Source: Spirochaetota bacterium
Lineage (GTDB): Bacteria > Spirochaetota > Spirochaetia > Treponematales > Rectinemataceae
Length of the DNA: 64,000 nucleotides
Assembly: GCA_029265615.1 (NCBI GenBank)
Contig: JAJUIB010000002.1
Location: 62,001 to 126,000, forward strand
Direction of reading: 5' to 3'
Shown here: positions 1 to 64,000 of the stretch, piece after piece
Position numbering within the stretch: position 1 is the first letter of the stretch
How the letters are laid out: the number at the start of each line of letters is the position of its first letter
Program-made: the position numbers and the translations under genes
The notes under the pieces: model-generated
Told to the model about the DNA's origin: nothing
Database searches by the model: none
The model's input: the letters and a program-made list of their open reading frames with translations, nothing else

Positions 1-1
1 T

Positions 2-73
2 GACGTCGATAGCCCTGATGATTACGAGGCCGCGCTTCGCGCTTTGGGCCCCGAAAGTGCGGTTAACCGTTGA
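2..73 (+). CDS. C-terminal end of a MobA-like nucleotidyltransferase (partial)
   Basis: The window opens inside a gene. The frame starting at base 2 reads DVDSPDDYEAALRALG followed by seven residues and TGA at 71-73. A D-x-D-(S/T)-P-(D/E)-D-Y ending is characteristic of the MobA/MocA-like NTP-transferase family, whose proteins commonly finish with DIDTPEDY-like residues. If it is a MocA-type cytidylyltransferase it would fit the molybdenum hydroxylases encoded downstream, but only 23 residues are visible. Another sugar- or cofactor-nucleotidyltransferase is equally possible. Confidence 0.45.
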   Translation, partial: DVDSPDDYEAALRALGPESAVNR

Positions 74-106
74 CCGGGGCCGGGAAGGCTTTTATCATAC
101 TTCCCC

Positions 107-1111
107 ATGAAAGCGAAATTCGCCTCATTTTTCTTGCTTGTGTGCGCCGCTTTTGCGGCTTTTGCCGCCCCGGCGCCCGGGCGTGTCGTCCTTGGCGGCA
201 AGGCCGTCACTCTCGTCGCAGACGCCGTCTACCTCTTCCCGAGCGCAAAGGACCGCGTGGTCGCGGTAGGCGGCACCGATCAGGGCCTCGGCGTGTTCCT
301 GACGCTCGTGGATCCCGGGTTTGCCGCGAAACCAAGCCTTGACCGCGCCGCGGGCGCCGAAGTCTACGCCGCGCTCTCGCCCGACCTGATCATATTGAAA
401 AGTTCGCTCAAAAAGAGTCTCGGCCCCTCGCTTGATGCCGCGGGGCTCAAGCAGTTGTATCTCGACCTCGAAACGCCCGAGGACTACCTCCGCGAACTAA
501 AGCTCCTCGGGGACGTGCTCGGCGAATCCGCCCGCGGCGAGGCGCTCGTCGCCTACTACCGCGCGGCGCTCGAGCGCATAACGTCGCGGGTCGCCACGGT
601 TCCCGCTTCCGAAAGGCCGCGGGTGTTGGTCGTGCAGGCATCGGCGGGCGGCTACGAGGTGCCGCCTGCGACATGGATGCAGAGTATCCTCACCGAGCGC
701 GCAGGCGGGCTACCCGTCTGGAAGGACGCAAACCCTGGTTCGGGCTGGGCAAAGGTTGGGCCTGAGCAGATCGCCGCATGGAACCCCGACGCGATATTTG
801 TCATCTCCTACCGCGAAAGCTCCGAAAAGGCCGCGTCCGTCTTTCTTTCTGACCCGCTTCTCGCCTCGCTCCGTGCTGCCAAGGGGGGAAGGGTCTTCGC
901 CTTCCCCCAGGACTTCTTCTCCTGGGACCAGCCCGACGCGCGGTGGATACTCGGCCTGTCCTGGATGGCGAAAAAACTATATCCACAGCGTTTCGGCGAT
1001 CTTTCTATCCCCGCGGAAGCCGAGCGCTTTTTCGCCTTTGCCTATGGCATCGATCGCGCCCGGTACACCGAGGCGGTAAGGCCGCGGCTTGTCGGCGCCA
1101 TTGGCGACTAA
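107..1111 (+). CDS. ABC importer substrate-binding protein, FecB/BtuF/MolA class
   Basis: This 334-aa protein has a classic signal peptide (residues 1-20: MKAK, hydrophobic stretch, AFA cleavage region) and a helical-backbone class III periplasmic binding fold. The segments ALSPDLIILK, YLRELKLLGDVLGE and QPDARWILGLSWMAKKLYP are typical of iron-siderophore, cobalamin and molybdate binding proteins. It is followed by its permease and ATPase, so it is the extracytoplasmic receptor of a complete importer. The ligand cannot be read from sequence. Iron chelates are the commonest ligand of the family, but the H. influenzae MolA subgroup binds molybdate or tungstate, which would suit the molybdoenzyme operon next door. 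Confidence 0.85.
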   Translation: MKAKFASFFLLVCAAFAAFAAPAPGRVVLGGKAVTLVADAVYLFPSAKDRVVAVGGTDQGLGVFLTLVDPGFAAKPSLDRAAGAEVYAALSPDLIILKSSLKKSLGPSLDAAGLKQLYLDLETPEDYLRELKLLGDVLGESARGEALVAYYRAALERITSRVATVPASERPRVLVVQASAGGYEVPPATWMQSILTERAGGLPVWKDANPGSGWAKVGPEQIAAWNPDAIFVISYRESSEKAASVFLSDPLLASLRAAKGGRVFAFPQDFFSWDQPDARWILGLSWMAKKLYPQRFGDLSIPAEAERFFAFAYGIDRARYTEAVRPRLVGAIGD

Positions 1112-2099
1112 GGCCTGCGGCGTGGCGCGCTCAGCGCTCGTCGTCACGGCTCTTTGTGCCGCCTTCGCGCTCTACCTCCTTGTAGGGCGCTATCCGCGGC
1201 CCGGCTTGACGCCGCCCTTACGTTTTTTTACCGACGAGACGGCGCGGCGGCTTCTTGTCAACGTGCGGCTTCCGCGGGCGCTCGGCGCGACGCTCCTCGG
1301 CGCCGTGCTTGGCGGGGCGGGGGCCGCTTTCCAGTCTGTGTTCGGCAACCCGCTCGTCGAGCCGGGCTTTCTCGGCGTCTCCCAGGGGGCGGCGTTCGGA
1401 GCTGCGCTTGCCCTCGTCCTCGGTGCGGCAAACCCGAACATCGTTGCGCTCTCCGCGTTTTTCTTCGCCCTCCTTGCTCTTCGCGCAAGTCTTGCGCTTT
1501 CCAAGGCCTTTCGCTTTGGCGGTCAGGTGCTGCGGCTCGTCCTTTCGGGAATTGTGGTCTCGGCATTCGCCTCGGCGCTACTCGCCTTTGTGAAATACGC
1601 CGCGGATCCGCTTTCCCAGCTCCCCGACATAACCTTTTGGACGATGGGTGGGCTTGTCGCGATGGGCTGGGGAAGGCTACTGGGCGCTGCTCCCGTGGCC
1701 CTCCTTTCTCTGGGCGGCCTGTGGCTTCTCCGCTGGCGGGCGACCGTTCTGTCGCTCGACGACGAGGCATCCCGCGCGCTCGGCGCGCGGCCCGAGCTCG
1801 AGCGAGGGCTTGTGATCATCGTTGCGACGGCAGGCGTCGCCGCTATGACTGCGGTGTCGGGCATCGTATCCTGGGTAGGCCTTGTTGTGCCGCAGGCGGC
1901 GCGCACGCTCGTGGGCGCCGACGCTCGCGCCTCGATACCCGCCTCCATGGCCATGGGCGCGGGCTTCGTCCTCCTCTGCGACGGCTGTGCGCGGAGCCTC
2001 CTGCCCGGCGAGCTCCCCCTGGGCGTCCCGACCGCCTTGTTCGGCGCCCTCTCCTTCGCCCTTCTCCTCGCATCGCGGCGGACAGCGGTGGCGCGATGA
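1089..2099 (+). CDS. ABC importer permease, FecCD/BtuC family
   Basis: A 336-aa integral membrane protein with about eight to ten hydrophobic helices. FecCD-family landmarks are the early RLPRALGATLLGAVLGGAGAA block and, near the C-terminus, GIVSWVGLVVPQAAR, the coupling-helix region that contacts the ATPase. The start is uncertain. A TTG at 1089 overlaps the binding-protein gene by 23 bases; a GTG at 1122 lies just after that gene's stop and has a weak AAGG upstream. Both give a normal family length (336 or 325 aa). The gene ends in an ATGA overlap with the ATPase start, indicating translational coupling. Confidence 0.85.
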   Translation: MSAPLATKACGVARSALVVTALCAAFALYLLVGRYPRPGLTPPLRFFTDETARRLLVNVRLPRALGATLLGAVLGGAGAAFQSVFGNPLVEPGFLGVSQGAAFGAALALVLGAANPNIVALSAFFFALLALRASLALSKAFRFGGQVLRLVLSGIVVSAFASALLAFVKYAADPLSQLPDITFWTMGGLVAMGWGRLLGAAPVALLSLGGLWLLRWRATVLSLDDEASRALGARPELERGLVIIVATAGVAAMTAVSGIVSWVGLVVPQAARTLVGADARASIPASMAMGAGFVLLCDGCARSLLPGELPLGVPTALFGALSFALLLASRRTAVAR

Positions 2100-2866
2100 G
2101 CCTGGAACTGGTGTCGGTTTCTTTCGCGTGGGAGGGAGCGGGAGAGCGGGCGCGCCGCGTCGCGCTTTCCGATGCCTCGCTTGCGCTTGAGCCTGGAAGG
2201 GCAATCGCCCTCCTTGGGCCGAACGGCGCTGGAAAATCGACGCTCCTCGGGCTCGCCTCGGGGCGCCTTGCGCCGATCTCGGGCTCGGCCCTCCTTGACG
2301 GAACGCCGCTTGCCTCCTGGGACCGGCGCGCCCTCGCGCGGAAGCTCGCCTACCTGCCGCAGGTCGAGCGTCTTCCATTCAACTACCCGGCGCTTGACTT
2401 CGTCCTTCTCGGACGGGCGCCCCATGTCCCTGCGCTCGCACTTCCCGCCGCCGCGGATTATGCGCGCGCTAAGGCCGCACTTGAGGATCTGGGCCTCGAC
2501 GCCCTCGCCGAGCGGCCGGTCACCGAGCTATCGGGGGGCGAGCTCCAGCTCGTCCGTCTTGCCCGCTGCCTTGCGCAGGGAGCGGAATACCTACTCCTTG
2601 ACGAGCCGTCGACGATGCTCGATCCTGCGAACGCGCGGCGCCTTGCCGACGCCTTGCGGCGCCTTGTGGCTCGAGGCCGTGCACTCCTTTTTACCACGCA
2701 CGATGCGCCCTTCGCCGCTTTTGCCGCTGACGAGGCAGCGCTTCTCAAGGATGGAAGCCTTGTCGCCCTCGGGCCGGCGCATGCAGTCCTTGTGCCCGAG
2801 CTCCTCGAGGCGACCTTCGGCCTTCCCTTCAAGGATGCGAGCTTTCCGACGGTGTTTCACGTGTAA
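2096..2866 (+). CDS. ABC importer ATPase, FecE/BtuD family
   Basis: A 256-aa nucleotide-binding subunit of the same importer. Walker A GPNGAGKST is at residues 41-49, the Q-loop glutamine is in YLPQVERLPF, the signature LSGGE is at 145-149, Walker B LLLDEPS has its catalytic Glu at 170, and the switch histidine is about 202 (TTHD). The open frame extends far upstream, but that part is a shadow of the permease gene. The ATG at 2096 overlaps the permease stop (ATGA) and gives the usual length. With the two preceding genes this completes a single-ligand importer. No regulator or metal-responsive operator is visible upstream. Confidence 0.88.
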   Translation: MSLELVSVSFAWEGAGERARRVALSDASLALEPGRAIALLGPNGAGKSTLLGLASGRLAPISGSALLDGTPLASWDRRALARKLAYLPQVERLPFNYPALDFVLLGRAPHVPALALPAAADYARAKAALEDLGLDALAERPVTELSGGELQLVRLARCLAQGAEYLLLDEPSTMLDPANARRLADALRRLVARGRALLFTTHDAPFAAFAADEAALLKDGSLVALGPAHAVLVPELLEATFGLPFKDASFPTVFHV

Positions 2867-2880
2867 GTAAGGAGGGGAAG

Positions 2881-4230
2881 ATGGAGTGGACAAGCCTGCT
2901 CGAACCGCGACCGACAGACGGCCGTGCGACGGTCGGACGGAGCGAGTTCGAGCGCGACCAGGACCGCGTCATTTTCTCGTCGCCCTTCCGCAGGCTTGAT
3001 GACAAGACCCAGGTGCTCCCTATGCCGGAGCGCTACTTCGTCCACAACCGCATGACGCACAGCATCGAGACTGCCTCCGTCGGACGCTCTCTCGGAAGCA
3101 TTGTCGGCGCGCGGGTGCTCGCTGCGGCCGACCCCGACTGGGGGCCCGCAGCCACGCACGAGCTCGGAGATCTTGTCCAGGCCGCCTGTCTTGCGCACGA
3201 CCTCGGAAACCCTCCCTTCGGGCATTCGGGCGAGGACGCGATATCCGCATTCTTCGAATCCCGCCCTGACCTGCTCGAAGGCTTTTCCGCCGCGGAGCGC
3301 GCCGACTTCACCCGCTTTGAGGGCAACGCCCAGGGCTTCAGGCTGATATCGTCGGCGGCCGGGGGGCTGTCCCTCACGCGCAACACGATGGCCGCCTTTA
3401 CGAAGTATCCGCGGGAGAGCCTTGTCGAGGACTTTGTCGAACCTGCGCATGCCGCGCGGCGGGATCAGAAGAAATACGGCGCCTTCCAGGGAGAGCGGGG
3501 CATACTCGAAGACTGTCTTGCCGCATTCGGCGCCCCGCGGCTTGCGCGTTCTGGCATCGCCTTCGCGCGCTATCCCTTCGCCTACCTTGTCGAGGCCGCC
3601 GACGACATCTGCTATCTCGTAATCGACCTCGAGGACGCGGTGAGGCTCGGCATTGTGCGGCTTTCGGAGGTCGAGGACGCGCTCGATGCGATCATCGCCT
3701 GCAACCCCGACGAAGAGTCGCGCGTCCAGGCAGCACAGCCGCGCCCCCGCGCGGCCGACGAGGCGGAGCGTATGTCGCATTACCGCGCACGCGCGATCAA
3801 CAGCCTCATTTTCCAGGCGGCAGCTGCCTTCGAGCGCAGGATGAAGGCCATCCTCAAAGGCTCCTACTCAGGGGGACTCACGGGCGAGATCCCCGGTGCC
3901 GCGGCGCTCGGCGAAATAGAGCGCATAACGCGCGACAAGCTCTACCGCTACCGGCCCGTGCTCGAGATCGAGGCTGCGGGCTTCGAGATTGTCGGCGGTC
4001 TTCTTGGGCTCCTTTGTGAGGCGGCCTTCGCGCCGCCCCGGAGTACCGGGGCCGCGGCCGCGCGCGCTCGCATGGTGCGCGACCTCTTCCCCGCGCTTTC
4101 GCGCGGGGAAGAGGTTTCACGTTATGCGCTTCTAAGAAAGGTCGTCGACTATGTCGCGGGTATGACCGACTCGTTTGCGATTTCTGAATACAGGCGGCTC
4201 AAGGGCTTCGAGCTTCCGCGCGTGTATTGA
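2881..4230 (+). CDS. dgt: dGTP triphosphohydrolase (HD superfamily)
   Basis: A 449-aa protein that hydrolyses dGTP (or other dNTPs) to the deoxynucleoside and triphosphate. The N-terminal signature GRSEFERDQDRVIFSSPFRR, followed by LDDKTQV, is diagnostic for bacterial dGTPases. The metal site uses H60 in RMTHSIE, the HD pair at 106-107 in AHDLGNPPFGH, and later Asp in DDICY. A strong ribosome site (AAGGAGG) precedes the ATG. It lies 14 bases behind the ABC ATPase on the same strand, so it may be cotranscribed with it, although no functional link is obvious. It converges on the purine operon, with a hairpin in between. Confidence 0.92.
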   Translation: MEWTSLLEPRPTDGRATVGRSEFERDQDRVIFSSPFRRLDDKTQVLPMPERYFVHNRMTHSIETASVGRSLGSIVGARVLAAADPDWGPAATHELGDLVQAACLAHDLGNPPFGHSGEDAISAFFESRPDLLEGFSAAERADFTRFEGNAQGFRLISSAAGGLSLTRNTMAAFTKYPRESLVEDFVEPAHAARRDQKKYGAFQGERGILEDCLAAFGAPRLARSGIAFARYPFAYLVEAADDICYLVIDLEDAVRLGIVRLSEVEDALDAIIACNPDEESRVQAAQPRPRAADEAERMSHYRARAINSLIFQAAAAFERRMKAILKGSYSGGLTGEIPGAAALGEIERITRDKLYRYRPVLEIEAAGFEIVGGLLGLLCEAAFAPPRSTGAAAARARMVRDLFPALSRGEEVSRYALLRKVVDYVAGMTDSFAISEYRRLKGFELPRVY

Positions 4231-4294
4231 AGGTAAGCGTCCCCTTCTGCACTTCATGAAACCTGCCCGGAGGCCCCGCGTTGCGCGTAAAAGC

Positions 4295-4320
4295 GCGCCC
4301 CGGAGGGAGCTCCGGGGCGC
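4295..4320 (-). terminator. Hairpin ending the purine-degradation operon
   Basis: A perfect 11-bp stem (GCGCCCCGGAG with its complement) closes a 4-nt loop between the convergent dgt and ygeW stops. On the minus strand the stem is followed a few bases later by TTTT, so it best serves as terminator of the long minus-strand operon. On the plus strand there is no T-run. Confidence 0.65.
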
Positions 4321-4346
4321 AGTGCATAAGTGCGGACTAGCTTGTT

Positions 4347-5543
4347 TTAAAGTACGCTCCGCGCACTTCCGCGCTCGAGTAGACGGGTGAGGGTTGCGGC
4401 AGGATCCTTCGCCTTTCCAAGGAGTATCATCGCGGCGATGATGTAGGGCTTGTAGCTTGCCTCGCGGTAGGTGTCGTCCCGGTAGCGGTCGAAGACGCTT
4501 GCGGCGACCTCTCCTGCCTTGCAGGAGACGTCGGTGATATCCGCAGGCAGGCAGTGCATGTACAACGCTTTTCCCGCCTTCGTGAGTTTCATCTTCTCCT
4601 CGGTGCACTCCCAGTCTTTGAACTTCGCGTTGTTGGCAAGGCAGCTCTTTTCGAGTTCTTTGAGTCCTGCCTGGTCGTTCGCGTGGAGGAGGGGGACGCG
4701 TTCAAGCATGACGTTGTAGGGGGCCCAGCTTTTCGGATAGACGATGTCCGCGTCATTGAATGCCTCGTCCATCGAGGTGGCGCGCCTAAACGAACCGCCT
4801 GACGCCGTCGCTTGCTTCTGCGAAAGTTCGACGACCTCGGGGATAAGGTCGTAGCCCTCGGGGTGGGCGAGGACGATGTCCATCCCAAAGCGGCTTGCAA
4901 GGCCGATGATGCCCTGAGGCACGGAGAGCGGCTTCCCGTAGGAGGGCGAGTAAGCCCAGGTCATCGCGATTTTCTTGCCTTTGAGCTTGTCGAGGCCACC
5001 GAAATAATGGGCGAGGTGGAGGAAGTCGGCCATCGACTGCGTCGGATGGTCGATGTCTGACTGGAGGTTGACCACGGTCGGACGGTCGGGCAGGACACCG
5101 GCCGCAAATCCTTCGTCGAGGGCTTTGCCGACCTCGCGCTGGTACTTGTCTCCCTCGCCGAGGTACATGTCGTCGCGGATGCCGATTGCTTCGGAAAGGA
5201 AGCTGATCATGTTCGCGGTTTCGCGCACCGTCTCCCCGTGGGCAATCTGGCTCTTTCCCTCGTCGAGGTCCTGGATGTACAGGCCGAGGAGATCGCAGGC
5301 CGAGGCGAAGGAGAACCGCGTCCTCGTCGAGTTGTCGCGGAAATTGGAGACCGCGATCCCCGAGTCCCACAGTCTGGGACTTATGTTGGCTTCGCGCATC
5401 GCACGAAGGACGTCCGCCACGATAAACGTCGCGTCGATTTCGTCGCGGGACTTCTCCCAGGTGAGGAGGAAGTCCTTTCGGAACATGTCAAGCTTTTTCC
5501 CCGCAAGCGAGTCGATAAGCGTCTGAATTTCGCTCTTGGTCAC
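4347..5543 (-). CDS. ygeW: YgeW-type knotted carbamoyltransferase
   Basis: A 398-aa member of the aspartate/ornithine carbamoyltransferase superfamily, closest in length and motifs to YgeW. Carbamoyl-phosphate residues are STRTR at 72-76, HPTQ at 166-169 and HCLP at 330-333. In the E. coli-type cluster YgeW is proposed to phosphorolyse a ureido/carbamoyl intermediate of purine breakdown, giving carbamoyl phosphate for ATP formation. The exact substrate here is unknown. The start is GTG at 5543, because an ideal AGGAGG lies six bases upstream; further upstream the frame is only junk. It is the last gene of the operon and is separated from xdhD by a structured 127-base spacer. No carbamate kinase is found in the window. 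Confidence 0.88.
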   Translation of the reverse strand: MTKSEIQTLIDSLAGKKLDMFRKDFLLTWEKSRDEIDATFIVADVLRAMREANISPRLWDSGIAVSNFRDNSTRTRFSFASACDLLGLYIQDLDEGKSQIAHGETVRETANMISFLSEAIGIRDDMYLGEGDKYQREVGKALDEGFAAGVLPDRPTVVNLQSDIDHPTQSMADFLHLAHYFGGLDKLKGKKIAMTWAYSPSYGKPLSVPQGIIGLASRFGMDIVLAHPEGYDLIPEVVELSQKQATASGGSFRRATSMDEAFNDADIVYPKSWAPYNVMLERVPLLHANDQAGLKELEKSCLANNAKFKDWECTEEKMKLTKAGKALYMHCLPADITDVSCKAGEVAASVFDRYRDDTYREASYKPYIIAAMILLGKAKDPAATLTRLLERGSARSVL

Positions 5544-5595
5544 GTTGAGCCTCCTAAAACGTTGGGTTCGGCATACAGAACACATTATTGCGGCA

Positions 5596-5661
5596 GGGGT
5601 GCTCGCAGGGCGGAGCGCCCTGCGCCTTGCTTTGCGCGACGCGCAAAGCAGGCGGCACCCC
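5596..5661 (-). repeat. Three-way-junction palindromic element in the operon
   Basis: In the spacer between xdhD and ygeW, an outer stem pairs GGGGTGC (5596-5602) with GCACCCC (5655-5661). It encloses two perfect hairpins: GCAGGGCG/CGCCCTGC (5605-5623, loop GAG) and TGCTTTGCGC/GCGCAAAGCA (5628-5650, loop GAC). It would fold on either strand and is transcribed within the operon. It could be an mRNA-processing or stability element, a REP-like repeat, or a partial terminator that lowers ygeW expression. There is no T-run. Confidence 0.6.
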
Positions 5662-5670
5662 CGTGGTCTC

Positions 5671-8538
5671 CTAAAGGCGGCCCATCGCGCGGAGCACCCG
5701 CTCCGGCGTGAAGGGCCATTCGCGGCACCAGGCGCCAACGGCGTCGTGGATGGCGATTGCGATCGCGGGCGCGGCGCCGTTCACCGATATCTCGGAGACT
5801 GACTTGCCGCCGAAGGGGCCCACCTCGTCGGCGACGGGCACGAGTTCGACCACAAAGTCTTCAGGGACTTCGTAAATAGAGGGGACCTTGTAGTCGAGGA
5901 AGCGCGGATTGAGGCAGCGCCCCTCCTCGTCGTAGACGAGCTCTTCGTAGAGCGAATGCCCTATCGCCTTAAGGCATCCGCCGAATATCTGGCCCTTCGC
6001 GAGAGCGGGGTTGATCGGCGTGCCGCAGTCCTGGTAGGCGTGGTACCGCCGCACCTTGACCTCGCCTGTTCGCTCATTGACCGCGACCTCGACGAAGTGT
6101 GCGCCGTAGGGGAAGGCGGCGTGATCGGTCTTGAACGAACCCTGCCCCGAAAGCTCGCCGTGCCCTTCGCCCTGCGTGGCCATATGGCCGAGTTTTGCAA
6201 GGCTGATCTCCCCGTGCCTTCCCTTGACGAGGCCGCGATGAACGATGCTGAGATTGGACTCTGGCTCGCCAAGTACGGAACTGGCGATCGCGATGATTTT
6301 GCGCCTCAAGTCCTGGGCGGCGAGAAGTGCAGCATTGCCCGAGAAGAAGGTCCCCGACGAGGCATAGGCACCTTTGTCGAAGGGAGTCACGTCGGTGTCA
6401 CCCGAAAGTACGGCGACGTCCTCCATGTCGAGGCCGAGGGTTTCTGCGACAGCCTTTGCGGTCACGGTGTCGAGCCCTGTGCCGAGATCCGCGCCTCCTG
6501 AGAGGAGAATCACGGTGCCGTCTGCAAGGAGCCGCGCCTCGGCGTTGGCAGCGTCAAGGCCGGGAAGCCCTGAGCCCTGCTGGATAATCACCGCCCCGCG
6601 GCCGATTTTCCAGTCGGGATCGCCCGATTCAGGCTTGGGTTCGTTCCAGCGGAAGGCCTTCTTGCCGCGCGCGATCATCTCGCCCAAACCGCACTCGCCG
6701 AGCGTCACCGCCTGGCCCTCACGTCCCTCGCCGAGGCTCCGCAGTATCTCGATGCGGGCACCCGAGCGCACGCGGTTCTTCTCTATCATTTCAAGCTGGT
6801 CGATGCCGAGCTCGGATGCGAGTTCCGCGAGGGCCGTCTGCAACGCGAAGGAGCCCTTGGGCGCGCCGTATCCCTGGTACGCGCCTGCGGGCGAGAGGTT
6901 TGTGTAGTAGGATTTCACCTCGAAGCGCGCATTGTCGCAGAGGAGGAGGGGCAGGCTCTTCGATATCGCGTTCATAGGCACCGTGAGGCAGTGCTGTCCG
7001 TAGGGGCCGGTGTCCGCATCGAGGCGCATAAGGATGGCGGTGAGCCTGCCGTCGCGCTTGGCGCCGAGCTTGACCGTTATCTCCATCGCATGACGCGTAC
7101 GGCTTGCGATGAACTCCTCTTCACGGCTGTAGCGGAAATAGACGGGCCTGCCCGTGGTCCAGGCGAGATAGCCGGCGACGTCTTCGACGACGATGTCCTG
7201 TTTAGCGCCAAAGCCGCCGCCGACGCGCTCCTTTACGACGCGCACCTTGTTTTCCGCGATGCCAAGGACGCGGGAGACGACGCGCCTCACATGCCAGGGC
7301 ACCTGGGTCGAGGCGTGGAGGATGAGGCGGCCGCCATCGATGCGCGCATAGACGACGTGGGGCTCGAGCGGCGTCGACTGCACGCGGTTGCCGCGGTAGG
7401 TCCGTTCGATGACGACGTCCGCCTCGGCGAAGCCTTTTTCGACGTCGCCGATGCCGGCTGCCGCGCTCGCCGCGAGATTCCTGTGGGGATCGGCGTGGAG
7501 CGGAAACTGGTAGATGATGGGGTCATCGCGTCCATCGCCCTTCGTCGAACTCCCTTCTGGCGGTTCGCCGACGACGTAACGGACTTCGCCCGAGTGGATG
7601 ACAGGCGCGCCTTCCGCCTTGGCCTCCGCGATGGAAAGCACCGGCGCAAGGGGCTCGTATTCCACCTTGACGAGTGCGAGGGCCGCCTCGGCCTCCTCGG
7701 GGCTCTCTGCGAGCACCGCGCAGACGCGGTCGCCGACATGGCGGAGCTTCCTCGAGAACATACGCTGGTCGTGCGGCGAGGGCTCGGGGAAGCCCTGTCC
7801 CGCCGTCGTGTAGACGAGATCGGGGCAGTTTTCGTAGGTGAGCACCGCGACGACGCCGGGCGCCGCACGCGCTAGCTCCACATCGATCGATTTAATCCAT
7901 GCGTGGGCGTAAGGGCTTCCGAGCATCTTGAGGTGGCAGGCGTCGCGCTCAACCCGGTCCTCGACGAAGGCCTTTTCGCCGCGCGCAAGGGCCGCGGCGT
8001 CGATCTTTTCTCGGTCTTTGCCCACATGGCGAAGTTCGGGGCGGAATTCCGGCGCAAGGCGTTCCGTGTAGTCGGGGTCCGCGATGCGCTTTGCTGCGAT
8101 GCGCACGGCCGCGAAAAACTGTTCGTAGCCGGTGCAGCGGCACATCGTCCCTGAAAGGGCGTCGCGCACCTCGTCGGCGCTCGGATCCTTCGTTCGCTCA
8201 AGAAGGTCGTGTATCGCGAGTACGACGGCGGGCGTGCAGTAGCCGCACTGGACGCAGGAGGCGTCCACAAGGGCGCGTTGTACGATGCCGAGTTTTCGGT
8301 CCTTCGAGAAGTGCTCGAGCGTGATGACGCGCGCGCCGTCCGCCTGGGGGGCGGGGACAAGGCAGGAGTTGACGAGTTTTCCGTCGAGGATCACGGCGCA
8401 GAGGCCGCAGGACCCCTCGCCGTCACATCCGTCGCGCACGCTTATGACGCCGAGGTGCTTAAGCGTTGTTTTCAGCGTGTCGCTCGGCGAAACATCGGCG
8501 GAGATTCGCCTGCCGTTTAGTTCCAGGGTGACAGTCAT
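5671..8538 (-). CDS. xdhD: Fused Fe-S/molybdopterin hydroxylase, XdhD / selenium-dependent xanthine dehydrogenase type
   Basis: A 955-aa single-chain molybdenum hydroxylase lacking the FAD domain. The plant-type [2Fe-2S] cluster uses C38, C44, C47 and C59; the second cluster uses C95, C98, C133 and C135 (CVQCGYC and CRCTGY). The molybdopterin region starts near residue 190, with GGGFGAK at 440-446, QGYGAPK at 555-561 where xanthine dehydrogenases usually have RGFGAPQ, and a catalytic Glu at about 916 in SVSEISVNG. The length matches E. coli XdhD (956 aa), which belongs to selenium-linked purine hydroxylases where selenium is a labile ligand, not selenocysteine. The adjacent YgfM supplies FAD. 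A hypoxanthine, xanthine or 8-oxopurine substrate is inferred. It overlaps ygfM by ATGA. Confidence 0.88.
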   Translation of the reverse strand: MTVTLELNGRRISADVSPSDTLKTTLKHLGVISVRDGCDGEGSCGLCAVILDGKLVNSCLVPAPQADGARVITLEHFSKDRKLGIVQRALVDASCVQCGYCTPAVVLAIHDLLERTKDPSADEVRDALSGTMCRCTGYEQFFAAVRIAAKRIADPDYTERLAPEFRPELRHVGKDREKIDAAALARGEKAFVEDRVERDACHLKMLGSPYAHAWIKSIDVELARAAPGVVAVLTYENCPDLVYTTAGQGFPEPSPHDQRMFSRKLRHVGDRVCAVLAESPEEAEAALALVKVEYEPLAPVLSIAEAKAEGAPVIHSGEVRYVVGEPPEGSSTKGDGRDDPIIYQFPLHADPHRNLAASAAAGIGDVEKGFAEADVVIERTYRGNRVQSTPLEPHVVYARIDGGRLILHASTQVPWHVRRVVSRVLGIAENKVRVVKERVGGGFGAKQDIVVEDVAGYLAWTTGRPVYFRYSREEEFIASRTRHAMEITVKLGAKRDGRLTAILMRLDADTGPYGQHCLTVPMNAISKSLPLLLCDNARFEVKSYYTNLSPAGAYQGYGAPKGSFALQTALAELASELGIDQLEMIEKNRVRSGARIEILRSLGEGREGQAVTLGECGLGEMIARGKKAFRWNEPKPESGDPDWKIGRGAVIIQQGSGLPGLDAANAEARLLADGTVILLSGGADLGTGLDTVTAKAVAETLGLDMEDVAVLSGDTDVTPFDKGAYASSGTFFSGNAALLAAQDLRRKIIAIASSVLGEPESNLSIVHRGLVKGRHGEISLAKLGHMATQGEGHGELSGQGSFKTDHAAFPYGAHFVEVAVNERTGEVKVRRYHAYQDCGTPINPALAKGQIFGGCLKAIGHSLYEELVYDEEGRCLNPRFLDYKVPSIYEVPEDFVVELVPVADEVGPFGGKSVSEISVNGAAPAIAIAIHDAVGAWCREWPFTPERVLRAMGRL

Positions 8539-9377
8539 GGCTCCTCCACGGCCCCGGCAAGGGCGTCGGCTATAAGTCCAGCGCCGCGGAGGCGCTTGAA
8601 GGCAGCGCTTCCGCGGAGGTCGTCGACAGGAGAAAGGAGCGGGGCGATGGCGGCTTCGGCATCTGCGCGTCTTGGCAGAGGTTTCCCCTCGAAGAGGCGC
8701 TCGATTTCGGGGAAAAGGCGGGCGCGCGGCCCGAGGCCGCCGGCTGCAATTCGTAGTTCGCGCATCGCGCCGCCTTCAAGGCGGTACGATACGGCGGCGG
8801 TAAGGATCGATATGTCGCAGGCCGTCCGTCCCCAGCGGCGGAATGCGGACCTTCGCCCCGTTTCAAGGGGGATGATGACGTCGACAATGAGGCCTTTGGG
8901 CCGGTCGAGCCATACGGACAGCGGCTCCGATACAAGCCCTTCGCCAGGTCTTGCGGCTATTTCGACGCGCGAGCCGAGGACGAGGAGGATGGGAATGAGG
9001 CTTGCGCAGCTTTTGCGCGCAGCGATGTTGCCTCCGACCGTCGCCCGGTTCCGTATGTTGCGGTTCGCCATCGACTTCGCCGCGTCTACGACGGACGTGA
9101 TGACCGCTTGAGCGTCGAGCAGGTCCTGGAAGGTCGCTCCGGCGCCCACGAACAGTTCGCGCCCGCGCCGTTCTACCGTCCGCGGAACGATCCGCGAAAT
9201 GTCGATGGCGACGACTTCGCGGCCGCCCTCGGCGGTGGCCCTCGCCCGCCGTGCGGACAGGCCGGGGTCGGAGAGGATGTAGGTGCCACCTGCAAGGAAG
9301 GCCGAATCGGCGTGAAGGGACTTTCCGGCAAGAGCCTCGTCGATGGATGCCGGCCGTAGGTATTCCTTGAATTTCAC
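8535..9377 (-). CDS. ygfM: FAD-binding subunit of molybdenum hydroxylase, YgfM type
   Basis: A 280-aa protein of the CO-dehydrogenase/xanthine-dehydrogenase FAD subunit family. It has the two FAD loops (AGGTYI near residue 30 and ATVGGNIAARKSCASLIPIL near 115-135) and the C-terminal flavoprotein domain after about residue 175. It should accept electrons from the Fe-S clusters of the adjacent XdhD-type protein and pass them to NAD(P) or to the YgfK reductase. It starts at ATG 9377, one base after the previous gene, and ends overlapping xdhD. The pairing of ygfM with xdhD is conserved in E. coli-type purine clusters. Confidence 0.87.
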   Translation of the reverse strand: MKFKEYLRPASIDEALAGKSLHADSAFLAGGTYILSDPGLSARRARATAEGGREVVAIDISRIVPRTVERRGRELFVGAGATFQDLLDAQAVITSVVDAAKSMANRNIRNRATVGGNIAARKSCASLIPILLVLGSRVEIAARPGEGLVSEPLSVWLDRPKGLIVDVIIPLETGRRSAFRRWGRTACDISILTAAVSYRLEGGAMRELRIAAGGLGPRARLFPEIERLFEGKPLPRRADAEAAIAPLLSPVDDLRGSAAFKRLRGAGLIADALAGAVEEP

Positions 9378-9378
9378 G

Positions 9379-10740
9379 TTAGGCGATCCCCGCTTTTTCG
9401 AGGAGGCGGCGCGCCGCCTTGTCGGCGTTGCGTCGTATCTCCTCCTCGTCGGCGCCGACGAGGCGCCGATCCCTGACCACGAAGCGGCCGTTCACGATGA
9501 CGTGCTCAGCGCCGTGGTCGTAGCCCGAGAAGATGAGCGCCGCCGCGGGGTCGGAAAGCGCCCCCGCATACTCCATCTTCATGACGTTGAAGAGCGCAAG
9601 GTCGGCGAGCCAGCCTTCCTCGACGCGGCCCGCCCGCTCGTAGCCGAGTATGCGCGCTCCACCCTCGGTCGCGATGCTCCAGACCTCCTGAGCTGTGATG
9701 CCTGACGAGCCGTAGCGCACGCGTTGGAGGAGGAGTGCCTGTCGCGCCTCGCCGAGCATGTCGGAGCTGTCGTTCGATGCCGATCCGTCGACGGCGAGGC
9801 CCACGGGCACGCCGCGGTCGATCATTTCACGGACTCGCGCGATTCCTGAGCCGAGACGCATGTTCGACGAGGGGCAGTGCGCGACGCCGGTCCCCGTGCG
9901 GGCCAGGAGGTCGAGCTCTTCGTCGGTGAAGAATATGCCGTGGGCGTACCAGACGTCGGGACCGACAAAGCCGCAATCCTCCATGACCTTGAGCGGGCGG
10001 CGTCCGAGGGTCTTCACGCAGAAGTCGTCCTCGTCCTTGGTTTCGGCAAGGTGAGTGTGAAGTCTGACGCCGTAACGCCGGGCGAGCTCGGCTGCCTCGC
10101 GCATGGACTTTTCGGACACCGAGAAGGGCGAGCAGGGGGCAAGCGCCACCTTGCGCATCGCATCCTCCGCGGGGTCGTGGAATTTCCCGATCGTCGCCTC
10201 GCAATGGGCAAGGATCTCATCCTCGTCTTGGACGACCGAATCGGGGGGCAGCCCGCCGTCCTTTTTCGAGCGCGACATCGAGCCGCGGGTCGGGGCGAAG
10301 CGGAGGCCGATCTTTGCCGCAGCTTCGAATTGGAGCGATGGTATATCCGCTCCGAACCCTCGTGGATAGAGATAGTGGTGGTCGGTCGTGAGCGTGCAGC
10401 CGGTTTTCGCAAGCTCGGCCAAGGCGAGCATGCTCGACCAGTACACGGCCTCCTCATCGAGCCCTTTCCACACCTCGTAGAGGTAGACGAGCCAGTCGAA
10501 GAGCTTGGCGTCCTGCACCGCAGGGATGTTCCGCGTGAGGGTCTGATAGAAGTGGTGGTGCGTGTTGACGAGCCCCGGCACGACGACAAGGCGCGAGGCA
10601 TCGATGACCTCGGCGCCTGAGGGCGCTTCGATTGACGCCGCGATGCGCGTTATTCTGTTTCCTTCGATGAGCACGTCGACGCCTGAAAGATCGCCGCCCC
10701 GGGTGCGGACCACCCGGAGGCAGCCCTTGAGCAGGATCAC
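9379..10740 (-). CDS. Amidohydrolase, probable 8-oxoguanine/guanine deaminase
   Basis: A 453-aa metal-dependent deaminase of the AtzF/TrzN/guanine-deaminase branch. The metal motif is HHH at 61-63 in LVNTHHHFYQTLTRNIP; later HLAETKDE, YAHGIFFTDEELDL, CPSSNMRLGSGI and AVDGSASND supply the remaining ligands. The text MLGEARQALLLQRVRYG resembles 8-oxoguanine deaminases. Deaminating 8-oxoguanine would give urate, and guanine would give xanthine, both substrates of this operon. The start is GTG at 10740, overlapping the upstream stop (GGTGA) with GGAGG upstream; the longer frame is a shadow. It is a second amidohydrolase beside SsnA, so the two probably act on different intermediates. Confidence 0.8.
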   Translation of the reverse strand: MILLKGCLRVVRTRGGDLSGVDVLIEGNRITRIAASIEAPSGAEVIDASRLVVVPGLVNTHHHFYQTLTRNIPAVQDAKLFDWLVYLYEVWKGLDEEAVYWSSMLALAELAKTGCTLTTDHHYLYPRGFGADIPSLQFEAAAKIGLRFAPTRGSMSRSKKDGGLPPDSVVQDEDEILAHCEATIGKFHDPAEDAMRKVALAPCSPFSVSEKSMREAAELARRYGVRLHTHLAETKDEDDFCVKTLGRRPLKVMEDCGFVGPDVWYAHGIFFTDEELDLLARTGTGVAHCPSSNMRLGSGIARVREMIDRGVPVGLAVDGSASNDSSDMLGEARQALLLQRVRYGSSGITAQEVWSIATEGGARILGYERAGRVEEGWLADLALFNVMKMEYAGALSDPAAALIFSGYDHGAEHVIVNGRFVVRDRRLVGADEEEIRRNADKAARRLLEKAGIA

Positions 10741-12230
10741 CGCATGACCTCCTTGTTGAAGTCCTCGATCATCGCGTCGAGGTCGCCAACTTGCGAACGG
10801 AGCCCACCCCAGTAGGCGCGATAGTCGTCCCACTGTGCACGGAGCTCCGCGAGGTCCTTGCCGAGTTGCTCTATCCAGGTGAAGTACTTGAGGTTGTGAA
10901 CCCGCCGCTTGTCTACCTGCGAAAGCTCGAGCACGTGATCCACGGAAATCCCTTGCAGCCGCTCATAGTCGCGGTCGGCCTGGCGCTGGTCATACGCGCC
11001 CCGTTCCGCCGCAAGCTCGCGAAGGCGACTTCCGTACATCGCCATGGAGTCGGTGAACATCGTGAACACGATGTCATCCTCGGTGAGCTCGTAGTACTTT
11101 GCGAACTTGATCGCGCCGATCATGTTGCCCACGCCAGAGATACCTATCCACTCGAGGCGCTCGAGGACGTCCTTGGCGACGCCGTTTTCGGCGAGCACCT
11201 TCTTGCCGGCCTCCTCGTTGAAGAGACGGATGAGGCGCATCGGAAGCTCGTCATCGACGCCGATCGCGGCGTCAGTCTCGCGGAGGTTGTGAATCCAGGG
11301 GATGTGCTTGTCGCCGATCCCCTCGATGCGGTGGTCACCATAGCCATTCTCGAGAATGGTCGGGCACTGAAGGGCCTCCGCGACGGCGATACGAGCGCCT
11401 GGGAACTTCTCGCGGAGATACGAGCCCGATCCAAGCGTGCCCGCCGACCCCGAGGAAAGGACGGCGCCCGCGACCTGCGACCGTGGGCCTCTTATGACGC
11501 CGAAGACCTCCTCCATCGCCGGCCCGGTAACGGCATAATGCCACAGATGGTTGGGAAGCTGGTCGAACTGGTTGAAGATGACGGCGTCGGGTCGGGTGCG
11601 CTCGAGCTCGACGCACTTGTCGAATATCTCCTTCACGTTCGACTCGCAGCCGGGCGTGGCAATCACCTCTTCGGCCATCGTCTTAAGCCACTCAAAGCGT
11701 TCTTTCGACATGCCCGCGGGAAGTATCGCGATCGAGGGGCAGGAAAGAAGCCGGGAGATGTAGGCGCCGCCGCGGCAGTAATTGCCCGTCGAGGGCCACA
11801 CGGCCTTTTTTGTCGTGGGGTCAAACCTGCCCGTCACGAGCTCCGGGAGGAGGCAGGAAATCGCCGCGCCAACCTTGTGCGCCCCGGTCGGGAACCACTT
11901 GCCCGCAAGGCCGACGATGCGCGCCTTAGTGCCCGTGATCGAGCGCGGAAGTTCGATGAAGTTGACGCCACCGAAGCCGCCTCCGCGCTCCTTCGCCTCG
12001 TTGTGCCAGTTGACGCGGAACAGGTTGCGGCTATGGACGTCCCACAGACCTATGCCCTTGAGTTCGTCCTTGATGGAAGCGGGAATCTTTGCAGGATCCC
12101 GCATCTGGGCGAAGGTCGGGAGGATAATGCCCTTATCCCGGCAGCGTTCGATGTTCTTCTTCCTCTGGGCTTCGTTTATGGAAAGGTCGATCACGACAGT
12201 CTCCTCGTGCGCATATCGCGCTACTTTCAT
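10737..12230 (-). CDS. PLP-dependent fold-type-II enzyme, TrpB-like, in the YgeX position
   Basis: A 497-aa enzyme of the tryptophan-synthase-beta-like PLP superfamily. The Schiff-base lysine is K119 in WFPTGAHKVGAA, a TrpB-like context; PSTGN is at 146-150 and the phosphate loop GSAGTLGSG at 261-269. It is much longer than YgeX (about 398 aa) and not obviously homologous in detail. Because YgeX, a 2,3-diaminopropionate ammonia-lyase, normally stands in this cluster, I infer that this protein deaminates or cleaves an amino-acid-like breakdown intermediate. The start is uncertain: ATG at 12230, or a GTG at 12194 with an excellent GAGGAG six bases upstream. A 52-base gap precedes it, one of the two real gaps in the operon. 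Confidence 0.78.
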   Translation of the reverse strand: MKVARYAHEETVVIDLSINEAQRKKNIERCRDKGIILPTFAQMRDPAKIPASIKDELKGIGLWDVHSRNLFRVNWHNEAKERGGGFGGVNFIELPRSITGTKARIVGLAGKWFPTGAHKVGAAISCLLPELVTGRFDPTTKKAVWPSTGNYCRGGAYISRLLSCPSIAILPAGMSKERFEWLKTMAEEVIATPGCESNVKEIFDKCVELERTRPDAVIFNQFDQLPNHLWHYAVTGPAMEEVFGVIRGPRSQVAGAVLSSGSAGTLGSGSYLREKFPGARIAVAEALQCPTILENGYGDHRIEGIGDKHIPWIHNLRETDAAIGVDDELPMRLIRLFNEEAGKKVLAENGVAKDVLERLEWIGISGVGNMIGAIKFAKYYELTEDDIVFTMFTDSMAMYGSRLRELAAERGAYDQRQADRDYERLQGISVDHVLELSQVDKRRVHNLKYFTWIEQLGKDLAELRAQWDDYRAYWGGLRSQVGDLDAMIEDFNKEVMR

Positions 12231-12282
12231 TCTTCCTACGGGCGGACGCGACGCGTTGTGCCCACACGCAAGTTCTCGGTTC

Positions 12283-13443
12283 TCAGTATGGCGCCCCCAC
12301 GGCCTGGGCGGCGCTCCGCACGTCCTTAAGGCCCGAACCGGTGAGCATCACGACGACCGTCTCGTCCGCGCCGATCATGCTCCGCGCCTTGACGAAGCCT
12401 GCGAGCGCGCAGGCGGACGAAGGCTCGGCGAAGAGCCCCGCGCGCGAGGAGCCGAGGCGCTGCGCGCTGAGTATCTCGTCGTCCGTGACGACGACCGCCC
12501 TGCCGCCGTGGCGCCTGAGCTTGGCGAGTGCGTAATAGCCGTTCCTTGGGGCCTCGACGGCGATCGAGTCGGCGACCGTGCATGAGGGGCGGAACTCCCA
12601 AGAGCCTGTTTCGAGCGCGCGCGCGATGGCGCTCGAACCATCGGCCTGCGCTGCCCAAACGGTCGGCATGCGGGCAAGTTCGCCCATTCTGACTAAGTCT
12701 TCGAAGCCGCGGATGACGCCTGCGATGATGACGCCGTCGCCCGTCGGGACAAAGATGTGGTCAGGCGCAGCCCCGGCGCTTCCTGTCGCGCGGCGCAGAT
12801 CGCGGACCACTTCGAAGGCCGCCGTCTTCTTTCCTTCGATGGTGAGCGGGTTGTAGGCCGTGTTCCGCGAAAGGACGCCGGTCTTCGCGCTATAGTCGAG
12901 CGATTCGTCAAAGGCGCGGTCGTAGGTGCCATCGACTTCGCGAAGTTCCGCGCCGTATTGGAGCACCTGGATGCGCTTTGCGATGGGAGCGGTCTTTGGC
13001 ACGAACACGGTGATCTTGATGCCCGCGGCCGCCCCGATACAGGCCATGCTCGAGGCAGCATTGCCCGTCGAGGCGAGCGCGATCTCGCCGATGCCGTGTT
13101 CGCGCGCAAAGCCGGCGACGAGGTGGCTCGCCCTGTCCTTATACGAGCCTGAAGGTTCGCAGGTGTCGTCCTTCAGCCAGAGATTCCGGAAGCCGAGCTC
13201 TGCGCGAAGCCGCGTAGGCGCCCAAAGCGGCGTATCTCCGACGGGGATGGGCGCTAGCCACCTGCGGTCGATGGGCAGCGGAACCGTGCCCGGCTCAGGC
13301 TCGCCCTCAACCCAGGCGCATTCGAGAACGCCGCCGAGCGGCATGCCCGGCGCGTTGTGCGACGAACATCGGTCGCAGAGGTAGCGGCCTGGCTCGATCG
13401 CGTATTCGGCGCCGCATTCGGGGCACCGATAGATCCATCTCAT
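12283..13443 (-). CDS. PLP-dependent threonine-synthase-like enzyme
   Basis: A 386-aa fold-type-II PLP enzyme resembling threonine synthases and threonine deaminases. An N-terminal zinc ribbon uses C7, C10, C23 and C26. The PLP lysine is K102 in PSGSYKDRAS, the substrate loop is STGNAASS at 125-132, and a phosphate-binding GDG loop follows in VPTGDGV. It starts at an ATG overlapping the ygeY stop. With the TrpB-like gene it occupies the place of ygeX, so a lyase acting on diaminopropionate, serine or a related intermediate is a reasonable guess, but the substrate is not shown by sequence. There is no homoserine kinase or other threonine gene nearby, which argues against ordinary threonine synthesis. 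Confidence 0.8.
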   Translation of the reverse strand: MRWIYRCPECGAEYAIEPGRYLCDRCSSHNAPGMPLGGVLECAWVEGEPEPGTVPLPIDRRWLAPIPVGDTPLWAPTRLRAELGFRNLWLKDDTCEPSGSYKDRASHLVAGFAREHGIGEIALASTGNAASSMACIGAAAGIKITVFVPKTAPIAKRIQVLQYGAELREVDGTYDRAFDESLDYSAKTGVLSRNTAYNPLTIEGKKTAAFEVVRDLRRATGSAGAAPDHIFVPTGDGVIIAGVIRGFEDLVRMGELARMPTVWAAQADGSSAIARALETGSWEFRPSCTVADSIAVEAPRNGYYALAKLRRHGGRAVVVTDDEILSAQRLGSSRAGLFAEPSSACALAGFVKARSMIGADETVVVMLTGSGLKDVRSAAQAVGAPY

Positions 13444-14651
13444 GAACGCGCCTCCATGGCGTAGGGGAGGGCGGCGTAGAAGGCGGCGCACTTCTCGAGG
13501 TCGTCGACGCGGGTGATCTCGTTCGGCGCGTGCGCCTGGCTTTCATCGCCGGGCCCGAATCCTATAACGGGTATCTTGTGCCTACCGCAGATTGCGACGC
13601 CGTTCGTCGAGAAGGTCCATTTGTCCACGACGGGCTCGGCGGCAAAAAGACCCTTGTAGGCGTCGACGCCCGATCGGACGAAGAAGTGGTCAGCGGGTAT
13701 CTTCCAGGTGGGGAAGTAGAGCTCCTGTTTGTAGACTAAGCCCGTGTAGGCGGGTTCTGCGTATTCGGGCATAAAGACCTTGAACTTGTCGACTCCGGCG
13801 GCTTCGAGCGCCCTCTCGACCTGGGCAATCGCGAGTTTGTCGTCCTCTCCCCAGGTGAGGCGACGATCGCAATAGAGCATGGCCTGGTCGGGGACCGCGC
13901 ACTGCGAGGGGCCGTGGACCTTAATCTGTGACACGGTAATCGTGCCCTTGCCGAGGAAGTTATCGTCGTCTGGCTTGAGCTCCGTGTTGAGCTTTTCGAT
14001 GGCGAGCGCGGCGCGCGCCGCCTTGTAGGCCGCGCTTTCGCCGCGTTCGGGCGCGGAGCCGTGGCAGGATACGCCCCTGATCTCAATCTGTATCTCCATG
14101 CGGCCACGGTGGCCGCGGTACAGTCGGCAGCTCGTCGGCTCGGTGGAGACCACAAAGTCGGGGACAAACTTCTCCTCTTCGATGAGATACTTCCAGCACA
14201 GGCCGTCGCAATCCTCCTCGATCGCCGTGAAGGAGAACCAGACTTCGTAGCCGCCTTTATACGCAAGATCCTTGAGGATGCGGGCCGCGGTGATCATCGA
14301 TGCCGCGCCGCCGAGCTGGTCGGAGGCACCGCGGCCGTGGACGAGGCCGTCCTTCACAAGACCGGAGTGGGGAGGGAGCTTCCACTGGGCGGGGTCGCCA
14401 ACCCCAACCGTGTCAATGTGGGCGTCGAAGACGAGCTTTTTGCCGCCCTTCGCACCGATGCGGCCGAGTAGCGAGCCTAAGCCGTCGATGCGGATATCCT
14501 CCATGCCGGCCTCCTCGCAGAGCCGCTTGAGGAGGAGGACACGCTCCTTTTCGGTGCGGCTGAAGCCCGGGACCTGGATGATTTTGGAAAGGTTTTCCGC
14601 CGTGTAATCGCGATAGGCCTTGGCCTTTTCGAGAATCCGCTTCTGTTCCAT
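13440..14651 (-). CDS. ygeY: YgeY family M20-type hydrolase
   Basis: A 403-aa M20/ArgE-type metallohydrolase, exactly the length of E. coli YgeY. Metal ligands H78 and D80 are seen in FDAHIDTVGVGD, the bridging Asp in GRGASDQLGG, the catalytic Glu pair in FTAIEEDCDG, and a late His in GPGDESQAHAPNE. The family is associated with selenium metabolism and the urate-inducible cluster, where it probably hydrolyses an N-acyl or ureido bond of an opened purine ring. It sits 4 bases behind ssnA and overlaps the next gene by ATGA. Substrate specificity is inferred from context only. Confidence 0.9.
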   Translation of the reverse strand: MEQKRILEKAKAYRDYTAENLSKIIQVPGFSRTEKERVLLLKRLCEEAGMEDIRIDGLGSLLGRIGAKGGKKLVFDAHIDTVGVGDPAQWKLPPHSGLVKDGLVHGRGASDQLGGAASMITAARILKDLAYKGGYEVWFSFTAIEEDCDGLCWKYLIEEEKFVPDFVVSTEPTSCRLYRGHRGRMEIQIEIRGVSCHGSAPERGESAAYKAARAALAIEKLNTELKPDDDNFLGKGTITVSQIKVHGPSQCAVPDQAMLYCDRRLTWGEDDKLAIAQVERALEAAGVDKFKVFMPEYAEPAYTGLVYKQELYFPTWKIPADHFFVRSGVDAYKGLFAAEPVVDKWTFSTNGVAICGRHKIPVIGFGPGDESQAHAPNEITRVDDLEKCAAFYAALPYAMEARS

Positions 14652-14655
14652 GCTG

Positions 14656-15987
14656 CTACCTCTCTTCCATGCGTTTCCACAGGCGTCGCGTCTCTTCGCG
14701 CGCGCGGGCTCCTATGCGTGCTAGGTCGAAGGCGGGCTTCCGCTCCTCGACGATGAAATTTCCATTGACCATGACCGATCGCACCGAGCGCGCCGAAAGG
14801 CCGAAGGCGAGGTGGCCTGCGACGTTTTCGCCGACAAAGGGCGTGGGCGGCTCGTAGTCCCACAGGACGAGATCGGCGCGTGCCCCCCGCTCCACCCTAC
14901 CGAAGGTCCCGCCGAGGTAGTCCTCCATGAGTCGGTTCCCCCGGTCGAGGCAGGCGAGGAACTCACCCGGCCACCAGGGACCTTGGCTCTCGCGGTGCCG
15001 AAACACGGCGAACTTGAATTCCTCGAGCATATCGGCGCACATGCCGTCGGTTCCGAGCACGACCTTTGCGTGCCGGTGAAGCAGGCTGTTGTAGCCGACT
15101 GAGTTGTTCATGTTCGATCGCGCGTTATGCGCAAGATATACGCCGCGCTCGTTCATGAGCTCGATTTCGCTGGGGCTGAGCCACACGCCGTGACCGATGA
15201 CCGATCGCGGCGTAAGGCAGCCTGCGGCGTCAAGGCGCGCCGCGAGGTCTGAGCCAAAGCGGTGCCGCGAATCGACGGCGTCGTATTTGTCCTCCGCGAG
15301 GTGGATGTGGATGCCCCGCCCCGTCGAGCCGACCGCATCGGCGAGGGCCGCAAGCGTGGCATCGCCGATTGTGAAACCCGCATGGGCACCAATCATGCCG
15401 TCCACGAGAGGCTCGCGGCCGGACGCGCGCTCGTTGTCGACCTCGCGGGCGAAGCGCAGGTTCTCCGCGATGCCCGCCTGAGCGCCTTCTGGCCCGTTGC
15501 GGTCGGTGGTCTCGTAGCAGACGAGTCCGCGGACGCCGATTTGTTCGTAGGCGCTCTTCAGGACGGAAAGGCTACCGTCGATCGCCTCGGGGCTTGCGTG
15601 GTGGTCGACGATCGATGTCACACCGCACATCGCGGCGTCGGCAAGTCCTGCCATGGCGCTCCACTCGAGGATCGGAAGGTCGATAGCCCGGTCGAGCCGC
15701 CACCAGAGGTTTTTGAGTTGCTGTGCGAAGTCTTTCGACGGCTCTATGGCGACGAGGAGGCCGCGGGCAAGCGCGGAGTAAAGATGCGTGTGTCCGCACA
15801 CAAGGCCCGGCGAAAGATATGCGCCTGCGACACGGCGGGCGCCCGGATACTTGGCCGCAAGCCTTTTACCGACTTCAACGATGGTGCCCTCCCCGGGCTC
15901 GCCTTTGCCTGCGCAGGCAACATCGCAGGACTCGGAGACCGAGGGCGGGTTAAACGACACAACGCAAACGTCTTCAAATATGGTCAT
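14656..15987 (-). CDS. ssnA: SsnA-type aminohydrolase
   Basis: A 443-aa amidohydrolase of almost the same length as E. coli SsnA (442). Metal ligands H66 and H68 lie in LVCGHTHLYSALARG, followed by HIHLAEDKYD, VYLAHNARSNMNN and VLGTDGMCADM. SsnA belongs to the selenium-linked purine cluster and is required for anaerobic urate use in E. coli; its precise substrate is not settled and is presumed to be a purine-derived ring or amidine. The ATG at 15987 overlaps the ygfK stop and follows GGAGG; the frame upstream of it is a shadow of ygfK. Confidence 0.9.
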   Translation of the reverse strand: MTIFEDVCVVSFNPPSVSESCDVACAGKGEPGEGTIVEVGKRLAAKYPGARRVAGAYLSPGLVCGHTHLYSALARGLLVAIEPSKDFAQQLKNLWWRLDRAIDLPILEWSAMAGLADAAMCGVTSIVDHHASPEAIDGSLSVLKSAYEQIGVRGLVCYETTDRNGPEGAQAGIAENLRFAREVDNERASGREPLVDGMIGAHAGFTIGDATLAALADAVGSTGRGIHIHLAEDKYDAVDSRHRFGSDLAARLDAAGCLTPRSVIGHGVWLSPSEIELMNERGVYLAHNARSNMNNSVGYNSLLHRHAKVVLGTDGMCADMLEEFKFAVFRHRESQGPWWPGEFLACLDRGNRLMEDYLGGTFGRVERGARADLVLWDYEPPTPFVGENVAGHLAFGLSARSVRSVMVNGNFIVEERKPAFDLARIGARAREETRRLWKRMEER

Positions 15988-18900
15988 CGCGAACCTCCGA
16001 GGAGATATGCGTGGTCGCGCTCCACGGCACGAGCGAGGGCGAGCATGGCGTTCTCCCCGCTCGATCCTGAGGCGTCGGGGGCGAACTCGGCGACAGGGCC
16101 GTCCCAAACGGCGCGGAGCGCGACTATGCCACCTGCGAGGACTGCGAATCCCGCGTTGCGCGAGGCGCAAAGCGTCTCCATGCTTGAAAAGAGCGTTGCC
16201 TTTCCGTGGTAGGGCTCCCCTTCGTAGGGGCAGAAGAGGCCGCAGTTGCCGCACTCGTTGCAGAGGCTGTCGATGTGCAGTATCTGGAATGCCTGGTAGC
16301 CTGCGCCCGCGGGGCGCGGTATGGCCGTGTTCGCGCGATTCGGGCAGACCTCGACACAGCGGAGGCAGGCGGAGTCGCACTCAAGGCAGCGTTCCGCCTC
16401 GCGCGCCACAAATCCCTCCTCACCAAAGGACAGGGAAGGGCGTAGCTCGCCCCGCGCGGCGAGCCTTTCGGGGCGCGGCTCTGGGGGGGCGTAGGACGCG
16501 GCGGCGGGCTCGACGCCCGCCTCGCGCATGATCGCATGCGCGGCGCGGCGTCCGTCGGCTTCCGCCGCGATGATCGACGAAGGGCCGCGGGCGGCGTCGC
16601 CGCCGACATAGACGCCGGGCGCGGAAGTCGCCTGGGTCCGCTCATCGTAGCGTGGCCGGCCGCTTGCGCTGAGCTCGACACCAAAGGCCGAAAGGAGCGC
16701 CGCGTCGGGCGCTTCGCCCACAGCGGCGACGAGAAGGTCGCAGGGAATGGCGAATGTCTCGGCAGAAGGCTCTGGCGCGCGCCGACCCGAAGCGTCCTTG
16801 GCGCCGAGCCGCATTCTCCTCATGATGAGCTTCCCTTCTTCGATCCGCTCGGGGAGGCTGAGTTCGAGGAGCATCCCAGACGCCGCGGCGCCTGAGCCGG
16901 CAAGGGCTGCCGCCTCGCGCAGGGCGTTTTCAAGCTCCTCGCGGTCGGCGGGCATCTCGGCGCGCGTTCGCCTGTATGCTATGGTCACCGATTCCACATT
17001 CGTAAGCCGCGCCGCAGCCCGTGCGGCGTCCATCGCGGTGTTGCCTCCGCCTGCGACGACGATGCGCCTATACCCGGCGAAGGCCCCAGGGCCTGCCGCT
17101 GTCCCTTCGAGAAAAGTAAGCGCGTCTACGACACGAACGCCCGTCCCCGTAAGCGGAAGTTCGCGCGCAACAGGAGCCCCCGTCGCAAGAAACACACGGT
17201 CGAAACCTTCACGAGCGAGCGTGGCGAAACTCTCGATGCGCGTTCCGAAGCGGAACTCGGCGCCGAGGCTCCGTATCCGCTCGATGTCGCGCGCGATTCC
17301 CTCGCGCGGTATGCGGAAGCGGGGTATGACGTTCGCTGGAACGCCGCCAGGCTCGCTACTTGCGTCGAACACGACGACGGGGAATCCCGCGCGCGCGAGG
17401 TGGTAGGCGCAGGAAAGGCCCGCGGGTCCTGCGCCCACGACCGCCGTGCGCGGCCTTTCGCGCTGCGCCGCTCCTTGCGACGCTCCGTGAGCGAGGTTCG
17501 GCGCAGCATCACGCGCACCTTCCGTGCAGGCGAGCTTCACCGCGCGGATCGCCACCGGCCCTTCGTAGTCGTTTCTGGCGCAAGCTGACTGGCAGACGTG
17601 ATCGCATAAGGTTCCGGTGACGCAGGGGAGGGGGTTGTCCTCGAGAATCGTTGAAAGCGCGCCAATTGAGTCGCCGCGCGCCGCCTTTCGTATGTATTCG
17701 GGAACCTTTTGGTTCACTGGGCAGGCCTCGACGCAGGGTGCGGCGAAGCAGTCGAAAAGCGGAAGCTGCCGCCTAATCGCCGCCATGCCCACCTTCCAAT
17801 CGCCGCGGTACTCAGGAAGCTTAAGCGCTGCCTCAAAGAGGCGCGCGATCGCCTGCGCATCGGGGGCGCCTTCGCCCGCGCCGCCGGATTCGCCGAGCGT
17901 CTCGACAACGGCACGGGCCATTGGGATGAGGCGGAGATAGCCGCCCGGCTTTAAGATGTCGGTTGCGACGGTGAGCGGGCCGAGCCCCGCGGCGACGAGG
18001 TTTTGCGCGTTGAGTGCGGAAACGCCGCCGCAGTAGGAAAAGCGCCGCGGGAAATCGGGAAGTGCCTCGGCGAGCCGCGCGGCGAGGCGCACCGTGATCG
18101 GGAAGAGTGCACGGCCCGACATGTAGCGTTCGGCACCCGGAAGGAAGGAAAGGTCATTCTCGTTCGCAAGCGTGTTCGAGAGCTTGACGCCGAACTGTCG
18201 CCCGTTTGCCTCGGCGACGCTGCCAAGCGAGCGGATGAGCGAAAGCGCATCGTCCCACTGAAGGTCGTGTTCGAAGGTTTCGCGCTTAAGTCCGATCCTT
18301 TGCCACCCCGTCTCATCGAGTATTCTCCGGGCCTCGTCATAGCCGAGCAGTGTGGGATTGAGCTTCACATAGGTGTCGAAGCCCTTCTCCTCGATGAGGT
18401 AGCGGCCGATACGTCCGATTTCGTCCGGAGGGCAGCCGTGCATGGTGGAAAGCGTGACGGAATGAACGGGAGAAGCGGGGAAGTCAGCGATGAGCGCGCG
18501 GATCCTGCCGCGGGCGTCTTCGCCGAACGCGGCTTTGAACTCGCCGCTTTCGACAAAGGCTTCGAGTTCGCGCATCGCGCTCTGCCAGAAAGTCGTCCTT
18601 GCGGGGTTCCGCATCCCCTCGATGTAGGCGTCGACTTTCCGGCTCATGATCCCCGCCAGTGTGTAGCCGACCGACATATTGAAGAAGAAGTCGCGCGGAC
18701 AGGGCGACCAGATCGACGCGAGCAGATTTACCGCGATCCATCCGCGAAGGTACTCCTCGCGCGCGGCGTCGAGCGACAATTCGGTGGACCACTCGACGTT
18801 GTGTCCCTCGTCAAGGGCGAATATACAGGGCTTTTCGATATCGAGCGCATCGTTTTCCTGCACAGTTTTGAGCTCGAACACGCGGGACCCCGAGAGATAG

Positions 18901-19127
18901 GCGGCAACGAGGTTGGGGGCTATCTGGCTATGCGGCCCCGCCGCGGGGCCCAGTGGAATGCTGGCCCTCCCTCCCATGACGGCGAGGCCCGGGCTTTTCG
19001 CCTCGAGCTCGAAGACGCTCCTAAAGGCGCGCTCCGGAATCTCGTAGATCGAGCCCTTTGCGCGGTACTCGCCCGCGATGCGCGATAGAAGCGCGGAGAG
19101 CGGCGTTGGTTCCATGACTTTGCTCAC
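15984..19127 (-). CDS. ygfK: YgfK multidomain Fe-S flavoprotein reductase
   Basis: A 1047-aa oxidoreductase matching YgfK (about 1032 aa), formerly called a selenate reductase subunit. The N-terminal half is a dihydroorotate-dehydrogenase-like barrel (PLGPAAGPHSQIAPN and LSTMHGCPPDEI). A GltD-like Fe-S segment follows near 480-520 (CVEACPVNQKVPEYI). Next come an FAD loop GAGPAGLSCAYHLA near 562 and an NADPH loop AGGGNTAMDAARAA. Two C-terminal ferredoxin clusters (CLECDSACLRCVEVCPNR near 910 and CNECGNCGLFCP near 954) complete it. It probably reduces a purine-derived intermediate, for example a urate-related ring, with electrons from the molybdoenzymes or NADPH. The start is taken as GTG 19127, overlapping the hyuA stop (GTGA), because MEPTPLSALLSRI then aligns with the family N-terminus. 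Confidence 0.9.
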   Translation of the reverse strand: MSKVMEPTPLSALLSRIAGEYRAKGSIYEIPERAFRSVFELEAKSPGLAVMGGRASIPLGPAAGPHSQIAPNLVAAYLSGSRVFELKTVQENDALDIEKPCIFALDEGHNVEWSTELSLDAAREEYLRGWIAVNLLASIWSPCPRDFFFNMSVGYTLAGIMSRKVDAYIEGMRNPARTTFWQSAMRELEAFVESGEFKAAFGEDARGRIRALIADFPASPVHSVTLSTMHGCPPDEIGRIGRYLIEEKGFDTYVKLNPTLLGYDEARRILDETGWQRIGLKRETFEHDLQWDDALSLIRSLGSVAEANGRQFGVKLSNTLANENDLSFLPGAERYMSGRALFPITVRLAARLAEALPDFPRRFSYCGGVSALNAQNLVAAGLGPLTVATDILKPGGYLRLIPMARAVVETLGESGGAGEGAPDAQAIARLFEAALKLPEYRGDWKVGMAAIRRQLPLFDCFAAPCVEACPVNQKVPEYIRKAARGDSIGALSTILEDNPLPCVTGTLCDHVCQSACARNDYEGPVAIRAVKLACTEGARDAAPNLAHGASQGAAQRERPRTAVVGAGPAGLSCAYHLARAGFPVVVFDASSEPGGVPANVIPRFRIPREGIARDIERIRSLGAEFRFGTRIESFATLAREGFDRVFLATGAPVARELPLTGTGVRVVDALTFLEGTAAGPGAFAGYRRIVVAGGGNTAMDAARAAARLTNVESVTIAYRRTRAEMPADREELENALREAAALAGSGAAASGMLLELSLPERIEEGKLIMRRMRLGAKDASGRRAPEPSAETFAIPCDLLVAAVGEAPDAALLSAFGVELSASGRPRYDERTQATSAPGVYVGGDAARGPSSIIAAEADGRRAAHAIMREAGVEPAAASYAPPEPRPERLAARGELRPSLSFGEEGFVAREAERCLECDSACLRCVEVCPNRANTAIPRPAGAGYQAFQILHIDSLCNECGNCGLFCPYEGEPYHGKATLFSSMETLCASRNAGFAVLAGGIVALRAVWDGPVAEFAPDASGSSGENAMLALARAVERDHAYLLGGSR

Positions 19128-20521
19128 CGGTACCCCCACGTGATGAATTTCCCGGAGCCGGGGGCGGCGACAATCTCGCCGACCGCGGCCTCGTCCGCGC
19201 CTCGCTGCGCTCGGTAAACAGGGGCGCCGCGCACGTAGGTGACGAGGATTCGGCCCGTCAATCTCATGCCCTCGAAGGGCGTGATCTTGCCTTTTGAAAG
19301 AAGCAGCTCACCCTCGATCCTCGTTGTCGCCGTAGGGTCGACGAGGACAAGGTCGGCGTCTTTTCCCGGTTCGATGGCGCCCTTGCGGGCGGAAAGGCCA
19401 TAGCGCCGCGCCGCTAGCCCGCACACCGCCTCGATGAAACGGGGTAGTCCGATCCTGCGCGCGAGTAGCCCCTCGGAGAGGAGGTAGGGAAGCATCGTCC
19501 CCGTTCCCGGTATACCGCCGTAGGCGGTCCAGGGATCGCCGGTCTCCTTTTCCGCCCGCGGGGCGGGAGCGTGATCGCTTGCGACGAAGGAGATGCCCCC
19601 CGAGGCAAGGAGCGCCCAGAGGCGTTCAACCTCCCCCGGGGCCTTGACGACCGGCGCCGTCTTGAGCGCGGCGCCGAGGCGGGAAAAGTCATCGCGCGAG
19701 AATGCAAGGTAATGCGCACAGGTTTCGCAGGTGGCGCCGCCTGCAGCGACGAGTTCTGCCGCCTGAGCGGTTCCTACGTGGACCACGTGGAGCGTCTTTT
19801 CGCGACCACGCGCAAGGGCCATGGCCGCGGCGCATGCGGCAAACTCCGCCTCCTCGGGGCGCGAATCGGCGTAGTCGGCCCATTCGGGCGCCGCCTCGCC
19901 GCGGCGGGCCTTGACCCGACGGGTTGCCGCGGTCACATAGTCGAAATCCTCGGCATGAAGGAGTATCGGCCGCCCAAGCCGCTCTCCCGCCGCGACGATG
20001 CGGGCGAAGTCGTCGTGCGTCACGCGCGTGAAACTCTCCATGCCCGAGATGAAATAGCACTTGAAGCCGACCACATAGGGCGCAAGCTCCTCCATCCAGA
20101 GCGCAAGGCTCTCCTCTACCGTGTGACCCGAAACGCCGCCGAAGAGCGCATAATCGACGACAGCCTGATTTGAGATCACGGCGAGCTTATTTTCGAGCGC
20201 CTCGCGCCGCGTGACGGGCGGGAGCGAGGTGCAGGGCATGTCGATCACCGTTGTGACGCCGCCTTTCGCCGCCTCGGAGCTACCGTGGAGGAAGTCCTCG
20301 CGTTGTGTGAAGCCCGGTTCATCGAAGTGCACATGCGGGTCTATGGCGCCGGGAAGGACGAGCAAGCCCGATGCGTCGACGAGCTCCTCATCTTCGAGCG
20401 GCTCAAGGCCGCCCGATGTCGCGGAGGCAACGTCCGCAATCCGCTCCCCGTGGATGCGGATGTCTGCCCGGATAAAGTCACGTTCGCCCGGAAGCGCGAC
20501 AAGGCCATGCCGTATGATCAT
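19124..20521 (-). CDS. hyuA: HyuA/YgeZ-type dihydropyrimidinase-allantoinase family hydrolase
   Basis: A 465-aa cyclic-amide hydrolase. The binuclear metal centre is visible: H63 and H65 in DPHVHFDEPG, carbamylated K154 in VGFKCYF, H189 in LLHAED, H248 in VVHVG and D316 in VASDHAP. The FDEPG text after the HxH is allantoinase-like, while YgeZ/HyuA in E. coli is called a D-phenylhydantoinase. In this operon it should open a hydantoin or ureido ring formed from urate or xanthine. It starts at ATG 20521 after GGGGGA, overlapping the xdhB stop. Whether allantoin itself is a substrate cannot be told from sequence. Confidence 0.87.
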   Translation of the reverse strand: MIIRHGLVALPGERDFIRADIRIHGERIADVASATSGGLEPLEDEELVDASGLLVLPGAIDPHVHFDEPGFTQREDFLHGSSEAAKGGVTTVIDMPCTSLPPVTRREALENKLAVISNQAVVDYALFGGVSGHTVEESLALWMEELAPYVVGFKCYFISGMESFTRVTHDDFARIVAAGERLGRPILLHAEDFDYVTAATRRVKARRGEAAPEWADYADSRPEEAEFAACAAAMALARGREKTLHVVHVGTAQAAELVAAGGATCETCAHYLAFSRDDFSRLGAALKTAPVVKAPGEVERLWALLASGGISFVASDHAPAPRAEKETGDPWTAYGGIPGTGTMLPYLLSEGLLARRIGLPRFIEAVCGLAARRYGLSARKGAIEPGKDADLVLVDPTATTRIEGELLLSKGKITPFEGMRLTGRILVTYVRGAPVYRAQRGADEAAVGEIVAAPGSGKFITWGYR

Positions 20522-22803
20522 GCATTCCCCCTTTTGCGGGTGCCGACAAGCCCGCCTGAGAGCGCTGAAAGCGCCTTTTCGGGCGTCATCGGAAGATCGT
20601 AGGGGATGCGTGCGTCTGGCCTGGCTGCGCGTATCGCGTCGAGCACCGCAAAGTAGCCCGCAATCCCGTAGTTGAGGGGCGGCTCGCCGACGGCCTTGGA
20701 CCCAAGCACCGCACGCGGGTTTTCGGACTCAGGCAAAAAGTCGAGGTCAAGCCCAGCCGACAAGAAGTGCGCGTCGGGGAGCTTGTACGTGGACAGAGTG
20801 TCGGACAAAAGCCTCCCTTCGTTTGAGAAAACGAGTTCTTCGAGCGTCGCCCATCCGAGCCCCTGCGCAAAAGCGCCCTCGACCTGCCCGCGGTCGACCA
20901 CAGGGTCGAGCGACCTTGCTATGTCGTGCACCGCAACCGCTTTTTCGATCGCATAACTTCCACGTAGCACGTCGAGTCTCGCGACGACGAGCGCGGCGCC
21001 GTAGACGTGGTAGGCGAAGGGACTCCCCCGTTCGGCCTGTGCGTCGTAAAAGAGCCCGGGCGTCGCATAGAATCCGTGGGCCGAAAGGTCGATCCTCGCC
21101 TCGTGGCACTTTGCGACAAGATCGCGGAACGAAAGCCCCGTGTCGCTTCCTGCGCAAAGAAGCCTTCCTTCGCGGAAGGAGAGTTCGGCCGCGGCCAGGC
21201 CAGTAAGTTCGGTAGCCTTTGCGATTATGCGACCTCTAATTTCTTCGCAGGCTGCAAGGGCGGCAGCGCCGTTTATGTCGCTTCCCGTACTTGCCGCGGT
21301 CGGAACTGTGTTCGCGACGGTGAGCGTGCTTGTGCGTTCGACGCGTACGGTGTCGAGCGGGACTCCGAGCGCCGAAGAGGCGACCCTTGCGATTTTTCGC
21401 GCTACCTGTTGGCCCATTTCTACGGCGCCTGTTGAGACGAGCACCGACCCGTCCTGATAGACGTGGACGAGCGCGCCGCCCTGGTTCATGGGGAGTTTCG
21501 TGAAGGATATCCCGAAGCAGTTCGGTATGAGCGCTGCTCCGAGCTTTTCAAGCGGGTGTGCTGCGTTGAAGGCGTCAATGTCGGCGCGGAGACGCCGCCA
21601 GTCGGCTTGAGCGGTGAGCCTGTCCCAGGCTTCGCGCGCGCGCACGCCCACAAGCGGCATCCCATAGTGCGTGACGTCTCCCTCTTCGACCAGATTACGG
21701 GCTTTTATTTCCTCAGCTTGAAGGCCCATCTTCGCCGCGAGGGCGTCGATTGCCGCCTCGATGACAAAGAAGGCCTGCGGCGCGCCGAAGCCGCGGAACG
21801 CAGTGAAGGAGGGGAGATTCGTCTTGCACATGTATCCCGTGATGCGGACGTTGGGTACGCGATATGCGCCGCAGGCGTGGAAAAGCGTCCGGGAGAGTAT
21901 GCCCGGGGAGAGATCGCAGGAAGAGCCTGAGTTCTGGTAGTAATCGGCCTCGAATGAGAGGATGCGCCCGTCTTTGTCAGCACTGATCCTGAAATCGCTC
22001 GAGTACGGATGCCGCTTCCCCGTCGCGCGCATGTCGGTTTTACGGTCGAGGTAGAGCTTGACCGGCCGCCCCGTAACGAAGGCGCCGAGAGCCGCAAGGC
22101 AAGCCCAGCTCGTCGCCTGATCTTCCTTACCGCCGAAGGCACCTCCGAGTCGCCTCGCCTCGACCTCAACAGCGTTCATGGGAAGGCCGAGAACGCGGGC
22201 CGCCGCGCGTTGTACGACGGTTGCCCCCTGCGTGCTCGACACTATGCGCACGCGCGTGCCGTCGACGAGCTCGGCGAATGCCCCTTGCGTCTCGAGATAG
22301 ACGTGCTCTTGGCCGCCTGAGTCGGCGCGCCCCTCTGCTACATAGCTAGCCCGGGCGACCGCCTTTTCAACGTCGCCCGAACTCTGCGTGCGCGGCGGAA
22401 GGATGAATTCGCCGCGTGCAGCGGCCTCGCGCGGGTCGAAGACCGGCTCAAGCGGCTCCCCCTCGACTCTGACGAGCTCGGCTGCCCGCCGTGCGAGGGC
22501 CCGCGTTTGTGCTAGGCATAGAACTAAGGGTTGCCCCCAGTATTCCCACTCATGCTCGGGCAGAAGCGGCTCGTCGGCTACGGTGAAACCGAGTTGGTTC
22601 TCGCCCGGCACATCGGCCGCAGTTATTACGCGCACAGAAGGGTCGAGCGCAAGGGCCGCTAATGCGTCTATGCGCGTTATGCGCCCTCGTGCGGATTCCG
22701 AAAGCTTTACGGTAGCCTGGAGTGCGTTCGCGGGCTCCGGAAGGTCGTCGATATACGCGGTCATGCCGCGGAGGTTGAGCGCGGCATCGTGTGCACCCTT
22801 CAT
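20518..22803 (-). CDS. xdhB: Xanthine dehydrogenase molybdopterin subunit (XdhB type)
   Basis: A 761-aa large subunit of the two-subunit xanthine dehydrogenase seen in Rhodobacter. Cofactor and substrate residues are present: GQEHVYLE at 164-171, GGAFGGK at 220-226, substrate-binding R337 in RGFGAPQ (337-343) and the catalytic Glu 707 in AVGEPPL. All key xanthine-dehydrogenase residues are conserved, so oxidation of hypoxanthine or xanthine to urate is well supported, or its reverse during anaerobic growth. It overlaps xdhA (ATGA) and hyuA. This makes two independent molybdenum hydroxylases in one operon, the other being the XdhD type. Confidence 0.92.
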   Translation of the reverse strand: MKGAHDAALNLRGMTAYIDDLPEPANALQATVKLSESARGRITRIDALAALALDPSVRVITAADVPGENQLGFTVADEPLLPEHEWEYWGQPLVLCLAQTRALARRAAELVRVEGEPLEPVFDPREAAARGEFILPPRTQSSGDVEKAVARASYVAEGRADSGGQEHVYLETQGAFAELVDGTRVRIVSSTQGATVVQRAAARVLGLPMNAVEVEARRLGGAFGGKEDQATSWACLAALGAFVTGRPVKLYLDRKTDMRATGKRHPYSSDFRISADKDGRILSFEADYYQNSGSSCDLSPGILSRTLFHACGAYRVPNVRITGYMCKTNLPSFTAFRGFGAPQAFFVIEAAIDALAAKMGLQAEEIKARNLVEEGDVTHYGMPLVGVRAREAWDRLTAQADWRRLRADIDAFNAAHPLEKLGAALIPNCFGISFTKLPMNQGGALVHVYQDGSVLVSTGAVEMGQQVARKIARVASSALGVPLDTVRVERTSTLTVANTVPTAASTGSDINGAAALAACEEIRGRIIAKATELTGLAAAELSFREGRLLCAGSDTGLSFRDLVAKCHEARIDLSAHGFYATPGLFYDAQAERGSPFAYHVYGAALVVARLDVLRGSYAIEKAVAVHDIARSLDPVVDRGQVEGAFAQGLGWATLEELVFSNEGRLLSDTLSTYKLPDAHFLSAGLDLDFLPESENPRAVLGSKAVGEPPLNYGIAGYFAVLDAIRAARPDARIPYDLPMTPEKALSALSGGLVGTRKRGNA

Positions 22804-24257
22804 CGCAGCGCCTCCTTCGTGACGGCGTCCTGGATCCCCGCGTCACCGGGGAAGAGGGTCGCGAAATGCGCAAGGACAAGACGCTTGAGCGCCTCGATGC
22901 GATAGGCTGCCGAGCCGCGCACGTCGCTTATGGGCGACACTTCGGAAGCTGCGGCGCGCGCCGCCTCGACTGCGAGGCTTCCGGTGACTTCACGCCCCGT
23001 GATGAGCTCAGAGGCGCCTTCAAGAAGGAGCGGGGTCGCCGCAACACCACCTGCCGATATTCTTCCTCGCGTTATGCGGTTTTCATCGAGTTCGATCATG
23101 ATCGCGGTATTCACCGCCGCAATGTCAAGCGTCGACCGCTTCGAAGCCTTCTCGAAGTTGAAAAGCGGTCGCCCGTGGGCCTGAAGGAGAAATGCCGTGA
23201 CGAGCTCTCCCGCCGCAAGGTCGAGTTTTTTGTAGCCGAGATAGAGCCGTTCGAGGGGGATTTCTCTGGCGGTTCCGCTTTGTTCCGGGCGTTCAATACG
23301 CACTATCGCGCCGAGCGCGATGAGCATCGACACGATGTCGGCGACGGGCGAGGCGTTCACGGCGTTGCCGCCCAGCGTCGCGACGTTCCGCACGAGGATG
23401 CTCGCGAATTTGCCCTCGAAGCGCTCGATCCCCGGGACGGCGCTGCGCACATCCTCCGAGGCGAAAAACTCGCGGACTGTCGCCGCCGCGCCGACTTCAA
23501 GCGTCGCCCCCCGTCTGGTAATTGCCTTAAGGCTAGGATCTGCAGGAAGGTATGCAAATCCCGAGCGTGGAATGGGGTCAGGATTGCGGACGTAAAGGTC
23601 GCTTCCTCCGCCGACCGCAAATCCGACGGGCGTGAAGAGGGGGCGCGGCGCAGTTTTTTCAAGGAGACCGCCCTGGGCGAAAGCGGGGAGCGATGCGGGG
23701 ACGACCTGTGCCGCCGCAAGTGCGTCGAGCCGAGCCTCGGGCTCCGGGGGGAGGTCGCGGAAGTCTTTTATGAGCCGCGCCGCGGCGCGGCGTATCGAAC
23801 CGTAGCCTGTGCAGCGGCACAGGTTGCCCGATACGGCTTCGAGCGCGCCTTCTTCGTCGAGATGCGAGCCTTCGATGAGCCATGCGGTGAGGACGATGAT
23901 AAAGCCGGGCGAGCAGAAACCACACTGGCTCGCATTTTCCTCGAGGAAGGCACGCATCACCGGCGTGAGCCCCCCGTCCGCCCCTGCGGCGAGGCCTTCG
24001 ATGGTGACGAGGTGCTTGTTCTCGAGCGCGGCGAGCGGAAGCACGCAGGACGGAACGGCGCGATAGGCGGCGCCACCTTCGCGCTTCCGCTCCCCGAGGA
24101 GCACCGCGCAGGCGCCGCAATCACCCTCGCGGCAGCCTTCCTTGGTGCCGGTGAGCGCAAGGTCCTTGCGGATGAAGTCGAGGGCTGGCGAGCCCTCCCA
24201 TCTGTCGGTTTCGACGACGCGGTCGTTCGCGAGGAATCGAAGGCTCCTCTTGGTCAT
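22800..24257 (-). CDS. xdhA: Xanthine dehydrogenase Fe-S/FAD subunit (XdhA type)
   Basis: A 485-aa small subunit combining [2Fe-2S] and FAD domains. The first cluster is CREGDCGAC with C42, C47 and C50; the second is CGFCSPGF plus CRCTGYG near 105-150. The FAD loops are VGGGSDLYV and ATLGGNAVNASPVAD in the middle third, and a CO-dehydrogenase flavoprotein C-terminal domain ends the chain. It shuttles electrons from the molybdenum centre in XdhB to NAD. The ATG at 24257 lies 26 bases after the gntR stop, with GGAGCG nearby, so it is the first structural gene behind the regulator. Confidence 0.92.
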   Translation of the reverse strand: MTKRSLRFLANDRVVETDRWEGSPALDFIRKDLALTGTKEGCREGDCGACAVLLGERKREGGAAYRAVPSCVLPLAALENKHLVTIEGLAAGADGGLTPVMRAFLEENASQCGFCSPGFIIVLTAWLIEGSHLDEEGALEAVSGNLCRCTGYGSIRRAAARLIKDFRDLPPEPEARLDALAAAQVVPASLPAFAQGGLLEKTAPRPLFTPVGFAVGGGSDLYVRNPDPIPRSGFAYLPADPSLKAITRRGATLEVGAAATVREFFASEDVRSAVPGIERFEGKFASILVRNVATLGGNAVNASPVADIVSMLIALGAIVRIERPEQSGTAREIPLERLYLGYKKLDLAAGELVTAFLLQAHGRPLFNFEKASKRSTLDIAAVNTAIMIELDENRITRGRISAGGVAATPLLLEGASELITGREVTGSLAVEAARAAASEVSPISDVRGSAAYRIEALKRLVLAHFATLFPGDAGIQDAVTKEALR

Positions 24258-24283
24258 GCGCTCGCTCCTTCTTACGTGCGGCC

Positions 24284-24985
24284 TTAGTCCGCGCTCCGGC
24301 GCTCGAACGGCTCCGCGGTCTCTTTCGCCGCGCCGCGGGCCCGTTCACGGGCAAGGAAGTCCGACAGGGTCGACTCGGTGCAACGCTCCCAATGCTCGCC
24401 GAGAAGGCGGACGGCTTTTCTCCTATCCCCCTGCTCGAGGGCGGCGACGACGCCTTCGTGCTCCATGAGCGACTCATTGACGAATTCCGCGACCTGCATG
24501 AACGCGTATTCGTAGCGGAAGACAATCCGCTTGAGTTCGGCGAGGACGCGGAGGAGGTGCTGGTTGCCCGTCTCCTCGACGAGCGCCTTGTGCCATGATG
24601 AGTCGAGCTCGATCCGTGCAAGCGGGTCGTCCGACTCCTCGCGGATGGATCGTCCGATTCCGCGAAGCGCGGCGATCTTTTCCGGTGAGGGAAGGGGGGC
24701 ATTCTTGAGCGCGTGGCACTCGAGCAGGCTCACGAGGGGGTAGACCTCCCTAATCTCCGATTCGCGCAAGTGTTTCACGGAGAAGCCGAGGTGCTTCTGT
24801 GCCGTGATGAAGCCTTCGCGCTCCAGGCGGAGAAGCGCTTCGCGGACGGGCGTCCTGCTGACGCCAAGGCGCTCCGCAAGCTCGGAATCCTTGAGCCGCT
24901 GACCGGGCGCAAATTCGCCCTTGATGATGTCCGCAAGGAGCTCCTTGTGGACGTCTGAACTCAGCCTTTGCCGATTGATGGACAT
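24284..24985 (-). CDS. GntR-family (FadR subfamily) transcriptional regulator of purine catabolism
   Basis: A 233-aa regulator. An N-terminal winged helix-turn-helix (VHKELLADIIKGEFAPGQRL then SELAERLGVSRTPVREALLRL) occupies residues 10-75. A C-terminal all-helical FCD ligand domain follows, with E, H and R residues of the metal or carboxylate pocket (LECHAL, SSWHKALVEETGN, EHEGVVAALEQGD). I take ATG 24985 as start because MSINRQR leads straight into the HTH; the frame continues 54 bases upstream. No Shine-Dalgarno sequence precedes it, and a promoter places the transcript start at or next to the ATG, so it may be leaderless. It is the first gene of the operon and probably represses itself, the operon and the divergent ade/permease pair through TGTATACA-like dyads. 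Confidence 0.88.
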   Translation of the reverse strand: MSINRQRLSSDVHKELLADIIKGEFAPGQRLKDSELAERLGVSRTPVREALLRLEREGFITAQKHLGFSVKHLRESEIREVYPLVSLLECHALKNAPLPSPEKIAALRGIGRSIREESDDPLARIELDSSWHKALVEETGNQHLLRVLAELKRIVFRYEYAFMQVAEFVNESLMEHEGVVAALEQGDRRKAVRLLGEHWERCTESTLSDFLARERARGAAKETAEPFERRSAD

Positions 24986-24986
24986 A

Positions 24987-25020
24987 GGAATACTGTATTC
25001 CGTATACAAAAAACCGTCAA
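24987..25020 (-). promoter_or_regulatory. gntR-purine operon promoter with overlapping operator dyads
   Basis: On the minus strand TTGACG (25015-25020) and TACAGT (24992-24997) are separated by exactly 17 bases. A perfect 15-base dyad, GGAATACTGTATTCC (24987-25001), covers the -10 box, and an adjacent GTATAC (25002-25007, in TTTGTATACGG) lies in the spacer. A repressor bound here would block polymerase, consistent with autoregulation by the GntR protein. The same TTGTATAC core recurs twice upstream of ade and the permease. Confidence 0.7.
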
Positions 25021-25022
25021 GG

Positions 25023-25060
25023 AAAAAACTCCGCTTCAAGGCCTGTTTGTAGGCGGCCTT
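25023..25060 (-). terminator. Candidate terminator after adenine deaminase
   Basis: On the minus strand AAGGCC (with GCC/GGC inner pairing) and its complement GGCCTT form a hairpin at 25038-25060. It is followed nine bases later by TTTTTT (25023-25028). It lies between the ade stop and the gntR promoter. The distance from stem to T-run is longer than in a canonical intrinsic terminator. Confidence 0.4.
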
Positions 25061-25073
25061 CCTGGTCCAGGGC

Positions 25074-26798
25074 CTAATCGACGAAGAGTTCCACCGGTGT
25101 GAAGCGCTCGACGTCGACGAGCCCGCGGTCTGTGATCTTGAGCTTGGGGATGACCGGCAAGGCCATGAATGAAAGCGTCATGAGCGGCGAGGGATTGGCG
25201 AGGCCTTCGCGGTGGAAGAGTTCGTCGAAGGCCCGTAAGCGCTCGACGACGAACTTAGCGTCCCGGTCGCTCATGAGTCCGGCGACGGGGAGCGGCAGGT
25301 CGAGGAGCACGTCGTCGCCGACGGCGAACACGAGACCGCCTTTCAGCTTGTTGAGGTGTCGCGCCGCCTTGAAGATCGAGCGGTCGTCGACGCCGGCGAC
25401 GATCATGTTGTGCGAATCATGGCTAATCGTACAGCCGATTGCGCCGCGTTTGAGGCCAAAACCGGAGATAAATCCTTTGCCGATGTTTCCCGAACCGGTG
25501 TGCCGCTCGATTACGAAGAGTTTTGCGATGTCGCGCGCAGGATCGGCGACGCAGAGGCCCTCTTCCACTTTCGGCTCAAGGAGGAGCTCCCCCGTGATGA
25601 TCGACTCGGGGCGGGCCTCGATGACGCGAATACGTCCGCCAGCGTGTGGGGCCGGGATGCGGAAGTCCTCTTCGGTGAGCCACTTGATGTTGACCGAATC
25701 GCGGAGGGGCGGGCGTGAGGGTGGGGGTTCGCGGAGAATCTGGCCTTCCTCGGCGACGAGTGCGCCGTCTTTGAAGACGAGCTTCGCCTCGAAGCGCTCG
25801 AGACGCTCGAAGGCGACGAAGTCGGCGCGGTAGCCGGGCGCTATCGCGCCCATGCCCGGAATGCCGAACCAGCGTGCGGGGTTGGAACAGGCGACGCGGA
25901 ATGCGTCGATGGGATCGACGCCACCCTCGAGAAGAAGTCTGAGCGCGTGGTCCATGTGCCCCTCGTCCACGAGGTCGTCGGGATGCCGGTCGTCAGAGCA
26001 GATGAGGAAGGAGCCTGCGGTCCGGGGGCTGAGGGCGGGAAGAAGCCTACGAAGGTCCTTCGCTGTCGATCCCTCGCGCATCATGATGTACATGCCTTTC
26101 GCGAGCTTCTCTCGCGCTTCCTCGGGGCTCGTGCACTCGTGGTCGGAGCCGATGCCGGCGGCGAGGTAGGCCGATAGGTCTTTACCTGCAAGCCCGGGTG
26201 CGTGACCGTCGATCGGCCTGCCCGCCTGGCGGAAGAGCGCAAGCTTGTCGAGGAGCTTTTGGTCCTTTGAAAGCACGCCCGGATAGTTCATTACCTCCCC
26301 GAGGCCGAGGACGCGGGGCTCCCGGAGGAAGGGGTACATGTCCGATGCATAGAGGGCGGCGCCCGCCGTGTCGAACTCGGTCGCGGGTACGCAGGACGGC
26401 ACCATGAAGTAGACGTCGAGCGGTAGCCCTTCGCTCGATGCGAGCATATAACGCATGCCGTCGTAGCCAAGGACGTTGGCGATTTCGTGCGGGTCGGCGA
26501 CCACCGCGGTCGTGGCGCGCGGCCCGCCGATTAGAGCGGACTCCGGCGGGGGGGGGGAGGAGGGCTCGGGGTGGGCAAGGGCGTCAACAAGACCCGGGGC
26601 GAGATACAGGCCCTTGAGGTCGATCGTGCGTTCGGCGCGGAGCCCATCGTCGACGCCGACGACGCGGCCCTTCCTGACCGAAACGGTGACGCCTCGCCGG
26701 ATCTCGCCGGCGATGAGATCCACGAGGGTCGCGTTCGCGAGGTTGAGGTCGCAGGGGAGGGCGCCGCGGGCGGCGTCAATGAGGTCCTTATCGAGCAT
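25074..26798 (-). CDS. ade: Adenine deaminase with an aberrant metal-binding segment
   Basis: A 574-aa amidohydrolase of the bacterial adenine deaminase family (adenine to hypoxanthine plus ammonia). Family text includes TTAVVADPHEIANVLG, FMVPSCVPATEF, GHAPGL, AGIGSDHE, CSDDRHPDDL, SHDSHNMIVAG and a C-terminal GGLVFAVGDDV domain. The segment that should read like DAHVHIESS instead reads DALAHPEPSSPPPP (residues 72-85), so the first metal histidine is Leu74. The codon is CTT, one base from CAT. The spacing is unchanged, and the DNA there contains a run of ten G on the plus strand (26548-26557). It is either a drifted enzyme or a local sequence error. The start is ATG 26798, without a Shine-Dalgarno sequence. 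Confidence 0.82.
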   Translation of the reverse strand: MLDKDLIDAARGALPCDLNLANATLVDLIAGEIRRGVTVSVRKGRVVGVDDGLRAERTIDLKGLYLAPGLVDALAHPEPSSPPPPESALIGGPRATTAVVADPHEIANVLGYDGMRYMLASSEGLPLDVYFMVPSCVPATEFDTAGAALYASDMYPFLREPRVLGLGEVMNYPGVLSKDQKLLDKLALFRQAGRPIDGHAPGLAGKDLSAYLAAGIGSDHECTSPEEAREKLAKGMYIMMREGSTAKDLRRLLPALSPRTAGSFLICSDDRHPDDLVDEGHMDHALRLLLEGGVDPIDAFRVACSNPARWFGIPGMGAIAPGYRADFVAFERLERFEAKLVFKDGALVAEEGQILREPPPSRPPLRDSVNIKWLTEEDFRIPAPHAGGRIRVIEARPESIITGELLLEPKVEEGLCVADPARDIAKLFVIERHTGSGNIGKGFISGFGLKRGAIGCTISHDSHNMIVAGVDDRSIFKAARHLNKLKGGLVFAVGDDVLLDLPLPVAGLMSDRDAKFVVERLRAFDELFHREGLANPSPLMTLSFMALPVIPKLKITDRGLVDVERFTPVELFVD

Positions 26799-26804
26799 GG
26801 GAGT

Positions 26805-26833
26805 ATCGTAAACCCGCTTTGTCACGGATGCAA
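26805..26833 (-). promoter_or_regulatory. Candidate promoter of adenine deaminase
   Basis: On the minus strand TTGCAT (26828-26833), a 17-base spacer and TACGAT (26805-26810) stand just before ATG 26798. The predicted start point coincides with the ATG, so the transcript may be leaderless, as for gntR. The boxes match consensus only moderately. Confidence 0.4.
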
Positions 26834-26848
26834 GTAAAAAGTGAATTC

Positions 26849-26877
26849 TGTATACACTCACTATGAATTGTATACAA
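26849..26877. promoter_or_regulatory. Paired TGTATACA operator dyads between ade and the purine permease
   Basis: Two palindromes, TGTATACA at 26849-26856 and TTGTATACAA at 26868-26877, have centres exactly 20 bp (about two helical turns) apart in the divergent intergenic region. The same core occurs in the gntR promoter at 25002-25007. Paired, phased dyads are typical of cooperative binding by a dimeric GntR-family repressor, so common control of ade, the permease and the operon is inferred. Confidence 0.65.
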
Positions 26878-26883
26878 ATTTGC

Positions 26884-26912
26884 TTGCGCGCTTTACGAAA
26901 CGGTCGTACACT
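26884..26912 (+). promoter_or_regulatory. Weak candidate promoter of the purine permease
   Basis: TTGCGC and TACACT are separated by 17 bases and lie immediately downstream of the second TGTATACA dyad. The match to consensus is modest (3/6 and 4/6). Confidence 0.3.
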
Positions 26913-26959
26913 GCTTTTCGGTTTTCAGGCACAACCCACAAACCCATAGGAGGCGTCCT

Positions 26960-28255
26960 TTGGAAAAGTTTTTCAGGCTCAAGGAAAACGGCACGACCGT
27001 CCGCACCGAACTCATCGCGGGGCTTACGACCTTCATGACGATGGCATACATCCTCGCCGTGAACCCGTCGACGCTTGCCGCCGCCGGCATGAACAAGGGC
27101 GCGCTCTTCACCGCCACCGCCCTCTCGTCGCTCGTGGCGACGCTCCTCATGGCGCTGTATGCGAACCTGCCCTTTGCGCTCGCGCCGGGCATGGGACTCA
27201 ATGCGTTCTTCGCCTACACCGTGGTCCTCGCGATGGGCTATCCCTGGGAGCTCGCGCTCACCGCGGTCTTTGTCGAAGGCATCATCTTCATCCTTCTATC
27301 GCTGTTCAAGGTGCGTGAGGCGATCGTCAAGGCGATACCGCTCAACATCCGCCGCGCAGTGTCCGTCGGCATAGGCCTCTTCATCGCTTTCATCGGCCTC
27401 CAGAACGCGAAGGTCATTGTGGCTAATCCGGCCGTTCTCGTCGGACTCGGCGACATCACGAAAGGACCCGCGCTCCTCGCCCTCATAGGCCTTGTCCTCA
27501 CCGGCGCGCTCCTTGCGTTCAAGGTCAAGGGCGCTCTGCTCATCGGCATTCTCGGGACGACGATCATCGGCATTCCCATGGGCATCACGACGATCCCGTC
27601 GGGCTTCTCGCCGGTCTCTATGCCCGCTTCTCTTTCGCCCATCCTCTTCAAGTTCCAGTTCGACAAGATTTTCTCGCTCGACTTCTTCGTCGTGATGTTC
27701 AGCTTCCTCTTCGTCGACATGTTCGACACGATCGGGACACTCGTCGGCGTCTCGACAAAGGCGCGGATGCTCTCGTCCGACGGAACGATGCCGCGCATGA
27801 ACCGGGCTCTTCTTGCGGACGCAATCGGAACGACCTTCGGCGCCTGCGTCGGCACCTCTACCGTCACGACCTACGTCGAATCTGCCGCGGGCGTCTCCGA
27901 GGGCGGTCGCACCGGCCTTTCCGCGCTGTCCACCGCGGGTCTCTTCTTTATCGCGCTTTTCTTCTCGCCGATTTTCCTCCTCATCCCCGGTGCGGCCACT
28001 GCCCCGGCGCTCATTCTCGTCGGCCTCTTTATGATGGAGCCCATCAGGGAGATCGATCTTTCTGACTACACCGAGGCGATTCCTGCCTTCCTCGCCATCA
28101 TCATGATGCCGCTCACCTACAGCATCGCGGACGGCATCATGTTTGGCATCATGGGCTACGCCATCATCAAGCTTGCTTCCGGAAAGTGGAAGGACGTACC
28201 CGTCGCGACCTACATCCTCGCCGTGCTCTTTGTCCTCAAACTCGTGCTCAAATAA
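26960..28255 (+). CDS. Purine permease, PbuG/AzgA group of the NCS2 superfamily
   Basis: A 431-aa membrane protein with about twelve to fourteen hydrophobic helices. It carries AzgA/PbuG hallmarks: RTELIAGLTTFMTMAYIL at the N-terminus, ALAPGMGLNAFFAYTV, the helix segment FLFVDMFDTIGTLVGVS, and GTSTVTTYVESAAGVSEGGRTG. This branch takes up hypoxanthine, guanine and adenine with protons. It starts at TTG 26960 because a perfect AGGAGG lies six bases upstream and EKFFRLKENGT follows, as in homologues. It is divergent from ade, with two operator dyads between them, and supplies nucleobases to the operon. Confidence 0.92.
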   Translation: MEKFFRLKENGTTVRTELIAGLTTFMTMAYILAVNPSTLAAAGMNKGALFTATALSSLVATLLMALYANLPFALAPGMGLNAFFAYTVVLAMGYPWELALTAVFVEGIIFILLSLFKVREAIVKAIPLNIRRAVSVGIGLFIAFIGLQNAKVIVANPAVLVGLGDITKGPALLALIGLVLTGALLAFKVKGALLIGILGTTIIGIPMGITTIPSGFSPVSMPASLSPILFKFQFDKIFSLDFFVVMFSFLFVDMFDTIGTLVGVSTKARMLSSDGTMPRMNRALLADAIGTTFGACVGTSTVTTYVESAAGVSEGGRTGLSALSTAGLFFIALFFSPIFLLIPGAATAPALILVGLFMMEPIREIDLSDYTEAIPAFLAIIMMPLTYSIADGIMFGIMGYAIIKLASGKWKDVPVATYILAVLFVLKLVLK

Positions 28256-28279
28256 ACGGTCGTTTCCGCAACGCCCAGG

Positions 28280-28311
28280 GGCAGCTCCGCAGCGGCGGAG
28301 CTGCCTTTTTT
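28280..28311 (+). terminator. Intrinsic terminator of the purine permease
   Basis: A perfect 11-bp stem (GGCAGCTCCGC and its complement, loop AGCG) is followed directly by TTTTTT, 25 bases past the permease stop. Confidence 0.92.
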
Positions 28312-28351
28312 GTCGTGAGAAGCGTTTGCTACGAACTTTTTTTCCGCTACA

Positions 28352-29509
28352 ATGGCGCGCATGGAAACGCTCCCTTTGCAGTCAGCACGGCGCTTTGCTA
28401 TGCCACGGCTTTCGCTTGAGCCAGCGCTCCCTCTCGAACTCCCCGATCGCGCCGCCCTCATGCGCCTTGTCGCGGGCATCGGCACGCCGGATGCGGGCGC
28501 ATCGGTCGCCGCGCAGCGCCGCTGGGACGGCCTTACGAAGCCGCTCGGCTCCCTCGGCATACTTGAGGAGCTCGTTGTGCGGCTTGCGGGCATCGCGGCA
28601 ACGCCCGAGCCGCGGCTCGGCCCTCCATGCATCGTCGTCATGTGCGCCGACAACGGCGTCACGGCGGAGGGCGTGAGTTCATGCCCGCGCGAGGTGACCG
28701 CGACGGTGACCGTCAATTTCACCCGTGGCATGACGGGCGTCAACGTGTTTGCATCGCAGGTGGGAAGCGCTCTGCGCATTGTTGACATCGGCGTGGATGC
28801 GGAGCTTGACGCTCAAGGTCTCCACCGCCACAAGGTAAGGCGGGGAACCGCGAACATCGCCACAGGGCCCGCGATGAGCGAAATCGAGGCGCTCAAGGCA
28901 ATCGGCGTCGGCATTGGGACCGTCGAGGCGCTCAAGGCCGCAGGCTACGGGCTTCTCGGTACGGGGGAGATGGGTATAGGAAACACGACGACGAGCGCCG
29001 CCGTGCTGGCGGCGCTCTTGAGGCTTCCTGTGTCCGAGGTCGTCGGACGCGGTTCGGGGCTTTCGGATAAGGGGCTCCGTGCGAAGGCCGCGGTGATCGA
29101 GCGCGCCATCGAGGTCAACAGGCCCGATCCGCAGGATCCCCTCGGCGTTCTCGCAAAGGTCGGCGGCCTCGATCTTGCGGGCCTCGTCGGCTGCTACCTC
29201 GGCGCCGCGCTCTACAGGTTACCCATCGTGGTCGACGGGCTCATCGCCCAGGCGGCGGCCCTCGTTGCAGCGCGGCTTGCGCCGCGTGCTACGGCCTTCA
29301 TTTTCGCCTCGCATCGGTCCGCCGAGCCGGGATCGGCGCACGCCCTCCGTGCCCTCGGCCTTTCGCCCATGTTCGATCTCGGACTTCGCCTGGGCGAGGG
29401 GACGGGCGCCGCCTTGGCCTTTCCCCTCTTTGACGCGGCGCTCGCGGCCTACTACGGCATGGGTAGCTTCGAGGATGCGCAGATCGAGGCCTACCAGCCG
29501 CAGGGCTGA
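28352..29509 (+). CDS. cobT: Nicotinate-nucleotide:dimethylbenzimidazole phosphoribosyltransferase
   Basis: A 385-aa CobT, which makes alpha-ribazole phosphate for the lower ligand of cobalamin. Recognised blocks are MCADNGVTAEGVSSCPREVT, LGTGEMGIGNTTTSAA, KVGGLDLAGLVG, FASHRSAEPGSAHALRALG and the C-terminal LGEGTGAALAFPL with the catalytic base Glu. It is about 30 residues longer than usual at the N-terminus; ATG 28361 (METLPLQ) is an alternative start. It is the only cobalamin gene in the window and has no room upstream for a cobalamin riboswitch (only about 40 bases after the terminator). The ABC importer at 107-2866 could be a cobalamin importer, but nothing links them. Confidence 0.92.
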   Translation: MARMETLPLQSARRFAMPRLSLEPALPLELPDRAALMRLVAGIGTPDAGASVAAQRRWDGLTKPLGSLGILEELVVRLAGIAATPEPRLGPPCIVVMCADNGVTAEGVSSCPREVTATVTVNFTRGMTGVNVFASQVGSALRIVDIGVDAELDAQGLHRHKVRRGTANIATGPAMSEIEALKAIGVGIGTVEALKAAGYGLLGTGEMGIGNTTTSAAVLAALLRLPVSEVVGRGSGLSDKGLRAKAAVIERAIEVNRPDPQDPLGVLAKVGGLDLAGLVGCYLGAALYRLPIVVDGLIAQAAALVAARLAPRATAFIFASHRSAEPGSAHALRALGLSPMFDLGLRLGEGTGAALAFPLFDAALAAYYGMGSFEDAQIEAYQPQG

Positions 29510-29519
29510 AGCGGGAACG

Positions 29520-30470
29520 TCACTTCTCTTCGCGCATGTAGGCGTTTCCGAGCCCCGCCGGCGCTCCGATGCGCTTCGAAAGCGACTCCCAGAACGTCAT
29601 GGCGACGAGGACGGCGATGGTGGCAAGATACGGCAGCATGTTGAGGAATCCTGCGGGGATCGTCGTCCCGGAGGCTTGGAGGCGGAACTGGACCGCGTTG
29701 ATGCCGCCGAAGAGCAGTGCGCCCCAAACTGCGCGCGCGGGGTTCCACATCGCGAAGATGACGAGGGCGATGACGATCCAGCCGCGTCCGCCCGTGATAT
29801 TCTCAGACCAGCCGGGCGTGTAGGACAGCGAGAGCTGGGCGCCGCCTAAGGCGACGAGGGCGCCGCCTGCGATTGTCGCCAGGTACTTTACCTTGAACAC
29901 ATCGACGCCCATCGCATCCGCGGTCTGCGGGTCTTCGCCGACTGCGCGGAGGTTGAGCCCGTGCCTCGTTCTGTAGAGGTAGAACCACGCAAGTGGTATG
30001 AGGGCGTATAACGCGTAGGTGAGAATGTCCTGTGTAAAGAGTGCGCCGATGACGGGGAGTTCCGAGAGCCCCGGCACGCCGATCGGCGCGATCCGTGGGC
30101 CCGAGAGGCCCACGAGCCTATGGTTATTCGAAATGGGGCCGAGCCGCTGGCCGAGGAAGCTTGCGAAGCCCGAGCCGAAGAGCGTAATCGAGAGGCCAGA
30201 GACGACCTGGTTCGCGCGCATGGTCACGGTGAGGAAGGCGTGAATAGCCGCGAGCGCTGCCCCCACGGCGAGGGCCGCGAGGAGGGCGAGGGCGACCGAG
30301 CCCGAATAGTAGGCGGTGGCGAAGCCCGAGAGCGCGCCCATGAGCATGATGCCCTCGAGGCCGAGGTTGAGAATGCCCGCACGCTCGGTGTATATCTCGC
30401 CCAAGGTGGCGTACACGAGCGAGGTGCCTGCGCGGATCGCTATGGCGAGAATCGATGTGACGAGTTCCAT
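29520..30470 (-). CDS. Nucleoside ABC importer permease (second, YufQ/NupC type)
   Basis: A 316-aa branched-chain-type permease with about eight to ten helices. The early segment GEIYTERAGILNLGLEGIMLMGA and the RTRHGLNLRAVGEDPQTADAMGVDV coupling segment are typical of the second permease of BMP-type nucleoside and guanosine importers. It is the last gene of a four-gene operon: lipoprotein, ATPase and two permeases. It converges on cobT, with only ten bases between the stops. It works with the preceding permease to form the heterodimeric channel. Confidence 0.88.
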   Translation of the reverse strand: MELVTSILAIAIRAGTSLVYATLGEIYTERAGILNLGLEGIMLMGALSGFATAYYSGSVALALLAALAVGAALAAIHAFLTVTMRANQVVSGLSITLFGSGFASFLGQRLGPISNNHRLVGLSGPRIAPIGVPGLSELPVIGALFTQDILTYALYALIPLAWFYLYRTRHGLNLRAVGEDPQTADAMGVDVFKVKYLATIAGGALVALGGAQLSLSYTPGWSENITGGRGWIVIALVIFAMWNPARAVWGALLFGGINAVQFRLQASGTTIPAGFLNMLPYLATIAVLVAMTFWESLSKRIGAPAGLGNAYMREEK

Positions 30471-30502
30471 CTGACCGTCTCCTTACTCTTTACGAAGCGC
30501 CT

Positions 30503-31561
30503 TTAAGCCCGCGCGATCTTGAGCCGGTACTCGGTGAAGAGCGAGCCTGCGAGCATGGGGAAGAGGATCATCCCCTGCATGACGAAGCCCATCGCGGCCG
30601 GGAGGCCCATCGCCATCTGGACCTGGTCGCCTCCGACAAGGAGCGCGGCCATGAGAAGTGCGACGAAGGGAATCGCGAGGGGATTGAGTTGGGACATCCA
30701 GGCGACGATGATCGCGGTATAGCCGTAGCCGATGGACAGCCCCTGTTGGAGGCGGTGCGAAATCCCCGTTACCTCGAAGGCGCCCGCCAGTCCTGAAAGC
30801 GCGCCCGAAAGGAGAACGGCGAGGACGATGTTTCTCTCGACGGCGATGCCCTGGTAGCGTGCCGCGCGCGGGCTGTTGCCGATGATCGAAAGCTCGAAGC
30901 CCCACCTGGTTCGCGCGAGCAGAAGCCACAGGAAGAGCGCCAAGGCGAGTGCAACCCAGAGGCCTGCGTGGGCGCGGCCGGCGATTCGCGGTAGCCATGC
31001 CGCCTCGGGGAAGGGTGCTGTGCCGGGGAAGCCATACCCTTTGGGGTCGCGCCAGGGGCCGTAGTACAGGTACTCGGAGAAAAGAATCGCGACATAGTTG
31101 AGCATGAGGGTGACGAGGGTTTCATCTACCTTGAGGCCAGTCTTGAGGAGCGCCGGTATTCCGGCCCAGACCGCCCCGGCGAGGGCGCCTGCGATCACCG
31201 CGGCAGGAAGGAGCGCCCATGCGGGGAGGAAGGGCGAAAGAAAGAGCGCGATGGCGGCGGCCGCGACGCCCGCGACGGTGAGCTGGCCCTCGGCGCCGAT
31301 GTTCCAGAATTTGAGCCTGAAGGCGACCGATACGCCGAGACCCGTCAGGGTGAGCGGTATGGCCTTTACAAGGGTTTCGGTAAAGGCACGGAAGCTCCCG
31401 AATGCGCCACGGAACATCGCGCGGTAGGTGGCAAAGGGATCGGCACCCGAGAGTATGAGGATGATCCCGGTGAGCACGAGCGAGGCCGCGAGCGAGGCGA
31501 GTGGCACAAGGACTAAAGCCGTGCGTGAAAGCGACTTGCGCTTCTCGAAGTGGATGTTCAT
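30503..31561 (-). CDS. Nucleoside ABC importer permease (first, YufP/NupB type)
   Basis: A 352-aa permease with about ten hydrophobic helices. Family landmarks are FWNIGAEGQLTVAGVAAA, LLKTGLKVDETLVTLMLNY and RTRWGFELSIIGNSPRAARYQGI, as in the larger permease of purine-nucleoside importers. Its ATG overlaps the ATPase stop by four bases (ATGA), and 32 bases separate it from the second permease. The gene order lipoprotein-ATPase-permease-permease matches B. subtilis yufNOPQ. Confidence 0.88.
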   Translation of the reverse strand: MNIHFEKRKSLSRTALVLVPLASLAASLVLTGIILILSGADPFATYRAMFRGAFGSFRAFTETLVKAIPLTLTGLGVSVAFRLKFWNIGAEGQLTVAGVAAAAIALFLSPFLPAWALLPAAVIAGALAGAVWAGIPALLKTGLKVDETLVTLMLNYVAILFSEYLYYGPWRDPKGYGFPGTAPFPEAAWLPRIAGRAHAGLWVALALALFLWLLLARTRWGFELSIIGNSPRAARYQGIAVERNIVLAVLLSGALSGLAGAFEVTGISHRLQQGLSIGYGYTAIIVAWMSQLNPLAIPFVALLMAALLVGGDQVQMAMGLPAAMGFVMQGMILFPMLAGSLFTEYRLKIARA

Positions 31562-33162
31562 GTCCTTTTTCCCCCTTCTTCCATGCCGGCCATGAGCGCG
31601 CCGATCCGTTCTGCGTCCGCTTCCGCGGCGGGGAATACGCCCATCACCCGTCCTTCAAAAAGCACGGCAATCGTGTCCGCGACCGATAGGAGTTCGTCGA
31701 TGTCCTCGGAGACGAGGAGTACCGCCCGCCCCTTGTCCCGCTCGGCGACGAGCTCGTTGCGGACCGCCTCGGTGGCACCGATATCGAGCCCTCGCGATGG
31801 ATACACCGCGACGAGGAGTGAACCGCAGGCGCCTATTTCGCGTGCGAGTATGGCCTTCTGGATGTTGCCGCCCGACAGGAACTTGATGCGTGTCTCCGTA
31901 GAGGGGGTGGCGATCTTAAAGAGCTCGATGAGCCTTCGCGCAAGGTCGCGAAAGCGCGAAGGTCGGATGATGCCGCCTGAGGAAAGGGGCCGCGAGCGAT
32001 AGCCCTTCATCGCGAGGTTTGCGGCAACGCTCATGTCACCCACCGCGCCAACTTGATTGCGGTCCTGGGGGATGTGCGCGACGCCTCGTCTGATGATCGA
32101 GAGTGGACTTGCGTTGGTGGTTTCGACGCAGTTGATCGAGACCAAGCCCTCCTTTGCCGCACGAAGCCCGGTGACGACTTCGGCGAGCTCCCGTTGTCCG
32201 TTGCCTGCGACGCCCGCAATACCGAGTATCTCCCCCGCTCGGCAACTGAGGCTGATGCCACGGAGCGCCGGGAGCCCCCGGTCGTCGGTGGCCGACACGC
32301 CGCGGAGTTCAAGGACGGGTTCTCCGGGTGTAAAGGGAGCCTTTTCCACACGGAAGAGGACTTCGCGGCCCACCATGAGGCGCGCAAGCTCCTTAGGGTC
32401 GGTGTCGGCGGTCGTTTTTTCGGCGACAACCCTGCCCCGTCGTAGCACCATGACCCGGTCGGAGAAGGTCATCACCTCTTCCATCTTGTGCGTGATGAAG
32501 ATGGCGGCCTTCCCCTCGCCCCGCATACGGTGGACGACCGCACTCAGTTCCTCCGACTCCTGCGGCGTGAGCACCGCGGTCGGTTCGTCGAGGATGAGGA
32601 TATCTGCTTCGCGGTAGAGGAGCTTGAGTATTTCGACGCGCTGTTGTTCGCCGACGGAGAGCTGCCAGATGTAGGCCTCAGGATCGACGCTGAGGTTGTA
32701 GCGCGCCGAAAGTTCGAGGATCCTCCGCTTGACCGCCCGGAGGTCGGGCACAAAGGGCAACCCGCGCTGCCCGAGCACGACGTTTTCGGCGACGGTCATC
32801 GAATCGACGAGCATGAAATTCTGGTGAACCATGCCGATGCCGAGCGCCGCGGCATCGCGGGGCGACTCAATCCGCACCCGCTCGCCGCGGATGTGTATTT
32901 CGCCTGCATCGGGCCGGTAAAGCCCTGCAAGGATGTTCATGAGCGTGCTCTTGCCTGCGCCGTTTTCGCCGAGAAGGGCGAGCACTTCGCCGCGCGCGAG
33001 CGTAAGACCGATGCCGTCGCTCGCCTGCACCCCTGGAAAGCTCTTTCGTATACCGCGCATTTCGACGAGGCGCTCCCGCAGTTCCCCATCGCCCCGCGCA
33101 CGCGGCCCCTGTGCGGGCAACAGGTCCTGAGACCACGCCCCTTCGCCGTTTCGGTCCTTCAT
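31558..33162 (-). CDS. Nucleoside ABC importer ATPase with two nucleotide-binding domains
   Basis: A 534-aa tandem ATPase of the sugar/nucleoside class. Domain 1 has Walker A GENGAGKST at 65-73, LSVGEQQRVEILK as signature and LILDEPTAVLTPQE. Domain 2 has the degenerate P-loop GVAGNGQRELAEVVTG and signature LSGGNIQKAILARE, which is normal for this family. I use ATG 33162 (MKDRNGEG); the frame runs further up, but that part is Arg/Pro-rich and lies in the intergenic hairpin zone. The first 33 residues are still non-conserved, so the true start may be internal, close to VEMRGIRKSFPGV. Confidence 0.87.
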   Translation of the reverse strand: MKDRNGEGAWSQDLLPAQGPRARGDGELRERLVEMRGIRKSFPGVQASDGIGLTLARGEVLALLGENGAGKSTLMNILAGLYRPDAGEIHIRGERVRIESPRDAAALGIGMVHQNFMLVDSMTVAENVVLGQRGLPFVPDLRAVKRRILELSARYNLSVDPEAYIWQLSVGEQQRVEILKLLYREADILILDEPTAVLTPQESEELSAVVHRMRGEGKAAIFITHKMEEVMTFSDRVMVLRRGRVVAEKTTADTDPKELARLMVGREVLFRVEKAPFTPGEPVLELRGVSATDDRGLPALRGISLSCRAGEILGIAGVAGNGQRELAEVVTGLRAAKEGLVSINCVETTNASPLSIIRRGVAHIPQDRNQVGAVGDMSVAANLAMKGYRSRPLSSGGIIRPSRFRDLARRLIELFKIATPSTETRIKFLSGGNIQKAILAREIGACGSLLVAVYPSRGLDIGATEAVRNELVAERDKGRAVLLVSEDIDELLSVADTIAVLFEGRVMGVFPAAEADAERIGALMAGMEEGGKRT

Positions 33163-33299
33163 CACGACGTAAAAACGCCCTTTCGGGAAGCGCGGCGGCG
33201 CTTTCCGCACCGTACGCGGCCTGTCGCCCGGCGCTTCCGCACGCCTGTAAGAAAATCCCCCGCCGCCGCCTCGAAAAGGCCCGCGTCGGGGGATGCTCG

Positions 33300-33346
33300 G
33301 TGAGCGAGGCCCCGGGCGCTGTAGCACGCCCGGGCGCAGGGCTCAC
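33300..33346 (-). promoter_or_regulatory. Intercistronic stem-loop at the 3' end of bmpA
   Basis: An outer stem GTGAGC/GCTCAC (33300-33305 with 33341-33346) encloses a CCCGGGCG/CGCCCGGG hairpin (33311-33334). It reaches into the bmpA stop codon. No T-run follows on the minus strand. A stem-loop here is typical of operons where the binding-protein mRNA is stabilised or readthrough to the membrane subunits is reduced. Confidence 0.5.
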
Positions 33347-34440
33347 TTTACCTTGCCTACGACTCCCTGGACAAACCAGTCCATGGAAAGCTGCTTGTCG
33401 TCGGGGAGGCTTTCGCCTTCCTTGACGACGAGGGCGCCGGACTGATCCTTGATGGGACCTGCGAAGATTTTCATCTGGCCTGAGGCGATCTTGTCCTTTG
33501 TCTCGAGTACGAGCTTCCGCACATCCTCGGGAACGCGCGGACTCATGTCGGAGAGGGCGACGACGCCCGAGGCAAGTCCCTCCCAGTATTGATGGCTCTT
33601 CCACTCGCCCTTCATCGCCTTTTCAATCGTGTCCTTGTAGTAGACGCCCCAATTCCACATTGGGCTTGCAAGGACGGTGTCGCCCACGAATTTGCCCATG
33701 TCGGAATCGTAGCCGATGGAGAGCTTGCCGCGCTCTTGGGCCGCCTTTTGGGGCTCGACGGTGTCCTGGTGCTGTGCGATGATGTCGCAGCCTGCGTCGA
33801 GGAGTGCGACGGCGGCTTCACGCTCCTTGACCGGATCGTACCAGGTGTTGGTCCAGACGACGCGGACCTCGGCTTTCGGATTCACGGAGCGCGCCCCGAG
33901 GATGAAGGCGTTGATGCCGCGCACGACCTCGGGGATGGGGAAGGCGGCTGCATAGCCGATCTTGTTCGTCTTGGTCATCTTGCCGGCGATGATGCCGGAG
34001 AGGTAGCGCGCCTCCTCAATGCGGCCGAAATAGGTCGCCATGTTCGGATTCGTCTTGTAGCCGGAGCAGTGCTCGAATTTGACATTCGGGAATTCCTTCG
34101 CGACCTCGAGCATCGGATCCATGTAGCCGAAGGAGGTGGCGAAGATCATGTCGTACCCTTCCTGGGCGTACTGGCGGATGACGCGCGCGGCATCGGGTCC
34201 CTCGGGCACGTTCTCCATGTAGGCGGTCTCGATTTTATCCCCGAAGTATTCCACGGCGGCCTTGCGGCCCCGATCGTGTTCGAAGGTCCAGCCGAGATCG
34301 CCGGGCGGGCCGATGTAAATGAAGGCAACTTTGAAGGCCTTCGCCGTGGCTGCGGGGGCCTCGGCTTTTTTGGCGCAAGCGGCAAACAGCATCGCAAAGG
34401 ATGCGGCAAGCGCGAATGCGACAGCGAGTTTCCTCTTCAT
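33343..34440 (-). CDS. BMP-family nucleoside-binding lipoprotein
   Basis: A 365-aa lipoprotein with a lipobox ending in C22 (LFAAC) and a mature part of the basic membrane protein / PnrA family: FIYIGPPGDLGWTFEHDRGRK, MIFATSFGYMDPMLEVAKEFP, FEHCSGYKTNPNMATYFGRI, CDIIAQHQDT and SIGYDSDMGKF. PnrA-type proteins bind purine nucleosides, and the neighbouring genes are the cognate ATPase and permeases. It is therefore the receptor feeding nucleosides to the purine catabolic genes upstream in the window. A promoter lies about 75 bases upstream. Confidence 0.92.
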   Translation of the reverse strand: MKRKLAVAFALAASFAMLFAACAKKAEAPAATAKAFKVAFIYIGPPGDLGWTFEHDRGRKAAVEYFGDKIETAYMENVPEGPDAARVIRQYAQEGYDMIFATSFGYMDPMLEVAKEFPNVKFEHCSGYKTNPNMATYFGRIEEARYLSGIIAGKMTKTNKIGYAAAFPIPEVVRGINAFILGARSVNPKAEVRVVWTNTWYDPVKEREAAVALLDAGCDIIAQHQDTVEPQKAAQERGKLSIGYDSDMGKFVGDTVLASPMWNWGVYYKDTIEKAMKGEWKSHQYWEGLASGVVALSDMSPRVPEDVRKLVLETKDKIASGQMKIFAGPIKDQSGALVVKEGESLPDDKQLSMDWFVQGVVGKVK

Positions 34441-34515
34441 CGACGACTCCTTTCGTAATCTAAGGCGGGGCGGGCGGTCCGTGGCCGCACGCTGACTTTG
34501 CGTGCCCGTTTAGAC

Positions 34516-34544
34516 AGTAAAAACCGCGTTCGCCGGAAAGTCAA
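34516..34544 (-). promoter_or_regulatory. Promoter of the nucleoside importer operon
   Basis: On the minus strand TTGACT (34539-34544), a 17-base spacer and TTTACT (34516-34521) lie about 75 bases upstream of the bmpA ATG. The spacing is ideal and the boxes match 5/6 and 4/6. Confidence 0.6.
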
Positions 34545-34577
34545 ACAATATCGGCATGGATAGGACAAAAGGCCGCG

Positions 34578-34597
34578 CACCCCGCATCCGCGGGGCG
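34578..34597 (-). terminator. Weak hairpin after the SPOR gene
   Basis: CCCCGC and GCGGGG pair around ATCC (34580-34595). On the minus strand TTTT follows after a further GC-rich stretch. It may end the polA-coaE-SPOR transcript. Confidence 0.35.
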
Positions 34598-34642
34598 TAT
34601 CTTCTCCCAGGCTGTCGCGCGATGGATGGACGAAGTGAGGTC

Positions 34643-35422
34643 TTACCGGGTTTTTTCGACGCGCGTCGTCCACACGACGGCCTCTTCGCATCCGGGAAGG
34701 CCACGTAGCTTGGCGAGCCAGCCATCGGCCTCCGCCCGCGCTGCATAGGGACCGATACGGACGCGGTAATAGGTTTTGCCGCTCACCTCTTTGGTGGTGA
34801 TGAGTGAAGCAAGACCGCGCGCGGCGAGGGAGGTTTTGAGCTCGTCGGCGCGGCCGCGGCTCGAAAAGCTTGCCACCTGGATCCAGTACTCGTCGACGAT
34901 GACCGTTTTGGGCGCGCTCGCCTTGGTTCGCGTCTTGGTCGCGGAGCGCGCCGCGGCTGGCGAGGGGCCGGCGGCCGCCGATTTTGCAGGGCGTTGCTGT
35001 GTTGCCAGAACGCCGCTCCCCGCGTGAGTCGGCGCGGCTGGCGAGGGGCCGGCGGCCACAGGGCCGGCGGCCACAGGGCCCGCGGTGGAGCCGCCCGCCG
35101 TTTGCGCTGCGGTTGTTTGCCCGGCCGCCGCTGGCATGCCTGCTGGCGCGGTGGCCGAGCCAGCAGGCGGATTTTCGCCATAGATCACGATGATATCGCC
35201 CGCTGAGGAGCGCGGTGTCTCAAGGCTTGGCGCCGGGGGCGGCGCGAGGAGATAGTCCTGGGGGTCGGCCGCCTTGGGCGGAGCGACATTGCCGACCGTC
35301 GCGGGCGCGCTTCCTCCCCCTTTTTTGGGGGCAAAGAGAATGAGTCCCGCGCCCGCGAGGACGAGCGCGAAGGCCACGACAGCCACGGACAACCAGACGA
35401 GTTTCTTGCTTTCGGCGGACAT
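34643..35422 (-). CDS. Membrane-anchored SPOR-domain protein
   Basis: A 259-aa bitopic protein. A transmembrane helix is at about residues 8-30 (VWLSVAVVAFALVLAGAGL), followed by a long Ala/Pro/Gly linker (about 40-170) and a C-terminal SPOR domain (YWIQVASFSSRGRADELKTS to the end). SPOR domains bind denuded peptidoglycan at division septa. The linker is built of DNA repeats, including two exact 24-bp copies (34953-34976 and 35034-35057) and a 15-bp tandem that encodes VAAGP twice. I chose ATG 35422 because GGAGGGG lies upstream and the helix then begins at residue 8; a longer frame starts at 35551. It lies behind coaE in the polA operon. Confidence 0.8.
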   Translation of the reverse strand: MSAESKKLVWLSVAVVAFALVLAGAGLILFAPKKGGGSAPATVGNVAPPKAADPQDYLLAPPPAPSLETPRSSAGDIIVIYGENPPAGSATAPAGMPAAAGQTTAAQTAGGSTAGPVAAGPVAAGPSPAAPTHAGSGVLATQQRPAKSAAAGPSPAAARSATKTRTKASAPKTVIVDEYWIQVASFSSRGRADELKTSLAARGLASLITTKEVSGKTYYRVRIGPYAARAEADGWLAKLRGLPGCEEAVVWTTRVEKTR

Positions 35423-35570
35423 GACGTGTAAGCCCCTCCCGGCCTGCGCCGCAGCATCCTGCACGGTTTTGAGGCGGCGCTCGCTTCCTTTTTCCCTATC
35501 GGCAGGGAAGGGGGGCGGATGAAGGCGAATCGGCGCGGTTCCTGTTCGCATCCGGCCGATCCTCCCGCTG

Positions 35571-36218
35571 TTAGCTCCCTATCCCCTCTGTCCTTTTGCT
35601 TCTCTCAGGCGCCGGGTGGCGGCTTGCGAGGATGCGGGCGCGGCCAAGAACGCGCGCGAGTCGCCGCTCGAGCCCTTTGCGGCTCCCTGCGTTCCAGAGC
35701 ACGAGGATGGGGCGCGCGGGGACGCGCCTCATCCGCCAGAGCGCGCGTTGGCTCATGATGCTTTTAAGGATGTGCAAGGCGGAAAGACCATCGCGGCGCA
35801 TGCCGCGGCGGAGGCGAAGGAGGAGGGGCGCGCGCACCTCGATGATCGCATCGCAGAAGGCGGCGTCGGGGACGCGGTAGAGGAGGGCCGCATTGAGGCA
35901 GACATCGCGTCCTGCCGCCGCCTTCCAGAATCGCTCCTCGAGGAGCCGGTAAACGATCGGGTGGACGATACCTTCGAGCGCGGCAAGCTCCTCGGGGCGG
36001 CCGAACACCCGGGCGCCGAGATCCTTCCGGTTGATCGCGCCGTCCTGCGCAAGCATCTCGGCGCCAAAACGTTCGGCGACCGCGCGCGCCGCCTCCGTAC
36101 TACCGAGTGCCTCGTGTCCGAGCTTGTCGACGTCGACGCAGAGAAAGCCGCGCCGTTCAAGTAGCTCGGCGACTGCGTTTTTGCCGGCGCAATAGCCGCC
36201 GGTGAGTCCCAGGATCAC
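35571..36218 (-). CDS. coaE: Dephospho-CoA kinase
   Basis: A 215-aa P-loop kinase for the last step of coenzyme A synthesis. The N-terminus is ILGLTGGYCAGKNAV, where the lysine is followed by Asn rather than Ser or Thr; this CAGKN variant is what I associate with spirochaetal CoaE. Further family text is CVDVDKLGHEAL, VFGRPEELAALEGIVHPIV and LNAALLYR. The C-terminus is basic and divergent. The start is GTG 36218, preceded by AGGAGG that overlaps the end of polA, so the two genes are coupled. With coaX near 46.3 kb, two CoA-pathway kinases lie in the window. Confidence 0.85.
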   Translation of the reverse strand: MILGLTGGYCAGKNAVAELLERRGFLCVDVDKLGHEALGSTEAARAVAERFGAEMLAQDGAINRKDLGARVFGRPEELAALEGIVHPIVYRLLEERFWKAAAGRDVCLNAALLYRVPDAAFCDAIIEVRAPLLLRLRRGMRRDGLSALHILKSIMSQRALWRMRRVPARPILVLWNAGSRKGLERRLARVLGRARILASRHPAPERSKRTEGIGS

Positions 36219-36227
36219 CGCCGCCTC

Positions 36228-39026
36228 CTAGTGCATGCCGCCCCAGTTCGGGGCGATCTCCACGCTCGCGCGGAGCGGCACGGAGAGGACGATCGCGGCT
36301 TCCATTTCACGGCGGAGGATCTCCGCCGCATGCTGCGCCTCCGCTTCGGGCGCCTCAATGATGAGTTCATCGTGCACCTGGAGGAGTATCCGCGCCCGGG
36401 GGAGCTCGCTCCGAAGTGCGCGATCGACGCGGATCATCGCGAGCTTGACGATATCGGCGGCGCTCCCCTGTATGGGCGTGTTGACTGCGACGCGCTCTGC
36501 CGCCTGCTTTTCGGTCTTGTTCGCCGAACGGATCGTCGGAATGGGCCTTCTCCTACCGAGGATGGTTGTCGCATAGCCTCGCGCCTCGGTCTCGGCCACC
36601 GTCCTGCGGATGAAGTCGGCGACACCCGAGTAGGTGGAAAAGTAGGCGTCGATGAAGCCCTGCGCCTCGGCGCGGGGTATCTTAAGCTCTTGTGACAGGC
36701 GGAACGCACTCATGCCGTAGATCACGCCGAAGTTGATCGTCTTCGCAATGCGGCGCATGTCGGCGCCGACTTCGGCCTCGGGAATTTTGAAGAGCAGGCT
36801 CGCCGTCCGTCTGTGGACATCGACACCCTCGCGGAAGGCGCGCGCAAGTCCCTCGTCGCCCGAGAGATGGGCGAGGACGACGAGCTCGATCTGCGCGTAG
36901 TCCGCAGAGACGAGGAGCTTGCCCGGTGCGGCGACAAAAGCCTCGCGGATACGCCTGCCCTCTTCATCGCGGATCGGTATGTTCTGGAGGTTGGGATCGC
37001 GGCTCGAAAGGCGTCCCGTCGCCGTGCCGGTCTGCGTGTAGTGTGTATGCACCCGCCGGTCCCCCAGCTCGGCGAGCTTCACGAGGGCGTCGACGTAGGT
37101 GCTCTTGAGCTTCGAAAGTCCTCGGTGTTTGAGGATGAGCGCCGGTACGGGGTCGAGGGCGGCGAGTTCCTCGAGCACCGACGTGTCGGTGGAGTAGCCG
37201 GTTTGCGTCTTTTTGCCGGGCGGGAGCTTCCGTTCGACAAAGAGGATGTCCTGGAGCTGCTTTGTGGAGGCGATGTTGAACTCGCGTCCGACGAGCGTGT
37301 AGATTTCGCGTTCGATGCCGGCCAGCCGCACCTCGAGTTCGACCCCGTAGGCCTTGAGCTCTGCGGCGTCGACGAGGATTCCCTCCGCCTCCATCGCGGC
37401 GAGGATGGGCACGAGAGGCATCTCCACTTCGGCGAAGAGCCGCTCCTGGCCTTCCGCCGCCAGGCGGGGTGCGAAGAGCCTCCAGAGCCGGAAGGTGAGG
37501 TCGGCATCCTCTGCTGCATAGCGCGCCGCCTCCGCGATGGGCACCTCAGCGAATGTGGCGCCCTTGGGTACCACCTCGTCATATGTAAGACCACGGTAAC
37601 CAAGATGCCGCTCTGCGAGGGCTTCGAGGCCGTAGCTTCCTGCTTCGGCGTCGAGAAGCCAGGCAGCGATCATTGTGTCAAAGAGCCGCGTGCGCATGGG
37701 GGCGCCGAAACGGGCCATCACTGCATAGTCATATTTCACGTTCTGGCCGATGAGGAGGGTCGACTCGTCGGCGAAAAGCCTACGGAGCTCCGCCCGCGCA
37801 AGGTCTTCGGGCACACAGGGCGAGTCGGGTGCGCACAAGGGAACGTAGCAGGCGCGTTTCGCCTCGCAGGAAAGTGAAAATCCGACCGGCCGCGCCGCGC
37901 GCTCGTCGAGCGAATCGGTTTCGCAGTCGAAGGCATAGGCTCCCGCCTCAAGGCAGCGGTCGACCCATGCGTGGAGAGATGCGGCGTTTGTCACCGTTTC
38001 GTATTCGCCCGCACCGAAGAGCGCGGGCGCGCCTTTAGGCGCGTCCGCTGCAGATCCGGGGCGGAAGTGTGTCGCTTCCTCCGCTGTGTGCTCAAGGGCT
38101 GCTACTGCGCCGCCAGAGGCCGCACCGCGCTCCGCGTCGAAAAGTCCGGCGGGACTCCCGCCGCCTTCTGCGACGACGAGCGAGCGCATGCCCTCGCGCA
38201 GGAAGAGGGGGTTGGCAGCACGGCGGTCGAGCGCCCCGATCTCGAGCTCCGTAAGCGAACCGAGGGGGAGGGGGACGGCCGTTTCGAGGGTGACAAGGCG
38301 CTTTGAGAGCGCGGCGCTTTCGCGGCCCGCCTCGAGTTTTTTGCGGAGTCTCTCGGGTTTTACCTCGGCAAGACGGGCATAGAGCTCGTCGATGCCGTCG
38401 AACTCGGCAAGGAGCTTCTGCGCGCTTTTGTCGCCGATACCCGCCACGCCCGGCACGTTGTCCGACGCGTCGCCTGTGAGCGCAAGATAGTCAAGAATGC
38501 GCTCGGGGCGGACTCCCCATTCGGCCTCCACCTCGGCGGGGCCGTAAGCTTTATATGTGAAACTCGCATCAGGCCTCAGCACTTTGACGGGGCCGCCGAC
38601 CAGTTGGAGGAGGTCCTTGTCGCCTGAGACAATCCAGCATTCGCGCCCCTCGCGCCGACAGCGTTCGGCGAGCGTCGCGATGATGTCGTCTGCCTCGTAG
38701 CCCTCCGCGCGGAGGATGGGAAGGCCGAGCGCCCTGAGGATTTCTTCGACGAGCGGCACCTGCGCATGGAGGTCTTCGGGCGTCTTTTGCCGGGTGGCCT
38801 TGTACTCGGCGTAGAGCGCATGCCGGAATGTGGGTCCCATGGGGTCGAACACCGCGGCAAAGGCGCCGGGGTTCCGCCCGTCAAAAAGCGCGAACACAAA
38901 GCGGAAAAAGCCAAAGGCCGCCGAGACATTTTCGCCTGAGGCATTGCGCAGGGGCCGCGAGAGGAAGGCGAAGTACGAACGGTAGATGAAGGCGTAGGTG
39001 TCGAGGAGATACAGCGGGGGCTTCAT
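36228..39026 (-). CDS. polA: DNA polymerase I
   Basis: A 932-aa family A polymerase with all three domains. The 5' nuclease (1-290) shows YLLDTYAFIYRSYFA, AEGYEADDIIATLA, SGDKDLLQLV and GDASDNVPGVAGIG. The 3'-5' exonuclease is apparently active: FDCETD near 366, NVKYDY and YAAEDADLTF supply the metal residues. The polymerase has motif A VSADYAQIELVVLAH near 706, motif B RRIAKTINFGVIYGMS and motif C LLQVHDELIIE near 882. Many bacterial Pol I proteins have lost proofreading, so the intact DxE is worth noting. It starts at ATG 39026 and is translationally close to coaE. Confidence 0.96.
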   Translation of the reverse strand: MKPPLYLLDTYAFIYRSYFAFLSRPLRNASGENVSAAFGFFRFVFALFDGRNPGAFAAVFDPMGPTFRHALYAEYKATRQKTPEDLHAQVPLVEEILRALGLPILRAEGYEADDIIATLAERCRREGRECWIVSGDKDLLQLVGGPVKVLRPDASFTYKAYGPAEVEAEWGVRPERILDYLALTGDASDNVPGVAGIGDKSAQKLLAEFDGIDELYARLAEVKPERLRKKLEAGRESAALSKRLVTLETAVPLPLGSLTELEIGALDRRAANPLFLREGMRSLVVAEGGGSPAGLFDAERGAASGGAVAALEHTAEEATHFRPGSAADAPKGAPALFGAGEYETVTNAASLHAWVDRCLEAGAYAFDCETDSLDERAARPVGFSLSCEAKRACYVPLCAPDSPCVPEDLARAELRRLFADESTLLIGQNVKYDYAVMARFGAPMRTRLFDTMIAAWLLDAEAGSYGLEALAERHLGYRGLTYDEVVPKGATFAEVPIAEAARYAAEDADLTFRLWRLFAPRLAAEGQERLFAEVEMPLVPILAAMEAEGILVDAAELKAYGVELEVRLAGIEREIYTLVGREFNIASTKQLQDILFVERKLPPGKKTQTGYSTDTSVLEELAALDPVPALILKHRGLSKLKSTYVDALVKLAELGDRRVHTHYTQTGTATGRLSSRDPNLQNIPIRDEEGRRIREAFVAAPGKLLVSADYAQIELVVLAHLSGDEGLARAFREGVDVHRRTASLLFKIPEAEVGADMRRIAKTINFGVIYGMSAFRLSQELKIPRAEAQGFIDAYFSTYSGVADFIRRTVAETEARGYATTILGRRRPIPTIRSANKTEKQAAERVAVNTPIQGSAADIVKLAMIRVDRALRSELPRARILLQVHDELIIEAPEAEAQHAAEILRREMEAAIVLSVPLRASVEIAPNWGGMH

Positions 39027-39082
39027 GCCCCGAGAATAATGGCTATCGCGGCATTTCGCTAGTGGCGTCGCATGGTATGCGG

Positions 39083-39553
39083 CTATCCGCTTATGTCGAG
39101 GAGGCCGCCCGTTGCGCCCGCTGCGTAGACGGACTTCCGCGTCGCGGCAGGGCTCCGCAGGCTGAGCACCTCGGCGCGGAGCAGTTCCATGCGTGCTTTA
39201 AGGAGCGTGCGGTTCTCCTCGTTGCGTCTGAGCACCTCGGTGCGGAGTTCGGTGAGCGCGGTTTTGAGCTCCGCAACCTCGGGCGCCGCCTGCCCTGCGG
39301 GGTAGGCGGCGCGGTAGAGCTCTTCAAGCGGGTCGATGACTTTTTGAAAGGTGTAGATTTCAGAGACGATTCGCTCCTCGAGCTCGACGTGGGCAACAAG
39401 GCGGTCGACATCCCCCGATTCGATGTCCTTTTTTTCATGGTCGAGGACCTCGAGGTAGCGCTCGAACTTTCCCCGTTGCTCGACGAGGAGCTCGCGAAAC
39501 CTGCGGAGCGTCGCGGCCCTCCGCTCGAGCTCGCCGCCGTATGCGACCGCCAT
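39083..39553 (-). CDS. flgN: FlgN-like flagellar export chaperone
   Basis: A 156-aa, almost entirely helical protein. ELERRAATLRRFRELLVEQRGKFERYLEVLDHEKKDIES is a long coiled-coil-like stretch typical of FlgN, the chaperone of the hook-associated proteins FlgK and FlgL. A second helix with ELKTALTELRTEVLRRNEENR follows. I start at ATG 39553; the frame upstream is a shadow of fliS. The assignment relies on length, helical pattern and the position 10 bases behind fliS, and is less certain than FliS itself. Confidence 0.65.
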   Translation of the reverse strand: MAVAYGGELERRAATLRRFRELLVEQRGKFERYLEVLDHEKKDIESGDVDRLVAHVELEERIVSEIYTFQKVIDPLEELYRAAYPAGQAAPEVAELKTALTELRTEVLRRNEENRTLLKARMELLRAEVLSLRSPAATRKSVYAAGATGGLLDISG

Positions 39554-39563
39554 GCCCTGCCGC

Positions 39564-39995
39564 CTATCCTGCGATGTTGACGCCGACGGGCGCCGCCGAG
39601 CCGCTTTGAACCTTGGAAGCCGCCTCGGCCCAGGCGCCGCGGAGCTCCGCGAGCATGCGCCGCACCGAGACGACACGCATCGCATCCTTGGCGAGGTTCG
39701 CCTCGAGGAGCTCGCGTCCAAACCACACGTAGAGCGAGAAAAGATTCTGGGCGATGTCGCCGCCCGCCTCAAAGTCGAGGCTGGCCATAAGCTCGGTGAT
39801 GATGTCTTGCGCCTTACCGAGGGCGGCGTTCACCTTTTCGATGTTTCCCGGGTGTTTTTTCACATCTTGTTCGAGGTAATCGACGGCGATGTCGCACTGC
39901 TTCAGGGCCTCATCGTAGAGCATCACGACGAGCTGTGCGGGGCTCGCGGTTTTTACGCGGGTCTCTCGGTAGGCCGCTAGCGGATTGGCGTTCAT
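39564..39995 (-). CDS. fliS: Flagellin chaperone FliS
   Basis: A 143-aa FliS. The N-terminal YRETRVKTASPAQLVVMLYDEALKQCDIA is the standard family signature (Y-x-x-x-x-v-x-t-A-s-p-x-q-L-v-x-m-L-Y-D). The four-helix bundle continues to GRELLEANLAKDAMRVVSVRRML. It binds the flagellin C-terminus and prevents premature polymerisation. The ATG at 39995 follows AAAGGA at proper spacing. It forms a pair with flgN and implies a motile cell. The 124-base spacer before it holds an inverted repeat CGGACACC/GGTGTCCG (40034-40091). Confidence 0.93.
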   Translation of the reverse strand: MNANPLAAYRETRVKTASPAQLVVMLYDEALKQCDIAVDYLEQDVKKHPGNIEKVNAALGKAQDIITELMASLDFEAGGDIAQNLFSLYVWFGRELLEANLAKDAMRVVSVRRMLAELRGAWAEAASKVQSGSAAPVGVNIAG

Positions 39996-40119
39996 TCCGG
40001 TCCTTTCCTCTCCTACGGGTCTAGCTCGATTGTCGGACACCGCCCTTTGTCCCTTGAATGGATTCGAGGCGGCTCAGGGGCTAGGTGTCCGGCATGGCGG
40101 GCGGCGCCCGCCCCTCGCC

Positions 40120-40599
40120 TTAAGCGTCTTCCGGCACCTTGCCGGTGCTCGTCCAGATTTCAAGGTGGTGGTAGGCTGAGTTGATTTTTGCCGAAAGCTC
40201 GGTGGCGCGTTTTTGTGCCTCGGTGCTCCCGTTGTTGCGGTCGGGATGGTGCTGCATGAGGAGCCGTTTGTAGGCGGCCTTTACCTCGGCGAAGGGGGCC
40301 CCGTAGGGGAGGCCGAGGGTCGCATAGGCCTCGACGATGGCGCGCGGCGGCCCCTCAGGCCGACTTTGCCCGGCTTGGGCGCGCGCACGTGCCTCGCGCG
40401 CACGCGCCTCGCGGGTAAGGCGCTCCCGTTCACGGGCCTCGGTCGCGGTCCGGTCGCGGTCGAGAAAATCGTCGAGTTCGCTCATGGCCTCGTCGAGATC
40501 GGGGTCTCCCGACGAAGCGCGTCCCCGAAAGATGGTGTCGGCCTCGGGACTCACCCAGGACTTGAATAATCGATCAAGCCGCTCGAAAATTTGATCCAC
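40120..40599 (-). CDS. J-domain protein with C-terminal J domain
   Basis: A 159-aa protein whose J domain is at the C-terminus (about 88-150: YATLGLPYGAPFAEVKAAYKR, then LMQHHPDRN with the HPD triad). The first 85 residues are acidic then Arg/Ala-rich and probably helical. It lacks the Gly/Phe and zinc regions of DnaJ, so it is a specialised DnaK co-chaperone. It is upstream of fliS and flgN on the same strand, so a role with flagellar clients is possible but unproven. The 3' end carries a GGCGGGC/GCCCGCC hairpin (40096-40112). Confidence 0.82.
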   Translation of the reverse strand: MDQIFERLDRLFKSWVSPEADTIFRGRASSGDPDLDEAMSELDDFLDRDRTATEARERERLTREARAREARARAQAGQSRPEGPPRAIVEAYATLGLPYGAPFAEVKAAYKRLLMQHHPDRNNGSTEAQKRATELSAKINSAYHHLEIWTSTGKVPEDA

Positions 40600-40692
40600 G
40601 CGCGTGACCCCTTTGCCGGAGATGCAAGAGGAGGCGGTGTTGCAGACCCCGGCAAATCCTTACTCTATCCGATCGGGGAACCTAAGTTCAAG

Positions 40693-40783
40693 TCGGTGCG
40701 GGAAAGCGCCAGGGCGCTGGCACGGTGCAGGGAGGTCTTGCCTCGGATTGGCCTTGCGGTGTACTACGCTCTTTCCGCACCGA
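40693..40783. other. Structured intergenic element between the J-domain gene and psuK
   Basis: TCGGTGCGG (40693-40701) pairs exactly with CCGCACCGA (40775-40783). Inside are a GCCAG/CTGGC hairpin and a GAGG/CCTC hairpin. A second nested inverted repeat, TTTGCCGG/CCGGCAAA (40612-40656) with inner TGCAA/TTGCA, lies just to the left. The 269-base interval holds no supported gene. It may be a small RNA or the two 5' leaders; I do not recognise a known family. Confidence 0.35.
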
Positions 40784-40868
40784 ATCCGCCGGGGGCGCGG
40801 CGCGTTGCGTAGCGCGGCGCAGTGAGTCACGGGCAGGTCTGTGTGGCGTAGAATCCTAAGGAGGATGG

Positions 40869-41894
40869 ATGGAGAGGAGCGCGTATGTTGCCGTCGTTGG
40901 CGGCATCAACATGGATATCCAGGGCCGCTCCGCGGAGCCGTTTCGGGCGGGCGATTCAAACCCCGGCCAGGCCTTTATGAGCCCCGGTGGGGTGGGGCGC
41001 AACATCGCCGAAAATCTCGTCCGTCTCGGCGTGAGGACCGAGCTTGTCGCCGTCATTGGCGACGACGCGCTCTCCGCCTCCCTCATTGAATCCTGCGGAC
41101 GCCTCGGCATCGGGCTTCGCGGCTCGCTCCGCCTTGCGCAGACCGCCTGTTCGCAGTATCTCTGCCTCCTCGACGCGGACGGACGCCTCGTCGGGGCTGT
41201 CGCGGCGATGGATTCGATCGAGCGTCTTTCTCCCGAGCGGCTTGCCGAGCGATCGGGGCTCCTCGACGGTGCCGCCCTTATTGTCGCCGACGCAAATCTT
41301 CCCGCGGCGACGCTCGCCTGGCTCGCCGAGCGCTATGGGCGCCCGCTGACTTCAGGAGAGCCTGAGCCGCCTCCTACGGGCGCGGCCCGCGGGCGCGGCC
41401 CTTCGGGGCGGCGCGGCCCCTTCCTCGTACTCGATCCCGTTTCCGTCGCCAAGGCCTCGCGGGCCGCGCCCCTCATCGGCCGCTTCGATTTTGCAAAGCC
41501 GAATCGCGCCGAGGCCGAGACGCTCGCCTGTATGGCGATCCCCTCGCGTGCGGAACTCATGCGTGCGAGCGCCGCACTCCGTGACCGGGGGCTCGGCGAG
41601 TGTTTTATATCGCTCGGCAAGGAGGGGCTCTACTACGAGGGCGCCGACGCCGCGGGCGAGCCTGAGCGCGGATTTGTCCGCCCGCCGGTTCTGCCGGTGG
41701 CCAACGTATCCGGGGCGGGGGATGCGGCCTTCGCCGCGCTCGTATGGGGCCTCCTAGAGGGACGCCCCCTCAAGGAGCGTGCCGCGCTCGCCGTCGCCGC
41801 CGCCTCGCTGGCCGCCTCCGCTGTTTCGACCGTCAGTCCCGAGATGGGGACATCCCGACTACTCGAACTCGCCAAAGGAGCACAGCATGAATAG
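40869..41894 (+). CDS. psuK: PfkB-family kinase, probable pseudouridine kinase
   Basis: A 341-aa ribokinase-like protein. AVVGGINMDIQGRS and SPGGVGRNIAENLVRLG form the substrate side, and NVSGAGDAAFAALVWG holds the anion hole and catalytic D285. An Arg/Pro/Gly-rich insertion (about residues 162-180, from repetitive GGGCGCGGCCC-like DNA near 41380-41420) is unusual. Overlap with psuG strongly suggests phosphorylation of pseudouridine to pseudouridine 5'-phosphate. The start has AAGGAGG upstream. It ends 8 bases inside psuG, so the two are coupled. Confidence 0.87.
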   Translation: MERSAYVAVVGGINMDIQGRSAEPFRAGDSNPGQAFMSPGGVGRNIAENLVRLGVRTELVAVIGDDALSASLIESCGRLGIGLRGSLRLAQTACSQYLCLLDADGRLVGAVAAMDSIERLSPERLAERSGLLDGAALIVADANLPAATLAWLAERYGRPLTSGEPEPPPTGAARGRGPSGRRGPFLVLDPVSVAKASRAAPLIGRFDFAKPNRAEAETLACMAIPSRAELMRASAALRDRGLGECFISLGKEGLYYEGADAAGEPERGFVRPPVLPVANVSGAGDAAFAALVWGLLEGRPLKERAALAVAAASLAASAVSTVSPEMGTSRLLELAKGAQHE

Positions 41895-42816
41895 GTATCT
41901 CGATCTTGGCCAAGAGGTCGCCTGCGCCCTTGCCGCTGGCAAGCCCGTCGTCGCCCTCGAGTCAACGATTATCTCCCATGGCATGCCGTACCCGCAGAAT
42001 GTCGAGACCGCCCTGCGCGTCGAGGCCGCGGTCCGGGAAGCGGGGGCCGTTCCCGCGACGATCGCGATACTGGGCGGACGCCTTAAGGCGGGACTCGACG
42101 AGGCCCAAATCCGGACGCTTGGCATCCGGGGCCGCGAGGTCGTCAAGGCGAGCCGCCGCGACATCCCCCGCATCCTCGCCTCGGCTACGGGGCCCGCGCC
42201 GATCGACGGGGCGACGACCGTCGCCGCGACCATGATCGTCGCCGCCCTCGCCGGCATCCGCGTGTTCGCAACCGGCGGTATCGGCGGCGTCCATCGCGGC
42301 GCCGAACGGAGTTTCGATATCTCCGCCGACCTTGACGAACTTGCGATGACCGATGTCGCCGTTGTCTGCGCGGGAGCGAAGTCCATTCTCGACCTGCCCA
42401 AGACCCTCGAATACCTCGAAACAAAGGGCGTGCCGGTGATCGGCTATGGAACCGATGAGTTCCCCGCCTTTTACACGCCTCGATCTGGCCTCCGCCTCGA
42501 GGAACGAGCCGACAGCCCCGAGGAAATCGCTCAACGTCTCAAGGTGAAGTGGGAGCTCGGCCTCCGGGGGGGCGTTGTCGTCGCCAACCCCGTGCCGGAG
42601 GCCGAGGCGATGGACCCCCTCGTGATCGACGAGGCGATCCGATGTGCCCTCGCCGAGGCAGAGGCTGCGGGTATCAAGGGTAAGGAAACGACGCCCTTCC
42701 TGCTTGCCAAGGTGAAAGAGCTCACGGGCGGGGAAAGCCTTTCGTCGAATATCGCCCTCGTCCTCAACAACGCCCGCCTTGCCGCGCGCATCGCCGTGGC
42801 CTACGCAAAACTGTAA
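41887..42816 (+). CDS. psuG: Pseudouridine-5'-phosphate glycosidase
   Basis: A 309-aa PsuG that cleaves the C-C glycosidic bond of pseudouridine 5'-phosphate to uracil and ribose 5-phosphate. Characteristic text: ALESTIISHGMPYPQNVETA, ATIAILGGRLKAGL, GATTVAATMIVAALAGI, FATGGIGGVHRGAE, VPVIGYGTDEFPAFYT, and the C-terminal GKETTPFLLAKVKELTGG. I use ATG 41887 since MNRYLDL leads into the conserved region; the frame upstream is a shadow of psuK. A strong hairpin follows. Confidence 0.95.
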   Translation: MNRYLDLGQEVACALAAGKPVVALESTIISHGMPYPQNVETALRVEAAVREAGAVPATIAILGGRLKAGLDEAQIRTLGIRGREVVKASRRDIPRILASATGPAPIDGATTVAATMIVAALAGIRVFATGGIGGVHRGAERSFDISADLDELAMTDVAVVCAGAKSILDLPKTLEYLETKGVPVIGYGTDEFPAFYTPRSGLRLEERADSPEEIAQRLKVKWELGLRGGVVVANPVPEAEAMDPLVIDEAIRCALAEAEAAGIKGKETTPFLLAKVKELTGGESLSSNIALVLNNARLAARIAVAYAKL

Positions 42817-42822
42817 GCGGAG

Positions 42823-42880
42823 GTCTGCGCCCCCGCGCCGAGGACATCGCCCCGACGCGGGGGCGCAGACATCTGTTTTG
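42823..42880 (+). terminator. Terminator after psuG
   Basis: A perfect 15-bp GC-rich stem (42823-42837 with 42856-42870) encloses an 18-base loop and is followed by a short TTTT. Confidence 0.8.
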
Positions 42881-42884
42881 CGAA

Positions 42885-42913
42885 TTGACAATCGAAGGGA
42901 AAATGTCTATGTT
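42885..42913 (+). promoter_or_regulatory. Promoter of the ECF transporter-coaX operon
   Basis: TTGACA (42885-42890, perfect), a 17-base spacer and TATGTT (42908-42913) form one of the best promoters in the window. They lie about 80 bases upstream of the fused ATPase gene. Confidence 0.8.
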
Positions 42914-42958
42914 GTACCTAACGCTTGGACGGTTCGCCGCCGAGACGCGAGGTGTAGC

Positions 42959-43012
42959 ATGCAACGTTACCCGCGGCCTCCCTTCCGAAGGGGGGCGCAA
43001 TGCCGCTCATAG
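42959..43012 (+). CDS. Possible 17-residue leader peptide overlapping the ECF ATPase start
   Basis: ATG at 42959 follows GAGGTG at six bases and encodes MQRYPRPPFRRGAQCRS, ending in TAG at 43010-43012, 13 bases inside the ATPase gene. Its reading would pass through a hairpin that hides the ATPase ribosome site (42977-42995). It may couple translation. It could also be a chance frame. Confidence 0.35.
   Translation: MQRYPRPPFRRGAQCRS
42977..42995 (+). promoter_or_regulatory. Hairpin sequestering the ecfA ribosome-binding site
   Basis: CCTCCCTT (42977-42984) pairs with AAGGGGGG (42988-42995) around a 3-nt loop. The 3' arm is the Shine-Dalgarno sequence of the gene at 43000, so initiation should be inhibited unless the stem is opened. 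Confidence 0.55.
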
Positions 43013-44874
43013 AAGCGCACGCTGTTTCGTATACCTACCCTGAATCCCCCCACCCCGCGCTTACCGAGGTGAGCCTTTCCGTCGAAGCCGGGGACTACCT
43101 TGCCATCCTTGGCGCGAACGGTTCGGGTAAATCGAGTCTCCTCCGCCTCTTGAACGGGCAGCGCATTCCTTCCTCGGGTTATGTGCGCGTCGCCGGTCTC
43201 GACGCGGGGCTAGCTGAAAACGCCGCCTTAGTCCGTAAGACGCTCTGTCTCGTGTTTCAGTCGCCGCCCGACCAAATCGTTTCAAGCGTGGTCGAGGAAG
43301 ATGTAGCTTTTGGTCCCGAAAACCTCGGCCTCGAGCGTGCTGACATCGAAAGCCGGGTCGAGGAAGCGCTTGCCGCGGTCGGCCTCCTCGAGGAGCGACG
43401 GCGCCCAACCCATGCGCTTTCTGCGGGCCAACAGCAGCGGCTTGCCATTGCAGGCGCGCTTGCGATGCGCCCCGCCTGTGTCGCCTTCGACGAAGCGACT
43501 TCGATGCTCGATCCGCCTTCCCGAGAGGCGGTGCTTCGCATCATGGACGAACTGGTCGCACGGGGCGTTGCGGTCATCCATGTCACCCACGACATGGCGG
43601 AGGCGGCGCGCGCCGCGCGGGTCCTTGTCTTGAGCGCGGGCCGTGTCGCCTTTGAGGGAACGCCCGATGAACTTTTTTCTGCCGCGGATGGCCGGACGCA
43701 GCCGCCTGCCTTGACGCTTGGCCTCGGCCTTCCGCCCGCCGCGCATGCGGCCCGCGTTCTCGGCCTTGCGCCGCGCGCGCGAGAGGACGCATCGGGCCTT
43801 GCGGCGCGGCTCCTTGCCGAACATCCTGAAATCCGTTATGCCGCGCTCCCTGCGCGGACTGCCGACGTCTCTGACGACTCGCCGATCGGCCAGATCCCCG
43901 CGGCGGCTTCTCCCTTTCCGGCCTTTGCCGCTGAGGATCTTGCCTATGCCTATCTCCACGGAACCTTAAACGAAACCGAGGCCCTACGTGGCGTGTCGTT
44001 TTCCCTCGACCGCGGGATGAGCCTCGCCCTCGTTGGACGAACGGGCTCGGGGAAATCTACCTTACTCCAGCTCCTCGACGCCCTCGCCCGCCCCGCTTCG
44101 GGCAGGCTTAAGGCTCTCGGGGTCGCGGTGCCGGCCCGTCAAGACGCCGCGCGGCGCGACGCCAGGGGGAAGGGTGGTGCCCCCCTTCTCGGACGGCGCC
44201 GCGCGTACAAGGCGGCCGTGGCCGAGGATGAGCTTCTCAGGCTTCGCACCCGGGCTCCACTATCCGTGCAACGTCCCGAGACCGCGCTTTTCGAGCGCTA
44301 TGCAGGCGACGATGTTGCCTTCGGCCCGCGCAATCTTGGGCTTTTCGGCGCGGCCCTCGTCACCCGTGTCCGCCGCGCGATGGATGAGGTTGGCCTTCCC
44401 TTCGAGGCGTTTCGCGATCGGCCGATCCGTGCGCTTTCAGGCGGTGAAAAGCGCAAGCTCGCCCTCGCGGGCGTTCTTGCGCTTGAACCCGAGGCCCTGC
44501 TTCTCGACGAACCCACCTCCGCCCTGGATCCTGAGACGCGTAGCGCCGTCCTCCGCGTGATCGGCGCACGCCGTGCTTCAGGCTCGACGGTGGTGATGGC
44601 CACGCACTCGATGGAGGAGGCTGCCCTCGCCGACCGCATCGCGGTCTTCGCGCGGGGCCGCCTCGTCGCGTTCGGATCGCCCCGTAGCCTGTTTTACGAG
44701 TCCTACGACCCTTCGTGGGGCGTTGCGCGCCCCTTCGCGGTCGAGCTTGCGCTTGCGCTCGCGGCGGGCGGATGCGGACTCCTTGTTCAGGGCGCGCGTC
44801 CTCTGTTCCCCGAGGAGATCGCGGCGGTGATTTCCTCGGTCACCGCTGCGGACGGAGCGGAGGGACTTCGATGA
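43000..44874 (+). CDS. ecfA: Fused double ATPase of an ECF transporter (EcfA1-EcfA2)
   Basis: A 624-aa protein with two complete nucleotide-binding domains that are usually separate EcfA1 and EcfA2. Domain 1: Walker A GANGSGKSS near 38-46, Q-loop CLVFQSPPDQIVSS, signature LSAGQQQRLAIAG near 140, CVAFDEATSMLD. Domain 2: GRTGSGKST near 346, Q-loop LSVQRPETALFE, signature LSGGEKRKLALAG near 480, LLLDEPTSALD. Between Walker A and the Q-loop, domain 2 has an unusual basic insertion of about 30 residues (RQDAARRDARGKGG). The gene overlaps ecfT by ATGA. It powers vitamin uptake, probably pantothenate given the operon. Confidence 0.9.
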   Translation: MPLIEAHAVSYTYPESPHPALTEVSLSVEAGDYLAILGANGSGKSSLLRLLNGQRIPSSGYVRVAGLDAGLAENAALVRKTLCLVFQSPPDQIVSSVVEEDVAFGPENLGLERADIESRVEEALAAVGLLEERRRPTHALSAGQQQRLAIAGALAMRPACVAFDEATSMLDPPSREAVLRIMDELVARGVAVIHVTHDMAEAARAARVLVLSAGRVAFEGTPDELFSAADGRTQPPALTLGLGLPPAAHAARVLGLAPRAREDASGLAARLLAEHPEIRYAALPARTADVSDDSPIGQIPAAASPFPAFAAEDLAYAYLHGTLNETEALRGVSFSLDRGMSLALVGRTGSGKSTLLQLLDALARPASGRLKALGVAVPARQDAARRDARGKGGAPLLGRRRAYKAAVAEDELLRLRTRAPLSVQRPETALFERYAGDDVAFGPRNLGLFGAALVTRVRRAMDEVGLPFEAFRDRPIRALSGGEKRKLALAGVLALEPEALLLDEPTSALDPETRSAVLRVIGARRASGSTVVMATHSMEEAALADRIAVFARGRLVAFGSPRSLFYESYDPSWGVARPFAVELALALAAGGCGLLVQGARPLFPEEIAAVISSVTAADGAEGLR

Positions 44875-45725
44875 AGGACCTTGAGTTTTTCCGCAACCTG
44901 GCGATCGGGCAGTATGTCGACGCGCGTTCGAGCTTCCACTCACTTGGCGCGGGAACGAAGGGCTTCGTGCTTTTCGCGCTCGCGCTCGTGGCAATTGCGG
45001 CCCCCTCCCCCCTGGGCGCGGCGCTTCCCTTTGTCGCCGCCCTCGCGCTGGGGCGCGCCGCCGGCCTCGGCTCGGGTTTTCTCGTTCGCGGTGTCAAGCC
45101 GGCACTGCCGGTGTTCGTCTTCGCCGCGCTCCTTCAGTTTCTCTTCGCCTGGCCGGGTGACTCAAGCCCGGTTCTCGTCGCATTCGGCCCTGTCGCTGCA
45201 ACGCTCCGTGAAGCCTGGATCGCGGCGTCGGTGATCGCGCGCACGGCCTCGATGATCGTCGCCGTGGGCCTTTACACGGCCACGACGCCTGAATCCGAGG
45301 CGGCGCGCGCTGTCGAGGAAGGACTCCTCCCTCTCGCGCGGCTCGGCCTCCCCGTTCACCGCCTTGCGCTCGCCGTGGCCACGGCGATTCGCTTTGTGCC
45401 GATCGTCGCGAGTGAGCTTGAATCGGTGGTCAAGGCCCAGGCGTCGCGGGGGGGGCGCTTCGGTGCGGGCAGGGGAGGCCCGCTCGCCAAGGCTCGCGCC
45501 TATCTTCCACTTTTTGTCCCCGTCACCGTCCGAGCCCTCGAGCGCGCCGAACTGCTCGCCGAAGCGATGGAGGCGCGCTGCTACACAGGCGAGGGGCGGA
45601 GCCGCGATCCGCGGCGCAGTACGATGCGAGGGGAGTGGGCCGTCCGCGCGGCGGCCTTCGCCCTTGCGGCGGCGGTCCTTGCGATCGACGCCCTCATACT
45701 CATTCCCCGGATTCGACCATGGTAG
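44871..45725 (+). CDS. ecfT: ECF transporter transmembrane subunit EcfT
   Basis: A 284-aa membrane protein of the CbiQ/EcfT family. Hydrophobic helices flank a cytoplasmic region with the two coupling motifs KAQASRGG and AMEARCYTG, which correspond to the Ala-Arg-Gly pair that contacts the ATPases. The first is ASRGG rather than the usual ARG, a small deviation. RALERAELLAEAMEARCYTG is strongly family-like. The ATG at 44871 overlaps the ATPase stop. It links the energising ATPase with the S component encoded 25 bases downstream. Confidence 0.9.
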   Translation: MKDLEFFRNLAIGQYVDARSSFHSLGAGTKGFVLFALALVAIAAPSPLGAALPFVAALALGRAAGLGSGFLVRGVKPALPVFVFAALLQFLFAWPGDSSPVLVAFGPVAATLREAWIAASVIARTASMIVAVGLYTATTPESEAARAVEEGLLPLARLGLPVHRLALAVATAIRFVPIVASELESVVKAQASRGGRFGAGRGGPLAKARAYLPLFVPVTVRALERAELLAEAMEARCYTGEGRSRDPRRSTMRGEWAVRAAAFALAAAVLAIDALILIPRIRPW

Positions 45726-45750
45726 GCGGATACCGGGCCAGGAGGTCTTT

Positions 45751-46332
45751 ATGTCCACCAATGCTTCGTCGCCTGTACGAAAGGCGGTCGTGGCAGGCGC
45801 CCTGGGCGCCGTGTCGATCGCGCTCTTCCTCACCCCCTTCGGCTATATCCCTTGGCTTGCAGGCGCATCGCTCACCGTGATGCACGTGCCCGCGATCATC
45901 GGCGCCGTGCTCGAAGGTCCCGTCGTCGGCATGGTGGTCGGCCTCATCTTCGGCGCGACGAGCCTCGTCAAGGCGGCGACCGCTCCGCAGGGACCGATCG
46001 ACGTGTTCTTCACGAATCCCGTCGTCTCCATCCTGCCCCGCGTCCTTGTGGGGCTCGCTGCCTGGGCCGTCTATCGCGCGTTCCGCGGGCGGCTCTCCGC
46101 GCTCGCCGCGGCGGCGGCTGGCGTAGTCGGCTCGCTTGCGAACTCCATACTCGTCCTTGGTGCCCTGGTCGTTTTCGGTGCCGTCCCGTTTGCGATGGCG
46201 GCCTCGGTGCTCGTCGCAAATGGCCTTGTCGAGGCCGCCGCCGCGGCGGTGCTTACGCTCGGCGTCGTCGCCGCCTGGCGCGGGGTGGACGGAAGGGGCA
46301 AGGCGCGGCTTGCCGACGAAGAACGGAAGTAG
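45751..46332 (+). CDS. ECF S component, probably for pantothenate
   Basis: A 193-aa protein with six predicted helices and the S-component pattern LTPFGYIPWLAGASLTVMHVPAIIGAVLEGPVVGMVVGL. The LTP-x-G-x-I-P and HVPAIIGA text resembles the PanT/PF12822 group. The next gene, 1 base away, is pantothenate kinase coaX, so pantothenate is the likely vitamin. A clear AGGAGG precedes the ATG at 45751. Substrate assignment is by context and resemblance only. Confidence 0.75.
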   Translation: MSTNASSPVRKAVVAGALGAVSIALFLTPFGYIPWLAGASLTVMHVPAIIGAVLEGPVVGMVVGLIFGATSLVKAATAPQGPIDVFFTNPVVSILPRVLVGLAAWAVYRAFRGRLSALAAAAAGVVGSLANSILVLGALVVFGAVPFAMAASVLVANGLVEAAAAAVLTLGVVAAWRGVDGRGKARLADEERK

Positions 46333-46333
46333 C

Positions 46334-47191
46334 ATGCTCCTTGCGATCGACGCGCGCAATCGGGGCATTGCGGTCGGGTTTCGCGCCGTGGATCGCGGGC
46401 CGTGCGCCATACCTCAGGGCGGGGCATCCGCTTCGCCCTGGTTCGCCATCCGGCGCATCGGCGCATCCCCCGAGCGGAGCGCGGACGAATATGCGCTACT
46501 TTTCGAGGCGTTTTCTTCACGAGCCGTCGAGGAGGCCGCGCGCCGGGGCCTGATCTCCGAGCGCGTCGACGAGGCCATCATCTCCTCGGTGTCGCCCGCC
46601 CTCGTGCCGCGTCTCGCCGAGGCGCTCCGCCGAGCTTTCGGCGTCGAGGTGACGGTGCTCGGCCCCGGCGCGCGCACCGGCCTTAAGATCCGCACCGACA
46701 ACCCAGCCGAGGTTGGCAGCGACCTCGTCGCGGAAGCCGTCGCAGCGCGCGAGCTTGTCGGCGCGCCCGCCATCGTTGTCGACTTCGGCGAGGCCCTGGC
46801 GATATCGGCGCTCTCTGCCGCCGGCGAGTTCGTCGGCGCAGCCATCGCTCCGGGACTCGACGCGGCGGCGGCGAGCCTGCACCGCCAAGCGGCGCTCATC
46901 CCCGAAGTGCGCCTCGACCGCCCCTCCCGCGCGATCGGCCGTAGCACCGCTGAAGCGATTCGTGCCGGCCTTGTCCTGGGCTATGCGGGTCTCGTCGGAC
47001 GTCTTGTCGCGCTCATGCGCGACGAACTCGCCGCTGACTCCCCCCTCGCGCCGCGCGCGGCGGTCGTCGGCACGGGCGATTCCGCCTGCCGTCCCCTCCT
47101 TGAGTCCGCCCTCGGAGGCGAGTCATGCCGCTTTGAGGCCGAGCTCGCTCTCGAAGGTCTTGCCATCGTCGCCGCGCGCGGCCGCCGTTAG
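46334..47191 (+). CDS. coaX: Type III pantothenate kinase
   Basis: A 285-aa CoaX of the ASKHA fold. LLAIDARNRGIAVG is the N-terminal phosphate loop (D-x-x-N-x-x-x-x-x-G), and KIRTDNPAEVGSDLVAEAVAAREL the conserved P-x-E-V-G-x-D-x-x-x-x-A region with the catalytic Asp. IVVDFGEALAISAL and GAAIAPGLDAAAASLH follow. The usual DFGTAT reads DFGEAL, a small divergence. It phosphorylates pantothenate, trapping what the ECF importer brings in. It ends the operon. Confidence 0.9.
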   Translation: MLLAIDARNRGIAVGFRAVDRGPCAIPQGGASASPWFAIRRIGASPERSADEYALLFEAFSSRAVEEAARRGLISERVDEAIISSVSPALVPRLAEALRRAFGVEVTVLGPGARTGLKIRTDNPAEVGSDLVAEAVAARELVGAPAIVVDFGEALAISALSAAGEFVGAAIAPGLDAAAASLHRQAALIPEVRLDRPSRAIGRSTAEAIRAGLVLGYAGLVGRLVALMRDELAADSPLAPRAAVVGTGDSACRPLLESALGGESCRFEAELALEGLAIVAARGRR

Positions 47192-47239
47192 CCTTCCGCT
47201 TTTCATGGCCATGGCGGCCGTGCTAGAATTCGCGAACCT

Positions 47240-49045
47240 ATGGCAAAGGCTCAGGCGAAATACGACGAATCGAAGATCAAGACGCTCTCCTCCCTTGAGC
47301 ACATCCGCCTCCGCACGGGTATGTACATCGGACGGCTTGGCGACGGCTCGAACGCCGACGACGGCATCTACATCCTCCTCAAGGAGGTCGTCGATAACGC
47401 GGTCGACGAGTATATCATGGGCGCCGGGACGCGGATCGAGATACGCGTCGAGGGTGGCTCGGTCTCGGTGCGAGATTACGGGCGCGGTATTCCCTTGGGC
47501 AAGGTGATCGACTGCGTATCCACCATCAACACCGGAGCGAAGTACAACGACGACGTCTTTCAATTCTCCGTCGGTCTCAACGGCGTCGGCACTAAGGCGG
47601 TGAACGCGCTTTCCGAGCGCTTCCGCGTCGTGTCTCATCGCGAAGGCTCCTTTTTCGAGGCGGTCTTTGAACGCGGCGTCCTTGTCTCGAAGCGCGAGGG
47701 CAAGACGAGGGAAAAGGCCGGAACGCTTGTCGAGTTCACGCCCGATCGCGAGATATTCGGCGACTATGTATTCAACATGGAATTCGTCGAGCGCCGGGTT
47801 TGGAACTACGCCTATCTCAATTCGGGCCTGACGGTCGTCCTCAACGGCCGGGAATACGCCTCGAAAAACGGGCTCCTCGATCTCCTCGCCGAGGAGGTAG
47901 GCGATGGCGCGTTGTACGACATCGGATACTGGCGCGGTGACCGCATCGAGTTCGCCTTCACCCATCATGGCGAATACGGTGAAGAGTACTTCAGTTTTGT
48001 AAACGGCCAGCACACCTCGGATGGAGGGACGCACCTTTCAGCCTTCAGGGAAGGTTTTCTCAAGGCGGTGAACGAGTTCTTCAAGGCCTCTTATCGGGGC
48101 GAGGACGTGCGCGAGGGCATCGCTGCGGCCGTCGCGGTTAAGATCAAGGATCCGGTCTTTGAAAGCCAGACGAAGAACAAGCTTGGCAACTCGGATGTGA
48201 AGCCTTGGATCATGCAGGAGGTGAAGCGGGGGCTCGATGACTTCCTCAGGCGCAACCCCGCGGCCGCGAAGCGCCTCCAGGAGAAGATTGTCGCAAACGA
48301 GCGCCTCCGCACGGAGCTCAACGTGGTCAAAAAGGAGGCCAAGGAGGCGGCGAAGAAGATCGAGCTCAAGATTCCGAAGCTCAAGGACTGCAAGCGCCAC
48401 CTGGGCGACGGACCCGAAGGCGACGCGAGCATGATCTTCCTCACCGAAGGCCTTTCGGCGACAGGCTCCATCGTGAGTGCGCGCAACGTGATGACCCAGG
48501 CCGTTTTTTCGCTCCGGGGCAAGCCCGAGAACATGTACGCGCGCAAGCGGGCAGCGATCTACAAAAACGAGGAACTCTATAACATGATGATGGCGCTCGG
48601 GATCGAGAACGGCCTCGAGGGCCTCCGATACGGCAAGATCATCATCGCGACCGATGCCGACTACGACGGCTTCCACATCCGCAACCTCCTCCTCACCTTC
48701 TTCCTCACCTACTTCGAGGAACTCGTCACACAGGGCCGCGTGTACATCCTCGAGACGCCGCTTTTCCGCGTGCGCACCAAGAACGCGACGCGTTACTGCT
48801 ACAGCGCGAAGGAGCGCGACGAGGCCGTCGAGGAGCTCGGATCCGGCGCTGAGGTGACGCGGTTCAAGGGCCTTGGCGAGATCAATCCGAGTGAGTTTGG
48901 GCAGTTCATTGGCGAGGACATCCGCCTCGTGCGCGTCGACGTACAGACGCTCAAGGCCGTGCCCGAGGTGCTCGCCTTCTACATGGGCAAGAACACGCCC
49001 GAGCGCCGCGATTTCATCATGGCGAACCTCATCAACGACCTTTAG
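47240..49045 (+). CDS. parE: Type IIA topoisomerase subunit B (ParE-like)
   Basis: A 601-aa GHKL ATPase/TOPRIM protein. LEHIRLRTGMYIGRLGDGS and KEVVDNAVDEYIMG form the ATP site, GRGIPLGKV and GLNGVGTKAVNALS the lid. The TOPRIM domain has FLTEGLSATGS near residue 400, where most bacterial GyrB/ParE read EGDSA-GS; the catalytic Glu is kept. ATDADYDGFHIRNLLL carries the Asp residues. The length suits ParE rather than E. coli-type GyrB. It lies 8 bases before parC, with which it forms topoisomerase IV (or a second gyrase). Confidence 0.9.
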   Translation: MAKAQAKYDESKIKTLSSLEHIRLRTGMYIGRLGDGSNADDGIYILLKEVVDNAVDEYIMGAGTRIEIRVEGGSVSVRDYGRGIPLGKVIDCVSTINTGAKYNDDVFQFSVGLNGVGTKAVNALSERFRVVSHREGSFFEAVFERGVLVSKREGKTREKAGTLVEFTPDREIFGDYVFNMEFVERRVWNYAYLNSGLTVVLNGREYASKNGLLDLLAEEVGDGALYDIGYWRGDRIEFAFTHHGEYGEEYFSFVNGQHTSDGGTHLSAFREGFLKAVNEFFKASYRGEDVREGIAAAVAVKIKDPVFESQTKNKLGNSDVKPWIMQEVKRGLDDFLRRNPAAAKRLQEKIVANERLRTELNVVKKEAKEAAKKIELKIPKLKDCKRHLGDGPEGDASMIFLTEGLSATGSIVSARNVMTQAVFSLRGKPENMYARKRAAIYKNEELYNMMMALGIENGLEGLRYGKIIIATDADYDGFHIRNLLLTFFLTYFEELVTQGRVYILETPLFRVRTKNATRYCYSAKERDEAVEELGSGAEVTRFKGLGEINPSEFGQFIGEDIRLVRVDVQTLKAVPEVLAFYMGKNTPERRDFIMANLINDL

Positions 49046-49053
49046 GAAGACCG

Positions 49054-51405
49054 ATGGCCTACGTCAAGAAGCTCTTCAACGAGAATTTCCTCTACTACGC
49101 CTCGTACGTTATCAAGGACCGCGCGATACCCGACATCGACGACGGACTTAAGCCCGTCCAGCGCCGCATCCTCCATTCGCTGTTCGAGATGGACGACGGC
49201 AAGTTCCACAAGGTTGCCAACGTGGTCGGACACTGCATGAAGTACCATCCACATGGCGATGCCTCGATCTACTCCGCACTCGTCGTGCTCGCGAACAAGG
49301 AACTCTTCATCGACAAGCAGGGGAATTTCGGCAATCTCCTCACGGGCGACGAGGCGTCAGCGGCGCGGTACATCGAATGCCGCGCGACCCCCTTCGCCCG
49401 CGACGTGCTGTACAACCCCAAGACGACAAAGTACGAGGAGTCGTACGACGGCCGGAACCGCGAGCCGGTCGTCTTCCCCGCGAAGATACCGGTCCTCCTT
49501 ATGATTGGCGCCGAAGGCATCGCCGTCGGTATGAGCACGAGGATACTACCCCACAACCCCGTCGAGGTGCTCAAGGCCGAAATCGCCTGTCTCCAGGGCA
49601 AGAAATTCCAACTGCATCCGGACTTTCCAACGGGCGGCGTTGCCGACGTGTCGGAATACGCCGACGGCATGGGCAAGGTGCGCGTGCGTGCCAAGCTCGA
49701 TCTTTCGGATCCGAAGCGTATCGTTATCCGCGAGCTTCCCTACGGATCGACGACGGAGAGCCTCATAGCGAGCGTCGAGGCTGCCGCCAAGGCCGGCCGT
49801 ATCAAGATAGCCTCCATAAGCGATTTCACCACGGAGCGCGTCGAGATCGAGATACGACTCCAGCGCGGCGTCTACGCAAGCGATGTCGTGGACGCGCTCT
49901 ACGCTTTTACCGAATGCGAGCAATCGATATCGTGCAACTTTCTTGTCATTAAGGACGGCCAGCCGACCGCAATGACCGCGACCGAGGCTGTTCGGCATCA
50001 TGCTGACAAACTTCTCGGCATCCTTAAGGCTGAGCTCCAGATTGAGGAGCGGGAGCTTCTCGACGAGCTTCACGCGCGCACGCTCGAGCGCATATTTATC
50101 GAAGAGCGCGTCTACAAGGCCATCGAGACGAAAAAGACGCAAGAAGCGGTGATTAAGGCCGTGCTCGAAGGCCTTTCGCCCTTCAAGAAGGAGATACGCC
50201 GCGAGGTTACGCTCGAGGATGTCGAACGGCTCCTCAAGATACCGATCAGGCGCATATCGCTCTACGACATCGAAAAGGCCAAGGCGGAAGTGGAGCGTAT
50301 CAAGGCTCGTCTCAAAGAGGTTCGCGCCCATCTTGCCGACCTTGTGGGTTATGCCGTCGGCTGGCTCGAAGGTGTGAAAAAGCGGCTTGAACCCTCCTGG
50401 CCGCGGAGGACCGAGCTTTCAGGCTTCGAGCGCGTCGATGCGAAGGAGGTTGCGCGGCGCGACATCCCCCTTCGCTACGACTCCCAGACCGGTTATCTCG
50501 GAACGAGCGTGTCCACGGGCGACGCCCTGCTTCAGGTTTCGCCCTACGATAAGATTCTCGTCATAAGGCGGAGCGGCTTCTGGTCCGTCGTGCCCCTTCC
50601 CGAAAAGCTCTTTGTCGATCAGGGGATGCTCCACTGCGCTATCGCGGACAAGGATGCACTGGCGGAGGTCGTGTTCACGGTGGTTTACAAGGAGGCGGCG
50701 CACGGCTATCCCTGCATAAAGCGTTTCCGTATCGAGGGCTGGATCATGAACAAGGATTACCAGCTACTCCCGGATGGCGCGCAGGCGCTCTGGTTCACTG
50801 CGGCGCCCGCCTCCCCCTTCGCGGTTTCCTTTGTGCCCAAGGCCCGGCAGCGCGTGCAGGAGGAAACTTTCCGCGTAGAGGACTACGACGTGAAGGGCAT
50901 CAAGGCTGCGGGTGTGAGGCTTGCCGCCAAGGAGGTCCTTGCGGTCCGTGGCCCCGAGCTTGCGCCGGGAAGCGCCCGCACCGAGGCCGAGCTCTTTGCA
51001 CAGGGCGAGCCTGCGCCCCGGAAGGCTGCCGGGGCGAGGGCGAAACTGGCCGAAGCGGACGCAAGCGCTTCCTCTAGAACCGCTCAGGCGCCGCGCGCGA
51101 AGAAGTCCGCTTCGTCGGGATCCGACCCCGCGGTCTCCGCGACGCTCCCCGCGACGGCCCCCGCGACGGGGCGAAAGGCACCCTCAGGCGGCCTCCTTGC
51201 CGCGGCGGCGGCCAAGAAGGCCGTGGAGTCCGAGGCGGGCGCAGGTAAGCCTGCGGCGAGGAAGACCGCGACTTCGAAAAAGGCGGCCGCCGCGTCTTCG
51301 CCGCGAGCGTCTAAAGTAGCGTCCAAGGCGGACGCGTCCAAGACAGGCCGTACGGCTAAGGCCGCAGCCAAGGCCGCGCCGAAGGCGAAAAAAACGGGGA
51401 AATAG
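49054..51405 (+). CDS. parC: Type IIA topoisomerase subunit A (ParC-like) with Lys/Ala-rich tail
   Basis: A 783-aa cleavage subunit. The catalytic tyrosine is Y106 in ASAARYIECR; GLKPVQRRILHSLFEM and VGHCMKYHPHGDASIY are the winged-helix/tower landmarks. The C-terminal beta-propeller region is reduced (about 450-640). Residues 642-783 are low-complexity Ala/Lys/Ser (KKAAAASSPRASK, AKAAAKAAPKAKKTGK) and resemble histone-H1-like tails; they likely bind DNA. It is cotranscribed with parE. Confidence 0.92.
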   Translation: MAYVKKLFNENFLYYASYVIKDRAIPDIDDGLKPVQRRILHSLFEMDDGKFHKVANVVGHCMKYHPHGDASIYSALVVLANKELFIDKQGNFGNLLTGDEASAARYIECRATPFARDVLYNPKTTKYEESYDGRNREPVVFPAKIPVLLMIGAEGIAVGMSTRILPHNPVEVLKAEIACLQGKKFQLHPDFPTGGVADVSEYADGMGKVRVRAKLDLSDPKRIVIRELPYGSTTESLIASVEAAAKAGRIKIASISDFTTERVEIEIRLQRGVYASDVVDALYAFTECEQSISCNFLVIKDGQPTAMTATEAVRHHADKLLGILKAELQIEERELLDELHARTLERIFIEERVYKAIETKKTQEAVIKAVLEGLSPFKKEIRREVTLEDVERLLKIPIRRISLYDIEKAKAEVERIKARLKEVRAHLADLVGYAVGWLEGVKKRLEPSWPRRTELSGFERVDAKEVARRDIPLRYDSQTGYLGTSVSTGDALLQVSPYDKILVIRRSGFWSVVPLPEKLFVDQGMLHCAIADKDALAEVVFTVVYKEAAHGYPCIKRFRIEGWIMNKDYQLLPDGAQALWFTAAPASPFAVSFVPKARQRVQEETFRVEDYDVKGIKAAGVRLAAKEVLAVRGPELAPGSARTEAELFAQGEPAPRKAAGARAKLAEADASASSRTAQAPRAKKSASSGSDPAVSATLPATAPATGRKAPSGGLLAAAAAKKAVESEAGAGKPAARKTATSKKAAAASSPRASKVASKADASKTGRTAKAAAKAAPKAKKTGK

Positions 51406-51427
51406 CAAATCTGCAAAACAGGGCCGC

Positions 51428-51456
51428 TTGACATTCCCGGTATCAGTGGCTATAGT
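51428..51456 (+). promoter_or_regulatory. Promoter of tRNA-Asn
   Basis: A perfect TTGACA (51428-51433), a 17-base spacer and TATAGT (51451-51456), 25 bases upstream of the tRNA. Confidence 0.88.
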
Positions 51457-51480
51457 GGCCTCGCTTTCGGAAGAGAGCGA

Positions 51481-51553
51481 TCCCCTGTAGCTCAGCTGGC
51501 AGAGCAAGTGGCTGTTAACCACTGGGTCCGGTGTTCGAACCACCGCGGGGGAG
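51481..51553 (+). tRNA. tRNA-Asn (GUU)
   Basis: A complete 73-base cloverleaf: acceptor TCCCCTG/CGGGGGA with one T-G wobble, D stem GCTC/GAGC, anticodon stem AGTGG/CCACT with loop CTGTTAA (anticodon GTT), five-base variable loop, T arm CGGTG-TTCGAAC-CACCG, discriminator G. CCA is not encoded. Acquired genes follow immediately, so this tRNA is a plausible integration site. Confidence 0.95.
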
Positions 51554-51580
51554 CAAGTTAAGTTCTTAACCTGTAATGCG

Positions 51581-51609
51581 AAAAGCCCTGGCGATGGCCA
51601 GGGCTTTTT
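51581..51609 (+). terminator. Terminator of tRNA-Asn
   Basis: AAAAGCCCTGGC pairs with GCCAGGGCTTTT around GATG and ends in TTTTT, 28 bases after the tRNA. Confidence 0.88.
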
Positions 51610-51663
51610 CGTATTCCGCTACCGCCAGGAAGGCAAGAGCATCGGCCTCAAGCACCTGCACCA

Positions 51664-52140
51664 ATGCCGCACCCTCCTCGAGAAGTAGGTCTTCAAGGAT
51701 CCGGCCTTACCCAGAAGGACCGCCGCAACCTCTCGGATGCCGAATTTCTCAGGCTTATCGAGCTTGTTGACCGGCCTCAGACGGGACTCAACACCCCGGT
51801 AGCCTCAGTCGAGGCTACCGACAGCAAGCCGCGCAAGACCGCCAAGATAACTGCCGACATCTTAGGGACTTCTCGGGCGAAGGTTGAGCGCGCACGAGCC
51901 GTACTTTCGACCCCGAGGAGGCAGCCGCCGTCTGTCGCGGTGAGAAGAGCACCCCCACCAGGCGGCGGAGGCTGCCAAGGCCAAGCGTGCCGTCCCACAA
52001 GCTCCCGCCAAGAGGTCCAGCACACCAACGACAAAGCGGTCGCCGAAGGCCTCTGCATCATCGGCCTCCTTCACGTTCTCGTACAGCGTGATCCCAGCGC
52101 TTCCCGCGTCGGATCCTCCGCTCCGCCATCAAATTCTTTA
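51664..52140 (+). pseudogene. Frameshifted ParB-like (HTH) gene remnant
   Basis: This 630-base interval has no intact gene but a decayed one. In the first frame KDRRNLSDAEFLRLIELVD and ITADILGTSRAKVERARAVL look like the central helix-turn-helix of ParB-like partition proteins. Around 51905 the homologous reading moves to the next frame (DPEEAAAVCRGEKS), and after about 51955 it moves again (HQAAEAAKAKR). An upstream scrap, FRYRQEGKSIGLKHLHQ at 51614-51664, lies in yet another frame. At least two frameshifts and no start make it a relic, probably of a plasmid, phage or integrative element. Confidence 0.55.
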
Positions 52141-52149
52141 TCGAAGTCC

Positions 52150-52177
52150 TTGACCCCAATGTAGCATATGTTATGCT
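52150..52177 (+). promoter_or_regulatory. Promoter and operator dyad of the XRE regulator
   Basis: TTGACC (52150-52155), a 16-base spacer and TATGCT (52172-52177) form the promoter. The dyad AGCATATGTTATGCT (52163-52177, 6-bp arms) covers the -10 box, suggesting autorepression. The predicted transcript start is at the ATG 52185. Confidence 0.6.
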
Positions 52178-52184
52178 CGGTCCA

Positions 52185-52400
52185 ATGAAATCTGCACCAA
52201 GCTTCCCGGAAGAAGTAAAGGCGCTTCGCCTACAGCTCGGAATGAGCCAGAAAGAGCTTGCAGATGCTCTTGGCGTATCGTATGCCACTGTAAACCGTTG
52301 GGAGATGGGGCGTACTAAGCCTCATAAGTTGGCAAAGGAACACTTTCAAGCTTTCAGGTTAAAATGTACATGTAATTATAATGATAACACTCCAAGCTGA
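52185..52400 (+). CDS. Small XRE-family HTH regulator of the defence module
   Basis: A 71-aa protein consisting mostly of a helix-turn-helix (VKALRLQLGMSQKELADALGV then SYATVNRWEMGRTKPHKLA). The tail is short and ends in CTCNYND. Two in-frame starts exist, 52173 and 52185; the later one is chosen because the promoter -10 box overlaps the first ATG. No Shine-Dalgarno sequence is present, so it may be leaderless. It has lower GC than the genes to the left and stands 42 bases before the helicase, so it likely controls the defence genes. Confidence 0.78.
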   Translation: MKSAPSFPEEVKALRLQLGMSQKELADALGVSYATVNRWEMGRTKPHKLAKEHFQAFRLKCTCNYNDNTPS

Positions 52401-52442
52401 TGAGACGATTCATTCTTTATCAAGAAAACGATAGGAGTTAAA

Positions 52443-55400
52443 ATGAAAGACGTATTCCAGTTTAGAGACTCAGTTATTCGAGAATATGAAAGTTTTTCAC
52501 GTAGCTTCACGACCATCGGGGCAGAGGACATACGCGAGTACGTCGACTCCGAATATGCGCTTGGGCGCTACTGGCCCGAGCCGCTCATTCAGATAAACCC
52601 GAGCTACAAAAAGGCATCTTCGGTACAAGAACTCGTCGCGGAAGGTGTGATCCATCCAGCCTGCGGCCATATCTTCAAGTCAGGAAAACCCGAAGGCAAG
52701 CCAAGAGACCTCATCTTATATAAGCATCAGATGGATGCCCTTGCGATCGCCAAGAAGAACGAACCCTATGTAGTGACGACTGGAACAGGCTCGGGTAAGA
52801 GCATCGCCTTCTTTCTACCGATAGTCGACCGAATCTTGCATGAAAAGGAATTGGGCGGGGGGCGTAGAACCCGTGCGATTATCATCTATCCCATGAACGC
52901 CTTGGCCAACAGCCAACTTGAGGAGCTTGGCAAGTTCCTTTATGACTATCCCGAAGAGGAAAAGCCATTCACTGCGGCGAGATATACGGGACAAGAGAGT
53001 CAAGAGGAGAGAAAGGCGATAGCGGATAACCCGCCTGACATTCTCCTCACTAACTTCATGATGCTCGAACTTCTCCTGACGCGCTATGACGAGACTGATC
53101 GCAAGGTAATCGATCATTGCCGAGGACTTCAGTTCCTCGTGCTCGACGAGCTTCATACCTATCGAGGACGCCAGGGAGCCGATGTTGCGCTTCTTGTGCG
53201 AAGGGTTCGCCAGCGTCTTGAAGCATCCGCAATGCTTTGCATCGGCACGTCGGCGACGATGTCGAATACAGGCAGTCTTCAAGACCAGCAAGCTACTGTC
53301 GCCCGCGTATCGAGCCTTTTATTCGGGCAAGATGTTCCTGCCGCTAATATTGTCTCGGAAACGCTTGATCAAGTGACTGACTCCACGCAGAGCCGCCAGA
53401 CAATCCTGGAGCGCCTTCCTGGCCGATTGGAAAATCCAATCTATCAATGGGCGGATATGGACGAGTTCAAGCGCGACCCTCTGGCTATATGGGTCGAGAC
53501 GACGCTCGGCATCGAGGTGAATGGTGTTTCCGCCCCCGCCCGCGCAAAACCTCTCAGCATGACCCAGGCGGCGGAGCGCCTGGCTCGCGATACTGGTTGC
53601 GAGGCTAAAACAGCCTATACCGCCTTACAAAACTTCCTCATAGCGGCACACTCCGTCGAGGATGCCGATGGGCGTAAGCCTTTCGCCTTCAAGCTACACC
53701 AGTTCATCTCCGGACCGGGTAAAGTCCTCATGACCCTTGAGCCTCCGGGGAAACGCTTCATTACAATGACAGCTCAGCGCTTCGCTCCTGGACGTGAGGA
53801 TGTATTTCTGTATCCAGCTTATTTTTGCCGTGAATGCGGACAAGAATACCATCCTGTAGAATTCTTGGATAACCGCTGGACCCCACGGGAAATCGATGCC
53901 CTGTTTCCGAATGACGCAGAGGACAGGTTCGGATTCCTTGTGCCTTCTGGGACAGACTTTGATTTCGATGGAAGCGTTGAAAGCCTGCCGGACTTTTGGA
54001 TAGAGCAGCGCTCCTCCGGTCCTCAAGTCAAACGCGAGTACTCAGCGTTCGTTCCCACAAAACTGCATCTCGACGAACGCGGCCAAGTCACGGCCTACGC
54101 GAATGGCAAGGGAACCGATTTCTGGTACATCCCGGGGCACATTCGATTCTGCCCGCGCTGCGGTATGGTTCATGAGCCGATGGGAAAGGACATCAACCGA
54201 CTATCCAGTCTTTCCGGAGAAGGACGCTCTTCGGCGACGACTATGATCACGATGAGCGTACTTAGGAATCTTTTCGCGGATGCCCCCGGCGCTGATGGCC
54301 TTGATCAACGCAAAATGCTCGGGTTTACGGATAATCGTCAGGATGCCGCGCTCCAGTCCGGACATTTCAACGACTTTGTGTTTTTAGTGACCTTGCGAGG
54401 GGGAATTGTCGGCGCGCTTCAAAAGAACGGGGGTGTCCTTACCGAAGATTCCATGCCCGAAGAGGTATTTAAGGCAATCGGCTTTGATCGAAACGATTAT
54501 GCGGCCAAGTGCGAGTACCTCAATAATCCCGATCTCTTTGGCCTGAATCTAGCGGAGGCCCAACGAGCTCTGAAGTTCGTTATCGGCTATCGCATCATCC
54601 GCGACTTTAGGAAAGGATGGCGTTTCAACAACCCTTCCCTCGACCAGCTCGGCCTTGTCGAAATCGCGTACGTTGGCATGGACGAGTACATCCGGACAGA
54701 ACGGTACTTCGAGCATGCCCACGACGCAATCAAGCTTCTTGAGCCGAATAAACGGAAAGAACTGTTTACGCTCGTCTTTACAGAAATGAGAAAGAACCTT
54801 TGCATCAATTCGCGCTTCCTCGATGCAGGTGAACAGGAGCGGGTGAAGACCAAAACATGGACTTCTCTCAAAGAGCGATGGGGATTCGCCGTCGACGAGA
54901 AGCTCTCGGTCACGCGTTACATGATTCTCAGTCAATTGCCAGATCGTCTAAATCGAAGCCGCGTTGATTACATCTCAGGCGGGGTTAGGTCTAGGCTGGT
55001 GCGCATCATAAAAAGATCCCCGCTGTGGAACGGGAGTCCTTTGGAAGGACACATACTACAGTGGAAGGATTCCGACGTCACAGAAATCGTAGAGTCGGTG
55101 CTTGAACTCGCACGTGATTACGGATTCGTCAAGGAAGTTCCGCTCGATCGAGACTTTTACGGATGGTGCCTTGACTCGCAAGCTCTCGAGTGGCGCCTTT
55201 GCACGACGTCTGAACATACGAAAAGAGCAGCCCAGAACGAGTTCTTCCGCAATATGTATATCAGCGCTGCTGCAACTCTTTCGCTTCCTACCCATAACCT
55301 GTTCGACTATGAATCACACGAGCATACAGCGCAGGTTGATAATGACGACCGCATGATCCTCGAAGCGCGGTTCCGTTTCACACAGAAAGACAAGGACTGG

Positions 55401-57719
55401 TGGAAAGCTGAACGTTATCAGGGTGAGCTTGAGCGTCTACCCGTATTATTCTGTTCGCCTACGATGGAACTCGGCGTCGACATCTCTTCTCTCAACACGG
55501 TATACATGCGGAACGTTCCTCCAACACCCGCCAACTACGCCCAGCGAAGCGGGCGGGCAGGACGCTCTGGGCAACCGGCTCTCGTTATCACGTATTGCGC
55601 GGCTCAAAGTCCTCACGATCAGTGGTTTTTCGCAAATGCCCCCGAGATGGTCCATGGCATCGTCAAGGCGCCGACCCTCGACTTATCCAACAGGGAACTC
55701 GTCGATAGTCATATCGACGCCATCTGGCTCTCCAATCTCTCCGTCAAGATCGAATCAAACATATCGTCGATTCTCAAGCTTGATGAAATCGGATATCCAG
55801 TCGCGCCGGAGCTCATGTCAGCTCTCAAGGATCCAGCGGCGAGCAATCGAGCGCTCGAGCAGGCGAAGGTAATCGCCGTTGAACTGCGTAAGACACTCTC
55901 AGGCGATGGCGCATGGCTTTCCGATGCACATATTGAACGGATCATCGCCCAGGCTCCCGAAAATTTCGACAAAGCCTTCAATCGCTGGCGCAACCTCTAT
56001 GCCTCGACGCTCAGGCAAATGGAGCTGGCAGACGCCATAATTCGCAGCCATGCTACACGCCCCATAGACAGAGACAACGCAACGCGCCGCTACACCGACG
56101 CCAAGCGACAACTTGACGTCCTACTAAGTTCTCGCGCCACCCAGAACTCCGACTTCTACACCTACCGCTATCTCGCCGGGCAAGGCTTCCTTCCCGGCTA
56201 TAACTTCCCGCGGCTACCGCTCATGGCCTGGATCCCGGCGAGAGGAAATCGCGTCGGTGGGGAGCGCGATTCCGGCTCGATGGTCTCGCGCCCCCGCTTC
56301 CTCGGCATCTCCGAGTTCGGACCGAGAAGCCTGATCTACCATGACGGGCGCATGTACCAAGTCAAGAAAGCGAAGCTCGGCTCAGGGTCGATGATCGGAA
56401 GCGGGGACGGGAACAGACTGCCCACGATACACGCCCTCGTGTGTCCCGCCTGCGGTCACGGACATTTCGGTACGGTCGACGATCCTGAGGTTGTAGTACC
56501 CCGATGCGAGAACTGCGGAGCCGAGCTTACAGGCAATGCCCGCATCGCCGACCTGTTCAAGATAGAGACCGTCGAGACCGAGGCTGTCGAGCGCATCTCC
56601 GTGAATGACGAGGAAAGACAACGGCAAGGGTACGACATCCAAACCATGTTCCGACTCGATCGGGACGAGAGCGGGAACGCGGATGTGACTCGATCGATCA
56701 TAAGCCTTGACGGCACGACGATAGGCGATCTCGTTTACTCGCCCGCAGCCTTGCTGTGGCGCATCAATCGCGGCTGGAAACGGCGCAAGAACAAGAATGT
56801 CCTCGGTTTTTATATTGATCCGATCTCCGGCTGGTGGCGCGCCGAGGAAGATGAGGAAGGCATGAGTGAGGGGGATGCAGAATCAGCCCGCACCAAAGTC
56901 CCCCCTCAGCGGATTGTGCCCTTCGTCGAGGATTACCGCAACATCCTCATTCTGACCCTCGCCGGAACACCGAGCAAAGAAGCCATGGCGACCCTGCAAG
57001 CCAGCCTCAAGCGCGGCATCGAGCAGACCTACCAAATCGAAGAATCGGAGCTCGCTGCCGAGCCGCTTCCCCTAGAAAGCGACAGGAGGCACATCCTCTT
57101 TTATGAGGCCGCCGAGGGAGGGGCGGGCGTGCTGACGAGATTGGCCCGAGACAAGAACGAGCTAGCGGCAGTTGCCCGCATGGCCCTCCAGATCATGCAT
57201 TACCGTATCCCCGAGCGCCTCGACACAGTAGAGGACCTCATCGACGAGCAGAAAGACAAAAAGCGCGACTCCTGCATCGCGGCATGCTACCAGTGTCTTC
57301 TCTCATACTACAATCAGCCGGAACACCTCATCCTCGATAGGAGGAACGCGGAGGCTCTTGGTATTCTCATCGCCCTCTCGAGGGGGAATGTTTCAATACA
57401 GGAACCACAGATTGATAGAGGCGATGCCGGTAGCGCGGAACGTGGCGACACGGAATTCGCCGATTTTCTCAAGGAAAGGGGATATCGGTGCCCCGATACG
57501 TTTATGTACCCGTTCATGGACGGGAAGCACAAGGCTGACGCAATCTATAAAAGCGATAAAGTTGCTGTCTTCTTTACCTCTCCGGCCGAGGAAGCCCGAA
57601 AATACTTGCGAGACCGCGGCTTTTATGTTGCCGTGCTCGGTGAGAGCCCGGAGCAATGGAATAGCTACCTCGCATCCAATCCAGAAACACTACCCCGTAC
57701 CAAGGAAAAAGAACAATGA
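52443..57719 (+). CDS. YprA-type DEAD/DEAH helicase with DUF1998 region (DISARM/ARMADA-like)
   Basis: A 1758-aa superfamily 2 helicase. Walker A TGTGSGKS is at 113-120, DELH at 235-238, and motif VI QRSGRAGRSGQ near 1034. Two Cys pairs lie in the middle (FCRECGQEY near 461, FCPRCGMVH near 569) and more later (VCPACGHG and CENCGAEL near 1332-1360). The C-terminal DUF1998 region has LFYEAAEGGAGVLTRLA near 1553 and CIAACYQCLLSYYNQPEH near 1611. The last 80 residues (YPFMDGKHKADAIYK to the end) look like a nuclease-fold remnant. In DISARM, DrmA (helicase) and DrmB (DUF1998) are separate; here one chain spans both, as in YprA/Druantia-like proteins. AGGAG precedes ATG 52443. The start of the gene is clearly AT-richer than the housekeeping region. 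Confidence 0.85.
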   Translation: MKDVFQFRDSVIREYESFSRSFTTIGAEDIREYVDSEYALGRYWPEPLIQINPSYKKASSVQELVAEGVIHPACGHIFKSGKPEGKPRDLILYKHQMDALAIAKKNEPYVVTTGTGSGKSIAFFLPIVDRILHEKELGGGRRTRAIIIYPMNALANSQLEELGKFLYDYPEEEKPFTAARYTGQESQEERKAIADNPPDILLTNFMMLELLLTRYDETDRKVIDHCRGLQFLVLDELHTYRGRQGADVALLVRRVRQRLEASAMLCIGTSATMSNTGSLQDQQATVARVSSLLFGQDVPAANIVSETLDQVTDSTQSRQTILERLPGRLENPIYQWADMDEFKRDPLAIWVETTLGIEVNGVSAPARAKPLSMTQAAERLARDTGCEAKTAYTALQNFLIAAHSVEDADGRKPFAFKLHQFISGPGKVLMTLEPPGKRFITMTAQRFAPGREDVFLYPAYFCRECGQEYHPVEFLDNRWTPREIDALFPNDAEDRFGFLVPSGTDFDFDGSVESLPDFWIEQRSSGPQVKREYSAFVPTKLHLDERGQVTAYANGKGTDFWYIPGHIRFCPRCGMVHEPMGKDINRLSSLSGEGRSSATTMITMSVLRNLFADAPGADGLDQRKMLGFTDNRQDAALQSGHFNDFVFLVTLRGGIVGALQKNGGVLTEDSMPEEVFKAIGFDRNDYAAKCEYLNNPDLFGLNLAEAQRALKFVIGYRIIRDFRKGWRFNNPSLDQLGLVEIAYVGMDEYIRTERYFEHAHDAIKLLEPNKRKELFTLVFTEMRKNLCINSRFLDAGEQERVKTKTWTSLKERWGFAVDEKLSVTRYMILSQLPDRLNRSRVDYISGGVRSRLVRIIKRSPLWNGSPLEGHILQWKDSDVTEIVESVLELARDYGFVKEVPLDRDFYGWCLDSQALEWRLCTTSEHTKRAAQNEFFRNMYISAAATLSLPTHNLFDYESHEHTAQVDNDDRMILEARFRFTQKDKDWWKAERYQGELERLPVLFCSPTMELGVDISSLNTVYMRNVPPTPANYAQRSGRAGRSGQPALVITYCAAQSPHDQWFFANAPEMVHGIVKAPTLDLSNRELVDSHIDAIWLSNLSVKIESNISSILKLDEIGYPVAPELMSALKDPAASNRALEQAKVIAVELRKTLSGDGAWLSDAHIERIIAQAPENFDKAFNRWRNLYASTLRQMELADAIIRSHATRPIDRDNATRRYTDAKRQLDVLLSSRATQNSDFYTYRYLAGQGFLPGYNFPRLPLMAWIPARGNRVGGERDSGSMVSRPRFLGISEFGPRSLIYHDGRMYQVKKAKLGSGSMIGSGDGNRLPTIHALVCPACGHGHFGTVDDPEVVVPRCENCGAELTGNARIADLFKIETVETEAVERISVNDEERQRQGYDIQTMFRLDRDESGNADVTRSIISLDGTTIGDLVYSPAALLWRINRGWKRRKNKNVLGFYIDPISGWWRAEEDEEGMSEGDAESARTKVPPQRIVPFVEDYRNILILTLAGTPSKEAMATLQASLKRGIEQTYQIEESELAAEPLPLESDRRHILFYEAAEGGAGVLTRLARDKNELAAVARMALQIMHYRIPERLDTVEDLIDEQKDKKRDSCIAACYQCLLSYYNQPEHLILDRRNAEALGILIALSRGNVSIQEPQIDRGDAGSAERGDTEFADFLKERGYRCPDTFMYPFMDGKHKADAIYKSDKVAVFFTSPAEEARKYLRDRGFYVAVLGESPEQWNSYLASNPETLPRTKEKEQ

Positions 57720-60562
57720 ACGCAAGCGCCTTCAGTCCCGGAACCCTCGTCCGCGCACGCGGACGGGAATGGGTCGTTCAGCCCAATGCGCGCGGCGCGG
57801 ACACAGGTGAGGTACTGGGAGATGCCCTGTACTTGCGCCCTCTTGGCGGCGCGGATGCCGATATTCAGGTTATTCTCCCGGCGCTCGAGGCAAGCCCGAT
57901 CGAGGCGGCTGCCTTTCCTCTGCCCGATGCATCGAAACCGGGCGCCCATGATTCGGCCTTACTCCTGCGCGATGCGCTCAGGCTCAAGCTACGCGCGGCG
58001 GCTGGACCATTCCGGAGCTTCGGTCGAATAGCCGTAGAACCGCGCGCCTATCAGCTCGTGCCCCTCCTCATGGCTCTCAAGCAGAAGACCGTCCGCCTGC
58101 TCATCGCCGACGATGTCGGCATAGGCAAGACCATCGAGGCGGCCCTTATCGTGCGGGAACTGCTCGACCGCGCGGAAATCAGCCGCTTCGCGGTGCTCTG
58201 CCCACCGCACCTCGTTGATCAGTGGGTCGATGAGCTTTCCGAGCGTTTCCATATACCCGCCGTGGGGCTTACCTCTTCCAGCGTGCGGCGGCTCGAGAAC
58301 ATGGTCCCTCGCGGGATTTCGCTCTTCGAGCATTTCCCCGCCGTCGTCATGAGCCTTGACTATATCAAGAGCGAAAGCCACAAGAACTATTTTCTCTCGA
58401 GCGCGCCCGAGCTCGTGGTCGTCGACGAGGCGCACACCTGCACCATAGCCGGGCAGAACCGCCAGCGCCGCTACGAGCTCCTCAAGGACCTCGTCGCGGA
58501 TCCCGAGCGGCATCTCATCATGCTGACCGCCACGCCGCACTCGGGCGACGACGCGGCATTCCACAACCTGCTCGGTCTACTCGATCCAGAATTCTCGAGC
58601 CTGGCAGGCACCGCGGTCAGGGCGGACGACCCCGTGCGCCAAAGACTCGCGCGGCATTTTGTGCAGAGAAGACGAAAGGACATCGATGAGTGGAAGGACT
58701 CGAGCGTCTTCCCCAGGCGGATGGTTAAGGAGATAACCTACACCCTGTCGGGCAAGTGGGGAGCTTTCTTCGAATCGGTACGCGACTACTGCCTCGGCCT
58801 AGCCACAAAGGCCGAACGCGAAACGGGCGAAGGCGCGCGCATGATGTGGTACGCGACGCTGGCCCTCCTGCGCTGCGCCGCCTCGTCGCCAGCTGCCGCC
58901 CACCGGGCGCTTACCGCCCGCCTTGAGGGAACGGCGGAAGAACTCGCCGCCCTGGCGGACGAGGAGCGCATCGACGACGGGAACGCCGACGCGCTCGGAT
59001 CGAATGACCAGGAGCCGCCCGCCGGCGTAGGAGACATCGAACTTCTCGAAGGACTCATCGCGGAGGCAGACAGGCTCCGCGGGACAGAGGGAGACCCCAA
59101 GCTCGCCTCCCTCATCGCCCATCTTGAGTCGCTCTCCGCGGAGAAAGGGAAGGACTGGCGGCCCGTCGTGTTCTGCCGCTACATCGCGACGGCGGTCTAC
59201 GTCGGCGAGGAAGTGAAGAAGCGCCTTGACGGACATACGGTGGACGTGATCACCGGTGAGCTTACCCCCGAGGAACGCGAAGAACGTATCGACCTCCTCA
59301 TCCAGTCCGAAAGGCCCATTCTCGTCGCCACCGACTGCCTTTCGGAAGGCATCAACCTGCAGTGCGGCTTCAACGCCGTCGTCCACTACGACCTTGCCTG
59401 GAACCCGACCAGGCACGAACAGCGCGAAGGGCGCGTGGACCGCTTTGGCCAGAAGTCGCCCGAAGTTCGCTGTGCGATGATCTACGGTCAGGACAACCCC
59501 GTTGACGGCTTTATCCTGAACGTCATACTCAGGAAGGCCCAGACCATTAGGGAGGAGCTCGGCGTCCTTGTGCCGATGCCAGAGGACGGAAAGCGCATAC
59601 AGCAGGCCCTCGTTAAGGCGGCGCTCATGAAGACCGCGGACAAAAACGGCGGCGCGCTACAACAGGCTTTCGACTTTGGGGGCGAGTTTTCTGAGGTAGA
59701 CCTTGCACCCATGGAGACCGCCTGGGAGGACGCCATGCAAAAGGCCAAGGCCAACCGCACGGTCTTCGCCCAGCGCAGGCTCAAGCCCGAGGACGTGATG
59801 CCCGAGTGGAACAAGCAGGTGAGCGCCCTCGGAGAGTCATGTGAAGTGCGCCGCTTCGTGGAAGCTGCGCTCATCCGGCTCAAGGCGCCCCTGGAAACGC
59901 AGGGGAAAGACAGCTTCCGCTTCATACCGGCGCTACTCCCCCCCTTGCTAAAAGAACGCATGGCTGCCGAAGGATTCGTTCGGCCCCTCTCGCTGGGCTT
60001 CACCTATCCGGCGGACACGGGAAGCACATTCATACACCGGAGCCATCCCATCGTATCCCTTCTTGCGGACCAGGTGCTGGAAAGCGCCCTTTCAGGCGAT
60101 ACGGCCGCCTCGGAAATCCTGGCATCCCGCGCCGCGGCATTCGAGACCGCATCGGTTCGGGAGACGACCACCATCTTCCTCGTAAGGCTTAGGCACCAGC
60201 TCGACGTTGTGCGCTCAGGGGTACGGCGCGAGCTCATGGCGGAGGAGGCGATCGCCGCCGCTCTTGCGGGGCGGGAAGCGCCGCGTTTCTTGGCCGATGC
60301 CGATGTCGAGAGCCTCCTTGACGCGCACCCCAGCGGGAATCTCGGCAAGGATGCGATGATCCGCGAGCTTAGAGAAAGCATCGCGTGGTTCGAAGGTCAC
60401 CGCGAGGCCTTCGAGCGCCTGGCCGCGGAACGAGCGCAGGCCCTGCTTGCGGATCACCGGCGCGTGCGCGACGCGGCGGGCGACACGGGGCAGTACAGCG
60501 TCACCGCCTGTCTCCCTGTGGACCTCATCGGCGTGTACGTCCTCCTTCCGAGCGAAATCTAG
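57716..60562 (+). CDS. SNF2-family helicase of a DISARM-like system (DrmD-like)
   Basis: A 948-aa SNF2-type ATPase. Walker A DVGIGKT is at 133-139 within LLIADDVGIGKTIEAALI, DEAH at 237-240 in VVVDEAHTCT, MLTATPHSG is motif III, and the C-terminal lobe has NLQCGFNAVVHYDLAWNPTRHEQREGR then VDRFGQ. About 350 further residues have no motif I recognise. DISARM class 1 contains such a protein (DrmD) beside an adenine methyltransferase, and the gene here overlaps the large helicase (ATGA) and lies 11 bases before a methyltransferase. A DNA-translocating role in distinguishing or attacking phage DNA is inferred. Confidence 0.85.
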   Translation: MNASAFSPGTLVRARGREWVVQPNARGADTGEVLGDALYLRPLGGADADIQVILPALEASPIEAAAFPLPDASKPGAHDSALLLRDALRLKLRAAAGPFRSFGRIAVEPRAYQLVPLLMALKQKTVRLLIADDVGIGKTIEAALIVRELLDRAEISRFAVLCPPHLVDQWVDELSERFHIPAVGLTSSSVRRLENMVPRGISLFEHFPAVVMSLDYIKSESHKNYFLSSAPELVVVDEAHTCTIAGQNRQRRYELLKDLVADPERHLIMLTATPHSGDDAAFHNLLGLLDPEFSSLAGTAVRADDPVRQRLARHFVQRRRKDIDEWKDSSVFPRRMVKEITYTLSGKWGAFFESVRDYCLGLATKAERETGEGARMMWYATLALLRCAASSPAAAHRALTARLEGTAEELAALADEERIDDGNADALGSNDQEPPAGVGDIELLEGLIAEADRLRGTEGDPKLASLIAHLESLSAEKGKDWRPVVFCRYIATAVYVGEEVKKRLDGHTVDVITGELTPEEREERIDLLIQSERPILVATDCLSEGINLQCGFNAVVHYDLAWNPTRHEQREGRVDRFGQKSPEVRCAMIYGQDNPVDGFILNVILRKAQTIREELGVLVPMPEDGKRIQQALVKAALMKTADKNGGALQQAFDFGGEFSEVDLAPMETAWEDAMQKAKANRTVFAQRRLKPEDVMPEWNKQVSALGESCEVRRFVEAALIRLKAPLETQGKDSFRFIPALLPPLLKERMAAEGFVRPLSLGFTYPADTGSTFIHRSHPIVSLLADQVLESALSGDTAASEILASRAAAFETASVRETTTIFLVRLRHQLDVVRSGVRRELMAEEAIAAALAGREAPRFLADADVESLLDAHPSGNLGKDAMIRELRESIAWFEGHREAFERLAAERAQALLADHRRVRDAAGDTGQYSVTACLPVDLIGVYVLLPSEI

Positions 60563-60573
60563 GAGATTAAAAA

Positions 60574-63500
60574 ATGAGACGCAGCAACCTGAACGCCCTG
60601 GGATTCGATACGCTTCGCCTCGAGGGCTCGCTCTTTGTGGCCGACTACCTGGAAAAAGCCGCCGCGGGCCTGGCGAGCGGGCAAACCGCGTCCGACTATC
60701 GCGTGCCCCGCGGCCTACGCCTCAATGACGAGTACGGCCGCGCCTTCCAAATAGCCCAGGCCATCTGGAACCAGTATGAGGCCGCGCCGTCGAGGCTGGA
60801 AAGTTCGGTCGTCGAGCTCTTCCGCGACGCCTTGGGGTATTCGCCCATCGAAAAAGTAGCGCCGGTAGCCGTGGGCGAGCGCCGTTTCCCCATCGGCCAC
60901 CTTGCGCTCGGAAAGATTCCCCTGGTCATCGGCAGCCCCGGCTCAGACCTTGACGCGAGCGAGACGCGCTTCTCGGTGGAAGGCTCAGGCTCGCGCAGGA
61001 AAAGCCCCTTCCAGATGGCGCAGGAGTATCTCAACGCCTGCGCAGCCGGCGCGTCCTCGGGCGCGTCCTCGGGCGCGTCCTGCCAGGCTCCGCGCTGGGC
61101 CATTGTCACAAACGGCGAGCGCATCCGCCTCCTTCGCGCCTCTCCCGCCATGGCGCGGCCTTCATACCTCGAGTTCGACCTTGGGACCATCATGCGCGAA
61201 AAGCGCTTCCCCGAGTTCACCATGCTCTGGCGTCTCCTGCACGCGAGCAGGGCCGGTACGGATAAGGACGACTCGGTCTGGGATCTGTGGCGGCTGGAAG
61301 GCGAAAACCAGGGCACCCGCGTGCGCGAAGGGCTCAAGGCCGGCGTCACCCAGGCACTCCTGTCCCTTGGTTCGGGCTTCCTGCGGTATGAAGGGACGGG
61401 CAACGCGGCCCTGCGCGCGGCCCTCGATTCAGGCACCTTGGGTCGGGAAGCCTACTTCCAGGAACTCCTACGGCTCATCTACCGCTTCCTCTTCGTCTTT
61501 ACCATCGAGGAGCGCGGCCTTATCCACGCCCACCCGGGCGACGATGCGCGCGCGGCCTCACACGAGCTCTACGAGCGGGGCTACTCGCTCAGGCGCCTTA
61601 GGGACAAGGCGCTCCGCCGTTCTGGCTACGACCGCCACGGCGACCTCTGGGAAGGCGTCGTCATACTCTTCCGCTCTCTCGGGAAGGGAGAAGAAGCCCT
61701 GGACCTACCCGCCTTGGGCGGCCTCTTCGCTCCCGACCAATGCCCTCATATCGACGCCTGCGGGCTTTCCAACTACGACCTCCTCTGTGCCATGGAGAGC
61801 CTCCGCTGGGCGGTCGCGGGCAACGCGCGCACCCTCGTCGACTACAAGAACATGGACTCCGAGGAACTCGGCTCGGTGTACGAGAGCCTCCTCGAGCTCG
61901 TGCCGGTCGTCGACCTGGCCGCGCGCACTTTCGGCTTTATCGGCCTGGGCGGCGAAGAAGGATCGACGGCAGGCAACGCGCGCAAGACCTCAGGGAGCTA
62001 CTACACGCCGGATTGCCTCGTGCAGGAACTCATCAAGAGCACCCTGGAGCCGGTGATCGAAGCGAGGTTGGGGGCCTCGCCTGCGGCGACCGGGCTATCC
62101 GCTCCAAGTCCTCGCCATCTGGAGCGCGCTCCAGATGGCTCCGGGCTTTCCGCTTCTATCCCTGGCCCGGAAGAAACCGCGCGGCGCATCCTCTCCATCA
62201 CCGTGATCGATCCCTCCTGCGGCTCGGGGCACTTCCTCCTGGCCGCGGGCCGGAAGCTTGCCGAGGCCCTTGCTCTTGCCCGGAGCGAAGACGGGTCGGT
62301 GCTCGAGGCCGACTACCGCCACGCCCTGCGCGAGGTGGTCGCCCACTGCCTCTACGGCGTGGACCTTAACCCCCTGGCGGTGGAACTGGCGCGGATGAGC
62401 CTCTGGCTCGAAGGCTACGAGCCGGGCCGGCCCCTCTCATTCATCGACCACCACATCCGCTGCGGCAATTCGCTGGTGGGCGTCCTCGATCTCGATATGC
62501 TCAAAGCGGGCATCCCCGACGGGGCCTACGTAGCCCTCTCGGGAGACGAGGCGGCGGTCGTGAAGCGCTACAAAAAGCGCAACGCCGACGAAAAAAAATC
62601 CTCAGGCCAGGGCCAGCTCTTCGAAGATCCCATCCAGAGCGCCGAGGCGGGCATTGTGGCGCTGAAGTGGCGGCTCGAGAACATTCCGGACAACGACCTG
62701 GAGGCCATCGGCCGCAAGCGGGCCGCCTTCGAAGCCCTCCTTGCCAGCCCCGAATACCAGCGCGTGAAGCTGGCCTCCGACATCTACACGGCGGCCTTCT
62801 TCTGCGACAAGCGCGAAGGCCTTCCCATACCCACGACAGCGGATGTGTCCCTGGCCGCCTCCGGCCACGCCGAGTCGTCGGCCTCGCGGGGCGTCAACGC
62901 CCTGGCGCGTACTATCGCGGAGCGCACCCGCTTTTTCCACTGGAGGCTCGAGTTCCCCGAAGTCTTCGCCAAGGGCGGCTTCGACTGCGTTCTGGGGAAC
63001 CCGCCCTGGGAACGCATCAAACTTCAGGAGGAAGAATTTTTCGCTACCCGTCACACAGGGATCGCGCATGCCAAGAACAAGGCAGAGCGCGAAAAGCTCA
63101 TAGCATCGCTTTCGAATGGAACCCTCTATGACCAAGCCCTGTACGCCGAGTTCCTCCGGGCGCGCAAGGCTGCCGAAGCCGCCAGCGTCTTTGCCCATAT
63201 CAAGGGCGAAGAGAGAGGCAGGTATCCCTTGACCGGCGTGGGGGACGTGAACACCTACGCCCTCTTTGCCGAGACCATCCTGGGACTTACGCGGAGCGAG
63301 GGCCGCGCCGGCTTTATCGTGCCTTCGGGCATCGCCACCGACGACTCCACCAAGGCCTTCTTCGCCCATATCACGAGTAAGGGGAAGCTCGTCTCGCTCT
63401 TCGACTTTGAAAATCGCGAAGGTTTATTCCCCGATGTCGATAGCCGCATGAAATTCTGCCTCCTCACCCTCGGTGCGGCGAGCATGGCCAGTCTCGCCTT

Positions 63501-64000
63501 CTTCCTTACGAATACGAGCCAGCTTGCCGACGAACGCAGGCGCTTTTGCCTCCGCTCCGACGAGTTCGCCCTCCTCAACCCCAATACCCTCACCTGCCCG
63601 GTATTCCGTTCGGCCAAGGATGCGGAGATCACGGCGAAGATATACCGGCGCGTGCCGGTGTTGATGAGGGAGGGAGGGAGTGGGGAGATAGAAGAGGAAT
63701 CGTATACTGGTGGTCTTCCCTCTCCTGGCCACTCCCTACTCCCTCACCACAATCCTTGGGGCATCAGTTTCCAGGCTATGTTCCACATGGCCAACGACTC
63801 AAACCTCTTCCATTCCAGCCCCGCTCCCGACCGCCTACGCCTCTACGAAGCCAAGATGATCCACCAGTTCGATCACCGCTGGGCGACGTACGAGGGAGGA
63901 GGGAGTAGGGAAATAGGGAATAGGGAGATAGGGGAAAGTAAGGGTACAGGCGATCTTCCCCCTCCTGACTCCTCCCTCCTCCCGCCTGGCTCTTCTCTCC
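60574..64000 (+). CDS. N6-adenine DNA methyltransferase, Eco57I/DrmMI-like (runs off the window)
   Basis: An open frame from ATG 60574 (AGGAG upstream) to the window end, at least 1142 codons. The SAM motif DPSCGSGHFL is at 546-555 and the catalytic NPPW at 809-812, with the frame GNPPWERIK typical of Eco57I and DISARM DrmMI enzymes. A large N-terminal region (1-520) precedes. TSGSYYTPDCLVQELI just ahead of the SAM motif is the usual entry to the domain. Several repetitive inserts are read in frame: GASSGASSGAS near 160-170, a 26-bp palindrome near residue 515, and GGGAGTA-type blocks near 1032-1060 and after 1107. It should methylate host DNA to mark self. The C-terminus is outside the window. 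Confidence 0.85.
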   Translation, partial: MRRSNLNALGFDTLRLEGSLFVADYLEKAAAGLASGQTASDYRVPRGLRLNDEYGRAFQIAQAIWNQYEAAPSRLESSVVELFRDALGYSPIEKVAPVAVGERRFPIGHLALGKIPLVIGSPGSDLDASETRFSVEGSGSRRKSPFQMAQEYLNACAAGASSGASSGASCQAPRWAIVTNGERIRLLRASPAMARPSYLEFDLGTIMREKRFPEFTMLWRLLHASRAGTDKDDSVWDLWRLEGENQGTRVREGLKAGVTQALLSLGSGFLRYEGTGNAALRAALDSGTLGREAYFQELLRLIYRFLFVFTIEERGLIHAHPGDDARAASHELYERGYSLRRLRDKALRRSGYDRHGDLWEGVVILFRSLGKGEEALDLPALGGLFAPDQCPHIDACGLSNYDLLCAMESLRWAVAGNARTLVDYKNMDSEELGSVYESLLELVPVVDLAARTFGFIGLGGEEGSTAGNARKTSGSYYTPDCLVQELIKSTLEPVIEARLGASPAATGLSAPSPRHLERAPDGSGLSASIPGPEETARRILSITVIDPSCGSGHFLLAAGRKLAEALALARSEDGSVLEADYRHALREVVAHCLYGVDLNPLAVELARMSLWLEGYEPGRPLSFIDHHIRCGNSLVGVLDLDMLKAGIPDGAYVALSGDEAAVVKRYKKRNADEKKSSGQGQLFEDPIQSAEAGIVALKWRLENIPDNDLEAIGRKRAAFEALLASPEYQRVKLASDIYTAAFFCDKREGLPIPTTADVSLAASGHAESSASRGVNALARTIAERTRFFHWRLEFPEVFAKGGFDCVLGNPPWERIKLQEEEFFATRHTGIAHAKNKAEREKLIASLSNGTLYDQALYAEFLRARKAAEAASVFAHIKGEERGRYPLTGVGDVNTYALFAETILGLTRSEGRAGFIVPSGIATDDSTKAFFAHITSKGKLVSLFDFENREGLFPDVDSRMKFCLLTLGAASMASLAFFLTNTSQLADERRRFCLRSDEFALLNPNTLTCPVFRSAKDAEITAKIYRRVPVLMREGGSGEIEEESYTGGLPSPGHSLLPHHNPWGISFQAMFHMANDSNLFHSSPAPDRLRLYEAKMIHQFDHRWATYEGGGSREIGNREIGESKGTGDLPPPDSSLLPPGSSL
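61049..61082 (+). repeat. 12-bp tandem repeat in the methyltransferase gene
   Basis: GGCGCGTCCTCG occurs twice exactly (61049-61060, 61061-61072), followed by a partial third copy. The unit is 12 bases, so changes in copy number keep the frame; it encodes GASS. Confidence 0.85.
62114..62139. repeat. 26-bp perfect palindrome inside the methyltransferase gene
   Basis: Each half is GCCATCTGGAGCG or its complement, without a spacer. It sits in a Ser/Ala/Pro/Gly-rich segment just before the conserved SAM motif, in what appears to be an inserted loop. Confidence 0.9.
63667..63759. repeat. Inverted GGGAGTGG element A in the methyltransferase gene
   Basis: A purine-rich 5' part (GAGGGAGGGAGGGAGTGGGG) and a pyrimidine-rich 3' part form a hairpin. 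GGGAGTGG (63676-63683) pairs with CCACTCCC (63729-63736), and further imperfect pairing extends outward. It is read in frame between RRVPVLMRE and NPWGISF. Confidence 0.75.
63892..64000. repeat. Inverted GGGAGTA-type element B in the methyltransferase gene
   Basis: GGGAGGAGGGAG (63894-63905) pairs perfectly with CTCCCTCCTCCC (63972-63983). The left arm continues as short TAGGGA-like units. It begins right after HRWATYE, is read in frame, and is similar in style to the element 200 bases upstream. The right edge may lie beyond the window. Confidence 0.75.

What the first reader, a model, noticed from the sequence alone, without database searches (positions are those of the whole stretch)
61049..64000. 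Several in-frame palindromic or repetitive insertions inside one methyltransferase gene
Four elements occur: a 12-bp tandem (61049), a 26-bp perfect palindrome (62114), and two GGGAGTA-style inverted elements (63667 and 63892) only about 200 bases apart. All are read in frame and lie at what look like loops between conserved blocks (for example between VPVL and NPWG, and after HRWATYE). This resembles protein-coding mobile palindromes such as those of Rickettsia. Repeats in a modification gene could also allow phase-variable length or on/off switching.
Basis: partly seen in the sequence, partly recalled or inferred. Interest (0 to 1): 0.75.

Follow-up and report, generated by a model that had tools for sequence, protein, structure and literature searches.

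The report
Coding palindrome insertions in defence methyltransferase
Short dispersed hairpin repeats of two families, both found here in other bacteria, have been spliced in frame into floppy loops of one large phage-defence methyltransferase gene, and distant relatives of this gene have independently caught other hairpin repeats in some of the same loops.

Summary
The four elements are real, at the stated coordinates, and all are translated in one intact 1,472-aa ORF whose end lies beyond the window. The gene is a PglX/DrmMI-like Eco57I-type adenine methyltransferase in a defence island. Against 80 homologues (plus 4 more from the same order) the elements are insertions of +14, +29, about +18 and +30 aa. 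The nearest relative (74% identical) lacks the last three and has a shorter, different loop at the first.

The 61048 tandem is an ordinary 12-bp duplication. The 62114 palindrome is the core of a longer dispersed repeat (GGGCTATCCGCTNCAA...TTTCCGCTNCTATCCC) that is intergenic in Bacteroidota and in a genome of the same order; a 57%-identical homologue carries it at the same site with different hairpin cores. The 63667 and 63892 elements are two copies of one inverted G-rich heptamer element dispersed in related families. None has another copy in its own genome.

Homologues in Thalassocella, Plasticicumulans, Gallionella, Dokdonella, HdN1 and a Verrucomicrobiaceae MAG carry other coding hairpins, partly at the same loops. 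So this is Rickettsia-RPE-like capture of palindromes: not an RPE, not a repeat family of this genome, and not supported as a phase-variation switch.

The parts
60574..64000 (+). Recipient gene: PglX/DrmMI-like Eco57I-type adenine methyltransferase, 1,472 aa (continues past the window to G000:C20:126992)
   Evidence: Open ORF; Pfam Eco57I E 5.8e-23; PADLOC DrmMI E 5.2e-74; structure nearest PglX/BrxX 8c45, DrdV, MmeI
61048..61081 (+). E1: 12-bp tandem, 2.8 copies (GASS repeats), +14 aa in a loop
   Evidence: TRF 100% match; the aligned stretch is 24 aa in nearly all homologues, 38 in this protein; pLDDT below 50 at residues 164-169
62068..62172 (+). E2: whole palindromic repeat insertion, +29 aa: hairpin 1 (TCGCC-TGC-GGCGA), conserved block CCGGGCTATCCGCTCCAAGTCCTCGCC, hairpin 2, conserved block CTCCGGGCTTTCCGCTTCTATCCCTGGCCCGG
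   Evidence: Alignment; same element intergenic in G335, G764, G784, G808; same site in homologue L268/G438
62114..62139 (.). E2 core: perfect 26-bp palindrome
63665..63750 (+). E3: inverted G-rich heptamer-type element, about +18 aa between VPVL and NPWG; four G-tracts on the coding strand at 63668-63685
   Evidence: pLDDT below 50 at residues 1030-1078
63891..64000 (+). E4: second copy of the E3-type element (ends about 12 bases past the window), +30 aa after HRWATY; five G-tracts on the coding strand from 63894
   Evidence: of the three forward frames only the gene's frame is free of stops

Best explanation
E2, E3 and E4 are in-frame insertions of dispersed palindromic repeats into permissive loops of a large, horizontally mobile defence methyltransferase. 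E2 is one copy of a REP-like repeat with two conserved blocks and variable hairpin cores. E3 and E4 are two copies, perhaps one derived from the other, of an inverted G-rich heptamer repeat. Shown: they are insertions, they are translated in one open frame, they fall in stretches predicted with low confidence between ordered blocks, and the repeat families exist as dispersed, where checked intergenic, copies in other genomes but not in this one. Inferred: they landed while the gene was in another host (possibly in families f3 or f5 of the same order) or were brought by recombination with such DNA; only in-frame, stop-free insertions at tolerant loops survived because the enzyme stayed under selection. 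E1 is a separate slippage duplication. How the repeats move (recombination, RAYT-like transposition, other) is not shown.
For: 80 homologues lack the four inserts; the sister sequence L165 (74% identical, support 1.0) lacks E2-E4 and has a shorter, different loop at E1. E2: pattern found in 1 other genome of 296 in the phylum and 3 of 247 of the Bacteroidota group, reversed-pattern control 0, all these copies intergenic; 71 copies of its left block in G764 against 0 in control. G438 carries the element at the same site with different hairpin cores, while L165, G088, G616 and L166 lack it. E3/E4: homologous to each other; the heptamer half matches 14 genomes of families f5 and f3 at E below 1e-3, none of the own family; a G036 copy is an intergenic inverted element. 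Same process elsewhere: coding CCCTC-type hairpins in L173 (twice), L188, L203 and L206, whose genomes hold 12 to 52 copies of the hairpin pattern with control 0. Insert stretches have low pLDDT.
Against: No second copy of any element in the own genome, so recent transposition here is not supported. Composition gives no sign of recent transfer: GC, GC3 and codon usage of the gene are typical for this genome. E4 alone does not fold better than shuffles, and low-complexity G-rich DNA makes its matches weaker evidence. The E2 search pattern was drawn from this sequence and from a remembered motif, though its reversed control gave zero. No target-site duplications were identified.
Confidence: 0.8

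Rival explanations
1. The repeats are a phase- or length-variation device: slippage in E1 or in the heptamers of E4 changes loop length or switches the frame, varying methylation.
For: E1 is a perfect 12-bp tandem; 7-bp units are not a multiple of 3; the gene is a DNA methyltransferase.
Against: Only 2.8 copies in E1 and 12 bp keeps the frame; E4 units are impure, 7 and 8 bp mixed; homologues carry unrelated hairpins rather than tandem tracts at the E4 site. No variants could be examined.
Confidence: 0.06
2. The loops are simply fast-evolving, low-complexity linkers, and the palindromes are chance features of GC-rich coding DNA.
For: The same loops vary in length in many homologues; coding hairpins found in neighbouring ORFs match chance (15 seen, 13.8 expected).
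Against: E2 matches a dispersed repeat in another phylum over its two conserved blocks; E3 and E4 are copies of each other; methyltransferase homologues hold 23 hairpins with arms of 10 or more against 7.6 +/- 2.4 in codon shuffles. It remains the right reading for E1.
Confidence: 0.1
3. The inserts were kept because they do something: loop extensions near the target-recognition part that change specificity, or coding-strand G-quadruplexes and hairpins that tune translation.
For: E3 and E4 sit C-terminal to the catalytic NPPW motif in a PglX-like fold; both hold four or more G-tracts on the coding strand; the loop after HRWATY was hit by different repeats in unrelated hosts.
Against: No conservation of insert sequence between lineages; the insert stretches are predicted with low confidence; 156 G4 motifs occur genome-wide, so they are not rare.
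Confidence: 0.12
4. E2 is an ancestral insertion shared by this gene and the G438 homologue, lost in L165, G088, G616 and L166, with hairpin cores replaced afterwards (a variant of the best explanation that differs only on the history of E2).
For: Same site and the same conserved blocks and edges in both.
Against: The tree places G438 in another clade, so several losses are needed against two gains; the hairpin cores are unrelated in sequence.
Confidence: 0.3

Closest known systems
Rickettsia palindromic elements (RPE); also Wolbachia palindromic elements and in-frame ERIC/Correia fusions (reviews PMC10969869, PMC2229807)
   Same: Short palindromic repeats that lie in frame inside conserved protein genes, with the protein still open and presumably made.
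   Different: RPEs are multi-copy in their own genome, these are single or double and only in this gene; here two unrelated families sit in one gene, and the recipient family is hit repeatedly across phyla.
G-rich heptameric repeats GGGAATC of Xanthomonas and GGGGA(T/C)T of Nostoc (PMC4692102)
   Same: G-rich heptamer units, G-quadruplex-capable, often in convergent inverted pairs; the E3/E4 relatives in families f5 and f3 are of this kind.
   Different: Units here are GGGARTA and impure; no copies elsewhere in the own genome; here they are translated inside a conserved enzyme.
REP/BIME-type intergenic palindromes
   Same: E2 relatives are short, dispersed, intergenic, with conserved blocks around hairpins.
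   Different: I could not match the sequence to a published family (exact-string search of the paper library found none relevant); no RAYT transposase association tested.
PglX/BrxX, DrmMI and type IIG Eco57I-family methyltransferases
   Same: Fold and motifs (DPSCGSGHF, NPPW) of the recipient enzyme.
   Different: The solved structures are only distant relatives (9-13% identity); the recipient lies with a DruE-like helicase, a DpdE-like SNF2 helicase and McrBC-like genes.

Membership tests
Rickettsia palindromic element (RPE) | Sequence homology to a described RPE family | not tested
   No RPE sequences were compared; relatives found are in Bacteroidota and in genomes of the same order.
Rickettsia palindromic element (RPE) | Several copies dispersed in the same genome | tested here: not met
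   More than 99.9% of the genome searched; no second copy.
Rickettsia palindromic element (RPE) | In-frame insertion into a conserved protein gene, absent in homologues | tested here: met
REP-like dispersed palindrome (for E2) | Multiple dispersed copies, intergenic, with hairpin potential | tested here: met
   Met in G764, G784, G808 and G335; not in the own genome.
REP-like dispersed palindrome (for E2) | Associated RAYT transposase | not tested
   Not searched.
G-rich heptamer repeats of the Xanthomonas/Nostoc type (for E3, E4) | Heptamer units starting with GGG, often as convergent inverted pairs | tested here: met
   units are impure.
Phase-variable simple sequence repeat | Pure tandem tract whose unit shifts the frame | tested here: not met
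   E1 is pure but 12 bp with 2.8 copies; E4 is impure.
Phase-variable simple sequence repeat | Length variants within a population | not testable with these tools
   No reads or strains available.
PglX/DrmMI-like adenine methyltransferase | N6-adenine MTase motifs and fold | tested here: met

The most novel reading that the evidence does not exclude
Certain loops of this defence methyltransferase family, above all the one after HRWATY, are genuine capture sites where whatever palindromic repeat the current host carries is inserted and kept, because the inserts help the enzyme diversify its DNA recognition or regulation as it moves between phyla.
Probability: 0.12. Interest if true: 0.75.

Novelty: new variant of a known kind. 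Interest (0 to 1): 0.5.

Why it matters
In-frame palindromic insertions have been described mainly from Rickettsiales and for a few enterobacterial and Neisseria repeats. Here one defence-gene family shows them from at least four unrelated repeat families, in hosts of the window's own order and in proteobacterial and verrucomicrobial hosts, partly at the same loops. Foreign repeats left in a gene may also act as labels of former hosts, which would make the travel history of a mobile defence gene testable.

Tried and rejected
Own-genome copies of E1-E4: none. Pattern GGGARTAGGGARTAGGG in the own genus and family: none. E2 pattern in viral contigs: none. Composition as a sign of recent transfer: the gene is typical for the genome. 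A suspected fifth element at L008:8510-8560 (PILPPPHYS) is a conserved motif, not an insertion, and the linker at L008:8680-8770 is shared with L165, so both were dropped. Sequence search of solved structures with the whole protein: no hit. Exact-string literature search for the E2 blocks: nothing relevant. A search centred on a locus id was not accepted by the tool and was made with the genome handle that a later search gave for that locus. The excess of hairpins in methyltransferase genes was tested after seeing inserts, and some of the 23 hairpins are those inserts, so its p of 0.0009 is only indicative.

Full report
Observation. All four elements exist as described and are read in frame. 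The window ends inside the gene; the contig shows one open frame of 1,472 aa. The gene is an Eco57I-type adenine methyltransferase, best PADLOC match DrmMI, structurally nearest PglX/BrxX, DrdV and MmeI. It sits in a defence island with a DruE-like helicase, a DpdE-like SNF2 helicase and McrBC-like genes.

Insertions or conserved residues? I fetched 80 homologues from many phyla and aligned them. Counting the same flanking residues, at E1 nearly all have 24 aa where this protein has 38. At E2 it is mostly 27 against 56, at E3 mostly 37 to 40 (some 46 to 49) against 58, at E4 mostly 38 to 46 against 74. The sister sequence L165, a Treponema MAG, lacks E2, E3 and E4 and has a shorter and different loop at E1. 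In an AlphaFold2 model of residues 1-1142 (mean pLDDT 81.3) the insert stretches are among the least confident parts: 164-169, 511-518 and 1030-1078 fall below 50; the last also reflects truncation of the model, and E4 is cut by it. In the L165 model (mean 89.5) the E4 site (residues about 630-638) lies in a local dip (block mean 74), while the short native loop at the E3 site is well ordered.

Copies in the own genome. I took more than 99.9% of the genome as stretches and searched it: none of E1-E4 has a second copy.

E2. The palindrome is only the centre. The insert reads hairpin 1, block CCGGGCTATCCGCTCCAAGTCCTCGCC, hairpin 2 (the 26-bp palindrome), block CTCCGGGCTTTCCGCTTCTATCCCTGGCCCGG. 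A pattern of the two blocks with a free core hit, of 296 genomes of the phylum, only this genome (once) and G335 (twice, both intergenic). Of 247 genomes drawn from the phylum of a Chlorobiaceae MAG (Bacteroidota in GTDB, by my knowledge) it hit three (G764, G784, G808), all intergenic. The reversed control pattern gave zero. The left block with up to two mismatches occurs 71 times in G764, control zero. The homologue in G438 (57% identical in the search, another family of the order) carries the same blocks at the same site with unrelated hairpin cores. In a tree G438 lies in a different clade, and L165, G088, G616 and L166 have no such insert, so two gains are simpler than one gain with several losses, but a shared origin or recombination is not excluded.

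E3 and E4. They align to each other over nearly their whole length (local score 48, best of 300 shuffles 23) and are read in the same frame. In E4 only the gene's frame is free of stops among the three forward frames. The heptamer half of E4 matches 14 other genomes of the order at E below 1e-3 (12 in family f5, 2 in f3), none in the own family; other matches are weaker or to the CT-rich half and may be low complexity. In G036 such an element is an intergenic inverted repeat between flagellar-type genes (gene naming is by eye). The nearest described kind is the G-rich heptamer repeat of Xanthomonas and Nostoc, which in Xanthomonas also forms convergent inverted pairs and is quadruplex-capable (PMC4692102). 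Both E3 and E4 have four or more G-tracts on the coding strand.

E1 is a plain tandem duplication in a loop where L182 and L165 also have extra residues.

The same process in homologues. L173 (Thalassocella) has CCCCTCTCCC-GCT-GGGAGAGGGG (GTT in the second) twice in its copy of the gene; L188, L203 and L206 have relatives of that hairpin; L208 (HdN1) has an insert read NRALSEVEG; L222 has a long hairpin (z = -6.5). The genomes of L173, L188, L203 and L206 hold 12, 52, 16 and 26 copies of the hairpin pattern, control zero. The loop after HRWATY was hit in this gene, in L173, in L208 and, by a GCTCGC-TACAA-GCGAGC hairpin, in G438. That the NRALSEVEG insert is a dispersed repeat of its genome was not tested. 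Over all homologues, hairpins with arms of 10 or more number 23 in the methyltransferase genes against 7.6 expected from codon shuffles, while other ORFs of the same loci show 15 against 13.8. That test was made after the fact and includes the inserts themselves.

Interpretation. The best reading is capture of host palindromic repeats in permissive loops of a mobile gene, the same kind of event as Rickettsia palindromic elements (reviews PMC10969869 and PMC2229807), with the difference that the repeats are foreign to the present genome and come from two families. An earlier host is inferred, not shown; composition of the gene is typical of the genome. Phase variation is not supported, and a functional role of the inserts is open.

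Noticed in passing
window 47240-51402 and 52443-64000, L008:8989-14536: A defence island (DruE-like helicase, DpdE-like SNF2 helicase, this methyltransferase, McrB/McrC-like genes, HEC-01-like ATPase) lies directly after gyrase/topoisomerase IV subunit genes; the DruE-like and McrB-like genes have unusually low GC for the genome while the methyltransferase and SNF2 genes do not.
   Followed up: partly
L284:1501-1564, L285:1501-1565, L286:1501-1563, L259 and L260 about 1501-1560: A dispersed repeat with conserved blocks GGGCTATCCGCTNCAA and TTTCCGCTNCTATCCC around variable cores, abundant in one genome (71 left-block copies in G764); I found no paper with these strings.
   Followed up: partly
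L188:8305-8340 and L206:8350-8385: Two related homologues carry CCCTCGCCC-type hairpins at the same site (FPQIF/FPQVF...GFDV).
   Followed up: no
L165 against the window protein, residues about 790-900: Identity between the two sister proteins drops to 0.53 there while the flanking regions are 0.71-0.76 and other regions reach 0.95; could be a local exchange or an assembly flaw.
   Followed up: no
L222:6973-7050: A Verrucomicrobiaceae homologue carries a long coding hairpin (z = -6.5) of a further, unidentified repeat family.
   Followed up: no
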